Source of the DNA: Owenia fusiformis
Taxonomy: Eukaryota > Annelida > Polychaeta > Sabellida > Oweniidae
NCBI GenBank assembly: GCA_903813345.2
Contig: CAIIXF020000009.1
Span: 11,588,030 to 11,652,029 of the forward strand
Direction of reading: 5' to 3'
Length of the DNA stretch: 64,000 nt
Part shown: positions 1 to 64,000 of the stretch, in pieces
Layout of the letters: each line of letters starts with the position of its first letter
Position numbering within the stretch: position 1 is the stretch's first letter
Notes under the pieces: model-generated
What the model saw: the letters and a program-made list of their open reading frames with translations, nothing else
Database searches by the model: none
What the model was told of the DNA's origin: nothing
Program-made: the position numbers and the translations under genes

Positions 1-1
1 T

Positions 2-1510
2 AGTGGAGGACCTCTACACAGCAGGAAGAGGGATACTGCTGATGAAGGTATGCTTGAAAATTTTGTGACACAGCCAAGTGGCACTATTGGGGGACTGGTT
101 GCTCTAGTTGACCCAAAAGTTGAGAGTCTAGATGAACTATATGTTCTCACAGCCAACCATGTGGTTGAACAATACAACCCTAATGTGGAATATATTTCCT
201 GGTCAAAGGAGGATCAAAGTGACAAACGTGTAATTGGAAGAGAAGTCCCATACAGAATACCATTGAGAATGGAAAGCACTGATGAAGACAACACAGACAT
301 GGAGGAAAATAATGATGATAGTGTGGTGTTTGATGATATTGTGGATGAGTCTAATAACTGGAAGGATGATGCAAACCATGATATCAATGCAGAGGAGTTT
401 GATAAGGAAATGTTAGGAAAATGGAAACACTGTATTATTATGAAAGATGAAGATAGTGATGAGGATGAAGATAGTGATGAGGATGAAGATAGTGATGAGG
501 ATGATGATAGTGATGAGGAGGAAGGTAGTGATGGGGAACAACAATTTGATATTGCCTGTATCAAAGTGGATGATCAAAGAGAACATCAATTCATCAAAGT
601 GAATGAAGTGGATGGTCAGTGTGAAGATGTCTCCATCAAAGTAGAGGATCAAAGAAAAAACCATGCCAACAAGGTGGACAATAAGCCTAATAATGTCTCC
701 TTCAAAGGAAATGATCAGGCTGAAGATCTGTCTATCAAGGTAGATGATCAGTGTGAAGAAAGGTCCATCAAAGTTGTTGATCAGAGTGAAAATGGCTCCA
801 TCAAAGTGGATGATCAGCATGATGATGTCTCAATCAAGGTAGATGAACAGCATAAAGATGTCTCCATCAAAGTGGATGATCAGAGTGAAGAAAGCTCCAT
901 TGGAGTTGTTGATCAGAGTGAAAATGGCTCCATAAAAGTGGATGGTCAGCGTAAAGATGACTCCATCAATGTCGATGATCAGTGTGAAAACATAAAATAT
1001 AAATACATTGCTTGTTCTGAGTGTTGTACTACTGATACATACAGATATGATCTTGAAGGTTTAGTTGGCTCAAATGTGGTAAAGCTGGGATCCTCTCACA
1101 AACAAATGAAAGGGAACATTCTGAAGGTAGATGCAGCAGGTGAAATCAAAGTTGGGAAAAAGACTGCATGGGTAGAGAACATGGTAGCTATTGGTGCAGA
1201 TACCTCAGATTCTGACATTGCGTATACACAGCCAGGAGACAGTGGAACAATAGTATGTATGAAAGATTTTTATGAAGATCACTATCCAACCACTATCCAC
1301 TATCCAACTTGTTTGATGATATTTGCAGGATGGGGAAAACTAAATGAACACAACAAATGGAAGCAACCCGTGTCTCTAGCATTATCACTGCCTGAAGCCC
1401 TGGAGAAGCTCGCTGAACAAGTCCCTGGAAATAATGAGAAATCTAAGAAATACAAGAAAAAATTTAAGTTATCTTGCTGCAAGAAAGTATTTGAAGAAGC
1501 AGAGCAATGA
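2..1510 (+). CDS. PA-clan trypsin/HtrA-like protease, copy A, 3' exon (5' partial)
   Basis: The frame is open from base 2, and residues before the Met at 50 match copy B (61070-62255), so that Met is internal and the CDS continues left of the window. Numbered from this Met: His37 in TANHVV, Asp167 in FDIACIKV and Ser398 in PGDSGT form a plausible His-Asp-Ser triad, resembling HtrA/trypsin-type peptidases. No signal peptide is visible in this part. The Asp is preceded by an acidic DSDEDE run (about residues 132-162). It is followed by about eleven diverged IKVDDQ-type repeats (residues 170-312) inserted before the Ser lobe; copy B has only two. The C-terminus is Lys-rich and ends SCCKKVFEEAEQ in both copies. 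By analogy with copy B, an ankyrin exon probably lies upstream outside the window. Protease activity is inferred from motifs; GDSGT instead of GDSGG leaves it uncertain. Confidence 0.8.
   Translation, partial: SGGPLHSRKRDTADEGMLENFVTQPSGTIGGLVALVDPKVESLDELYVLTANHVVEQYNPNVEYISWSKEDQSDKRVIGREVPYRIPLRMESTDEDNTDMEENNDDSVVFDDIVDESNNWKDDANHDINAEEFDKEMLGKWKHCIIMKDEDSDEDEDSDEDEDSDEDDDSDEEEGSDGEQQFDIACIKVDDQREHQFIKVNEVDGQCEDVSIKVEDQRKNHANKVDNKPNNVSFKGNDQAEDLSIKVDDQCEERSIKVVDQSENGSIKVDDQHDDVSIKVDEQHKDVSIKVDDQSEESSIGVVDQSENGSIKVDGQRKDDSINVDDQCENIKYKYIACSECCTTDTYRYDLEGLVGSNVVKLGSSHKQMKGNILKVDAAGEIKVGKKTAWVENMVAIGADTSDSDIAYTQPGDSGTIVCMKDFYEDHYPTTIHYPTCLMIFAGWGKLNEHNKWKQPVSLALSLPEALEKLAEQVPGNNEKSKKYKKKFKLSCCKKVFEEAEQ
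437..985 (+). repeat. Coding minisatellite in protease copy A (acidic run, then IKVDDQ repeats)
   Basis: An 18-bp-type unit (gatgaggatgaagatagt) is repeated at 437-530 and encodes DSDEDE. From about 553 a 36-45-bp unit encodes diverged copies of IKVDDQxExxS. Copy B retains one short acidic stretch and two IKVDDQ units, so the array has expanded in A or contracted in B. Confidence 0.85.
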
Positions 1511-2794
1511 AAGGAAGAATGCTCAGACTTTTCATTTCCAAGAATGTGGCTTCTTGTTAAAAACAATGATGTGGATTTTTTATTATGACAGTACTATATA
1601 GACACGATAAAACACCCAGCTACCAGTTGCGAATAAATCAACTAAGAAAACCTCTGGTATCATACTGCCATGAAGTTGAATAATCTTGACACAAACAATA
1701 GATAGCTATTAGATGAAAACTCAAACAAATATTAATTTTAATTTTAAATTGAATTTAATGATTTTATGGATGTAAATATTTAATGTAATTCTTTAAATAA
1801 CCATATATCCAGACAAACAATATATCCATTCTTTATTTGTAGATATGTGCATTCTCAATTTCCTAAAACTATTATGTTAAATTGTACAATTTCTAATAGT
1901 CATTTCAGATATTGAGTTTAAAAGTTCACTCAGCATTTCTGGGAAGACTTTTTTATATTGAATGAATGTGAAAGTTGACTTCTCAAATGAAATGTCGTTT
2001 AGACCTTGGCTATTTAGCACTTCATATAAAATATATAGAGGTTATTTAATGGGAGGGATGGAATATGAATTTTATTCCGAGGGAAAATATGATTTTGGCC
2101 ATAGAAAATATCATACTGACCGAGGGCGATAGCCTGAGAGTCAGTATGATATTTTTCGAGGCCAATATTATATTTTCTCAAGGAAAAAATTCATATTCCA
2201 TCAGGGCCATCAATAACCTATTTATTCTATAATAATTTCCTAAAACTTATTTATTTTTAATTTTAACCAATGATTGTGACATAAAATGATACAATTTATC
2301 ATATAACATTTTCAGAAACTAGAAATTACTGGGAATAGTTCTGATACGGGATCTGATACAGGATTTTTGCTGATAGAGGATCCAATACGGGATTTCTTTG
2401 AATATCAATTTTATTACCTGTTATTTTCCGGGGAAAACATGTTATTATTATGGAATAAATATATATATCACTACATGAAAAATTATTTAATCTTCAAAGG
2501 CATTTTCTGTCTGTAAACTATATTCTATGTTATTATATCAAGCAGAATCAAGTATGTTACATTTGTATTGCAATAAATGTTTTTATGATCCCTTAACTTT
2601 AATTCATATTATTTAGCATCATCAACTAATTTCTATTTGTATTCGCTTAATAATGTACAATTTTAATCATAAAATAGACTGACCCAATGTGTAAATTATG
2701 ATTACTAACCAAAGCTAAGAATTGCTTTAAACCCTTCATTGTCAGGGTTTGAGTAGAAATTGATTAAATTTTAGCATTTTATGAAGGTATTCTA
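1511..2794 (+). other. 3' UTR and flank of protease copy A, duplicated at 62401-64000
   Basis: No gene is seen. AATAAA at 1632-1637 is a candidate poly(A) signal, conserved at 62532-62537 downstream of copy B. The flank aligns nearly continuously with 62401-64000, with a few differences per 60 bases, and includes the palindromic element at 2039-2219. Confidence 0.7.
2039..2219. mobile_element. Palindromic foldback element, copy 1
   Basis: The two halves are approximate reverse complements: aggttatt...gggatggaatatgaat pairs with attcatattccatc...aataacct, around a short centre near 2125. Related copies lie at 59699-59878 and 62934-63114. There is no coding capacity; it is MITE-like. Confidence 0.7.
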
Positions 2795-3763
2795 AAGCGC
2801 TTATTTATATATTTGGGATCTTTATAAATGAATTATAACAAATTACTATTATATATTTTTAGCCAAGAGCTTATTTTTTGTAACAATGACAAAAATCGTT
2901 TATAACATGATCAACTGAATATGAGCAAAGTCAACTGCAATTTTCTTATAAACAAAGTTAAACCCATTCAACTGTGCAATGTAAATTGCAATTTTAGACT
3001 GTATTTTTAGAGCACTTCATATATATTTGTGATCTTTAAGATTGTAAATGAAACTTACTACATGTACATTTTAGCTTATAACTTTTTATAACCATGCCAA
3101 GAGTCTTTGTGAAGCTTAGATGAACTGAATAAGCAAAGTAAACTGCAATCTTCTTAAGAACAAAGTTGAAACCATTCAACTGTGTAAAGTAAACTGCAAT
3201 TATTGAATATATTTTTAGAGCATTTATGTAAATTGATGATCTTTAAGATTGTTATTGAAACTTTCTATATATTTTAGCTTATATCTTATTTTATAACCAT
3301 GCCAACAGTCTTTTAGAAGCTAATGAACTGAATAAGCAAAGTAAACTGCAATTTTAGAATGTATTTTTAGAGCACTTCATATATATTTGTGATCTTTAAG
3401 ATTGTAAATGAAACTTACTACATGTATATTTTAGCTCATAGCTTATTTTATAACCATACCAAGAGTCTTTTAGAAGCTAATGAACTGAATAAGCAAAGTA
3501 AACTGCAATTTTAGAATGTATTTTTAGAACACTACATATATATTTGTGATCTTTAAGATTGTAAATGAAACTTACTACATGTATATTTTAGCTTATAGCT
3601 TATTTTATAAAAATGCCAACAGTTTTTAGAAGCTAACGAACTGAATATGAGCAAAGTAAACTGCAATCTTCTTATAAACAAAGTTGAACCCATTCAACTG
3701 TGCAATGTAAACTGCTATTTTGAATATATTTTAGAGCACTTATTTATATTTGTAATCTTTACA
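2795..3763. repeat. Tandem repeat array, about 150-210-bp units
   Basis: Six diverged units start with a motif like agagcacttcatatatattt near 2795, 3010, 3219, 3369, 3528 and 3733. Each continues with gtgatctttaagattg, then aatgaactgaataagcaaag. The same array begins again at about 63700. Confidence 0.75.
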
Positions 3764-3920
3764 GATGCGTTATGCCATAGGTGTCTGTCTCCCCCAGACA
3801 ATCAATGATGTCCTATTGTTATTGCTCATATAATATCTCACATACCATCGATATATCTTGAGAATAACTTTTGGGTATATTATTGCCGAAATATAGGAAA
3901 TAATCAACAGAACAACCAAA
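3764..3920. repeat. Dispersed repeat, copy 1 (second copy at 47240-47391)
   Basis: Starts gatgcgttatgccatagg and ends caacagaacaaccaa. It is nearly collinear with 47240-47391. A segment with ggataaaaatgatatc and cataggatatcc follows at 4100-4150 and recurs inverted near 46731-46857 and 47160-47235, so the pieces belong to one composite repeat family. Confidence 0.7.
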
Positions 3921-4214
3921 CTCCAGAATTAAACACAAACAATTCCTCGGCTAGCGAGGGGAATTCCCATTGAGTCACACAGGTGCCCACAAGGGCCTTG
4001 AACCAGGCAGCCAATCAGGTTTATGATAAACAAATTCAACGACCAATCAGATAACAGGAGGACTTTCCCGGTATATTAAAACTTCAGATTCAACTCGTGG
4101 ATAAAAATGATATCCCTCAAAATCATAGGATATCCTATACGTATTCCATGCCATATGACAATGACTTAAATTCAAACTCCATCATTTCTCTTAAATATTT
4201 TCATTAGTGCTTAC

Positions 4215-5349
4215 CTTGCTGAATGCAATTACTCTGTTGTCAGGGTTACCATCATCAAACCAGTGCGACATGGCAACAATGTTGTTAATACGTTTGATAA
4301 ACTTTGTCTGGAATTATAGCAAATACGGCATGAACACCCAGGAATAGCCTGACAACAGTAAAGTCAGATACAGTTGTCACAAATGGCGTACATAACAATC
4401 GCTTCAATTAGATTTTCACGAACTGTATGTTTAACAGAGCACCTAGACTAAATTCATTTGGAATAACAATTGATCAAAGTGTCTTTATACTCATTGTACA
4501 ATTAATAATGTTTTACCATCGAAATAAAATCTTTAATTTAACTGATCAAAGCAAATGGGATATCATATGATACATTATCACAAAAGCTTAATACATGGAA
4601 AGAATTAGCATGAAATGAGGATCAAGTGATTTTACAGTTGAAGCGACGGTTACGTCAGCCATTTGTGACAACGGTATCTGACGTTACCTAATCAGGATAT
4701 TCCGCTTTGATGAAGTTAACCAACTGTAATGTATTTGAATTGTTTCCCGGTAATTTAACAATTTATATATAGGTTCATTCAGTGTAATTATTGCTTGCAC
4801 ACTTCCCATCATGCAACAGTTTGTACTTTCACCCAAAGTAAAATGAAATAAAATGTTTTGTGCTTTGATTAAAACATCAGTTTATGTTTAATACAGAACA
4901 CCAACAAAGCCAACTAAATTAAAACTTGTAAAGTGGACGCCTCTATAAGTAGAACACCTTCATGAATCATCTGTGAAACATTTTTCTAAGTCGCATTTTG
5001 AATTAATTCTAATGTTGAATGAACCTTGGAGTCGGTACATGATGCTGCATTTCCAAAAAGAATTTTACTACATATTGTATTTAACTCAAGTATCCTCCTT
5101 TACAGAATACTTACCTTTTTAGATGTAGTAAAGTCAAGTCGAAAGGTAACTTGAACGAGACCTTCCATGTTATCTAGCATAGAGGGGTCTGCAAACTCTC
5201 GATGCATTTCAATGGCTTCATTAAAATCATGAATTGTAGGGCTATAGAATAATTTGAACCAAACATCATCTACTGGGACTTTGTCATTGGCACGTCTTAA
5301 TTTTTCATCTAGTAGTTGAATTTTCCTCGCTAAATTTGGCAATACATAT
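4215..5349 (-). CDS. MRPL1: Mitochondrial ribosomal protein L1 (uL1m), two internal exons
   Basis: Two minus-strand exons, 5349-5115 (235 bp) and 4307-4215 (93 bp), each have an AG acceptor and a GTAAG donor (gtaagt, gtaagc) and join in phase 0. The first encodes DDVWFKLFYSPTIHDFNEAI followed by EMHREFADPSML, the second TKFIKRINNIVAM through NRVIAFSK. This resembles the N-terminal half of the L1 fold in mitochondrial/bacterial L1 proteins, which form the L1 stalk of the large ribosomal subunit. The transit-peptide exon was not found. The expected continuation after AFSK, starting DPALHEVAL, is not to the left within the window but at 46247-43850, also on the minus strand. These exons therefore either belong to a copy whose 3' part lies left of base 1, or the order reflects duplication or assembly. 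The identification rests on recognising the family pattern. Confidence 0.8.
4340..4704. mobile_element. Foldback/MITE-like element with about 65-bp inverted repeats
   Basis: The left arm (4340-4409) includes cagttgtcacaaatgg and the right arm (4637-4704) includes ccatttgtgacaacgg. The arms are about 80% inverted matches with about 230 bp between them. It lies in an MRPL1 intron. Confidence 0.7.
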
Positions 5350-6139
5350 CTGAAAAAAGAAATGTATACTGCGTGTAACATTGAATGCATCAGAAACATC
5401 AGTATACATGGTATAAGGGTCTTGCCATGTGGATAACAGATATTGGCAGAAAATGATCATATATGTTCACAATAAAAATTTGTAGTCAGTCAAAACAGTA
5501 CATGATTGTTGAGTTATTGGAAGTTTTAAGAACTTGCACTGCGTCAAATGTGAAATTCCAAGCAATTTCTAGACGTGCAAAGATAGTCTAGGAACTCCGC
5601 GTATCTAGAGATTCCAAGACGTGTCAAGAGGTGCAAAGACCTCGCGTGTAAAGAGCGTGTCAAGAGTTTTGATATCTCTTTGCACAGCCTTATCAAAACA
5701 AACAGTATAATTAGACTGGCCACATGTTGTTATGCCCTATAGTCGCGCTTAATTATACTTTACTAGGATTGGAATATAACAATCATTTTAATTTCGTGTT
5801 AATAATAATTTGTGTTTTTTAAATCATTATCAAAATAAAATTAATTTAAAAGTATGCGTGTGCGTGTAAGTATAGGCAATAGCTTAGTCGGAATATGTAG
5901 ATGTGTGCAGATGGAGATCGCCTATGTATTTTGCTAAATCTGACATTTTTACAGGATCATGTTAAAGATCAAATGAAAACACGAAATGTGTTTTTCTTAG
6001 GTTTATCTACCCTGATTTCGAGTGATTTTAACTTGGACGCATATTTCTAGATATTAAAACAGTTTGAATAATTAACAAAGTCCACTTTGAACCGTGTCAA
6101 TCAAATTATCAATTGTCAAATATGTAGATAGCACATGCA

Positions 6140-6340
6140 GGCCCGAATACAGGGGGGATAGATTGGTTCTAGCGACCCCCCCCCCCTTCCGTGACCAAAA
6201 TTGCATTTTTTACCCATACTGAGCACCTTTTAAATTATTTTGCTCATTTTTGAACTAACATTGCCAAAAGTAAACTCCCCCTGGAATTTCTTAAAAAGTA
6301 ACCCACCCCTTGGCAAATCCTGGCTATGGGTCTGAAACGC
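6140..6340. repeat. Dispersed G/C-tract repeat, related to 23770-23970
   Basis: A G run and a C run are followed by aaattgcattttttacc and ctccccctggaatttc. A related copy at 23770-23970 reads cgacccccattggcaaaaaa and aaccccactggaatc. Shorter relatives occur near 16205-16300, 38690-38760 and 39195-39230. Confidence 0.55.
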
Positions 6341-6879
6341 CTGAAACATGCTCTGATATAATGAGGCATATTCTGTGATCTGAGCATATCAGATGGGAAG
6401 AGTTATGATTGTCAATAAGTGTGATTGTTATCATGTAATCATCTACCTTAATGTCAATACATTACATAATGTAGTAAGGCATTGTACATGTATTTAACAA
6501 CAGGCACATCCTTCTTCAAAGGACTTCATTTATACTTGTAAAATACCCTTCCAGCGAGGATGCAACAGGCACAGTTACACAAGTTTTATGACCCCAATTA
6601 GATGAAATATGAGCTGGGATGAAAGATCTCAAAAATCAAGGGCTGGGAAGATTTGAGATGTCATGGTTTACTATCATGACGCTGAAACATGTGTCGCTTA
6701 TTGTCACCTGTATTGATCATGATGGGGCGACGGCAGTGCCCCGAGTCTTTTTGATCTGTTTAATCTTATTAGTTACTATTTAAAATTGAATAATTTAGGA
6801 CCCCGGAAGCAAAACAACTCTTTGTTATGAAAGGAATACACCACCCACATGGACAGAACCCCTCATGTAAACCATCTAT

Positions 6880-7105
6880 AAATATACCTTTGAAATCAAT
6901 TTGATTTTCGATCTACATCTGAATCTCAGATGGAGAGTACTCTTTGACAAGTAGCTAAGCCTAATCACCTTACGATAATTCTTTTTATGATAGAAGCACC
7001 AAAATTGGTACAAGTGTAACTGAAGGCAATTAAAAAAAATTGGCTCGAGGCAGCAAGTGATCCGGAGCCTCGTTCTGAAAAAAATCCAAGATGGCCGCCA
7101 ATACA
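6880..7105. repeat. Dispersed repeat, inverted relative at 15230-15455
   Basis: It includes ttggctcgaggcagcaagtg and agatggccgcc. The 15230-15455 segment contains the reverse complement, including cacttgctgcctcgagcc and gtgcttctatcataaaaag. Confidence 0.7.
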
Positions 7106-7239
7106 TATAGATTTTTAAGAAATTTGAATTATCTTTGAATTAATGTTGTATTTTAGCTCTAAACCAATTGTATTTGTTTAAGAGAATTCGAGACAGTTGC
7201 TTGTGATATAGGAACTACTTTACAATATATTTAACTATT

Positions 7240-7308
7240 AAAACGGGTGTTCAGCAAGGCTCAGTATTAAGCCTTGTACTATTTTATAAGCTTTTATTGA
7301 ATTACTCA
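7240..7308 (+). pseudogene. LINE reverse-transcriptase fragment
   Basis: This frame reads KTGVQQGSVLSLVLFY, close to the conserved GVxQGxxLSPxLF block of non-LTR reverse transcriptases. No other RT blocks are readable nearby, so it is a short fossil. Confidence 0.6.
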
Positions 7309-9699
7309 TAATTATACATATCAATATGAGAGTCACACATATGATTAAGAATAAATGCTTGATAGACTCTGCACTGAAGGGATTTTAAATATATTTTCTT
7401 TTGGAAAAAATCTCTAGCCATGTTAAAACATAGTATGTACATAGTCAAACGTGACATACATATAGTAAATCCTGGTCAAATACCAGTTCTTGCGGCTGAC
7501 CAACCATTGTTTGCTTCCCTGGAAACCATTCAATAGTTATACCCTGATACACGTGGGGAAGATAAATACTTGATCATGTTTGGAGGTCTCCATATAGAAA
7601 TGGCATTCCAGAAAGTGATTGGTGATTGGCTGACAGGCAGCGGTTGGGTAAATGTAATTGCTCAGTCAAATACAGCATCAGTTGGTACTGCAGAGTCCTT
7701 CCTAAAGGAAAGCCATATGACCAAGACTCGAAGAGCACGTAAAAATTACGTTGGCAGCACTCCACATCCTAATGAATAAAGCTTTCAACATATACCTAGT
7801 TGCTGCCAAACTCAGTGATGTAGCCCCCATATCCTTTGAAGAATGGAAAAGGGAAGGGGAAGACAATTCCCCCCATTTCAAATACTGGGCTATAACACAG
7901 CGCCTTGAAATGCTGCTTATGATCATTGTTAGATCCCTGAGAGAGGCAGACTTTAAACTCTACATATCTGTTTTGACCAAGATGATGCCCTGTTTTTTTG
8001 CATTATATCATACACACTATTCTAGATGGCTCCCAATACACCTGAGGGACATGGTCCAATTGGAGACAACTCACCCTGACCTGTATCAGCATTTCAATGA
8101 AGGTCTCTTTACAGTTCAGAAGACACCTAGGTCATTCTCAACCATCCCTATAGACCAGGCCCATGAGCAAATAATGCTCTGATTAAGGGTTCTGGTGGGG
8201 TTATAGGAATAACAGAGAATCCTACTGCACTGAAACGATGGATGATAGCTGGTCCTGCAATATCCCAGATCATCAAAGAGTTTGAAGAAGTCTCAAGTAT
8301 AGGAGACATGAAAGCCAATGAAGACTTTAGCCACCACAAGCAAACAGCAAGCATCCAACAGAAATTTAGAGATGATGTATTTGCTGTTGTGACTACTACT
8401 GATAAACTAGGCAATCCATTCCTTGTGTCAGGTGAAGATGTATTTACTATTGACACAAAGGATGTTATATGTATCAGTAAGTGCCACCATCAGAAGTATA
8501 GAAGACATTGGCAACCAAAGCTTCACTAAGTATACAACTGAACGTCTTATGGAGAGAACTGAACCATTGGATACACCAATAAAACGCCACAAGATCGCAA
8601 TGTTTAGCAGCAAAATACCCAAAAGAACAAATCAGAAATCTCATATCAAGAAAATGAGAAATGACTGTGATTTATTCTCCAAATTATACATCACATGCCA
8701 GACAAGAAACATTGATCTTGATGACTTTCTCATGCATGAGAACCAGGAGTATCCACCTTCACTGGCAAAGTATGGTGTCCTCAGAAATGGTGACAAATCA
8801 GAGCTACTTGACTGCATGGAGGATATTGTCTCAAGGGGAAAAGATAGGCATGCTGTTGTTGCTGAAATAATAGATGGTGCATGTTCAGTACACCTTCTAA
8901 AACTAACTACAGCAAAGACCTTTGAGGATTATGCCACTGATGTTTTCCTTCCCTACATCCAAGGTCAGCTGCAACATGTTGATCGCCTCGATATATCTTT
9001 GGGACGAGTACCTGACAAGGAGCCTGAAGACGATGATGAGACAAGCGTGGGAAGGGTGACAGAAGGACAACCTATCTTGGTAACACTGTGGCAGTCTTAC
9101 TTGAAGCAACAAGCAAGAGTTGTTTGGTATTTTAGCCTACAAACTATCAAGTCTTCCATTAGATGCATATAAACAGATTGTGACCACCATTGGTGAGAAG
9201 GTGATTTGCAATCCTGCAATTAGTGATACAAATGACTTGGAGCCATGTTCTCATGAAGAAGCAGATACTAAAATGTTTGTCCACATTGCCCTTATGGCTA
9301 GAACAGGGTTTGCCAGAATACTTATCAGAAGCAATGATACTGATATAGTTGTCCTTGCTGTGGCTGCCTCTGCCCAACTCGGTATTAGCATATGAGTTGC
9401 ATTTGGAACTGGGAAAATCTATAGGTATTTGGCTGCTCATGAGATGGCAAGAGCTCTTGGACCTACCAAATCAGAATGTCTCCCTGTTTTCCATGCATTT
9501 ACTGGGTGTGATAGCACATCGTCATTTTTTGGCCATGGAAAAAATAATGTTGGACAGTATGGAATAAATATCCAGAAGTAACAGAAGCATTCCTCGCTTT
9601 AAAACAAAACCCACATCACATAGCAGAAGAAGCTCTATTTCTATTGGAAAGTTTCACAACCATTGTGAATTATTGTGTTTTATGGATTATGGCGACGGC

Positions 9700-10145
9700 T
9701 TTTTTGAATGGATGTTGACCGTTTGAAATGCCTATGGACTTGGAGACTGGATTTTATCTATCCCACACCATTTGAGACTGAATGCTCTATCTTGTATGAG
9801 TACTTATATGTACAACTATTTTGGATGTTATGAGTATTGGCTATCAATTTCTAATTTTTTCTTTAACATGTATTGTAATGACTTCAGTATGAATGAAATG
9901 TCCCTTGGTGTTCTGGTCTTGGAATGTGATATCGGTTCTTGAATGGTGGGGAAAGGGGGTATTATATATTGTTTTTTTTCACGTTAAATCATGGTTTTGG
10001 GATATATGGGGTTTGTTTTTCTTGACTGGTATGCACTAAGAGTTTGCTTTTTCTTGCCGAGTTCCATTACAACTTTTTGTCCTTTCCTTTGGCACTTGTG
10101 CTTAGATATTTGTCATTGTTCTCTATGACAGGACAAGTTCAACAA
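9700..10145. repeat. Repeat insertion in the pseudogene, partly shared with 31800-31960
   Basis: The pseudogene frame ends near 9708 and resumes near 10145. The intervening segment contains ggcacttgtgcttagatatt, and 31800-31960 has nearly the same stretch (gacacttgtgcttagatatt) with a matching upstream ttacgttagatcatg. It has no coding potential. Confidence 0.55.
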
Positions 10146-10308
10146 CTGATATTAACTCAACCAGAAAATATCTTTTCACCAAAAAGGGAAGACAGATTGA
10201 CAAGATACCTCCGACTAAGGCAGCTTTGGAGCAGCATATAAGAAGATCGGGCTTCACAGGAGGGATTGTTTGAGGCCAAATACTGGATCCTCGCCCAAGT
10301 GGTGTCCA

Positions 10309-11948
10309 CCCAAGTAAAAAGAAATGGCAACTCTCATGTAATAATTGGTTAACTTTGGTCTAATAATTATGCATTTTGATAAAAGTTAACCTATTTGTTA
10401 AATGAGCATTAAATCAATGAAAGTTGAATGCCAATAAATAGCTATTTATTACACCTATTTATTATTCTAACAACTATGTTATAATGCTCTTTGAATAATT
10501 GGGTAACTTTTTGTCATCCTTGCTACCCTAGGGGATAAAAATTAGCTAATTGTTAAGATTGGACTTAAAAAAAATGTGGCAGTGAGTATTAGCAAAATAT
10601 TAACTTTCCCGCTCTTTTTAAACCAAAAGAAAAATGGCTGACAAAGAATGTTCAACTGTAAGAGATTTGGGTAATTTTATGATTTTATAATAATAGTATG
10701 AAAATGACCAATCAAATATAGATTCAGAAGTTACTGACATACTTGAACATTCTGCATGTCTACTTTGTGAGAGGTAAAATGTAAGTATTGCTGTTTTATT
10801 CCAGTTTAGATGGGCAAATCTTCTTTTCTTTCTGAATTTATAAAGGCTAAATTTTAATTCTATTCATACAGTCAAAGTGGTCAAGCATAAATGTGTTGTG
10901 TATGACTAATTGTACCATGCAGTAAAAATATAAGGTATTTTATAAAGATTATGAAGATAAATACTGCTGGAGGCCTAGAGGGTCCTTCAATTACTGTGAG
11001 CCTTCTTGCCTTCAGGACAATTCTGATCGATGGGTAAAATTACCAGTGATGTCCCATAATAATTGCTTATATCATCTTACATACCCAGGGCCAACCTAAA
11101 ATGAACAATTTGCTTGAGATTTCCAAAAATTGTGGTACTTTTACGGGAGATTTTTACAAAATCTGGAAGTTTTTTAAAAAATTGTTAGTTTTCGCCGTAG
11201 ATTTTAAAAAATCTGGAGTTTTTGAGGTGAAATAACTGGAGTTTTTACGGTAGATTTGAAATAAACCGGTACTTATTTTATAAAAGCGGATTATCTCCAG
11301 TTTTTTTTCTAATAAACGCAATAGTTTTTGCGGTAAATTTTGCAAAAAGTGGTACTTTTGTGGGAGATTTTTGACAAAATCTGTATAGTTTTTGCAAGAG
11401 AATTTGCAATGAATTAATTTATACGCTTTGCATGGCCAGATTTGAATATTCACGCGAATTACATATACGTCACATATTTACTTCGAATTTGTGTGTCCCT
11501 ACCCATTTTGTAGACCATAATGCATCTTGGGTAAGAGTAATGCAACAAATAGGTTTTAAATAGCTAATAATTAGGTAATACTCTGTTAATTCTTAGCTAA
11601 CGAATACCTAAAAAATTTATCATGCAAATTAGAGAATATTACCACAATAAATATGTACAATATTTAGGTAATATTCTGTTAACATATAGCTTATTATTGG
11701 AAGATAATAAATACATGATTATTAGATTTCTAATTTTACCTTATTGTTACAATGTAATTTTCATTTGATAATCAGTCAATATTCTACATGAGCGTTGAAT
11801 GTTAACAATACCTTATTATTAACACCTATTTATTAACGTAATTCTCTCTAATTTGCATGATAAATTTTTTAGGTATTTGTTAGCTAAGAATTAATAGAGT
11901 ATTACCTATTTATTGTCAATATTTTCCCATTGACTTTTTTCACTTGGG
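10309..11948. mobile_element. 1.64-kb insertion with short terminal inverted repeats
   Basis: The left end reads cccaagtaaaaagaaatggc. The right end reversed reads cccaagtgaaaaaagtcaat. The segment separates pseudogene parts that end near 10330 and resume near 12008. It contains a near-perfect internal inverted pair of about 70 bp (11570-11640 and 11838-11912). No protein was recognised. The exact ends are uncertain. Confidence 0.5.
11125..11410. repeat. Diverged tandem repeats of a ttttgcgggagattttt-like word
   Basis: Imperfect 30-60-bp units share gtagatttt and aaatctggagtttttg-like words. The stretch is low-complexity and lies inside the 10309-11948 insertion. Confidence 0.45.
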
Positions 11949-12164
11949 CAGGATTATTTTAAGTTTGGCTCGGAGGAGGATGATGGTGATCACGTGATTC
12001 CACTTTTTGGTCTACTCTTCAGCAAACGTCATTAGCATGCAGAGAACTTATAAAGTGTCAATGCAGCAAGGGGTGTCGACCTTAGTATTGTTCATGTAAA
12101 AAAGCTGGCTGGGCAAAATGCACAGACCTTTGTAAGTGCAGTGGGCTTTGCACTGATTCGTGAG

Positions 12165-13078
12165 AGTAACAATAAAGGACAAAATATTTGAGATTTGAGA
12201 AAGATGGTGATCAAAAATGTAAAACATAGACAATTTATCAAACATAAATTGTGACAATTTATCAAACATAAATTGCCCCATCATTGAAATTTTCGCATTG
12301 TAGCACCATCTAACTGGTACTGTAACAATAACCCCCTTGTTTTGGATATGTGGCTGAATATATTCTCTTATACAAGTTGTTCAGTAGAAGTAAGATATCT
12401 TATTATCCAATGTTATGTAAGTACTCAGTCTTTGGTTAACAATTTTTGAGGAATAACAATATATGTTATTTATGAACTTAAAGGGACAATACTGGAAATC
12501 GGGAATAATTCCTTAGAAAAACTTCAAAATAAATCGTTGGTGCCTCAAACCTGCCCCTAAGAATGACTACGACGTGAACTTACTTTTGTCAAAATACCAG
12601 AGCCTGAAAAAAATCACTCACCTAGATATCAACGAAAGAAGTGTCAGTTTCGTTCGACTGCGAGAGCAAAATTGAAGCTGAGCTAAACGGTTTTCGTTTG
12701 TCGTAAAATTGACCTCATTTAACTGCGCCATCTGGCGAATGAATCATTGTTTCGTGTCATATGATTCGTTGTTTTGTGTCACGTGACCTACCTTTAGACC
12801 TTTTGCCACCTATCGTAAGTTAATCGAATTAAAATGAAATTTTTCGATCCAAGAAGAAAATTTGCACAAAAGTTATAAACTCCGCTTGACATAATCTTTG
12901 CCAATCTATCGTCTTCTTAATGAGGCACATCGGAACTTGGAATTCAACCAAGCCACAAGAAGTATGTATTTTAGTTGTTCAACATGTTCAATTGTGTTAA
13001 TATTTCCCAGAACTCGGCCTTTAATAGTACAGGTCATAATACTGAACCTTGTTTTACGCCGTTTTACATTTGAAACTC
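12165..13078. other. No gene seen; simple duplication and unassigned repeat-like DNA
   Basis: The phrase tttatcaaacataaattg occurs twice in tandem (12232-12275). The stretch from 12480 (aaagggacaatactgg) to 12830 has the look of dispersed repeat DNA but has no second copy here. Confidence 0.4.
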
Positions 13079-15200
13079 AAGTTCACGGTGCGGTAGCCAA
13101 ACTGCCTGCCTACTATGCACGCAGTTTGAAAGACTGACAAACTGCGCGCCTATCAACATTGCATCATAAAAGTTGGAGTCTGTGTTTTCAAACGTCATTT
13201 TAAGACATTTATTCTGAATTGTTTTATAGTTCAAGACGTCCATTCGGTGGCGATTATATGATTCAACCATGTGATAGCGAAATGCATGTCCAGATGAACG
13301 TAGGTTTAAAAATATAAGCAGATTAATACAAAAAATTGACATCGATTTTTCGATCACCGATACATAAGTTGATATCGCACGTTTCACAGAAATATAAAAC
13401 ACTTGGGTTTTGATTCACAGGTAAAGCTCAGCCCAGTTTTCCCGTACAATACAAAATATTTCGTATTAAAATAGATGAACATGACAGAAAGAAGTAATAA
13501 AACACAAACTGCGCGCCTATTTTAGCCAGAAATCACAAACTGCGTGCCTACTCTTCCAAACTGCGTGCATATTATCGATGACTTCTCAGTAATGCAGGCC
13601 TATGTGATTTCATGGGAGTAAGTAAGTTAGTTGAAAAGGTAGAGATTGAAAAGGTTCAAATAAATCAAAAACTAAAATTGGGTTGATGGTTGACAACCAG
13701 TGGAAATGTACATATTTATATTTTATTTTGTTCTTGTCTATATGGTTTAATAAAAAATTGATGCAATAATTCGACTTCATCATATAGAGTTGAGTTCAAA
13801 AATCTCATGAAAATGGTTTGGTTCTATTGGGGTCCAACTAAAAGCCATCCAGGTGGCCCCCGCCTAGTCCCCATCGAAGTGCCTATTTTACTACTTTATT
13901 TCAAACTAACATGGTGCATGATGCATGGTGCAACATAAATACAATTCGTTCATAAAAATTGTGTAAATATATATTGAATCCTTTTTTATTTATATTTTTG
14001 ATTGATGCAGTCCAAAAAGCCATTTCTTAGAATTCAATGAATTCCTCATTATAAAATGCTATAAAAATTCACAGTTTTAGCAACATAAGTAAGAAAAATA
14101 TATTTACAACAATCTCACTCTTTCGACTTGAAACCCATGTTACCATAAATAAGTGACCATGCATGCATGACGAGCAAAAATTCAGAAATTCAAAACTTTT
14201 TCACTTAAATCTTTGAATTTTTGGGGATACAATAGTTCCGAGTCTATTTTATAGCATATACCAAAGGAAGTAATACTTGAATGTCCCGACTGCAGTACAT
14301 GTATAGTATACGAGCCTGATAAATCCAAATAAAATGAGGAAGGGTTGACACAATGTACTATTTCTTTTAAGGTTTGAGAGGACATCGGGCAAGAGGTTTT
14401 CACAGTCTTTTAATGTTTTTTCAAATGAGTCACTGGTACCTTTAAATAATCGCCTCTTTGGTTTCTTGATTGGTTTCCTTTTCTTCATTGGTGCGTTTTA
14501 AAATAACATCTTGTTTAATTCTGAAGGGGGTGTCATGGTTTTTGAAGATGCGCCGTTGTTATCTACTTTTTTTGTTAGGGTCAGACTTTGGTTTCTTTTT
14601 ATATAGGGACAGGTTTAGTGAGTGGCGTTTACGTTTTCTGAAAATACACAACAAACTTGCACACAGCTTGCAAATTAGGCGCGCAGTTTGTAAATATAGG
14701 CGCGCAGTTTGTAAATATTAGGCACGCAGTTTGTGAAATCCACGTGAAAGTATGCACGCAGTTTGACAGCGAAAAAAATAAAATCACGTTAATGGCTTGT
14801 CACTGTTTAACAAACAAACTATATTACTTAAACCATGTGCAGCAATCCTATATCTTTCAGAATATGCAAACACAAGGGCTGAATAAACGTCAAACTACGA
14901 AAAACAGACATTATATGACGCAACACTGTATAATTTTAACACGAAAGCTCCTTTGGAACCTTATTTTGAGATAACTAGATATGCATCGCGAAAAAAATCG
15001 AGTGCTACGTATGAACTAAGTTAGTCTCCACATCTTGGTACTGTCTGAAAACCAAAACTAGCCTAGTATTTCCAGTAATTTCCATCCTCTTGGGAGTCGT
15101 GTCCTCCCTGTCTGTCATTTTGTGAATAGGCGCGCAGTTTGTCAGTGTTCCAAACTGCGTGCATAGTAGGCGCGCAGTTTGCCTACCGCTCCGTGAAGTT
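13079..15200. mobile_element. 2.1-kb non-autonomous DNA transposon with subterminal motif arrays
   Basis: The terminal inverted repeats are about 75 bp (13079-13154 and 15124-15200) and nearly identical. Left begins aagttcacggtgcggtagcc; right reversed begins aacttcacggagcggtaggc. The word caaactgcgcgccta or a close variant occurs about 14 times, all within about 500 bp of the ends: about 13093, 13106, 13138, 13505, 13536, 13556 on the left, and 14665, 14679, 14698, 14721, 14753, 15126, 15150, 15167 on the right. It is mostly in one orientation on the left and the opposite on the right. No transposase frame is present. Repeated subterminal words are typical transposase-binding sites; that role is inferred. 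Confidence 0.75.
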
Positions 15201-15229
15201 AAATGTCAGTTCATCAAAAAAGATTAATT

Positions 15230-15455
15230 TCAAAGCCACTTCTTGAGGTTTCTATACAGTTTTCATTAACATGTTAGAGGATTTTGAGATTTTAATAGAA
15301 ATCGGCAAAATCACAAACAGACTGGCGGCCATTTTGAATTTTTTCCAAAACGAGGCTCTGGATCACTTGCTGCCTCGAGCCATTTTCTTTCAATTACAAT
15401 CAGCTACACTTGTACCGATTTTGGTGCTTCTATCATAAAAAGAATTATTGGGAGG
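15230..15455. repeat. Dispersed repeat, inverted relative of 6880-7105
   Basis: It contains cacttgctgcctcgagcc, cttgtaccgattttggtgc and gtgcttctatcataaaaag, matching the reverse complement of 6880-7105. It abuts the right end of the 13079-15200 element. Confidence 0.7.
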
Positions 15456-15756
15456 GTTTTTCAAGTGATTCAGCCTAACTAAAGATCAACATTTAAAAGT
15501 GTAGGAAAGTTTTGATAAAGATGTTTAATAGCTAATTATTCAGACATATTGTTCTTTCATGTTGACGATCATCGAACATAATTGCAATCAACTTCCATGA
15601 TATTTGCAATTTTGAATTTTGAATTATTTTGAATGCAAATGTACTCAAGTACTATATCCTGAGTTCTGCCCGGATCCCCGAAAACGTTTAAAATCAAACT
15701 CGATTATTTAGCTAGACTTCAAAATAAGGCATTCAATAGAAACATGAAATCCATAT

Positions 15757-15830
15757 CACTGTATAAATTGTGGAATTTCTAGTAATTTTTAGACGTGCTT
15801 AGCCGGTCTAGAAACTCTGCGTATCTAGAG
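15757..15830. repeat. Extra left-terminus-like block of the 5537-19358 element family
   Basis: It reads cactgtataaattgtggaat and continues with tctagtaatttttagacgtg and ctctgcgtatctagagat, collinear with the left end at 5537-5620. It could be a nested, truncated copy. The 3 bp before it (tat) do not match the TTG at 19359. Confidence 0.5.
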
Positions 15831-18800
15831 ATATTGACCAGGGCCTACACCAATATTCTTAACACCACTTATTAAAGGATGCATGCATCAAGGGGTAGAC
15901 ATCATTCAAAAGACATAAACATGACCGGGTCGGTCAGGGGAAGGTTTGCATACGATGCAATTTGTACATGCAAGCTCATTTTTCACATATAAATTAATAA
16001 AGTCGATTCCTTGGGAATACGTTATTGGGTTTATAAGCGTAACGAGGAGAAGCGATGGGTTCGCACCCCCTCCTACAAGCAATAAAAGGTACCATAAGGT
16101 AGAGGAAGAAAAGAGCATTAAATTGATTTTTTGTTTGAAGCTTCTAGCTCAGGTTTGAAGGAAGTTGCATCATTTTCGTAAAAATTCAAAACAAATATTT
16201 TTTGCCTCATTTATGTCACGATCGCACCCCCCGACTGAAAACCTAAAATATTTTGGTGATTGCATCACCCCTCCCCCCGACTGAAAGCTGGCTACGGCCC
16301 TGGGGTTTTATCGAAAACTATATCGTCAACATTTTATCATTATGCGGAAAGTCCAATATGAAATCTTAAATGGTAAATATGTTGCATTTATGGAGGGAAT
16401 TCCACTGTAAACTATAATGTGAATGTTTGATATGAATACTTCCATTTAACCATCAATATCCATTCTTTTGAAATAAGATGTTACAACAAAGGGAATATTG
16501 AAAACTACAGTGGTAAGAGCATCTTTCTGACTGCTAATTATGTGTATCAACATTTTGATTGCACCTCAGCTGGAGATTAAATCTTATAATAATTTGATCA
16601 AAGGGATTGTAATTTTCCCCAATTCGCTTATCTATGTTACAATCTGTATACTTGTTATATTGTGAGCGGTATGTGTTGATAAACCAAAAAGATATGTTTT
16701 TTGGATATCAACATTTAGAAAAAAGTGTAAGATACCATTCTATATATTTTCTTAGTGTTTAGCATAGGTAAGAATGGGGGATGGGCTGGCGGGGGTCCGT
16801 CTTTGAATAATTCCAAGGGGTTCATATATTATCACAATTTTGCTACAAAATCACTTGGAAAGTGCATGATTTGAAAGATTATTTGGCCAAGGCGTCCGCT
16901 ATTAACATGAGTATGAATTTTATAAAAAAAATTACTTGAATCAAAATCGAAGAATTCCTTGCCCCGTGTGTTCACCATTCACCCCGGGGGTTCACACTCG
17001 GCTCAGGTGGGGTACCTTTTTTACATTTGGTATGTCAAGCCAATGGACCCACATTTTAAGACAGATTTTTCCATTTTCTGGTATAAGAGTCGGTTTGGAA
17101 AATATGTTACCCCTCAATTGTGGTACGGCATTGGTCCCGGGGCATTGGTCTAGTTGTTACACATATCCTTCATTTGAGGTTGTTTATGATCATTTTACTC
17201 AAAGATCTGCCTTCTTCTCGGGGCATTCGATATTTCGAATGGCCTTGGTCTTATATTCTGGATATTTGGTACCCGGGGGTATGGCATTGGTTCTATATTT
17301 GGATGTTTGACATGGCATTGGTCTTGTGTTTGGACATTTGATATGGCTTTTTGGGGTTTATTTTAGTTTGTATGAGAACACATTTAATGCCACCCCCCAA
17401 ATTACAAATCTACATCTATTCTCTCTATCCCAAAGGTGGATCGGAAGCATGAAAAACAGATGCAGACTCGGGACAGTTGCGAGGGGGGCTATAATGGAGA
17501 AATTCGTTTTGATTTTGAGTCTAACTGAAATATTTTGTCACAAATATTAATTAAATACGCAAATAGCCTGTTTTATTAAATGAGACTAGGGCAAAAAATC
17601 TATTCATTAAATCTAAAGCCTAGACGATATCTTCTGTAATCAAGGTGGTTTTGGTACACTTCCGCAATTATAAAAACAAAAACATAGACTAAGTTATTAA
17701 TCTTTTGTTATCATATCAGATTAAGTCAGTTTTGTCTCCGATTGTTATGCAGGTGTGTGTATCGACTCCAGTGAACAACATTAAGTGAATCAATCCTTGA
17801 AATTCCCAAATTCATTCCAAATTCTGGCCGTTAACCCCCCCCCCCCTCCCCCATGTCTCTTAATTACATTTATTTTGCAAATGATATATAAATTATAGAT
17901 TAAAATATTTCATTTTCGAATTGCACAAAGGGCAACATGTGAAGATAAAACCGCGATCCTAAAGCTACTTGCGAAACAAAGTGGTTTATGGTCCCCAATA
18001 TCATTATTATATTTATACCAATACAATGTACCTCTATGAATATCATAAATTCACTCTTTTTTAATATCAATAGTCAAACAAATTAAGTAGAATGCTACAG
18101 TTGGTTATCAATCGGAGTTCACGACCTATTGATTACTCTTTAATACAAAATTTAACCATTTTAGAATGGGTAACTCACACCCCCCCCCCCATCCATGTCC
18201 ATGAAGTGCGTAGACTGACATAATCGTGCCATTTATTAATTAAACATCACTGATTTATGTTGAGACATTCAGTGCGATTATTTCATTTCTTTGTTCAAAA
18301 AGTTAAAGCACCAATTAAATACATATTTTTATCACACAAAAGGGGCAGAATACTTGACCTTGTATCAATTCATATCCCGATAATTCTTTACAAGGGAATG
18401 TTTCTTATTAAAACATAAGCAGCGCATAGGCGTCGATTGGGGGGAGGGGTCAATCCGGTGTTCTCAGGCTATGTACAGCCAAGTATCCTGTTTATGTAAA
18501 AACCCTACGTTCCCGAATCACAATCAGACAATTAATTAGTATATTTGCTGTGTCTAGCAATTGATCATAGAATTAGATGTTGCGAAAACTATGGGAACTT
18601 GTACCTGTCTGTTTATGGATAGACTGGGAAAGAACAGCAGAGAGAATGGTACATTCGATTGAATATGCTTGTTTTGCCCAATTGTGTATTAAAATGCCCC
18701 TCATTTATCATATGTATGGTCACAAGTTAAGTCGGCGATAATTTGTATTGACTTAACTTGAAACAAATAAATCCGAAATCCAAATACTCATCGAAAAGTA

Positions 18801-19200
18801 AGTTTATCTTTATATTAAGCTAATACAAAATAAATATATAAATAGGCCTGATGTATCAGTGTTTTCAAAGTTTATTGCACGTTTTATCCTTGAAGCGCCT
18901 TTCTTTTTCTTATCATGATATGTATTTCCTTCACTTAGGATCAATGCGTCGATTAGCATTGCCTGTAACTGATTTATATTTTCAAAAGGCGGCATGAAAT
19001 TGCCAAAATGTTTAAATAAGTCAATGTGTCAGCGTACATACAAAATAGTCTGTTTAATATTTGCTACATGTACTTGTTCCAAACAGTCTGCGAAAGAATG
19101 ATTAAAAAATATGTCAATTAAAAGTATCAGAGAAAATACTTGCAATCGTTAAAATACTGTATGTATTGCTATTGGTAATTAGGTTAGTTGTTTACACATA
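15831..19200. other. No gene recognised; low-complexity and repeat debris
   Basis: 16205-16300 holds two caccccccgactgaaa-like copies. 16940-17360 has imperfect repeats of atggcattggtcttatatttggatattt-like text. C tracts occur near 17828 and 18180. Short open frames here show no domain or splice context. Confidence 0.4.
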
Positions 19201-19364
19201 ATTGTGTTGTTCAGTGTGCCAAGAGCGTGTCAAGAGGTGTAAAGAGTTGAATTCATCGCGTGTCAAGAGGTGTAAATAATTGGCACGTCTAGAAACCCGG
19301 CGTGTAAAGACCAGTTTCTAGACGTGTCAAGAGTTGGAATCCCATATTTCACGCAGTGTTGTTA

Positions 19365-19480
19365 CACGAGAATTTGTTAAATACACCAAACACTGACTGC
19401 TGAACCCTATCCACAAAAAAAGTTGGAAGACTATAACAATATGTCAGCACTTTTTTGTGGTGACATGAAAATGAAAAAAT
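19365..19480. repeat. Short dispersed element (relatives at 44165-44280 and 52035-52180)
   Basis: Shared order: gctgaaccctatcca, then cacaaaaaaagttgg, then ataacaatatgtca and ttgtggtggtgacat-like text. The other two copies begin atgtcaccacctgccatt-like, suggesting short inverted ends and a MITE of about 120-150 bp. Confidence 0.55.
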
Positions 19481-20184
19481 AAAAACATCAGAGTTGAGTT
19501 TAATCTATTAGTAAAATTCATCAAAAACTTTACTAGTTGTGTTTCTATAAATATTGAATAATTGGAGGTATCATTTTTATTGATCAAGCACAACCTTTTT
19601 TGCTTTCAAATCTCTCATTTTCACATATCAGTTTTCTGATATCAAAAGTGTCTCTTTTTTAAACTTACTTTGAATTTGCAAGTGTCTACTCCTGAGTTAA
19701 TGAACATAAAATGGAAAATAATATTACAAAAAAATATTTTGTACAAACTTTTTCTTTTGTGCAATCCATCTTTTATCCTTTGCTTCTGTTGGAGCTTTGA
19801 ATCGTTTACCACCTTTATGTCGGACTAACTATAGTGTGGGCTGTCTCACATTTGGTTGTGCCACCACTTTTGGCTGTGCTGTATTGCATCCAAGACAACC
19901 CTTATGATAATGTGGTGATATCAATCTATGTAGAACTAGAAAAAAACATATTTAAAAACAATTAGAATGTGTAAAATGAAGTAAAATACAATAAAACAGG
20001 AATGATTAAGAACAAAGGAGCTTTATCGTAAGTCCATGCATATACATTTACTCTGCATCATATAAGTTACACCATTATTCAGTGACGAGTTAAGACTATG
20101 GTCAGTTCAGACTAAAAGCTTTACAGTATTTTGCCCTCAATAGAAAGTAGCTTTTATGGTCTCAGCTGTAGTGGCTACATGTAG

Positions 20185-20260
20185 ATCCGTTGGCTCAGGG
20201 GTAGAGCCTTGGGGTTCACAGTATTCAAATTTGGCGGGTGTCCTAGGCTGAACCCTCAGA
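20185..20260 (+). repeat. Possible tRNA-derived SINE fragment
   Basis: ttggctcaggggtagagcc resembles a tRNA D-arm/box A. It is followed by gtattcaaatttgg, a poor box B. The spacing is too short for a tRNA and no cloverleaf forms. Confidence 0.25.
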
Positions 20261-22980
20261 TATCAATATGTTCCCATACATATGTCAAATTTCAATGTGT
20301 TCCCATACCAACCAAAATATAAGACCCATGCCAATGAATGTCCAAATCATACCACAGAGAAAAATCTAATTTTCCAACAGAAGAAGGCATGAGAAGTTAG
20401 ATCTTTGAGAAAAATGATTCAGAACAACTCATCAAATTAAAATAAAGTGTTCTGGACTACCAAAATATTCTGACTCTTACCCGACTATTCTGACAACCCA
20501 AATATTCAGAGTTCACTTATTGAAATCAGGTCTGAAAAATCACAAGAAAGGGTGTCAAAAAATAATGTTGCTGGTAAAAAACTTTGGACATTTCTGAAAA
20601 TTTCGACCCAATTGAAAATATGGGCCTATTTTTCATAATTGTGGTCCATGTCTTCAAAAAGCCCCACATCTCCAAGAAGTAAGTATATTCCTGAAATTGT
20701 GACCCAACCTTAATATATTGATCGTCTGCAACCTTTTTTATAACACTTAAAGTCGCAAGGAGGGGTCATTTGGACCCCCTCTGCGATTTTTATTACTTGT
20801 CTGATTTCATCATTGTTGGTTTTGTTGTAAACCATATTCAATTACCTCTTCAGAAAAAGTTTTTTCTTTAAAAAGTTGGTCAATATAGGTCGAGTTCAAC
20901 GTGACCTAAGGGTTGTACATTTTTGACATTTTGTCATAAATTGTCAATTTCCTTTTACAATAACTTTTTTTGTGCCAAAAAATACTTAGCTGCCTCAAAG
21001 AATAATACATTATCTTTCAAATAAAACTAAAATCATGGTAAAAAGCTTTTCTAGAACTCTAGTTACTGTTACGCTACACACTTTCAAAGGTAGCAGGTAT
21101 CGCGAAATCCAATTGAAATCAATGTAACTTAAAATTGAATAGTCTGCAATGTCAAGTTCAACTTGTTTGTGTCTTTGTCATATATATTTAAAGATGTACA
21201 ACAAATGCCAAGAAGTGCAGATGTATTAATGTATGAGATGGTATTGTTTCGGTCAATGATGCTGCTTAGCAGCCACTTAGCAACGACACAAACATCGAAA
21301 TAGTAAAATTGAAAAATTGGGGTTGAGGAGAAATAAAATCTATAATTTGGAAAAAGTTATCATCGTAATTCCAATACAAAAGTGTGCATAGACATTAACG
21401 AATATGCAACAAAAATTCCAAAGGTATTTATAGAAAAGTTTTTGAAAAAACCGTTTTTCTCTCAAATTCGTGAAGAGAACACAGTGGCCACGATTTTCAT
21501 GAAATAAAGCATATAGGGAAGAGAATTCAATATGCTAAATCATAATTTATCAAACAAAGCAATAATCAAATTTTTGTATTTTCTAGAGCATTAGAAACAA
21601 AGTAACAATCACTATTTTATGAATTTCAATTTTATTGGCATCAAGTTTTAACTATCATAACTTTGCCCATCTACCCCCAATCACCTTGGTTAACTTTTAA
21701 ATGCCCCATTTATAGTTTAAAACAATTTGGCTTATATTGTAGTCTTACCTGATGTTATCAAAGAAAACAATTGCTTCTCAAAATACCTAATATCTCTGCC
21801 GGAGTATTTTTGAAAATATGCTTTGGGCGTCGATTGCCTTTATATATATTCAAAGATTATGGCGAAAATCTCTCTGGTTCTATTTTTATTTTATCTTAGA
21901 AATATGTAAGAGACTCCCAAATGTTCCACATACAGGCCTCGCGCTTAACTTTTTGTATCAGGTAATTGTTTCACTACTTAATGAATTTTCCAGGTAGCTA
22001 TTTGTGAGAACTAGTTGGCGAAGACTTTGATCTTTACACTTATGACTTACCAGCGCAATAATAAAAATTACACTGTAGTGATTCCCCAGCAACAATTGTG
22101 CTGTACCCACTTGAGATTTTGATAACAGGCATGCACCCACCTGGGAATTTCGAGGCCTGCACATACATGAACAAAAACAATGGCTTTTATTTTCAATACA
22201 GACTTAACCGATAAGTCCATTACCCGATTGCCACTGCATGTTAGCAGAACAACGTAATCTGGTTGGTGACATCCAACAATAGGTTCTAAAGTGGTTGTCA
22301 CTATTTACCAAGTAAACAATATATGAATAATAAATGAATATAACAATACAGATATTCTCATGAAAAAAAATCATAATTTTTAGTTATATCGATGTTATAA
22401 GCAATTGATGAATTATACAATTACAAGTGCGCAAACCACTTTTGGAAATGAGATAATCCTCATAATATCCTAACTATACGAAAATTTGAAAATCAGATCT
22501 TTTGGAGAGTAGTCATATAAAAAAAACAAGGAAAACCTCAAATATTATACATTGGTGTTAATCACCCTATGAGTATATATGTCTACCAAAGTTAATTAAT
22601 ATATTGTTTATTTCGAACACAACATTTTTAATTGGACTGGACTCATAAATGACTGGACTGGACATATGTAGATACTTTGTGAAATACAATAATGATACCA
22701 ATTGTAACTCAATGTATCATACATTAAAAACCAAATAAATGTGATAATTTGCATGGTAAGTTTTTCATATATGGTCTGGCATTTTTGGACATTCGAGAGC
22801 GAATGCTGTATGATTGCAACTAATGTCACTTTTAAATTATTTCACAAATTAAATAAATAGCATACAACTTCATTTATAGGAATCCTCTTGAGTTTATATC
22901 GAATATAGAACGGTACAACAAAAAATAAACCATATAAATCAAGTTGTAGAGGCAACCGATATACACACGACAGAAGGTAT
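20261..22980. other. No gene or clear repeat recognised
   Basis: AT-rich intergenic DNA. The short open frames on both strands lack recognisable domains and splice support. Confidence 0.4.
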
Positions 22981-22987
22981 TATAAAA
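22981..22987 (+). promoter_or_regulatory. Candidate TATA box of the lectin-receptor gene
   Basis: TATAAAA lies 52 bp before the ATG at 23039. A start site about 30 bp downstream would leave a 5' UTR of about 30 bases. Confidence 0.35.
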
Positions 22988-23038
22988 ACTAGAACTGTGA
23001 AACATAATAAAAATGGAAAGCCATAGTTGATAGGTAAA

Positions 23039-26000
23039 ATGGAAAAAGCGTCCACGTGGATTTCCTTACTGACATTTTGGGCGACGTATTTCCCGAATGC
23101 TTCAACATATATTTCTACGGGACAAGGTAAATCCATTTTTGTATATAGTTATTATCAAATCTGGAAATTGATAACATCACGATTTTTTGAACTGATTTTA
23201 ATTCTACGTACTTTTATTAATAAAACAATGTTTTGCAACAACTCTGAATCATTTGAACATATTGACCGTTGTTTTTTATTCAATTGTACTAAATTATTTT
23301 TGCGTGTTTTATTTCCCGAGAATCCTTTAATTAACTTGCTGTTTACCTTTTTCGTGCAGACTGTTGCGACTAGAACGCTATATCTTTCTTTTTAATTTAT
23401 GCATGACATCAAACGATTCAGATTAAAAAGATTAAATTCAGATTTAAAAAAGAACACACATTTAGATATAAAGGAGTATTTGAAGATCCTAGTCACAATA
23501 CTATTTGACATCATAATGGTTCCTGAATTGTGGAAGAAGGGGTATTATAGACTTTGCTTCTTTTAGTCTGATATCATAGTTCAAGATCGAGAGGGCTTGT
23601 TTCCCTTTTACTTTGACTGTACAGTATATCAGTTATCCAACTCTGTTATCCAAATGGATAACTAAAGCTTAAGTTACATTTGCTCTACGGCTTATTCCTA
23701 TATTTCAAGATGCATATAAGGGAAGCTACGGCCGCCTTATGGTTGCCGATCAAATGTGACTGAGGCATTCAGGGCCGTAGTCAGGGGGGGGGTCAGGGGG
23801 TTCGAGCGACCCCCATTGGCAAAAAATGATTTTAAAATCATGCAGATTTTCACTGTTCTGAGTATATTCCAAGCGATATTGGCCATCTATGGGCCAAAAT
23901 TGTTAAAATTGAACCCCACTGGAATCTTTAAAAATGAACCCCCTTGGAAAATCCTGGTTAGGGCCTTGCATTAGACGTCAAAACTTGTGATGTATTATTT
24001 CAGAATCCAAGTTCTTTATCGGTGAAGGTATTGACAAGTGTGTTGGCGATACTCGGGTCGCTACTGGTACTATTCACATGTCAGCGCGTGGAGAATGCAA
24101 TGGTAAATCATTTAGGATAACTATGAGATAACGATTTGGTGGAAAACAAATAAATGACAAATGTAGAAAAAGTCGACTTGGATACAATTTAGCAAGTTTG
24201 TCTGTAAGGCGTCGGAAGAAAAACAACGTACAAAAACTACTTTTACTAATACATACTAGGGACTATACAACTTAGTCACTGCAAAATAATGATATTCAAC
24301 ATATTTATTTTAGATATTGGTGGGCATTGGGTTGGCTCTGGGGATGTCTGGAGAGACTGCCGTTTTGACTTGTGCAAAATTGAAGAATGGGGTATGAGAC
24401 ATGGTATTGTACCCTCTAAGGTCAGTTATGGTTAAGAAGTCACCAAACCATTTTATTGCTTTGGTGCCATATTCCATTTCCTTGCAATGATGATTTTATA
24501 TAATATAGATAAATGTAAAGGTCGACAGTAAGTTTATCATTACTATAAAATTATTTGGGTTGGTTTAGATAGTACCTAAAAAGGCTTAAATGAACACTCG
24601 AAAAGGTTTTATTATAGGTAGGTTCAATTGAATTTTAAACACGAGTTTAGTAAGATTTCCATTTTTTGTATTTAGTCATTTCAACATAAACTTCCAGCCT
24701 GGTTCCTGCCCGATTGGTTCTAAAAGGGCGTATGGTATAATAGATATGCTCTACATAAAGTGCAAGAATCTTGAAGGAGCTTACAATGATTACACATACG
24801 ACACCTTTGAAATTATGCAATGTCATCTAGACTGGTGCTACACCAATATATCGAATGGGTATCAGTTCGTACCTGCTTCAATCGGTGAGTGTTTTAAAGG
24901 TCCCAAGTGAGAAAATTTTGTAGCAATACATTAATCAATCAATAATTCATTAAAAATTAATCCTCGCTTAATATGACATTAGTTCAAACGTTTACACTGT
25001 GAATGAAATAGAAACAATACAATTAACAGTATTAAAATAATAATTTGAAATGACTATATCCTACCAAATCACGTTGTTGTTTCATAGGGAATTATCCCAG
25101 TTCACTGGTAAATGTTGAAATAAATGTAAACCAATAGCACAGATTAGAGAAAAGATTGTGCTTAATTTTGCCTCACAAACACTATGAAATAGTGTGTACA
25201 AAAGAAATAGTACATTGTACATAGTATAGCTTTCTAGACGTTTCACCCCCTGGACGTTTCACCCCTAGACTGTTCACCCCTTAGACGTTTCACCCCCTGG
25301 ACATTTCACCCCTTAGACATTTCACCCCCTGGACATTTCTCCCCCTGGACGTTTCACCCCTAGACATTTCATCCCTTAGACATTTCACCCCCTGGACACT
25401 TCACCCCCTAGACGTTTCACCCCTAGACGTTTCACCCCTTAGACATTTTACCCCCTAGACATTTCATCCCTTAGACGTTTCACCCCCTAGACATTTTAGT
25501 CTTAATTTTTTACTCCTACATATTTCATTCAAGTATTTCTCTTTGTTAGAACTGAATACCCTTAGTGTAAATGGCATATATTATAGAACATATTTCCTAT
25601 TGACACATTTTGATCAGTAACTTTTAGTGAATTTAAGATGATTTTATGTAATAGGGTTTAGCGTGGGTTTGATTAATTAAAATCACAATTTAATTACCAA
25701 GTGTTCCAAATAGCATAATCAAATAACAAGTGCTGTAAGTCACTAGAATTAACGCAGAGGTGAGTAGGTAGTTACAAGTTTCAACACCAGGTGGCTCGTT
25801 CGGGCCAGATAACATGGCAGGTATACTAGAAAGTTCCCTTTAATTTAAATCTTATACAATTCTAATTAATTTCACATCTAATTAATGCCATGTCTAATTG
25901 TTTACCATAAAACTAATGCTTTTATATCATTATAAATAACATGTTACCTCATGTACCTACAAGAAGAAAAAACAATTGGATTAATTTTCTAAATCTAAAT

Positions 26001-29000
26001 AATAATAAATCGGTTTGTTGCTTTTTAATAATGCAATTGATAACAAGGGAAGGGATTATCTAGGCAATTAGAGACTAGCATCTTTAATTAGTGCAAAGAG
26101 CAAACTTATTTTAGAAATTATTTGTACCAATATTGTTGTGGTTTTATACACTAGGACCTTTTCCAGTCAATGTTACTTGGAAAAGAAATCAGTATATATG
26201 CACTCATATAAATTAAGTCAAAATTCACTTATAATCCAACCCATCACATTGTACAATACACAGACTGTATATTGGGGTGAAATGTCTAGGGGGTGAAATG
26301 TCTAGGGGGTGAAATGTCTAGGGGGTGAAATGTCTAAGGGGTGAAACGTCTAGGGGTGAAACGTCTAAGGGATGAAACGTCTAGGGGTGAAATGTCTTGG
26401 GGGTGAAACGTCCAGGGGGTGAAACGTCCAGGGGGTGAAACGTCTAGGGGGTGAAGTGTCTAGGGGGTGAAATGTCCAGGGGGTGAAATGTCTAAGGGGT
26501 GAACAGTCTAGGGGTGAAACGTCCAGGGGGTGAAACGTCTTGATACCCATAGTATACATAGTATACAGAAAAGAAAATATAATCGAAGCACTTTAATAGC
26601 TGCATTAGTGTTTCCTTGGTGATGTTTTGTTTTCCAATGCTGCAACGTTAACAACAATTGAATTACAATTATCATTGTACTAAGTAATTAGTACACGTTC
26701 GGGATAATAATTTATCTATCAAATGTAACGATCAAATCAATGAAGAAATAAGTTTGAAAGGCAATGATTAGGCTGCTATTCGGGTTAATCATCAACCAAT
26801 CAAATCAATTTAAAAATCTTAAAATTTGCAGGAGATATCTGTTAAAAACAGAAATTGAATAAGATAAGTCTCGGCTTCAATATGTTCATATATTCAATAC
26901 ATTAAAACAGCGTTGACATATTGGCTTCTGTAATTAGTGACGTATATTGGGTCTGTAGCAGATTCTTACAACTTCAAATAATTTAACAAATACTGTATAG
27001 ACTGACTTCAATTGTTTCCAAAATCATCTACATGTTTTCAGAAGTTAAAATTTGACTTAATATTTAAGATTTGACCTTCAATGACCTTTTCAAGGTCAAA
27101 AAAGGTCATAAAAGTCTTTTTTCAACTTGCTTCAAATTTACCGTTTTTTTTCAAAATCATCTCAAGATCTCAAGATTACAAATCTGACTATAGACTTGAC
27201 ATTCAATGACATTCTCAAGGTCAAAATAGATTTGACCTTTAATGACCTCCTCAAGGTCAAAAAGGTCTTTTTTATCTTGCTTCAACTAGGTGGTGACATT
27301 TTGTCATGTTAATGCCTTCTTGTAAGTTTAGGCTCATGTCCTAACGATACACACAAAGTGCAAGGAAGGATTGAGATGCAGGGAAAGGAATGTCGTGATG
27401 TGGGAGGTAGTGCCAATGGAAATGCTGCCGATGACGAATGGACGCAGTGTAACCTGGATTGGTGTAACTTGCCTGGTACGTATACATAATGTTACGCGGT
27501 ATCATTCATCTTCTATTTTTCATATCTTCAAAAGTTATTCTAAAGATTTTTTGATAAAAACATTTTAAAGAAAAGTTGCCATCTTTTCATTTCTCAAACA
27601 TTCAAATTTCCCGCCATTTTTCAAATAATTGTTAAAGGATTTAAGCCCAAGCCTCAATGCATCATTTGCCAAATCATATCATGAAGGTGTTGTTTCCAAA
27701 CCTTTGCATGACCGCGCAGAGAGAATGCAAACTTGAGAACAACGCCTGGGTGGAATGAAGCAGCTACAATGCATTGAGTCTTGGACTTCAATTCCTTTCA
27801 CACATTACAAATATTTTTCTATAAAATCATCCAAAAGGAACGGAATCACCAAAAGAACACATTTTTTGTTTTGCAAGGGTCAAGTTGGCAAATCCAATGT
27901 GAAAAATCCATTCATTATCCATGACAACTGTTTAACTAGTGACCTTGTATGTGTTATTGATATTTCACACACAGTTATGTGAATACTCTGTTCGGATTTG
28001 CTGGAATCGGACACACCTTGCCTAGCTATGTGTAAATGACATTTCTAATCATCAAATATTCCATTATACAGTGCAAAACACATTATTTTAACGCCATTGT
28101 AAAGATTGAACAATCACACAAAGATAAAATGTCATATCTAATGTGCCATAGATGATATAGTATACAAATTGCAAACTAAGTGACATCATCATGATATAGC
28201 CCAGGTTGCATTCTTTAATTCAGATTTTTCTATGTCAATCTTTTCTCGATATGCTAAACTCTCAATGATTATGTTTTAAATATCACTGCACCATTGGCCC
28301 ATATTAGAACTAAAATTTTAAAACACATTTTCATCTGAACCATTTTCATGCATGGATAAGTTGATTTCTCGCTTTATTAATCAACTAATAGTCTTATCAC
28401 TCGACAAAAGACTCATAGGGATGAGTGCTATCCATTGTTGTGAATTGTGAATTATCAAAAGATATTTGTAACCTCTTGTATTTAGTTTTATTTTTCGAAC
28501 AAAAAGTCCTTCAAAAACCACTTCGCATACCATATTTTGGTAGCATTGCGGGTAAGACTATATTTTAAACCAAAGTGGCTTAAACTTTATATCGGGCCTT
28601 TAAGTTTCTTGGCAGACATGGGTCATGGAAAGGTATATTATAACATGATACATCCCGTTACAATTTAGGTCACTGTAAACATTTAGAACGATTGATATCC
28701 GGAGATGTTTACCATGTTGACGACGCAAACATCGCTGCATCCGGGACTTTTGATCCTTCTATGGGTACAAACAGATCTAGACTAGACACACCACAAACGT
28801 ATGTTGACGTTGAAATGGCTTTCATATCAACATTGCAGTTAACGTTACTATTGGAAAAACCGAAAAATGACATTTCGAATTCACTCTGCTAAAAATATGT
28901 TATTCCATGGGTATTATTATTTTAATCATAATATGGGTCAAATCCCCTCATGGGTATTATTATTTTAATCATAATATGGGTCAAATCCCCTCATGGGTAT

Positions 29001-32000
29001 TATTATTTTAGCCATAATATGGGTCAAATTCCCTCATGGATAGTATTATTTTAGTCATAATATGGGTCAAATCCCCTCATGGGTATTATTATGTTAGTCA
29101 TAATATGGGTCAAATCCCCTCATGGGTATTATTATTTTAGTCATAATATGGGTCAAATTCCCTCATGGGTATTATTATTTTAGTCATAATATGGGTCAAA
29201 TTCCCTCATGGATAGTATTATTTTAGTCATAATATGGGTCAAATCCCCTCATGGGTATTATTATTTTAGTCATAATATGGGTCAAATTCCCTCATGGATA
29301 GTATTATTTTAGTCATAATATGGGTCAAATCCCCTCATGGGTATTATTATTTTAGTCATAATATGGGTCAAATTCCCTCATGGGTATTATTATTTTAGTC
29401 ATAATATGGGTCAAATATCCTCATGGGTATTACTATTTTAATCATAATATTGGTCAAATCCCACACAATCATATTGCTCCTGTAGAAATTAATAAACACT
29501 AATTTGAATTCTAGGGAAACCTTGAGAGGAGGCTGGGCAGCCGAATATGGTGATGATGTCAACCAGTGGATTCAAGTTGACCTTGGTGACGTTATGTTAG
29601 TGAATGGAGTTATTACTCAAGGAAGCGCTAGCTTGAACCAATGGGTTACATCATACAAATTATTTTACGGTAAAACTGAGGAGAATCGGGAGGAGTACAG
29701 AAAGGTAATTGAGATATCTTTCTCCCAATATTTAGTCGAGTCCTCAAAGGGTTTTGATGAGCTTCCAGTGTAAGAGCAAAATGGCAGGTCCAGGCGATGA
29801 GTCTACTGGATCTCAAAATAATCCGTCAAAAAGTTAATTTAGTTAATTACCCATGAGGGCATGTGTCAATCAGCCGATATAAATCTGCTTACAACACATT
29901 TCATAAGACCTTACTTTGTATTATTACCACCTTGCCGGGCCAGTTCTAGGGGTTTTAGTGCTAGTTTAGAAGGCATTCATTTTACTATATGGACCTGAGC
30001 AATATGTGACGTCATAGTGGCGGTCCATATTGCCGGTCAATAATGCAATTAATGACCGGCAATTTTCCCCGGGAAATTAGATATCGTTCAGTGCCTAAAA
30101 TTTTCTTGCTGTTTCAGTCATGGTCACTAACGGTGGTAATAATACTAATAACGTAATTTCTGCGGGCAATATAATGAAATATTGGACTGATACTCCAGTA
30201 AAATCGTTGTAAATTTTCACAAATAAATGAAAAAATTGCAACACAGAGTAAACCTAGTGTAATCAATAGCCATTGGTAAGTAAAACAACATATCAAAAAT
30301 CTAAAAAAATCTAAGTAGTGGAAAACCTTAAAATCACCATTTATTCCCCTTGGGATAATTTTATGAGGAGTATGAGGGCCGAAGGTACTATTAAGGCATG
30401 GTTAAGGTGATGATGGAACGAAAACGTTTTCGAAAAAATGCTTTACCTGCAGGTGAAATGCTGATATTTCATGCTTTCTAATTGTCCCATTTTGACAACA
30501 CTGGAGTTACCATTGACCTGTTTCCATGTTTACTAAAAGAAAAATGTTTTCGTTCTACATGTACCTTAAAATTTGACGAATTCTTTGGCTTCTCGATTTT
30601 AACCTACTTGTAAATTAAGTTGCAGATTGTAATTTGGCACAAAGCTAGAAAATATAGTCTAGCTTAAAGTGTGCGCCAAAGTTTAAAACTGCGCAGGCGC
30701 ACTATTAGATATACTTTGTAGATGTTATTTATGAAGCTATTTAGTGTTTGCATCAATCAAATGGCTCATTTTGAACATATAAAAAGTATTTGTGTTTTGT
30801 TTCCCAGGGAATTGTATTGTATGTATGTAGTACACACATAAATAGTGTACATTATACAGTACTTCAATAGCCTGGTTTACATAATATTGAAGGGCATGCC
30901 GATTACATGCACACGAGTACATGAATGAAGGCCTAATATTGATATACGTAGCTTGCATACCTAAATAAAAAATAAACTCTTCTAATCCCCTAATGTAAAC
31001 ACGGCGGTATACGTAGCCCGATTTATCGGGGACTTTAAATGAATTTCTTCGGAATTTGTTTTGTAAACAAAGTTGCAATTCATATATTTAGTCCCTCGCT
31101 TTTGTTACATTGAGGAATTACTTTGACGAATTACGTATCCAGGAAGTTCATACATTTTGTTACATTGACGTTCCGTCAAAGTAAGTAGTTGTGGAACAGT
31201 GATAAATGTGTAAAGATCCACAGATACTATACAACTATTGCTACGACTTTTAACGACCTCAAACCTGAGCCCCTTAGAATATTATTCCGGATCGCGCCTT
31301 TTATACTAAACGTGACCTACACCAAAAGTGGGCGTTCGATTAGCTAAACGATATGCGTTACGCTTGAACACGTAGTAACATTTTCATAAAGCTAACTTTT
31401 CTCGTTTCTAATTAAAGGTCCTAACAGGAAATGTGGACCAAAACAGTTACGTTACTAACGTGATTGAACCACCCGTGCTAGCCAGATTTGTGCGCATTAA
31501 TCCTCAAACCTGGAATATTCACATAAACATGAGATTTGACGTCATCGGATGTTCCATTCCAGAAGGTGAGAATATTTCCATAGCGCTAACAATCAGGTTT
31601 TCGACAATATTAATGCGGATATATTTTATTATCGACCAGTTTACCGAGAATTTTAATGTGAATATCCTTTATCTATCAATAATTTTATCAAAACTTGAAG
31701 TTAAAAAAAATGTGCAATAACATTTAATTAAGAATATGGCGCCATTTTGATCAGCTTCAATTTCATATTATTTGACTACAAAAAGAAGTGACATTAGACA
31801 TTATTTCTTTTTACGTTAGATCATGTTTTATTTTTCTTATGACAGGTTTACAGGTTTTTCTTGCTAGGTTCTTTATGTATGTATGTATGTTTTTGGTCAT
31901 TTTCCTTTGACACTTGTGCTTAGATATTCATAGAATGTGTTATCTTTACAGTACAACAAAGATATATTATTTCCCAAAGAGGGCAAATCACGCCCCATGG

Positions 32001-35000
32001 AAGCATGAAATCTTCTATTGCTTAAGTTTTGCCTCATATATTTAAATTTGCCTCATATATCTAAATTTGCCTCACCTTCTTTTTAATCATGACTACACCC
32101 TTGAAGAACTTATTATGGTTTTGTGGAATATTATTACAGAGGTTCATTGTCAGAAGTTAACAGATCCATCCACTGGCCATTCGATGATATCTCATCAGGA
32201 CGGACGGAATGTTGGCGCAATAGTCGAGTACAAATGCTTGCCCGGGTACAGTTATTATTCCGGGGAATTCACAAAAGAATGCGAGATAAATAAGTTAGGG
32301 TATGGTGAATGGGCTGGTGATGACTTGAAATGTGCAGGTATGGACATCTCTAGGGTGTTTCTATTGTAAAAATCTCAAATGTCACTAACGAAACGTTAAT
32401 AGTCCATTTTTTCAAATGTATATGCATACCAAATAATAAAGCAGACATGGTCCGCGTAGCAAACAAAATCTCATCATGAAAGAGAGTCCAAATCTACCAT
32501 TGAAAAATCTATAGGAAGGTGATGGAGAAGTAATTTGAGTTGTTGTGACTATCATCTGAATTCTTCCTTGGAGGCATTTACATATAAAAATGAGTAGCCA
32601 GAAAGACTAGACTCAAAAATCAGAAATTAAAGTAAAACAGAAACTGAGCAGAACAGAACAGAGACGTAGTTCTGATTAGCACATCCCTCTGAATCTGAAT
32701 CTGATTATCATCATATGCTTATTATTGGAATTGAATCACAATGGCTTATACCATTGCTTATTATATTTTGCAGACAGTTTATTTTAGTATAAGAATACTT
32801 CCTTACAGAAAACTCTTCAATGGCGCTTTAGGCATTAAAGAGGAGCTCGTACATATAAGATAATATCAAACGTGCACTAGGTGCTGGTCAGTTATACTTA
32901 TTTTTAAAGCTACAAAACCTAATTGTTTCAATTATGACAAGGCTCCATTGATAGATCTGCTATTTATCCACGAGTGAATATCAATATACGACTGAACAAA
33001 TGCCATATAGTCATACCTTTTATCCTTAGGCTGTTGTGATTTCGAGAAGACACCAACAACGATCATTGTTTACAATTTCAATACACTCTCACTTGAACCT
33101 GTTGGAATTCCCCAAGGTAAAAACATTATTACTTACATTTATTTTTCGGGGCATGTTTTTTTTACTAAAAATCATCATTGTGTATCAATAGAATTTTAAT
33201 GTTTTCTTTCACTATTTCCGTGTATAGCATCGTATCATACTGCCAAATATTATTAGATAGTAGTCGTGTTGGTTAATTTACTTAATATCACATTGGCTGA
33301 TAAAGGAAATGTTTATTGCCTGTCTACTGTATAATCATCAACGTAATGTACTAGTTTTTTGTATAATACAATGTACTTTATTCTGCTGTTTAAATTCAAA
33401 CTTCTCATTTGCTTATTTCACAATTGCTTTGTGTGTTCTTCTACGATAGGGAATAGTGTGGATGAAAAGGGGGGCTATGTAGGGCTGAATACGATGCCAA
33501 GTGGTGTTATAACAATAAATGATAGCGTACCCTCGAGTAAACTCAACAACACGTTCTGTTTAGAAGCGTGGATAGATATCACTAGGTTAGAACAACATAA
33601 TGCAACTGTTTTTATTAAGGTGTCTGACACCTTTGGAATGATATTCAGTAATTCCATTGACAACATTGAGCTTCTTACCTATCTCACTTCAAATGATGCA
33701 AGAAAGGTTCACACGGTAAAACTAAATATGGAAATCGTGAAACATTCAAATATACTTCAAATAACTATGACAAGAGATGAGGAAATGATCGGATACTTTC
33801 TAAATGGAGTCCAAATCTTCACCAGTGTAACAGCAGAACAAGATACCCCATTGAATGAAACCACAAAGGATTTTCTTGTGTTTGCAAGTGGTAACGTCAC
33901 TATCTATTCAGTACATCTGCAAAACACAAGCTGTTTCGAGACGGAGACATATAAAAATGGTAATGATGAACTTTAGAATATGTTTATATATGTTTAATTT
34001 TTAATGTACACCAGGGTGGGTGTAAGAGTAATTATATATATCATGAATATCAGTTTTGTGGATTCCTTATTTAAGTACATGACAGGAAATTAAATGTTGA
34101 CCAGTCACCTCTTTCAGCCCAAACACTGAAGAAAACTGGCTGCGAGACATCAGATAAAAGTACTAGACTATCATGTCAGGGGGACGATGTTCTAGTTATT
34201 GATACTGTCGAAGTGGGACAAAGCAACAACAGCAATGGAATCAACTATTTGTGTGGGTTTGAGTACAACTCCTCGTGCAATATCCAGCCAGTTGGGAACA
34301 TCAATGAGATCAAGGACAAGTGTGATAAGCAAAATGAGTGCATAGTAAACTATGATGATTATTCCAATCTCAGACCTAATGATTGTGATGAAAGCCACAA
34401 CGTAACAGCAGTTATCAAATACCACTGCATAAGTAAGTTATAAATATATTGTCTAATACATAACATAAACGAAATGATAAATACATGTATGGAAATTGGT
34501 GATATTGCAAATGATATGATTTTTTCAATAATGTTGACGAACGTTTCTTATTTGAAATTCAACACAATGCTTAATTTACAGATATATCATGAACGGTAAA
34601 TGATCTAGTTAATTGATGAATAGTAAATCAGATGAGAAAACAAATGGTTTCAGTCCTTTTCAAATATATATTTGAACAAACAATGGTTGCAATCCTTTTC
34701 AAATATACATTTGAGAAAACAATGGTTGCAGTCCTTTTCAAATATATATTTGAACAAACAATGGTTGCAATCCTTTTCAAATATACATTTGAGAAAACAA
34801 TGGTTGTAGTCCTTTTCAAATATATATTTGAACAAACAATGGTTGCAGTCCTTTTCAAATATACATTTGAACAAACAATGGATGCAGTCCTTTAAAAAAC
34901 AACGGTTGCAGTCCTTTTCAAATATATATTTGAGAAAACAATGGTTGCAGTCCTTTTCAAATGTATATTCGAACAAAAAATGATGATGGATCATGATATC

Positions 35001-38000
35001 ATCGTAAAGCAACTGTTCTGTTCAAACATTTCTTCATGTAAACAGTTTTTACTTTATATGGTTAGGCATACTGGTATTTTTAAAAGACAAATCAAAGAAA
35101 GAAAGCATGACCACAATAACAGAATGATGTGTTATCTTACAATACTATGTTTTGACTTCGTAAAATATGTTCTTTATGTTGGAAAATTATTGAACAGGAA
35201 GTATTGTTACTGTTTCTCTCTCTCAACAAATATAAAATAGGAAAACAACATATAAGACCCCATCATATTATGCTATTAATGCAATATGGATATACCATTA
35301 GATGTGTTTTCAGGAAAACAAAATATATATCCTCAGAATATAACAACATCACAATCGGTTTCATCGGCTGTAAATGACCTGTCTCCATACGATACCTGTG
35401 CTGTTGTACCCTCTGGTACAAGGGAGATAGCATTTAATTTGGGAGGCTGTTTTCAAATCAATGAACTGATAATTAACTTTAGTAAGTATAACTTGTCCCA
35501 ATACAATACTTGTGCTGTTCCATCTGGTACAAGGGAGATAGCATTTGATTTGGGAGGCTGTTTTCAAATCAATGAACTGATAATTAACTTTAGTAAGTAT
35601 GACTTGTCTCAATACGATACTTGTGCTGTTCCATCTGGTACAAGGGAGATAGCATTTAATTTGGGAGGGTGTTTTCAAATCAATGAACTGATAATTAACT
35701 TTAGTAAGTATAACTTGTCTCCATACGATACTTGTGCTGTTCCATCTGGTACAAGGGAGATAGCATTTAATTTGGGAGGGTGTTTTCAAATCAATGAACT
35801 GATAATTAACTTTAGTAAGTATAACTTGTCTCAATACGATACTTGTGCTGTTCCATCTGGTACAAGGGAGATAGCATTTAATTTGGGAGGCTGTTTTCAA
35901 ATCAATGAACTGATAATTAACTTTAGTAAGTATGACTTGTCTCAATACGATACTTGTGCTGTTCCCCCTGGTACAAGGGAGATAGCATTTGATTTGGAAG
36001 GCTGTTTTCAAATCAATGAACTGATATTTAACTTTAGTAAGTATAACTTGTCCCAATACGATACTTGTGCTGTTCCATCTGGTACAAGGGAGATGGCATT
36101 TAATTTGGGAGGCTGTTTTCAAATCAATGAACTGATAATTAACTTTAGTAAGTATATGACTTGTCTCAATACGATACTTGTGCTGTTCCATCTGGTACAA
36201 GGGAGATAGCATTTAATTTGGGAGGCTGTTTTCAAATCAATGAACTGATAATTAACTTTAGTAAGTATGACTTGTCTCCAAACGATACTTGTGCTGTTGT
36301 ACCCTCTGGTACAAGGGAGATAGCATATAATTTGGGAGGCTGTTTTCAAATCAATGAACTGAAAATTAACTTTAGTAAGTATGACTTGTCTCCATACGAT
36401 ACGTGTGCTGTTCCATCTGGTACAAGGGAGATAGCATTTGATTTGGGATGCTGTTTTCAAATCAATGAACTGATAATTAACTTTAGTAAGTATGACTTGT
36501 CTCAATACGATACTTGTGCTGTTCCATCTGGTACAAGGGAGATAGCATTTGATTTGGGAGGCTGTTTTCAAATCAATGAACTGATAATTAACTTTAGTAA
36601 GTATGACTTGTCTCAATACGATACTTGTGCTGTTCCCCCTGGTACAAGGGAGATAGCATTTGATTTGGAAGGCTGTTTTCAAATCAATGAACTGATAATT
36701 AACTTTAGTAAGTATATGACTTGTCTCAATACGATACTTGTGCTGTTCCATCTGGTAAAAGGGAGATAGCATTTAATTCGGGAGGCTGTTTTCAAATCAA
36801 TGAACTGATAATTAACTTTAGTAAGTATAACTTGTCCCAATACGATACTTGTGCTGTTCCATCTGGTACAAGGGAGATAGCATTTAATTTGGGAGGCTGT
36901 TTTCAAATCAATGAACTGATAATTAACTTTAGTAAGTATAACTAGTCCCAATACGATACTTGTGCTGTTCCATCTGGTACAAGGGAGATAGCATTTAATT
37001 TGGGAGGCTGTTTTCAAATCAATGAACTGATAATTAACTTTAGTAAGTATAACTTGTCCCAATACGATACTTGTGCTGTTCCATCTGGTACAAGGGAGAT
37101 AGCATTTAATTTGGGATGCTGTTTTCAAATCAATGAACTGATAATTAACTTTAGTAAGTATGACTTGTCTCAATACGATACTTGTGCTGTTGTACCCTCT
37201 GGTACAAGGGAGATAGCATATAATTTGGGAGGCTGTTTTCAAATCAATGAACTGATAATTAACTTTAGTAAGTATGACTTGTCTCCAAACGATACTTGTG
37301 CTGTTGTACCCTCTGGTACAAGGGAGATAGCATATAATTTGGGAGGCTGTTTTCAAATCAATGAACTGAAAATTAACTTTAGTAAGTATGACTTGTCTCC
37401 ATACGATACTTGTGCTATTGTACCCTCTGGTACAAGGGAGATAGCATTTAATTTGGGAGGCTGTTTTCAAATCAATGAACTGATAATTAACTTTAGTAAG
37501 TATGACTTGTACCCATGTTCCCTCTGGTTAAAAGGAGACAGCATTTAATTTGGGAGGCTGTTTTCAAATCAATGAACTGAAAATTAACTTTAGTAAGTAT
37601 GACTTGTCTCCATACGATACGTGTGCTGTTCCATCTGGTACAAGGGAGATAGCATTTGATTTGGGATGCTGTTTTCAAATCAATGAACTGATAATTAACT
37701 TTAGCAAGTATAACTTGTCCCAATACGATACTTGTGCTGTTCCATCTGGTACAAGGGAGATAGCATTTAATTTGGGAGGCTGTTTTCAAATCAATGAACT
37801 AATAATTAACTTTAGTAAGTATGACCTGTCTCCATACGATACTTGTGCTATTGTACCCTCTGGTACAAGGGAGATAGCATTTAATTTGGGAGGCTGTTTT
37901 CAAATCAATGAACTGATAATTAACTTTAGTAAGTATGACCTGTCTCCATACGATACTTGTGCTATTGTACCCTCTGGTACAAGGGAGATAGCATTTAATT

Positions 38001-41000
38001 TGGGACGCTGTTTTCAAATCAATGAACTGATAATTAACTTTAGTAAGTATGACCTGTCTCCATACGATACTTGTGCTGCTGTACCCTCTGGTACAAGGGA
38101 GATAGCATTTAATTTGGGAAGCTGTTTTCAAATCAATGAACTAATGATTAACTGTAGTAAGTATGACTTTGTCTCCATACGATACTTGTGCTGCTGTACC
38201 CTCTGGTACAAGGGAGACAACATTTAATTTGGGAAGCTGTTTTCAAATCAATGAACTGATAATTAACTTTAGTAAGTATGACCTGTCTCCATGCGATACT
38301 TGTGCTGCTGTACCCTCTGGTACAAGGGAGATAACATTTAATTTGGGAAGCTGTTTTCAAATCAATGAACTGATAATTAACTTTAGTAAGTATGACTTGT
38401 CTCCATACGATACTTGTGCTGCTGTAACCTCCGGTACAAGGGAGATAGCATTTGATTTGGGAGGCTGTTTTCAAATCAATGAACTGATAATTAACTTTAG
38501 TAAGTAGGCTATGACTTGAAAAAGATATCTGATACTAGTATATAGAACACAGTTCAAATTTTGAAAATTTGAGGCCCATTTTCTTCAAAATTTGGCCTCA
38601 AATTAAAAAATAAGGCCTTAGAAGGCCTAGTATTGACCAAAAAGGCCCACCTTTTGGAGCCTTAAGGCCTTTTTTGGCCCAAAGTTTTGGGCCCAATTTA
38701 GGGGGGGGGGGGGGGCAGGCCCCCATGCCCCCCCCCCGGATCCGCCACTGGAACATTAAGAAAAAACTTTCTTTTGGTGAGGCTTCGAACTGACTGATTT
38801 GGGTTTTAGACATAGTTAAATGGATTGCCATGCTTTGTATTTTTGTATTTCCAAAATTGAACCTCCTTTTTTCAGATATTTCCTCATTATTGGACACAAT
38901 TCAGATGTTTGATATCAAGGTGCATACTGACGGGGATGAAACTGGAATTGATTATTGCATCAAAGGGGCAGATGCTCAACATTCAATTCCTGTTCTGTAT
39001 GAGTGTGGAGATTCTATGTTTGGGGATCGTGTGGCTATTGTATTAGACAGCAATCAAAACCCAGATTGGATGATTTGTAATGTTGAGATTTACGCTACAC
39101 AAGGTAATGGTGATGTATAAGGTGTAATAATCAATAATTAATACATGGCGTAATAAAAAAATAATACAGAACATCATTATGCCCTGAGCATAATGCAGGT
39201 CCGTAGCCAGGGGGGGGGGGGGGCTCCAGATATCTCCTTAAAAAATGTGGACCTACCTTTTTTTGCTTTCTTGAAGAATTTCCTTGCATTTCGAGGTAGA
39301 AGGTAACATTTGGTGACATATGTACGGTGTATTTTGCTGTGATTGCCAATTTCATTTTATAAAATTCTAAATTGACTGGAATAGCGAGGCAACTAAATGA
39401 TTCGTTTTTTGTATTTAATTGGAAAATTAATTTTTATGGATGGTGCGTGTTTAAAGTGCAAAATCTTACACCGTCTCACTGACGGACGTGAGAGGACCCC
39501 CCCCCCCCCCTAAGTTGTGCTCCATAAATTGGGGCCTACAAACAAAGGTCAAACTTCAAATTGGCGTAGCTAAATATACGCAAAATATGCAATCGCGTTC
39601 TATTAAGAGTCGAGACCAAAAATGTAAATTGAAATTAATCATATATTTTGATCTTTTAATCGCTCAGAACGCGCCAAATAAGCCTAAAATTCACTTTTTT
39701 AAAGAGATCATATATTTTGATCCTAGAGTCGCCCAGAACGTACCAAATAAGTCTAAAAATTCAATTTTTTAAAATACTTAAATCATATATTTTGATCTTC
39801 GAATCGCTCAGACCGCACTAAATCAGCCCAAAAATCTTAAATTTTTCAGTGGAGCATGTGATTTTGATCCTAGAATCACTCAGAACGACGTGTCAAATAA
39901 GCCTAAAAATTCGATTTTTTAAAATCCATAAATTATATATTTTGATCCCTAGAACGATCAGAATGCACCAAAAAAGGCTAAAATTTTGAAATACGTAATT
40001 CATATATTTTAATCTTAGAATTGCTCAGAACGCACAAAATCAGCCCAAAACTCCCAAATGTTCCGGGGAGCATGCCCTCTGGTTACGTTCTCACAAGCTA
40101 TTCTTTTACAGGGCATGATAATTTGGCTCGAATTTTGAGGGCATGTAATGTTTTGTTTCTTTCTCTCCTAATAATTTAAAGTTGTTGTTTGTATAAGTAG
40201 ATAAACGCAACAAAAGAGATGGAGATACTAAGTTCGAAATGAATTAGAAAACATAAATTCATTCTTACTTGCAGTATCCTATGGTCCAACGACGTGTAAA
40301 AATAGACACAATAATCAACCAACAACTGATGACATTGTCACAACAAATACTGGATTCATCACAACTGATGACATTGTCACAACAAATACTGGTGTCATGA
40401 CAACTGATGACATTGTCACAACTGATTACATCGTCACAACGAATACAGGAGTTATCACAACTGATGACATCGTCACAACGAATACTCCAACGATCACAAC
40501 TGGAGTCATCACAACTGGTGACATTGTCACGACTAATACTGGACCCATCACATCTGATGCCAAAGTCACGACAAATACTGGCACCACCAAAACTGATGAG
40601 ATTGCCACAACAAAAACAGGAACCATCACAACGGATGAAATCGTCACAAGGGAGACAGAAACCATCACAACTGAAGTCGTTTTAACCACGAATACTGGAA
40701 CCATCACAACTGATGACATTGTCGCACAAAGAAATCGTGATATCTCAACAACAACTAGAACCACCAAACAAACTGTCATCTCTACTTCATATCCAAACCA
40801 AACAATTCCAACTGGATTTAAAGCATCGCCAGAAACTGCTATGACCAAAACTTCACCTTTGATGATTGTATTTAAAGACATAGCAGAGGAAGCTGAAAAG
40901 GCTGATGAATATGTGTATATTAAAAGAATCGAGTATGAGCCACGTGAAGCGAAATATGCAGCTGCTATAGCAATCCCAGTATGTGTCCCACCTATTATCT

Positions 41001-41167
41001 TTATCTCGGTGGTCGTTATTTTAGACCTCCCAAAGCTTATAATGGATATCACACAAGCTTATAATTTAATTGTATATGGAACAAAAAAGAAACCAAAGAT
41101 TGGGCCGAAAGCGCCCATATTGAAGGCGAATGAACCTAAAATTGAAAATGACAATATCAAAACATAA
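23039..41167 (+). CDS. Multidomain lectin-like type I membrane protein, 15 exons, 1163 aa
   Basis: Exons: 23039-23126, 24004-24102, 24314-24420, 24698-24884, 27332-27475, 28669-28798, 29515-29704, 31418-31565, 32140-32337, 33030-33116, 33450-33959, 34118-34432, 35314-35481, 38876-39103, 40275-41167. All have GT/AG ends, phases match, and the sum is 3492 bp, divisible by 3. Domains by residue: signal peptide 1-24; three four-Cys modules 30-208; F5/8C (discoidin) 209-363, with GGWAAEYGDDVNQWIQVDLG and ARFVRINPQTWN; sushi 365-430; ConA/LamG-like 431-629; SUEL-type lectin 630-734, ending TAVIKYHC; fucolectin-like domain about 737-866, ending CNVEIYAT; Thr-rich TTNTGxITTDDIV stalk about 880-1030; TM 1094-1118; basic tail. 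It probably binds glycans at the cell surface, as a recognition or adhesion receptor; this is inferred from domains. No family with this exact order is known to me. Exon 3's donor (gtcagt) and exon 4's acceptor are the weakest calls, chosen because they alone keep the frame. Confidence 0.85.
23756..23974. repeat. Dispersed G/C-tract repeat in intron 1
   Basis: It begins gggccgtagtcagggg and contains gaaccccactggaatc. It is related to 6140-6340. Confidence 0.55.
25200..26575. mobile_element. Foldback element with minisatellite arms in intron 4
   Basis: The left arm (25233-25500) is about 17 units of gacgtttcacccccta-like sequence. The right arm (26275-26545) is the reverse complement, ggggtgaaatgtctag-like. 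The order of unit variants is mirrored at the outer ends, including the rare ctagactgttcacccc, so the arms come from an inverted duplication. Flanks catagtata and gtatactatg also pair. The 770-bp centre has no gene. Confidence 0.7.
27027..27290. repeat. Diverged duplicated segment rich in AAGGTCA/TGACCTT
   Basis: Two to three related blocks read aatgaccttttcaaggtcaa and aatgacctcctcaaggtcaa. It lies just upstream of exon 5. The half-site resemblance to nuclear-receptor sites is probably incidental to the repeat. Confidence 0.45.
28906..29465. repeat. 43-bp tandem repeat, about 13 copies, intron 6
   Basis: The unit includes tcatgggtattattatttta and gtcataatatgggtcaaat. Copies differ by a few bases, notably ccctc versus ttccctc and gggta versus gatag. 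The array fills most of the intron between exons 6 and 7. Confidence 0.9.
29918..30145. mobile_element. MITE with GTATTATTACCACC ends, copy 1
   Basis: The left end gtattattaccacc and right end ggtggtaataatac are exact inverted repeats. The 228-bp body contains caataatgcaattaatga and attttccccgggaaatta. A second copy is at 54062-54236. Confidence 0.8.
30402..30569. mobile_element. Short TIR element in intron 7
   Basis: Left end ttaaggtgatgatggaacga and right end reversed ttaaggtacatgtagaacga, followed by aaacgtttt/aaacatttt. It is MITE-like and about 168 bp. Confidence 0.55.
31800..31960. repeat. Dispersed repeat shared with 9980-10140
   Basis: It contains gacacttgtgcttagatatt and ttacgttagatcatg. 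It lies in intron 8. Confidence 0.55.
34640..34980. repeat. 39-bp tandem repeat, about 9 copies, intron 12
   Basis: The unit holds caatggttgcagtccttttc and a palindromic tcaaatatatatttga. A period of 13 codons leaves both strands open, so the long frames here are artefacts of the repeat. Confidence 0.85.
35371..38506 (+). repeat. 28-copy tandem array of an exon 3' end plus its splice donor
   Basis: The unit is 111 or 114 bp and contains the last part of exon 13 (reading YDTCAVPSGTREIAFN, then LGGCFQINELIINF) followed by GTAAGTAT. Donors lie at 35482, 35593, 35704, 35815, 35926, 36037, 36148, then 36261 and on to 38500; 27 are GTAAG and one (37704) is GCAAG. The first seven are in one open frame. 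The frame breaks after 36148 because of a 2-bp insertion. Only one acceptor (35313) precedes the array. A block of about 560 bp (five units) is duplicated within it. Confidence 0.9.
38507..38760. repeat. GGCCT-rich segment and poly-G/poly-C tract
   Basis: Repeated aaggcct and ggcctt words are followed by a long G tract (38701-38715) and a C tract. The end (cggatccgccactgg) is typical of a dispersed repeat boundary. Confidence 0.45.
39500..40075. repeat. Diverged tandem repeat, 66-78-bp units, intron 14
   Basis: Six units carry catatattttgatcctagaa, then tcgctcagaacgcac and aaataagcctaaaaattc-like text, near 39642, 39708, 39784, 39856, 39934 and 39999. A C tract precedes them near 39497. Confidence 0.7.
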
Positions 41168-41391
41168 GGCTTAAACTGATGGACAAGTTGAACATATGAA
41201 CCATTACAGTGCAGTATGATAAAATGGTTGTCTGCAGAATTGGCAGAATACTTTTTCTAAGCCTTGAAAATCTAGCTTAACGGTTGAGCTCTTTCATGTA
41301 TTTAGTAGACTTTGTCAAAAGTACACATGTTCGAGAATATCATTGAACCATTTGTACTTCATGTTTAAAGCACAATGTTTCACGATCCTTC

Positions 41392-41397
41392 AATAAA
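41392..41397 (+). terminator. Candidate poly(A) signal of the lectin-receptor gene
   Basis: AATAAA lies 225 bases after the stop at 41165-41167. It is the first canonical signal downstream. Confidence 0.5.
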
Positions 41398-41499
41398 CCA
41401 GTCCTTTCATATTGTAATTCGTATCTTCTGTTGCATCCATGAAGTAAATGGATACTATGAGAATATTAATAAACATTACAAGGACACAAACGTGTACTG

Positions 41500-41906
41500 T
41501 TCGCCCGAACTCCTATGCAGTGTCTCGGTATAGACACTGTGGCGGGCAGATTATGGAATCCCCAAAATTTGGGGAAGATAGTCCCCCTTTTTGTCACAGA
41601 TGTACTTGTTTTTCACACAACTTATAAAATATATGTTCTTTTATGTTCACCAATAATTATTTTGTCAAAATATTCCCAAATCAATGAAATATAAGAGCAA
41701 ATCCCCGCGGAAGGAATTCTGAGTAAAAGTTGTGTTGATAAAAGTTTACCGCATGTGTTGTTTATTAGTTAATACGCGCAATTCAACCAATGAAATTGTC
41801 TAAATTTTACAATCACGTCAGTTGTTTATTACGATGTTACCATGCTTACGGTGAGACACCTGCCCGCCGCAGTGATATATCACTGCACGGGAGTTCGCTG
41901 TTCGCC
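41500..41906. mobile_element. MITE-like element with structured inverted ends
   Basis: The left arm contains cgaactcctatgcagtg and cactgtggcgggcag. The right arm reversed contains cgaactcccgtgcagtg and cactgcggcgggcag. Each arm can also fold on itself (cagtg/cactg). Confidence 0.65.
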
Positions 41907-43849
41907 TGGAAACACGTTTACATGTTCAAGTTTTAAAATTCAAAAAAGTTATCCTTGAAAAGAAGATTACATCTCTAGCGTTTTGGATAAAACTATCGGA
42001 CGTACAGACAGACTGGAGAGGTTAAGCTTTGCATATATAATCGAAACTGAACCTGTACGTATCACTCGACCATATACAAATTCATGCAGCCTTCTCATAT
42101 AAATAGCCGTTCAAATCCAGTGTTTGTTTAGACTACACCATAGCGTGTAATGATTCTATAGTATGTCATTGATGCGGTTTTATAGCTGGTTTTCTAATAC
42201 ATATTTTAAACGAGCTCGTTTCGTAAGATTTTTGGCGCTAAATCATGCATGACATACATCATCGTGTTCAGCAAGAATTCAACTGTGCATCGAAATCAAA
42301 ATTGACAGCATAGTGTTCAATAGACACGAGTAAAATGGTTCCCGTTGACCCAACGTCAAATATTCAAATCTCCCGTTCTAAACCCGAAACTCTGAAGCTG
42401 AAAGAGTATCTGAAGTAGACTAAGCGCGCATAAAACTATGAGCGCTCGATACATTCCTTTGTTAGTTTTTGTACTTTGCGTTCACGGTTACGTTGTGAAA
42501 AACATCGTTAGCTTAACCTCTCCACTGAGGGACATCCAAAGACATACATACATACGCGCATAGCCCCGACAATATAGCCTCTCACTATTATATGTGAAGG
42601 GGGGATAAAAGTATTTGCAATGACACAATCATATTGTTATTGTTCCTTGTGAAGTGAGAATGTTAATTAGATTATGAAATAATGAACATTGATTTCGATT
42701 TTGCATCATGAATAAATAGTTTATATGATATAATGACTGAGCTCATTCCCATTCAATATTCAACTTTCTCTGCACTCTCTAGTGTCTTGTAACATCTTAA
42801 ATCATATAATGATGTCAAAGTTAAAGAACACGAGACATGAATTCAAAGGACTTTCATATTTCAAAACGTCATTAAATCCTAGTTCTAAGAAATATATCTA
42901 AATATACAACAGATAAGATTTGAATAAATATTTTACAATCCACTCATTCTTTCTCAAGTATGGTTTTCACCACTTTCACTTTGTGGAATTAATCTATTTC
43001 GATTGTCTCAGTCACATTTTCAAGATCTACAGCATCTGTAAGGCTGCCGTAGCTTCCCAAAATCGAGACAAATATGCAGCATGAAATACTAATATAAGTA
43101 TATGCATTGCAATGTAGATTTGCTATATCGAATTTGTGAAGCTAGGACCATCCAGAGACATATAATACACACCCAACTCGTCTGGCCCAGTTATCTACTT
43201 CCTGATTCTGATATATTCAGATCTTCGACGTCAGGAGTAGATAACTGGGCCAGACAGATTTGGTTATGACCATCGTAGAGCAAAAGTGACTGAGACTTAA
43301 TTTTCAAAATCTTCTTAATGCTTTTATATATTGGCTAGAATGACGATGTCATTGGTTGTTCTTTTTCAAAATTAGCAATAAGTAAATCATATTTTTGCGT
43401 GGACAGATTGCTGCCTCCTACAACCGATGACATCATCAATTTAGTCAATATATTATAGTTTTTCTGATGGATCCAAGGATGGCAGGATTTATAGAAAAGT
43501 CCACCACCCTCATTTCCTTGGTTTACCAAAAGGGGTCTGGATTTAATGGAGAAGTCTATCAATAAATTTGCACCAATCCAGAAGCACTTTTCACAAATGT
43601 GGAGAATTTTGACTGCTGAAACTTTGGCCAGCCTACAAACCCTATTTACCCAATACAGTACTTTGTATCAAAAACAGTAGAGAACTTATTCATAAAGCAA
43701 AGCCGTTCCATCCCAAAATAACTGAAAATAATCTTTTATATAATATTCAATTTATTTATAATAAACTTCTAGCATGCACATTATCTATTAGCAGCATGGT
43801 TGAAAACCAATAACTACCAATGCTACCACTCGTGGTGATGTGAAAATTA
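41907..43849. other. Intergenic; short inverted pairs, no gene recognised
   Basis: ggagaggttaagct (42014-42027) and agcttaacctctcc (42510-42523) are exact inverted words about 480 bp apart, possibly the ends of a small element. A hairpin lies at 43181-43254. Confidence 0.45.
43181..43254. repeat. 24-bp perfect-type hairpin
   Basis: tctggcccagttatctact pairs with agtagataactgggccaga around a 25-base loop. It lies about 600 bp downstream of the MRPL1 stop. Confidence 0.7.
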
Positions 43850-46247
43850 TCACGATGCCGATGCAATTGCAGCTTTCTCTTCAGTTACACTATTTTCTCC
43901 TACATTTTCATTGTCTTTAATGTCCTCATTGTCTTTAATGTCCTTAGCCTTCTTGGCTTTAACTTTACGTTTCACTTCAGGCAGTAAGTCATCTATCTTA
44001 ATAGGGAACATCTCAGGGGAAGGATGACAGGTCATCACTGAGTTCAAAATGAATCTACCTAGAAAAAAAAACAAGAAACCCTTATTAAGTACAAATAAAA
44101 TACAGATTAACACAAAAGAGTGGCCTGCTGGAGTAAATAAACAAGCAAAGGCAATAACATGCAAAATGTCACCACCTGCCATTTGTTACAGACACTGAAC
44201 CCTATCAACCACCAAACATCATCCACAAAAAAATTGGAGACTATAACATTTTGTCACCATTTGTGGTTGCAACATAAAAATGGATTAATTATATTAATAT
44301 ACAGACAGACGGACAAGAAATATTTTAATAAAGTAATAAAAAAATATGGGTCTGTATTTCTTAATGATACCTCACTTGTCCGTCAGTTGTGAGTAGTTAT
44401 TTCAATTTTGGAACTTGTGGTTACTGATTCCAAGTTTTGATGTTTAATAAAAGAAGATTTGTCTCCAAATCTACCAATGTGTAATCTAGATATTTTTATG
44501 AATAAAACATATTTAAGGGTTAACAAAGGTAAGGACAATAGACCTTCTTACATTAATTGATAATTTAAGTGAAACTGAAGAATTTAGGCAGTTTACCTCC
44601 TGGTTTCATTGAAGCAATAGCTTTAACATAAGCCTCCAGATTTGCATGAAGTTGTTGAGCTGCCATGTCGAGCCTTCCTACTGTAACTGTTAAGAAACCC
44701 TCTGCTTCGGAGTCTCCAGGAAATGAGTTAAATGTCTTTCCCTTTGTGAATCTGTGAACCATCTCTTTCATGTCCAATCCTAAGCTACCTGAGGCCAGAA
44801 ACAAAGTAAATGTAATATCAAATCTCAATGTAAATCAACCTTGCAGATTTCATGGCTTACTGGCCACTTCTAAAATATTCACTCTTAGAGGTTATGTCAC
44901 TATTACATGAAATATGCCTGAGTTCTCCTCATAAAGGCCAACCTTGGGAGGGGATCTACATTTGGGCAAGAACGAAGGCATATTTCACGCCATTGTGACA
45001 TATAATGTTGTATTTCATACCTTTGTTCCCATGGCTACTTATGATACATGACGTCACACAAGTGACAGATGTGTGACAGTAGAATTTGATTGAAATAAAA
45101 CATGACGTCATGATATTGTCATTGTTATAATTTAAGAAAATGGGCAATATCTGTGTAATCGGGCAATCTCAGTGGATAAAGCCTGTATACTTTTCCAATG
45201 ACTTCCAAACAAATGCTTCGCTAGGTATGTAATACTCCTCCTTATTCTACCATTTTGCATTTTTTTTTCCGTTTTAACATGAATGGTTGGATGGTTGATG
45301 GTCATCATTAGCTCTTTGATGGAAAAATGAAGACAAACATGATACATTCACTTATTGCACACCTACATCATGAACCTAGATTTTACTGTTGACCTCACTT
45401 TACAGTGGAGGTGTACAATTTACCAAATCTACCTCAACGGGGTCAACAAAATACATACCCTTAGGCTGCATGGGGAAAGTATCTCGCAATATCTTCCTAA
45501 TTGGAACTAGATCTGTGACAATGTCAGGTGTGCACACCACATGGTCAAAATCACTATTATTGATCAATCCATTCTCTATCTAAAAATACAGGGCAAGAAA
45601 ATGGTATTTTTAGTTGTAATTATTCCTCCCTTAGTCAGATGACCCAATTGGTAAGTATCAAAGTCAAAGAGGACTGACTCCCAGCATTCTTTTTGTGTTC
45701 TTCTTTTAACTGGCATTGACCAATTTGGTATATTACCATAATGTCACGTATGTTCATTTCCTTACTAAATACTGGAAATAAACATTTTAGTAATATTATT
45801 ACGAAATTGGTTTATACCAAAAATGTCAAAAATGAGATTTTAAAAGAATGCAAGGAGCCAGTCCTCCTTGTACAAAAAGAACTGATTCAATTTTTACTCA
45901 GAAATCTAAAATATTCTGTAATATTCATTCTGAGTAGTTAACCAATGCCCATTTCACTGTTGTGTTAGCTGTTGACAGTTGTCTCTCAGCTATCCTATGA
46001 GAATTTGTGCACTATAATTTTTAATATAGTTCTTCAGTATATCTTCAATGGTGTCTGATATAAACTATCTGATATGACATAAAACTGCACAATTTGGGTA
46101 AATAATTACGACTATGCAATGAAAAATACCCTAAAAGCTTTTGAATCATAGTAGCTTGAATTCTAAGCAACTGACCTGACTAATGATGTCACTTCCTCCT
46201 GCTTGTATGGCACCTTCCTGTAGCGCCACTTCATGTAAGGCAGGATC
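43850..46247 (-). CDS. MRPL1: Mitochondrial ribosomal protein L1 (uL1m), four 3' exons
   Basis: Minus-strand exons: 46247-46176 (72 bp), 45579-45459 (121 bp), 44788-44597 (192 bp), 44058-43850 (209 bp, stop TGA). All have AG acceptors and GT donors with matching phases (0, 0, 1, 1). The protein runs DPALHEVALQEGAIQAGGSD, IENGLINNSDFDHVVCTPDI, SLGLDMKEMVHRFTKGKTFN, GRLDMAAQQLHANLEAYVKA and GRFILNSVMTCHPSPEMFPI. It ends in a Lys/Glu-rich tail after KIDDLLPE. This matches the second half of the L1 fold plus the mitochondrial C-terminal extension. It continues exactly from the AFSK end of the exon at 4307-4215. The missing 5' exons are expected to the right of base 64000, which would place the antisense ankyrin-protease gene inside its intron. 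TTTATT at 43751-43756 (AATAAA on the minus strand) is a candidate poly(A) signal. Confidence 0.88.
44165..44280. repeat. Short dispersed element (family of 19365-19480)
   Basis: It begins atgtcaccacctgccatttg, contains gacactgaaccctatca and ends with tttgtggttgcaacat. It lies in the last MRPL1 intron. Confidence 0.55.
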
Positions 46248-46730
46248 CTTCAATCAAAATTTATATTTTATACATAATATAATAAGTCTCTCGTAAACAG
46301 GGAATGGCTGGACATCAAATCCTAGCTTTAAAAAAAAAATTTTAACATGTCAAATTGTCAATGTGTGTGTAAAACTATTTTACTACTACATAATAAATGC
46401 GGATAGTAATGAAAGGCAGAAAAATATTGAGGACATTCAGAGTTTGTATGAGACTTTATTCCATAGTTAGAATGATATTCAATATTCATAGGATAACATG
46501 TCAAAATAAAAATGGTATTTTTGTAATCAGTGGTAAATATGATATTTTTGACAAATTTTCACTTAACCGTAGCATATGGTGTTAAAGCCATGACATACGG
46601 CGCCAATTGCTATAAATTATGGATTTTTGCTACTTCAGACTCAAAACGAGGCTAAGTGTCAACATCACCAGATTGTTTGGAAAATTCGAATTAAATAACT
46701 TAATTTCCGACGATTCTGATGATGACTTTA

Positions 46731-46857
46731 ACTATGGAATAAAAAGAACATCCTATGATTTACTCTTGATATGATTTTAATCCACTCATGGATATTTATG
46801 TGGATAAAAATCATATCACTCATAAATCATAGGATATCCTCCATTCATCCCATAGTC
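46731..46857. mobile_element. Palindromic foldback element
   Basis: The left half starts actatggaataaaaagaaca. The right half reversed starts gactatgggatgaatggagg. Both continue tcctatgattta and gatatgattttwatccac around a centre near 46790. Partial relatives lie at 4093-4150 and 47160-47235. Confidence 0.7.
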
Positions 46858-46910
46858 GAGGTCAAATCTGTAGAATAACACGTATATATATTTATGATAT
46901 TTTGCAAATG

Positions 46911-46994
46911 CGTGGAAAAAAGCGATATCTGTGGAATATTCTATTCCACAGATATCACTTTTTTCTATTCCACAGATATCACTTTTTTCCACGG
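46911..46994. repeat. Hairpin with a duplicated arm
   Basis: cgtggaaaaaagcgatatct pairs with agatatcacttttttccacg. The right arm word ctattccacagatatcac is present twice in tandem. Confidence 0.75.
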
Positions 46995-47239
46995 ATTGAA
47001 AACTCCTGCCAATGTGACGTGCATTGTTACATGGTTGCATGTTATATGCTTACATGGTGATTTCATGACGTCACAAATATGGAAATGATTAATGTTTTAG
47101 CTATAGTTCAGACAAATAAAACTGAATGTTGTTGTAAAATGCTTTGGAAGGTGAACTATGGGATGATTTGCCCTCCACTATGGGATAATTAGAACATCCT
47201 ATGATTTTTTCGTGATATCATTTTTATCCACTCGTTAAA

Positions 47240-47391
47240 GATGCATTATACCATAGGTTTGTCCCCCAGACAATCAATGATGTCCTATTGTTATTGCTCA
47301 TATAATATCTCACGTACCATGGATATATCTTGAGAATAACTTTTGGGTATATTATTGCCAAAATATCAGAAATGATCAACAGAACAACCAA
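47240..47391. repeat. Dispersed repeat, copy 2 (first at 3764-3920)
   Basis: It reads gatgcattataccatagg to aacagaacaaccaat, collinear with 3764-3920. It ends where the LINE remnant begins. Confidence 0.7.
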
Positions 47392-48050
47392 TACGAAAGT
47401 GCTTTAATTGAAAACAATCATATTCGGTTACAAAAATATGTTCTCGGGGTTCATAGAAAAGCCAAAAACATGGCAGTAAGAGGAGAATTGGGAAGAATAC
47501 CTTTGGTAGTTGATATTATAAATAGACAAGTCAAATACCTCAGTCATTTAGAGTTGAGTTCAAATGGGAGTTTACTAAACGATTCATTAATTATGAGTAA
47601 AATATTTGATTTAACAAATAACACATTTACATGGCACAAACCACTCAAAAATATACTGTGCCATATAAAAATAAAAATGTCTGATGAATTAAATCTTGAA
47701 GATAAGGTATACGTAATCCCCAGTTACTAAAGCAATACGTTTATGGGAAAAGTTCCCGACTGATCAAAAAGAAAAGAAAAGTTTTGCCAGTTTTAAGAGA
47801 AGTGTCAAGACGCATCTTATAAATAAAAATTTACTATTACCCACATCTCAATTAGAACTATCACAAAAGAGTGAAATATGTTTAAACCGTATTAGATGTG
47901 ATTTTACTTTCTCTGGCATTTTTTCTTACATAATTTTAGAGATGTAGATAGTCCTAAATGCTTATGTGGCCACAGAGAACAAACCTCAAAACGCCTTCTC
48001 TTCATTTGCCCACTCTTAGTTACAGAAAGAGAGGGGAGCTAAGGGTGATG
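47392..48050 (+). pseudogene. LINE (non-LTR retrotransposon) ORF2 C-terminal remnant
   Basis: The frame from 47392 reads ALIENNHIRLQKYVLGVHRK, then AVRGELGRIPLVVDIINRQV and WHKPLKNIL, to a stop at 47728. After several stops, CLCGHREQTSKRLLFICPLL appears at about 47958-48017, a CxC...H...C zinc-knuckle-like tail typical of non-LTR ORF2 C-termini. The upstream RT is missing. Confidence 0.65.
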
Positions 48051-48197
48051 CCAGAACTGAAACATTTCTTTTTAATTGGATGCATTTGGGAACAAAAGAT
48101 CAATACACCTTTGTTTGGTGATAATTTAGTATACTGTTCTCCTGGTAAATTTCGACGCTATAAAATTTCCCGATTTTTCAAAATTGCAATTTAGCGG

Positions 48198-48458
48198 CTA
48201 TTTGATTCCGCGGATTTGAGTTGATGACATTCCATATTTCGCGAATTGCACAAGTTGATTCTTTTCCTCCAGCTCTGTAAACTCCAGATTGATAATATTA
48301 ATGAGCTTAGCAAGTACATCAATTGTTGAATTTAGAAATTTAGGACATTTATTTGAATATTCTTGAATGGCTTTTTCAACTTCAATTTGTAGGATATCAT
48401 TGTCGTGAACAATTCTTGCCTTTGTTGGCCTAATAAGCCAATTCAAAATGTTAGACAT
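48198..48458 (-). CDS. Possible small ORF, 86 aa, unrecognised
   Basis: Starts MSNILNWLIRPTKARIVHDN and continues with a helix-rich stretch (EVEKAIQEYSNKCPKFLN, INIINLEFTELEEKNQ) that could be a coiled coil. No signal peptide, family or splice partner is visible. It sits beside LINE debris on the opposite strand. It could be a fragment of a transposon protein or a chance frame; its even amino-acid composition is the only reason to list it. Confidence 0.25.
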   Translation of the reverse strand: MSNILNWLIRPTKARIVHDNDILQIEVEKAIQEYSNKCPKFLNSTIDVLAKLINIINLEFTELEEKNQLVQFAKYGMSSTQIRGIK

Positions 48459-48919
48459 TTTAGGCCTTTTTTGAATTATCGCCCAACAACACTGGACAAA
48501 AGGTTTTACACTGTACGAAACATATCAAAAGTCTGGGGTCAAATCCCCGGGGATTTAAAAGACAAATTTCGCAACGATAAATGTTTGTGATTTTACTACA
48601 TTTGCGAACAAAGCAAAATTAAATCACACGCGAACAATACCTGGAGTACAGTATGACAAAATTAAAGGTTGTGTATTTAAAGTTATCGCTAAGTTTCTCT
48701 GTAAAATAATGGAAAACATTTAAATTATCAACTGGACATATTATTAACACTTATCAGCTTTTTTCAACAAAAAGCCATATGTTGTTAATCCTACATGGCC
48801 AATAATGCCTTTGCTTAGGCCCTTTTAATGAATTATACATATGGAGCTTATTTACAAAATGTGGAGTGAAGTACAGTACCTAGTTTGACCAATACAGGGG
48901 ACATTAATCTGGCCTATTA
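48459..48919. other. No gene or repeat recognised
   Basis: AT-rich sequence between the small minus-strand frame and the tandem array. Confidence 0.4.
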
Positions 48920-49780
48920 TTCATATATATACTTCCCAGCTATAGTAGACCATCCTGTACATAGCTGTTATTTAGATATATATTTCCAGCTAAAGCAGAC
49001 CACCCTGTACATTACTCTAAGTTATATATATATATACTTCCCAGCTATAGTAGACCATCCTGTACATAGCTGTTATTTAGATATGTATTTCCAGCTAAAG
49101 CAGACCACCCTGTACATTACTCTTAGTTATATATATACTTCTCAGCTATTGTAGACCACCCTGTACATAGCTCTTATTTAGATATATATTTCCAGCTAAA
49201 GTAGACCACCCTGTACATTACTCTTAGTTATATATATACTTCCCAGCTATTGTAGACCACCCTGTACATAGCTCTTATTTAGATATATATTTCCAGCTAA
49301 AGCAGACCACCCTGTACATTACTCTTAGTTATATATATATACTTCCCAGCTATTGTAGACCACCCTGTACATATCTCTTATTTAGATATATATTTCCAGC
49401 TAAAGCAGACCACCCTGTACATTACTCTTAGTTATATATATATACTTCCAAGCTATAGTAGACCACCCAGTACATATCTCGTATTTAGATATATATTTCA
49501 AGCTAAAGCAGACCACCCTGTACATTACTCTTAGTTATATATATATACTTCCAAGCTATAGTAGACCACCCTGTACATATCTCTTATTTAGATATATATT
49601 TCAAGCTAAAGCAGACCACCCTATATAATATCATATTATAAAATAGTCAGACATGATAACATACTTCCCACATATATTAGTCCAACCTGTACATAGCTTT
49701 TATTTAGATATATACTTTATAGCTACAGTATAGTAGACCACTTTGTACATAGCTCTAATTAAGGTATATAATTCCTGCTT
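48920..49780. repeat. Tandem array of two alternating about 55-bp half-units
   Basis: One half reads cttcccagctatagtagacc, then atcctgtacatagct. The other reads tttccagctaaagcagacca, then ccctgtacattactc. Together they form a period of about 100-116 bp repeated about seven times, decaying after 49640. Confidence 0.85.
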
Positions 49781-51760
49781 ATCATACCATGTTGAAATGG
49801 ACCATGGCTATACCATGGTATACCATGGTATGACCATGGTATACCATGGTATATGGCCATGAAATGCAATGAAATACCATGGTAATACCATGGCCGATCA
49901 TGAACGTTAAATGGCACCATTGTATTTCATGGTTAACAGCGTGTTTTTAACATGGAGTTTTCCATTGAAAAAATACTGCCGTTTCGCAGTATTTCATGGT
50001 CAGAAACCATCAAATGCAATGATATCATGGTCAAGTTCTTGACCATGACATCATTGCATTTGATGGTTTCTTGACCATGATATCATTGCATTTGATGGTT
50101 TCTGACCATGAAATACTGCGAAACGGCAGTATTTTTTCAATGGGAAATTCCATGTTAAAAAAGCGCTCCTGACCATGAAATGCAATGGTGCCATTTAACG
50201 ATCATGATATACCATGGTATACCATGGTCAATTAACATGTAATTTTGTATCTAAAAAATACCACCGTTTCACAGTATTTCATGGTCAAATACCATCAAAT
50301 GCAGTGATATCATGGTCTAGACATTCAACCATGATATGCAATGGAGCCATCCAATTATCATGATTTACCATGGTATACCATGGTCACTTTACTTAAAATT
50401 TTGCATTTAAAAATACTGCTATTTTGCAGTATTTCATGGTTTCAAACCATCAAATGCAATGAAGTACAGTCAAGATGTTTAGTCGAAGACTGGAGGTTGA
50501 ACTTATAAATTATAGAGTTGATCTCCTATTTTACCAACAATAGTCAAAAAAAAGTAAAGCAAATTTGTTTAACAAAAAAAATTTGTTTCTAGGGTTATTA
50601 ACTTAATTATTCAAAATAGAAATTAATTTATTAAATAAAGGAACAAAAGTATATAAAGTTGTGATTTTGATGGATATCAGAATCACTAATTATAATAATT
50701 TGGTTTATCTAATTAACATTTATTAATAAAGATATTTCATGTAAAAAATACTTTTTGAACATGGTCTTTCATTGTATTTCACTGCATTGCAAGAAAGACC
50801 ATTGCATTTCATTGCATATCATGATCAATCATTGTATTTCATTGCATTTCATGGTGAAACGTGGTATTCCATTGTATTTCATGATCCATTTCAACTCTGA
50901 CCAATTTTAGACTTCGACACTCTTCTAAAGTTCTTTTGGCAATGAAATACCATGGTATAACCATGGTATTTGATGGTCAGGTTTGACAATGAAATGCTAT
51001 GAAATACAATCAACCACGAAATGCAATGATATGCCATGATAAATGATAGTTATGATTATGGCAATAAAATACCATGGTATGACCATAGTATTTGATGGTC
51101 AGGTTTGACAATAAAATGCCATGAAATACCACCAACCATGAAATGCAATGATAAAACCATGATAAATGAGAGTTTGATTTTGGCAATGAAATGACATGGT
51201 ATGACCATGGTAATTGATTGTCGCACGGTACAATGAAATGCCATGAAATGTCATCAACCATGATATACCATGGTAATACCATGGTAAATGATGGTCAGGT
51301 ACATAACAATAAAATATCATGGTATGACCATGGCATTTGATTGTCACATGGTACAATGAAATACCATCAACCATGATATACAATGGTAATACCATGGTAA
51401 ATGATGGTCAGGAACATGGCAATGAAATACCATGGTATTTGATTGTCGCATCTTACAATGAAATGCCATGAAATGCAATCAACCATGATATACCATGGTA
51501 ATACCATGGTAAATGATGGTCAGGAACATGGCAATGAAAAACCATGATAATACCATGGCATTTGATGGTTAACTCTGAACATGAAATACCATGAAACATG
51601 GAATAACATGATATACCATGGTATACCATGGTAAAAAATTGACCAAAAAACATCATTGTCACCATGGTCAGAATTGATGGTAATTTCATTGCCGATCATG
51701 ATAGACCATGGTAAACCATGGTATACCATGGTATCATGGTTTACGTTTAAACATGGTTAC
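49780..51760. repeat. 2-kb palindromic CCATGG/ATACCATGGTAT satellite
   Basis: The words accatggtataccatggt, ccatgaaatgcaatg and their reverse complements recur throughout. 50939-51740 shows a period of about 120 bp (starts at about 50939, 51059, 51181, 51300, 51418, 51528). Frames here are simple translations of the repeat. Confidence 0.85.
49896..50208. repeat. Long inverted repeat (about 300 bp) inside the CCATGG satellite
   Basis: The left arm runs gttaaatggcacc, aaaaaatactgccgtttcgc, ccatcaaatgcaatgatatc. The right arm is its reverse complement, ending ggtgccatttaac. The arms are about 120-150 bp and nearly identical; the right arm has one extra about 45-bp unit next to the centre. Confidence 0.85.
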
Positions 51761-52034
51761 CCTGTATATGTTTCCCTGATATACTAGCAGACAGAAGAGT
51801 AGAAAAGTGTATACTATATGTTTTCCTAAATGATATCAATTTTAATCATAAGCAATGCATAGTTTGATGGATAATTATTCTAAGGGTTATCCTATGAAAA
51901 ATACATACCAATATCTTATCAAAACAAACAAAGAAGTGTCAAAATGAATGGAATTGAACATTTTAAAATTTTTATGACATCAGCCTAATCAATGATCAAA
52001 TGTGATCTGTGAAACATAATATAAAACAAGGCAA

Positions 52035-52180
52035 AATGTAACCACCTGCCATTCGTTACAGATGCTGAGTGTTGAATGCCAAATGTCAAATGTTGACTGC
52101 CAATAGTCAAACAACGAACACTGTTCACAAAAAAGTTAAAGATATAACAATATGTCAACAGTTGTGGTGGTGACATAAAA
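52035..52180. repeat. Short dispersed element (family of 19365-19480)
   Basis: It contains gtaaccacctgccattcgtt, tgttcacaaaaaagttaaag and tgtggtggtgacataaaa. Confidence 0.55.
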
Positions 52181-52394
52181 ACAAGAGTAGATGTGTCAAT
52201 ATCACATTCTGAAGATAAGTGTATAATATATGAGCCCCAGTAAAATCAGTACACAATGCACAAAGAGTTAGTATACTTCAGTCTATTTAATCATATCAAA
52301 GGTTGGTTTAAAAACGTCCATAACAATGTTTGATAAGTAGGACACAGTTAGTATATTGAAAAGTATATTGGAATTGCATGTATAAAGAAACAAA

Positions 52395-55300
52395 ATGTCT
52401 GATTATACAGAAGTAGATCGTGACATTAAAGATGCACTTGATAGGAAAGATGAAGATCAGCTGAAGTTGATCCTCCAGAATACAACCAAGTGCAATAGAG
52501 AGACAATTGTTTGGGCATTGGAGAAAAAGGTGAAACCTAGTACAGAAACCTTGGACTTATTGCAAGAAAAGGGTGCAGATGTAAACAATGCTAGTGGCAA
52601 GTATAAAATGACTGCATTGATGTTGGCTTGTGAGTTTGGCTCTCTGGAATGTACACAGTGGTTAACAGAGCATGGTGCAGATGTCAATGCTAGGGACAAT
52701 ACTGGTTGGACTGCATTGATGTGGGCTTGTAGGTCTGGCTCTCTGGAATGTACACAGTGGTTAACAGAGCACGGTGCTGATGTCAATGCTAGGGACAATG
52801 ATGATTGGACTGCATTGATGTTGGCTTGTGAGTCTGGCTCTCTGGAATGTACACAGTGGTTAACAGAGCATGGTGCAAATGTCAATGCTATGAACAATGC
52901 TGGTATGACTGCATTGATGTTGGCTTGTAGATCTGGCTCTCTGGAATGTACACAGTGGTTAACAGAGCATGGTGCAGATGTCAATGCTATGAACAATGCT
53001 GGTATGACTGCATTGATGTGGGCTTGTGTCTCTGGCTCTCTGGAATGTACACAGTGGTTAACAGAGCATGGTGCAGATGTCAATGCTACTTCTAGAGAAG
53101 GAGCTCCAGTACTGACATTCATAGAAAAGTTCACTCCTAAATACAGACACATATACAGCTTCCTCGTCAAACTAGGTGCTAAGGATGTTGATTACAAACA
53201 CCTCATGTCACTAAACAGCAATGCAAGTGATGATCAGCACCACACAGCTAAAACAAAACTAGATGTAATGAAAGATAAATGGAAGCTGAGTTTAAAGTGT
53301 CAGGTGAGGTGGTCTCTGTATCAAACCAGTTTGACAAATGGAGTGTCATACAGAAACAGCATCAACAGTTTGATTCATGATGGACATCTACCCCCCAATC
53401 CTGAATTGACAACATTCTTGTTGTTTGCTGACTCAGATGACATATGTGAGATAGAGACAATCCTACAAGAACTATATGCTAGTCATGAGGTCCAGAGAGA
53501 ATTAATCAAATACAGAACAGAAAGAACCAGCCAAGAAAAACAAGCAGTGAAGGAACCATTTGTGCGATTGGAATCACATCACAGAAAACTACTGAAATGG
53601 TAAATGTTCAATTTTATCCCCCATAGATAATATTGCTCATTAATATAAGGATAAACCATTGGCAATTTATCTCAAAATTTGCCATTAAATAGTAAACTGT
53701 ATTGTCATATTTAGAAAATCTTTGTAGCACTGGGGATACTGAATGGTCAACATTTTGGACAATTCAATTAAACTATGATAACAGGTTCATTGATAGAGCT
53801 ATCAATGCATATTAGCTTTTACCGGTATATTTAAACTTTCCTACCATTTAAACAACAAATATTCCACAATCCAGTATACGAAACAGCTTCCATTTCATTC
53901 TATATGCTTTCCTCTAATTTTATTGCATTTTTACAGTTTTGAGAGATTACTGTATAATGCTGTGATCTCATTAAAGGAAAAAGCTTTCAATATTATATAA
54001 GTGCAATAATTAATTTTGCTCAACTTTTAATCTTTTCAACTAATTTTGATATTACTGATCAATTACTAACACCTTGCCGGGCCAGTTCTAGGGGTTTCAT
54101 AGTCATAGTGGCAGTCCATAATGGCGGTCAATAATGCAATTAATGACTGGCAATTTTCCCCGGGAAATTAGGTATTGTTCAGTGCGTAAGACTTTCTTGC
54201 TATTTCAGCCCTGGTCATAAACGGTGGTAATAATACTAATGCGGGCCTTGAACATGTTTCTTTTCTCTTGATACATTATTTTAGATCAACATGTTTGATC
54301 TTAATGTCAACATTTCAGTAGAATCGTTTAAAGATGACATCTGGTGCAATCTGACTTGTCTTCGTCAATTCAGGAAAATATCAAGTAAAGATTTCAGTAA
54401 AAGTGTTCCACATGGTTTAAAGTGGTAATAAGTATGTTGAGACAATTCTTTAAAAGGCCTCATTCTCTTGATATATGAAAACAGATGAATTCAAATGCAA
54501 TAGACTAGATACCAATATTAACTAGACAACAGCAACGCCAAAGCATAGGAAATCCCATCGAACAGCCATGGCTGGCATTTTTACAAACAAAGTATATAGC
54601 AAAAATCGTAAAATAGCATATAATAAATGGCCACCATTTTCAAAATGGTTGCTCACTGGCCAAATTGTCAAAGGTGTACTATGCTTCTAAGTAGGCACAT
54701 AAAAAATTTCAACAAAATCGCACACATGTTCATGTAAATGGTGGCCATTTTAAAAAATTCTTGCCAAAACTTGCATAACTTGTTTGTCTATTAACATATA
54801 GACTTGTCCTTTGGCACATTTAAACCAGAACAACGGCAACGCCAACGCGTAGCGAATCCCACTGAACAGAAATGGCTGGCATTTTTACATACGAAATATA
54901 GCAAATATCATAAAATAACACACAAAAGAAAGGCCACCATTTTCAAAATGGTTGATCACTAGCCAAATTGTCATCAGAAGAAGTAATATGCTTTTAAGTA
55001 GCCACATATAAAATTCTTAAAAAATCGCCAATGCTGGCTATTTTTTAAAATGGCTGCTTACTACCCAAAATGTCATAAGACAGTATGCAATCCTTACTAG
55101 ATATAGTATTCACATATCAAATATGAACAAAATCGCTCAAATACTTTTTGAGTTATAATAAAAAATGTAAAATAACACACATAAAAATGGTGGCCATTTT
55201 TCAAAATGGCCGACTACTCCCCAAAGTTTTATTAGACAATGTGCCATGCGTAAAGTATTCACATATCAAATATGAACAAAATCGCTCCAATACTTTTCGA

Positions 55301-58300
55301 GTTATAGTAAAAAATGTAAAAATGACAGCCATTTTTTAAAATGGCCGCCTACTACACGAAGTGTCCTGAGACAGTGTGCAAGGCTCATGAGTATTCACAT
55401 ATCAAATATGACCAAAATCGCTTCACTACTTTCAAGTTATAGTAAAAAAGTAAAAATGGTGGCCATTTTGAAAAATGGCCGCCTACTACCCAAAGTGTCA
55501 TTAGACAGTGTGCCATGCTTATAGTATTCACATATAAAATATGAACAAAATCGCTCTACTACTTTTGAGTTATAGTAAAAAAATGTAAAATAACACACAT
55601 AAAAATGGTGGCCATTTTTCAAAATGGCCACCTACTACCCAAAATGTCATTACACATTGTGCCATGCTTAAAGTATTCACATACCAAATATGAACAAAAT
55701 CGCTCCACTACTTTTTGACTTGCAGTAAAAATGTTAAATAACACATAAAAATGGCGGCCATTTTTCAAAATGGCTGCCTACGACCCAAAATGTCATTACA
55801 CATTGTGCCATGCTTGAAGTATTCACATATCAAATATGAACAAAATCGCTCCCCTACTTTTTGACTTACAGTAAAAAAAATTTAAATAACACACGTAAAC
55901 TACCTACTACCCAAAATGTCATTAGACATTGTGCCATGCTTAAAGTATTCGCATACCAAATATGAACAAAATCGCTCTACTACTTTTCAGGTTACAGCAA
56001 AAATCGTAAAATGACGTGCAAAGGCAGCCATTTTTCAAGATGGCTGCCATGTATTTCTTCTATATTTACATTTCTAGCTTAATCAATGTCCTATATAACT
56101 TTTTTACATTTAGAACATATTGCTATTACAGTTTTATATGCAGTACCTAAATTACTGTAAAATCGGCACAAAAATGGCTGCAAATTTTTAAATGAGTGGC
56201 CATTTTGAAAATCGGTTTTCGAGCATAATTTCTACTTCTTATGGGTATATGTGTACAAAATATGAACAAAATAGGGCGAACGGTATTTGAGTTATTGCCT
56301 GGACGGACGGTGTTCCCTATATCCCTCTGAACTTCCTTCGATGGGATAATTACACATAATGCGAAAGCACCTCAAGAAATTTCCGATATGTAACTAAAGT
56401 GGGTCAAATATTATGAGCGTTACAATATATTCTCACTTTGGAGACTTTCCCATTAGCCGCAGATCTGAGATTGTGTGGGCACCCCATTCCCCTGAAATGA
56501 CCGCACCAGATTTTTACATCTAATGGTACTTTAAGGACCAAGTGTATGAGACAAAAATTTCCAAACCATAGCTGACTTAAAGAAAGAAATTACAAGGAAG
56601 ATCAGGGCCATATATCAATGTGTAAGATAATCAACAAATTTGCCCCAAAAGAGCGGCCATCATATGGAACATATTTTGTAACGCTCATAAAATTTCTCGA
56701 GATTCTTTCGCATTATTTCTATAAAATTTCTCGAGATTCTTTCGCATTATTTCTACTTTAAATGTGCCAAAGGACAAGTCTATATGTTAATAGACAAACA
56801 AGTTATGCAACGTAAGGTGGGTGTCATTTTTTTGTATCACCCTGTATTAGACCCTTCTTGAGTTCTGATTTAAAAATATTTAGGTTATTCGAACTTCTAT
56901 AACAATGAGTTCCACTCAGTCATTACAGTAAAAATGCATGTTCTATTATAAATAGCTGGCTGCTTGATTGGAACACTGTAGTCAAATCTATATTGATTTA
57001 CTCTGTTAAGGTTTCTTTAAAATGGAAGGAAGATAGTGTTTGATATATAATCAGGCAAATTGCTTCTATAAACTCTGTACATAAAGATGTTTCTGTGCAT
57101 CTTTCCTCAGTAAGATAAACTTGGCCAGTTTGACGTTTTTTAACAATTTAAGTGATGAAGTGCCTGGTAAAACAACTGAACAAATACAAGCAGCTTTATA
57201 GAATAGTCTGTCAAGTGATGCTAATTTAGTAGCATTTAAGCACACCCATAAAGTATATCACAGTAGTCAAATAGAGGAAGGATAAAGGATTCAAACATAA
57301 GTATTAGTTGTTTTCTACCTATCTTTCGACTAAGTAATTTAACCTTTAGCATGCTGCCGGCGAGTGGAGTCGCCTGTGCTTTACTATCCCGTGTGACTGC
57401 CGGCGACTCCGGTCAACACAATTTAAACTTTTAGAAACTTCACTTTTTAGCGCCATTCTTATTATTATCCAACCAGAACAACGGCAACACCAAAGCGTAG
57501 CGAATCCCATCGAACAGAAATGGCTGGCATTTTTACAAACGAATAGCAAATATCATAAAACAACACACATAAAAAAGGCAACCATTTTCAAAATGGTTGC
57601 TCACTAGCCAAGTTGTCATCAGAAGAAATAATATGCTTTTCAGTAGCCACCTACTACAAAATGGCCGACTACTCCCCAAAGTTTTATTAGAAAATGTGCC
57701 ATTCTTAAAGTATTCACATATCAAATATGAACAAAATCGCTCCACTACTTTTTGAGTTATAGTAAAATACGTTAAAATGGCGGCCATTTTTCAAAATGGC
57801 CACCTTCTACCAAAAGTGTCATTAGAAATAGACAGTGTGCCATGCTTATAGTATTCACATACCAAATATGAACAAAATTGCTCCACTACTTTTCGATAAT
57901 AATAGTAAAATACGTTAAAATGGCGGTCATTTTTCAATTTTTTTTTCAAAATGGCCACCTTCTACCAAAAGTGTCATAGGGCAGTGTGCCATGCTTATAG
58001 TATTCACATACCAAATATGAAAAAACTGCTCCACTACTTTTCGAGTTATAATGGCGGCCATTTTTCAAAATGGCCGCCTTCTACCAAAAGTGTCTTAAGA
58101 CAGTGTACAATGCTTATAGTATTCACATACCAAATATGAACAAAATCGCTCCACTATTTTTTGAGTTATAGCAAAAATCGTAAAATGACGAGTAAAGGCC
58201 ACCATTTTTCAAGATGGCTGCCATGTGCTTCTTTAATATCTACATTTGTAGCATTATTAATGTCCTTTATAATTTTTTTACATTAAAAACATATTGCTAT

Positions 58301-61300
58301 AACAGTTTTACATATTGCACCTAAATTACTGTAAAATCGGCACTAAAATGGCCGCCATTTTGAAATGAGCGGCCATTTTGAAAATCGGCTTTCGAGCAGA
58401 ACTTCTACTCCCATAAGGTATATGTGTACAAAATATGAACAAAATCGGGCCAACGGTATTTGAGTTATTGCACGGACGGACGGACGGACGGACGGACGGA
58501 CGGACGGACGTACGTACGGACGGAGGCGTTCCCTATATCCCTCCGAACTTCGTTCGATGGGATAATAAGACTGCATGTCTTATTCAGTGCCATACATGAC
58601 TTCCGGGTGACCTAGAAATGGCGATGTTTCAAAGAAAAATTGTCAATTTAACAATTTAAATGGTATTTTAGCTGAAAAATGTGGAGGAATCAAACAAAAT
58701 GGTGGCTAAATATGATCATAATGAAATTGTGGAGGATATGGACTGCGATTTTAAGCTCTTTAGGCTTTTGGAAGCCGATAATGGACATCGAAAATAGAAA
58801 CTAGAATATTTTCTGAACTGAAAAGTTGAAGATTAGATCGCTGCAAATCCAGATTTGGATTCTGACCCGACATTGAGTCTTCCAAGGGGTGAAGTGGTGG
58901 TTTCCGGAGGAGTATTCATAGTTTAGTATGCACAGTTGTGTTAATTTATTAAAAAAATAAATAAGAAATATATGATCGTGGTAACAGACAATGTATCTTA
59001 CTTCTGTGAAAATTTTATCCAGATTCATTCAGTAGTAATCGAGATATTTATCATAAGTCCAGAATATACCATTTTCTTGCAAAATGAGTCAGTCACATGC
59101 CAAATTAAGTCAGCATGCTAAAGGTTAAGGGGGTTTAATTTCTTGTCAATTTTAGAAATAATCTTGATTTTCATAATCAATTATTCAAAATGAAATTAAA
59201 GCGGTATCATATTAAAATATCAATAAAATTAAATCTAAAAGTGAAATCTTTATTTTGAAATGTGATCAAGTGGATTCCCATAAAGTCTATTTTAGCAAAA
59301 TCAGTAAAATTTCCAACAGGTCACAAACTTATGAAATCTCTTAACTGATCACAATTTGTATGATTATTTACTCAAAATCTATCATGTAAATTGATTCAAT
59401 GAAATATTCAAATTGTTTTGTACAGGTCAGATATACCCATATTTATCTCGTATCGGATCCAGTATTAGATCCCGTATCAGTCAAAAAGCAGTATCAAAAC
59501 TACCGGAAAATTTTATGAGACTTAATATTGTGTTCTGGCATGTAATGATCCATCTCAATATTATAAATTATTTCTTTTTCAAAACTTGTTAATAAAAGTT
59601 GAAAATGTCATTCAATGAATTAAATTGTATCATTTTATGTCAATATAATTTGGTGATGACATACAAAACAAGTTTCAGAAAAATATTGAGGAATAAATAG
59701 GTTATTGATGGTCGTAATCTAATATGAATTTTTCCTTGACAAAATATGATATTGGCCTTGGAAAATATCATATTGACACTTGGGCTGTCGCCACCAGTCA
59801 ACATGATATTATCCTTGGTCAATATTATATTTTTCCCCAAAATAAAATTCTCAATCCATCCCTCCCATTTGATAACCTTTAACAATGATGCATAACACTT
59901 GCATAACAATTCTGTATTTCTGTATATGGGAATTTAGCCTTAAAGGCCCAGAGATTTGGACCCGGGTGAAGCTATTAATCAAGCTGTCACAGCTCAGCCA
60001 ATCAGTGCTAATGTGGTCAGTTTAAATGTCCAGCATAAACAGAAACACATGGTCTGCTACAAGTGAGATACAGCCTTATGCTATGTTTGTTTACTTCTAG
60101 ATGGATAAGAGATGCCCATTGGCTGAAATTTAAACTGTCAGTTATGCTAATGAGCATATTTACAAAAAGAAATTGTCTTATTTCACAAAAACTAAACAAC
60201 ATTTTCAGAATTTGATTTGAAATTTATAGTCATTTTAGATTCATGAACCACTGTAACAAAAAAGAGCTTGTAACTCATCATAACAATCTTGTTATAGCAG
60301 AAAGTTTGAAAATTTTCTCATTTTGTTTGAACTGGACCTTTAAACTGCCATATTTGGCTTTTGTGGGCTGTTCCATCTGCCTTTTATACCCGCTCTCAGT
60401 CTTTAAGTCCCCCTCCCCATTCAAAAAGATTTGCAAAAGTATAATTTCTTATTAAAATTCCTAACATCATCATTATACTTTCACTTTAGACACCTGGGCT
60501 AGATATATCTAGATGTGGTTCAAATGAAAGCTGATATGTTTTTTATTGATGTGTCTAATGTTTCTCATGTACATTTTCTACATGCATGTTGGGTTGGAAT
60601 AGGTAGTAGGGTGTCAGCCACTTGACATCCTGTTTCTTGCTCCTGTTTTAGGGGAATATAAATTTAGTCATACTTTCAGGATTCCTGTTGTGAAGTTCTA
60701 TGGAATGGGAGAAGATGGTCTTTACTCCATACATACTCCATACTATTTTACTTTCAGGATTCCTGTTGTGAAGTTCTATGGAATGGGAGAAGATGGTCTT
60801 TACTCCATACATACTCCATACTATTTTACTTTCAGGATTCCTGTTGTGAAGTTCTATGGTATGGGATAAGATGGTCTTAACTCCATACATAATCCATACT
60901 ATTTTACTTTCAGGATTCCTGTGGTGAAGTTCTATGGAATGGGAGAAGATGGTCTTTACTCCATACATACTTCATACTATTTTACTTTCAGGATTCCTGT
61001 GGTGAAGTTCTATGGAATGGGAGAAGATGGTCTTTACTCCATACATACTTCATACTATTTTACTTTCAGGATTCCTGTGGTGAAGTTCTATGGTATGGGA
61101 GAAGATGGTATTTACTCCATACATATATTTGATGGATGTGTCAACAAGACATCTGACTTTCTAGAAAGAGTGATGCCTGAGTACCAATTCCACTCTGTTA
61201 CCTGGATGAAGGATGAATCTATCCAGTTGCTCGGCTGTGCAGGAAAACCTTTACACAGCAGGAATAGGGATACTGCTGATGAAGGTATGCTTGAAAATTT

Positions 61301-62255
61301 TGTGACAGAACCAGATGGCACCATTGGAGGACTTGCTGCTCTGGTTGGCCCAAATGATAAAAGTCCAGATGAACTCTATGTTCTCACAGCCAACCATGTG
61401 GTTGAACAACATGATCCTGATGTGGAATATATTTCTTGGTCAAAGGAGGAACAAAGTGACAAACGTGTAATTGGAAGAGAGGTTCCATACAGAATACCTT
61501 TGAGGATGGACAATTATGTGGAGGATGTTGCTGTTGGGAATGAGGATAAGGACAGTGAGTTTAGTGACTGGAATGATGATGAGAACATAGATACAGAGGT
61601 ATTTGACGAGAAAATGCTTGTGAATTGTAAACGTGATATTATAATAAATGATGAAGATAGTGATGAGGAAGAACAGCAATATGATATCGCCTGTATCAAA
61701 GTGGATGATCAGCATGAAGATGGCACCATCAAGGTGGATAATCAATGTGAAAACATAAAACATCAATATAACCCTTGTTCTGAGTGTTGTACTAATGATA
61801 TACATAGAGATGATCTTGAAGATTTAGTTGGCTCAAAGGTGGTGAAGCTAGGATCCTCTCTCAAACAAATGAAAGGGAACATTCTGAAGGTAGATGCAGC
61901 AGGTGAAATCAAAGTTGGGAAAAAGACTGCATGGGTAGACAATATGGTAGCTATTGGTGCAGATACTTCAGATTCTGACACTGCATACACACAGGCAGGA
62001 GACAGTGGAACAATAGTATGTGGAAGAGAAGAAGATGAAGATCACTATCCAACCTGTTTGATGATATTTGCGGGATGGGACAAAGCAAATATATACAATG
62101 CATGGAAGAAACCAGTGTCTCTAGCATTCTCACTGCCTGAAGCCCTGGAGAAGCTTGCTGAACAAGTCCCTGGAAAAAATGGGAAATTGAAGAAATACAA
62201 GAAAAAATTTAAGTTATCTTGCTGCAAGAAAGTATTTGAAGAAGCAGAGCAATGA
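52395..62255 (+). CDS. Ankyrin-repeat / PA-clan protease fusion gene (copy B), two exons, 796 aa
   Basis: Exon 1 is 52395-53599 and exon 2 is 61070-62255. The ankyrin frame seems to end AAATGGTAA, but that GGTAAAT is a donor: splicing after AAATG to the acceptor tttactttcag at 61069 restores TGG and keeps the frame (1205 + 1186 = 2391 bp). Residues: one degenerate repeat (about 36-68), five near-identical 33-residue ankyrin repeats (69-234, TALMLACxxGSLECTQWLTE type), then a helical linker to about 400. Then comes the protease domain with His511 (TANHVV), Asp607 (YDIACIKV), Ser714 (AGDSGT) and a Lys-rich end. No signal peptide or TM is seen, so it is probably intracellular; ankyrin repeats would recruit a target. 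The gene lies antisense between MRPL1 exons. The fusion rests on phase and splice motifs; two separate genes remain possible. AATAAA is at 62532. Confidence 0.7.
52600..53090 (+). repeat. 99-bp coding tandem repeats (ankyrin units)
   Basis: Five copies of a 99-bp unit include ggctctctggaatgtacaca and gtggttaacagagca with very few changes, suggesting recent unit duplication or gene conversion. Confidence 0.85.
54062..54236. mobile_element. MITE, copy 2 (family of 29918-30145)
   Basis: It starts attactaacaccttgccggg and ends ggtggtaataatac. The body shares caataatgcaattaatgac and ttttccccgggaaattaggt. It is shorter than copy 1 by an internal deletion. Confidence 0.75.
54522..56350. repeat. Dispersed element with internal 150-170-bp tandem repeats, copy 1
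   Basis: It starts aacagcaacgccaaagcata, with a second start at 54830 (acaacggcaacgccaacgcg). It continues with seven or eight units built on caaaatggccgcctactacc, gtattcacatatcaaatatg and aacaaaatcgctccactact, and ends cttcgatgggataatt. Copy 2 is at 57470-58566. Confidence 0.8.
54775..56815. mobile_element. 2.04-kb TIR element enclosing repeat and transposase debris
   Basis: The left end has gcataacttgtttgtctatt, aacatatagacttgtccttt and ggcacattta. The right end (56756-56815) is the near-exact reverse complement, about 50 bp long. It contains part of the 54522-56350 repeat and the fragment at 56353-56755. Confidence 0.65.
56353..56755 (+). pseudogene. Tc1/mariner-type transposase fragment in a deleted element
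   Basis: The frame near 56473 reads VWAPHSPEMTAPDFYI, then after a stop WYFKDQVYETK, resembling the C-terminal PxSPDLxPxDFxLWxxLK region of DDE/D transposases. A third piece reads IYQCV...FAPKERPSYG. Ends aataatgcgaaag...agaaattt are inverted at 56353-56380 and 56690-56720, and the right end is tandemly duplicated to 56755. The element is heavily deleted. Confidence 0.6.
57336..59128. mobile_element. Candidate 1.8-kb element with 17-bp inverted ends
   Basis: taacctttagcatgctg at the left and cagcatgctaaaggtta at the right are exact inverted words. Most of the interior is copy 2 of the dispersed tandem-repeat element. Only the short ends support it. Confidence 0.4.
57470..58566. repeat. Dispersed element with internal tandem repeats, copy 2
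   Basis: It starts accagaacaacggcaacacc and ends cgaacttcgttcgatgggat. It has about four internal units with aaaatggcggccatttttc and gtattcacataccaaatatg. It includes a (GGAC)n microsatellite at 58473-58525. Confidence 0.8.
59390..59878. repeat. Inverted, diverged copy of the protease 3' flank (2039-2470)
   Basis: Read on the minus strand, the order is palindromic element (59878-59699), gacataaaatgatacaattt, then ctgatacgggatctaatact. The same order occurs on the plus strand at 2039-2400 and 62934-63290. Identity is clearly lower than between those two. Confidence 0.65.
59699..59878. mobile_element. Palindromic foldback element, copy 2 (diverged, inverted context)
   Basis: aggttattgatggtcg at one end pairs with gataacct at the other, around a centre near 59795. 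It is more diverged than the other two copies. Confidence 0.6.
59879..60660. other. Intron sequence of the ankyrin-protease gene, nothing recognised
   Basis: No repeat or gene is identified between the inverted flank copy and the 78-bp splice-site array. Confidence 0.4.
60660..61130 (+). repeat. 78-bp tandem array of an intron end plus exon start (six acceptors)
   Basis: Each unit is tactattttactttcag followed by gattcctgtggtgaagttct and agatggtctttactccatac. Exon starts fall at 60680, 60758, 60836, 60914, 60992 and 61070, exactly 78 bp (26 codons) apart, so all acceptors share one frame. Unit 3 has an in-frame TAA (gggataag), so only acceptors 4, 5 and 6 give an open product. Confidence 0.9.
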
Positions 62256-62400
62256 ATGGAAGAATGCTCAGACTTTTTATGCTAAATCACTATACATGGA
62301 TGTGGCTAGCTGAACAAGTCCCTCGGAATAATGAGGAATCATGGAATTCAAGTTGTCTTAATGTAAGAAAGTATTTGAGGAAATAGAAAAATAACCAGAG
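62256..62400 (+). pseudogene. Decayed duplicate of the protease 3' coding tail
   Basis: After the stop of copy B, gctgaacaagtccctcggaa, aatgaggaatc and gaaagtatttgaggaaat repeat the last coding 90 bases in worn form, followed by a second aaggaagaatgctcagactt. Copy A lacks this extra piece. Confidence 0.7.
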
Positions 62401-64000
62401 CAATTAAAGGAAGAATGCTCAGACTTTTCCTTTCCATAGAATGTAGGTTCTTTTTGTTAAAAACAATTATGTGGATTTTTTATTATGACATTACTATATA
62501 GACACTATAAAACACCCAGCTACCAGTTGCAAATAAATCAACTAAGGAAACATCTAGTCTCATACTGCCATGAAGTTGAATAATCTTGACACAAACAATA
62601 GATTGCTATTAGATGAAAACTTAAACAAACATTAATTTTAAATTGAATTTAATGATTTTATGTATGTAAATATTTAATGTAATTCTTTAAATAACCATAT
62701 ATCAAAACAAACAATATATTCATTCTTTATTTGTAGATATGTGCGCATTCTCAATTTCCTAAAACTATTATGTTAAATTGTACAATTTCTAATAGTCATT
62801 TCAGATAATGAGTTTAAAAGTTCACTCAGCATTTCTGGGAAGACTTTTTATATTGAATGAATGTGAAAGTGGACTTCCCAAATGAAATGTTGTTTAGACC
62901 TTGGCTATTTAGCACTTCATATAAAATATATAGAGGTTATTTAATGGGAGGGATGGAATATGAATTTTATTCCGAGGGAAAATATGATATTGGCCATGGA
63001 AAATATCATACTGACCGAGGGCGATAGCCTGAGAGTCAGTATGATATTTTTCGAGGCCAATATTATATTTTCTCAAGGAAAAAATTCATATTCCATCAGG
63101 GCCATCAATAACCTATTTATTCTATAATAATTTCCTAAACTTATTTATTTTTAATTTTACCCAATGATTGTGACATAAAATGATACAATTTATCATATAA
63201 CATTTTCAGAAATTAGAAATTACTGAGAATAGTTCTGATACGGGATCTGATATAGGATTTTTGCTGATAGGGGATCCAATACTGGATTTCTTTGAATATC
63301 AATTTTATTCCCTGTTATTTTCCGGGGAAAACATGTTGTTATTCTTATGGAATAAATATATATATCACTACATGAAAAATTATTTAATCTTCCAAGGCAT
63401 TTTCTGTCTGTAAACTTTATTGTATGTTATTATATCAAGCAGAATCAAGTATGTTACATTTGTATTGTAAAAAAGGTTTTTACGATCCCTGAACTTTAAT
63501 TCATATTATTTAGCATCATCAACTAATTTCTATTCTATTCTAATTTCTATTCGCTTAATAATATACAGTTTAAATCAAAAAATAGACTGACCCAAATGTG
63601 TAAATTATGATTACTAACCAAAGAAGATTTTGCTTTAAGCCCTTCATTGTTGGGGTTTTAGTAGAATTTGATTAAATTTTAGCATTTTTTGAATGTATTT
63701 TAAAGCGCTTATTTATATATTTGTGATCTTTATAATTGTAATTAAAACAAATTACTATTATATATTTTTAGCCAAAAGCTTATTTTATGTAACAATGACA
63801 AAAATCTTTTATAACCTGATCAACTGAATATGAGCAAAGTAAACTACAATCTTCTTAAGAACAAAGTTGAACCCGCTTACTGTGCAATGTAAATTGCAAT
63901 TATTGAATGTATTTTTAGAGCATTTATGTAAATCGATGATCTTTAAGATTGTTATTGAAACTTGCTATATATTTTAGCTTATATCTTATTTTATAACAAT
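62401..64000 (+). other. 3' flank of protease copy B, duplicate of 1511 to about 3300
   Basis: Collinear with the flank of copy A, including AATAAA at 62532, the palindromic element at 62934-63114 and the start of the 150-210-bp tandem array from about 63700. Small indels and scattered substitutions separate the copies. Confidence 0.85.
62934..63114. mobile_element. Palindromic foldback element, copy 3
   Basis: Same structure and orientation as 2039-2219, with very few differences, so it was carried along by the duplication. Confidence 0.75.

Follow-up and report, generated by a model that had tools for sequence, protein, structure and literature searches.

A 28-copy tandem array, probably a minisatellite, spanning an exon-intron junction in a predicted gene of the annelid Owenia fusiformis

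In a predicted gene of Owenia fusiformis, the end of an exon and the splice donor that follows it recur 28 times in tandem. Such an arrangement raises the question of whether donor choice and copy number diversify the encoded protein, as the original prediction proposed in one of its two readings, or whether the array is a neutral satellite in which essentially one donor is used. We analyzed the locus within a 64,000-nucleotide stretch of contig CAIIXF020000009.1 (the window). The number of the affected exon (exon 13) is that of the original prediction, and reading frames were checked from exon 12 to the last exon only. Our preferred reading, to which we assign a probability of roughly three in four, is that the array is a neutral minisatellite over the junction of exon 13 and intron 13, with donor 1 dominant among the products that include exon 13 and the later donors leaking little.

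Array and host gene

The array occupies positions 35370 to 38499 of the plus strand and consists of 28 units, each made up of the last ~110 nt of exon 13 and then its donor; unit 1 is exon 13's own end (Table 1). The predicted copy number was borne out in two ways, as TRF returned a 111-bp repeat of 28.0 copies with 93% matches (35374 to 38506), and the anchor TTTTCAAATCAATGAACT, by which we delimited the units, was found 28 times out of 28. Unit lengths range from 97 to 115 bp, with 14 units of 111 bp and 9 of 114 bp (together 23/28). The predicted spacing of 111 to 114 bp holds for 25 of 27 anchor-to-anchor intervals, the exceptions being one of 97 bp and one of 115 bp. Similarly, GTAAGT had been expected in every copy and is exact in 27 of the 28, the donor of unit 21 being GCAAGT. 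In its exonic context the donor reads TTA/GTAAGT in 26/28 units, GTA/GTAAGT in 1/28, and TTA/GCAAGT in 1/28. The first eight intron bases are GTAAGTAT at 26/28 donors, a sequence that we take to be fully complementary to U1, with TTA rather than CAG on the exon side. Outside the array, GTAAGT occurs 20 times on the plus strand of the window, and the sequences of three sample units, sought elsewhere in the window, gave matches of 12 to 19 bases only.

Table 1. Features of the exon 13 array and the neighboring exons (positions within the window)
Feature	Positions	Strand	Description
Exon 12	34118-34432	+	Weak SUEL-lectin-like stretch; donor GTAAGT at 34433
Exon 13 ending at donor 1	35314-35481	+	168 nt, phase 1 at both ends
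Units 2 to 7	35482-36147	+	Addable in frame to exon 13 via donors 2 to 7, as 37-residue blocks
Unit 8	36148-36260	+	2-bp longer start (GTAAGTATATGAC) shifts the frame; open frame stops at 36209
Unit 20	37496-37592	+	Degenerate, 97 bp
Donor 21	37704-37709	+	GCAAGT, the sole non-GTAAGT donor among 28
Donor 28	38500-38505	+	Followed by unique intron sequence
Exon 14	38876-39103	+	228 nt, phase 1 at both ends; in-frame junction with donors 1 to 7
Last exon	40275-41167	+	Stalk of Thr-rich repeats, then a hydrophobic segment (by eye, probably a transmembrane span), a tail, and the stop

The frame stays open to the last codon of exon 12, and the last base of this exon, exon 13 ending at donor 1, exon 14, and the last exon (exon 15 in the frame checks) form a single frame to the natural stop. 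Among Pfam families, the open frames upstream match F5/8 type C (2e-13, above the cut-off, and 3.3e-6, just below it), sushi (1.9e-6, above the cut-off), and Laminin_G_3 (5.6e-5, below the cut-off), and exon 12 matches SUEL_Lectin at an E value of 0.02 (15.7 bits, under the cut-off of 31.4). The host of the array looks like a gene for a many-domain membrane protein, and this mix of domains is in keeping with an animal. The domain that the array would extend had been described as fucolectin-like. Exons 13 and 14, taken with one, two, or three blocks, matched neither F5_F8_type_C nor any related Pfam family at E values up to 10, although HMMER filters discard most matches above about 0.1 and a distant relation is thus left possible. 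Against PDB sequences, the best match of exons 13 and 14 was a dehydrogenase (E value of 1), with no credible solved structure, and that of exon 12 was snRNP E (0.49). The fucolectin-like label therefore reflects a resemblance seen by eye, which neither Pfam nor the structure search supported. A Pfam search with the array's 309-aa open frame gave seven unrelated families (the best being DUF2689, 2e-6), with no single stretch passing, and we took these matches as repeat noise. Relatives sought in prokaryote genome contigs gave 16 pattern matches, 0 of which were confirmed.

Two other repeats lie in or beside these exons. A 39/78-bp satellite is located within the intron immediately upstream of exon 13 (34633 to 34982), and a degenerate 39-bp array (40322 to 40730; 68% matches) in the last exon encodes a Thr-rich stretch, representing an older repeat in the translated part of the gene.

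Reading frame, constraint, and turnover of the units

Donors 1 to 7 (7/28) are productive, as from each of them the frame runs on through exons 14 and 15 and ends at the natural stop. Every step from one of these donors to the next adds 37 residues, and the products thus carry 0 to 6 extra blocks. Full-length products thus confirm what had been predicted for the first seven donors, and the predicted Cys pair is also present, with two Cys residues in each of translated units 1 to 7. Each of donors 8 to 28 (21/21) meets a stop after the 2-bp longer start of unit 8. Since only donors 1 to 7 keep the frame, a working gene would need the early donors. The minus-strand frames of the array are also long (open for 283, 217, and 282 aa), and the open frames are therefore weak evidence for coding use.

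To assess constraint, we aligned 27 of the 28 units (leaving out unit 20), dropped the alignment columns created by the 2-bp and 1-bp insertions, and classed alleles relative to the consensus. The 34 variant alleles comprise 24 nonsynonymous, 9 synonymous, and 1 stop, and a null derived from the observed mutation spectrum predicts 8.6 synonymous and 1.0 stop alleles of 34. Synonymous bias between units, the test named with the original prediction, is thus absent (9/34 versus 8.6 expected). Third codon positions were not enriched for variants (10 versus 11.5 expected), and the donor hexamer was no better preserved than the rest of the unit (1 variant allele versus 1.8 expected, P value = 0.46). 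The copies drift like neutral repeat DNA, without codon-level constraint, and as protein the units look neither conserved nor diversifying.

The early units deserve separate mention. Units 1 to 7 hold 8 nonsynonymous and 5 synonymous alleles, and units 2 to 7 hold 8 and 3. Unit 1, which would be translated in any product with exon 13, has one private substitution, a synonymous one, plus a 2-base difference at its start; this agrees with the preferred reading without proving it. Indels fall into one class of 3 bp and three frame-shifting classes (+2 in units 8 and 13, +1 in unit 26, and a net loss in unit 20). A stop or frameshift is found in 0/6 of units 2 to 7 versus 5/21 of the later units (8, 13, 15, 20, and 26), a contrast whose direction favors coding use and whose probability by chance is about 0.25 by hand calculation, the units being too few to be decisive. 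A 20-column invariant stretch in the units exceeds the length expected by chance (P value = 0.03, chosen post hoc).

Adjacent units are closer to each other than random pairs are (5.9 versus 8.0 differences; permutation P value of the best lag = 0.06). Units 9 and 18 are identical, as are units 10 and 21, and exact copies inside the array reach up to 189 bp, with the 189-bp copies lying 1007 bp apart; these identities are signs of recent exchange. Three extra bases mark the longer unit type in unit 1 and units 23 to 28, and the 111-bp type occupies units 2 to 7 and most of units 10 to 16, a distribution as expected from the internal spread of a variant. The internal 560-bp higher-order duplication that had been claimed proved inseparable from ordinary unit similarity. 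The best identity of 560-bp windows was 95.2% at lag 560, whereas lags of 111 and 661 gave 96.4% and 95.7%, and the order of blocks of 2, 3, 4, and 5 units was no better than that of shuffled units (P values = 0.62, 0.49, 0.75, and 0.23). The two units with the 2-bp insertion (8 and 13) begin 560 bp apart, and this offset may be where the claim came from.

Donor choice and alternative explanations

We propose that a tandem duplication took in the end of exon 13 along with the start of its intron, and that slippage or unequal exchange then enlarged the array and partly homogenized it. As every unit carries a donor, the one clear acceptor upstream faces 28 possible donors. The copies after unit 1 are intronic and drift free of codon constraint. 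The single upstream acceptor of the original prediction stands as the one clear acceptor, at 35314, and some in-unit AGs score comparably by hand-set weights. Exon 13 is most likely recognized by exon definition, from this acceptor to the nearest donor at 35482, as a 168-nt exon, and donor 1 would therefore dominate among products that contain exon 13. Later donors probably leak at a low level, with donor 2 giving a protein longer by 37 aa and donors 8 onward giving a premature stop, presumably followed by mRNA decay.

Several observations bear on this proposal. The intron upstream of exon 13 is 881 nt long and the one downstream measures from 3394 nt (donor 1) to 376 nt (donor 28), such that whichever donor is taken, the introns on both sides exceed 250 nt, the intron length used as the border of exon definition in the available text of PMC9225289. 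As described there, human minigenes with two identical CAG/guaagu donors and long flanking introns used the upstream donor exclusively, and native donor pairs of equal strength between long introns favor the upstream donor. Across all native human events, about 60% favored the downstream donor, and the upstream preference appeared only after the equal-strength filter. The donors of those minigenes were CAG flanked, 52 nt apart, and assayed in transfected cells, whereas the Owenia donors have TTA on the exon side and a spacing of about 111 nt. In the same study, weakened donors caused exon skipping in larger minigene exons. By weights that we set by hand, the array donors score 0.1 each (4/28 scored) versus 2.1 for the donor of exon 12. 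The lengths of exon 13 (to donor 1) and exon 14 are each divisible by three, and both exons have phase 1 at either end; skipping either would therefore preserve the frame. Because of the patterns in PMC9225289 and ABCA7 (see below) and these exon lengths, we would expect donor 1 in most transcripts, a minor or trace form with 37 additional residues, and perhaps exon skipping.

The main functional alternative is length diversification, in which donors 1 to 7 would all be used at useful levels, so that an extracellular domain would come in versions of 1 to 7 blocks, each of 37 residues. The seven productive donors, the common unit lengths that are multiples of three, the lesion-free units 2 to 7, and the multidomain gene with its F5/8C and sushi matches agree with it, but the neutral ratio of nonsynonymous to synonymous changes among units and the open minus-strand frames do not, and we consider it unlikely. 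Structure prediction does not help its case: an AlphaFold model of 277 residues (units 1 to 7 and the start of exon 13) shows stacked beta hairpins (pLDDT = 67.4, pTM = 0.73), and a minus-strand frame of the array, modeled as a control, scores higher (pLDDT = 84.8, pTM = 0.83), so the model says nothing on function. Equally unlikely, in our view, is a seven-donor ladder in which noisy or regulated splicing and changes in copy number would jointly yield graded proteins of 1 to 7 blocks, the other 21 donors being an unproductive sink. Therefore, of the two readings first offered, the anatomy for donor choice exists (7/28 productive), but diversification by splicing, lacking synonymous bias, is possible but unsupported, and the other reading, a neutral satellite in which practically a single donor is used, is the better fit. 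Donor choice might instead follow proximity across the intron, as in the intron-centric rule described in PMC9225289, such that the last donors pair with exon 14 to form long stop-bearing exons and the array lowers gene output or the gene is dying. That 21/28 donors are unproductive is in keeping with this, but both flanking introns exceed 250 nt with any donor, and exons 12 to 15 are open to the natural stop with donors 1 to 7, which argues against a dead gene; we regard this outcome as quite unlikely.

It is also conceivable, albeit very unlikely, that the array chiefly drives skipping of a neighboring exon, as the ABCA7 VNTR does for the exon downstream of it. In the available text of PMC5954066, skipping of ABCA7 exon 19 ranges from 12 to 45% by tissue and rises with VNTR length, but the ABCA7 unit differs in sequence from ours, and the effect is discussed there via splicing-factor motifs. 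For this gene, either exon 14 (228 nt) or exon 13 (168 nt) could be removed in frame. That copy number or order is partly an artefact of assembly seems highly improbable: near-identical units are hard to assemble, and two pairs are indeed identical, but most other pairs differ (by a mean of about 8 alignment columns) and many units carry private variants. In Dscam-type arrays of mutually exclusive or cassette exons, every unit has both an acceptor and a donor. Like them, the Owenia array sits in a receptor-like gene and provides a coding segment in many versions, but each of its units has a donor and, at best, a weak AG that is out of frame. Among the best 12 of 160 AGs and those of unit 3, ACAAG/GG scores 2.73 in units 6 and 12 and 0.27 in unit 3 by hand weights, compared with 1.35, 3.80, and 0.09 for the acceptors of exons 13, 14, and 15; the best thus surpass the acceptor of exon 13. 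Splicing of units as small cassette exons from such sites would nevertheless require introns of about 52 nt, and joining the preceding donor to ACAAG/GG reads AGG AGA TAG, a stop met at once. We therefore rejected an array of cassette or mutually exclusive exons, which needs an in-frame acceptor and a donor per unit, and find even occasional use of this kind scarcely credible.

Two further ideas were set aside. A recursive (ratchet) splice site has AG immediately before GT (AG/GTAAGT), and the array has TTA or GTA before the donor in 28/28 units. RNA accessibility was highest for donor 1 among the 28, but some sums were negative, and we disregarded the result.

Known boundary arrays and other repeats in the window

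A VNTR in intron 18 of human ABCA7 starts with the exon 18 donor and repeats it (PMC5954066). In the available text of that study, ABCA7 transcripts retaining exactly one VNTR unit amount to 2 ± 1%, measured after decay; cycloheximide raised the stop-bearing forms, and the alternative forms together outweigh canonical splicing in 90% of BA10 brain samples. The likeness to our array lies in a position directly at the 3' end of an exon, including the native donor, and in a donor in each unit (the ABCA7 unit begins with a donor GT), and both features were found here (the array adjoins exon 13 with its native donor, and 28/28 units carry a donor). In contrast, the ABCA7 unit is 25 bp long, intronic, and present in about 12 to 427 copies, its retention shifts the frame, and VNTR length chiefly affects how often the next exon is skipped, whereas the 111- to 114-bp Owenia unit carries a coding exon end, and its first seven copies stay in frame. 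In human segmental duplications, too, minisatellites have been described that expanded where exon and intron meet, altering splicing and amino acid repeats, with 27 intron modifications (PMC2812944, available text). The internal tandem repeats in that work average 30 bp × 4, compared with 28 copies of about 111 bp in Owenia. The MIR137 VNTR was rejected as a precedent, as its alternative donors lie in the pre-miRNA and not in the VNTR, according to the available text of PMC6692358. Overall, the array is best read as a neutral minisatellite that spans a splice boundary; its kind is known, but its in-frame unit is unusually long.

With 28 near-identical donors behind one acceptor, the array is a natural competing-donor experiment in which donor choice over distance would be measurable within one gene. 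It also shows a minisatellite able to lengthen an exon in frame without breaking the gene.

The window holds 63 TRF rows, many of them overlapping. One array on the plus strand (60671 to 61125; 78-bp unit, 5.8 copies) contains six copies of an acceptor-like site together with a possible exon start (ACTTTCAG/GATTCC). Places 4 to 6 open into frames of 446, 420, and 394 aa, and places 1 to 3 reach a stop after 62, 36, and 10 aa; a weak match to Nal1_C (E value of 0.002, below the cut-off) falls in the long frame. This second array repeats an acceptor-like site, and the process that builds boundary arrays is therefore not special to the host gene of the first. Together with the many other arrays, it points to a minisatellite-rich genome whose arrays now and then take in a splice boundary. 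Two arrays of 16-bp units (25234 to 25496 and 26274 to 26540), about 780 bp apart, have consensus sequences that are near reverse complements (CTAGACATTTCACCCC and GGGGTGAAACGTCTAG) and are possibly the ends of a mobile element. Finally, a 99-bp array (52610 to 53088; 92% matches) lies within a 405-aa open frame whose sequence resembles, by eye, young ankyrin repeats.
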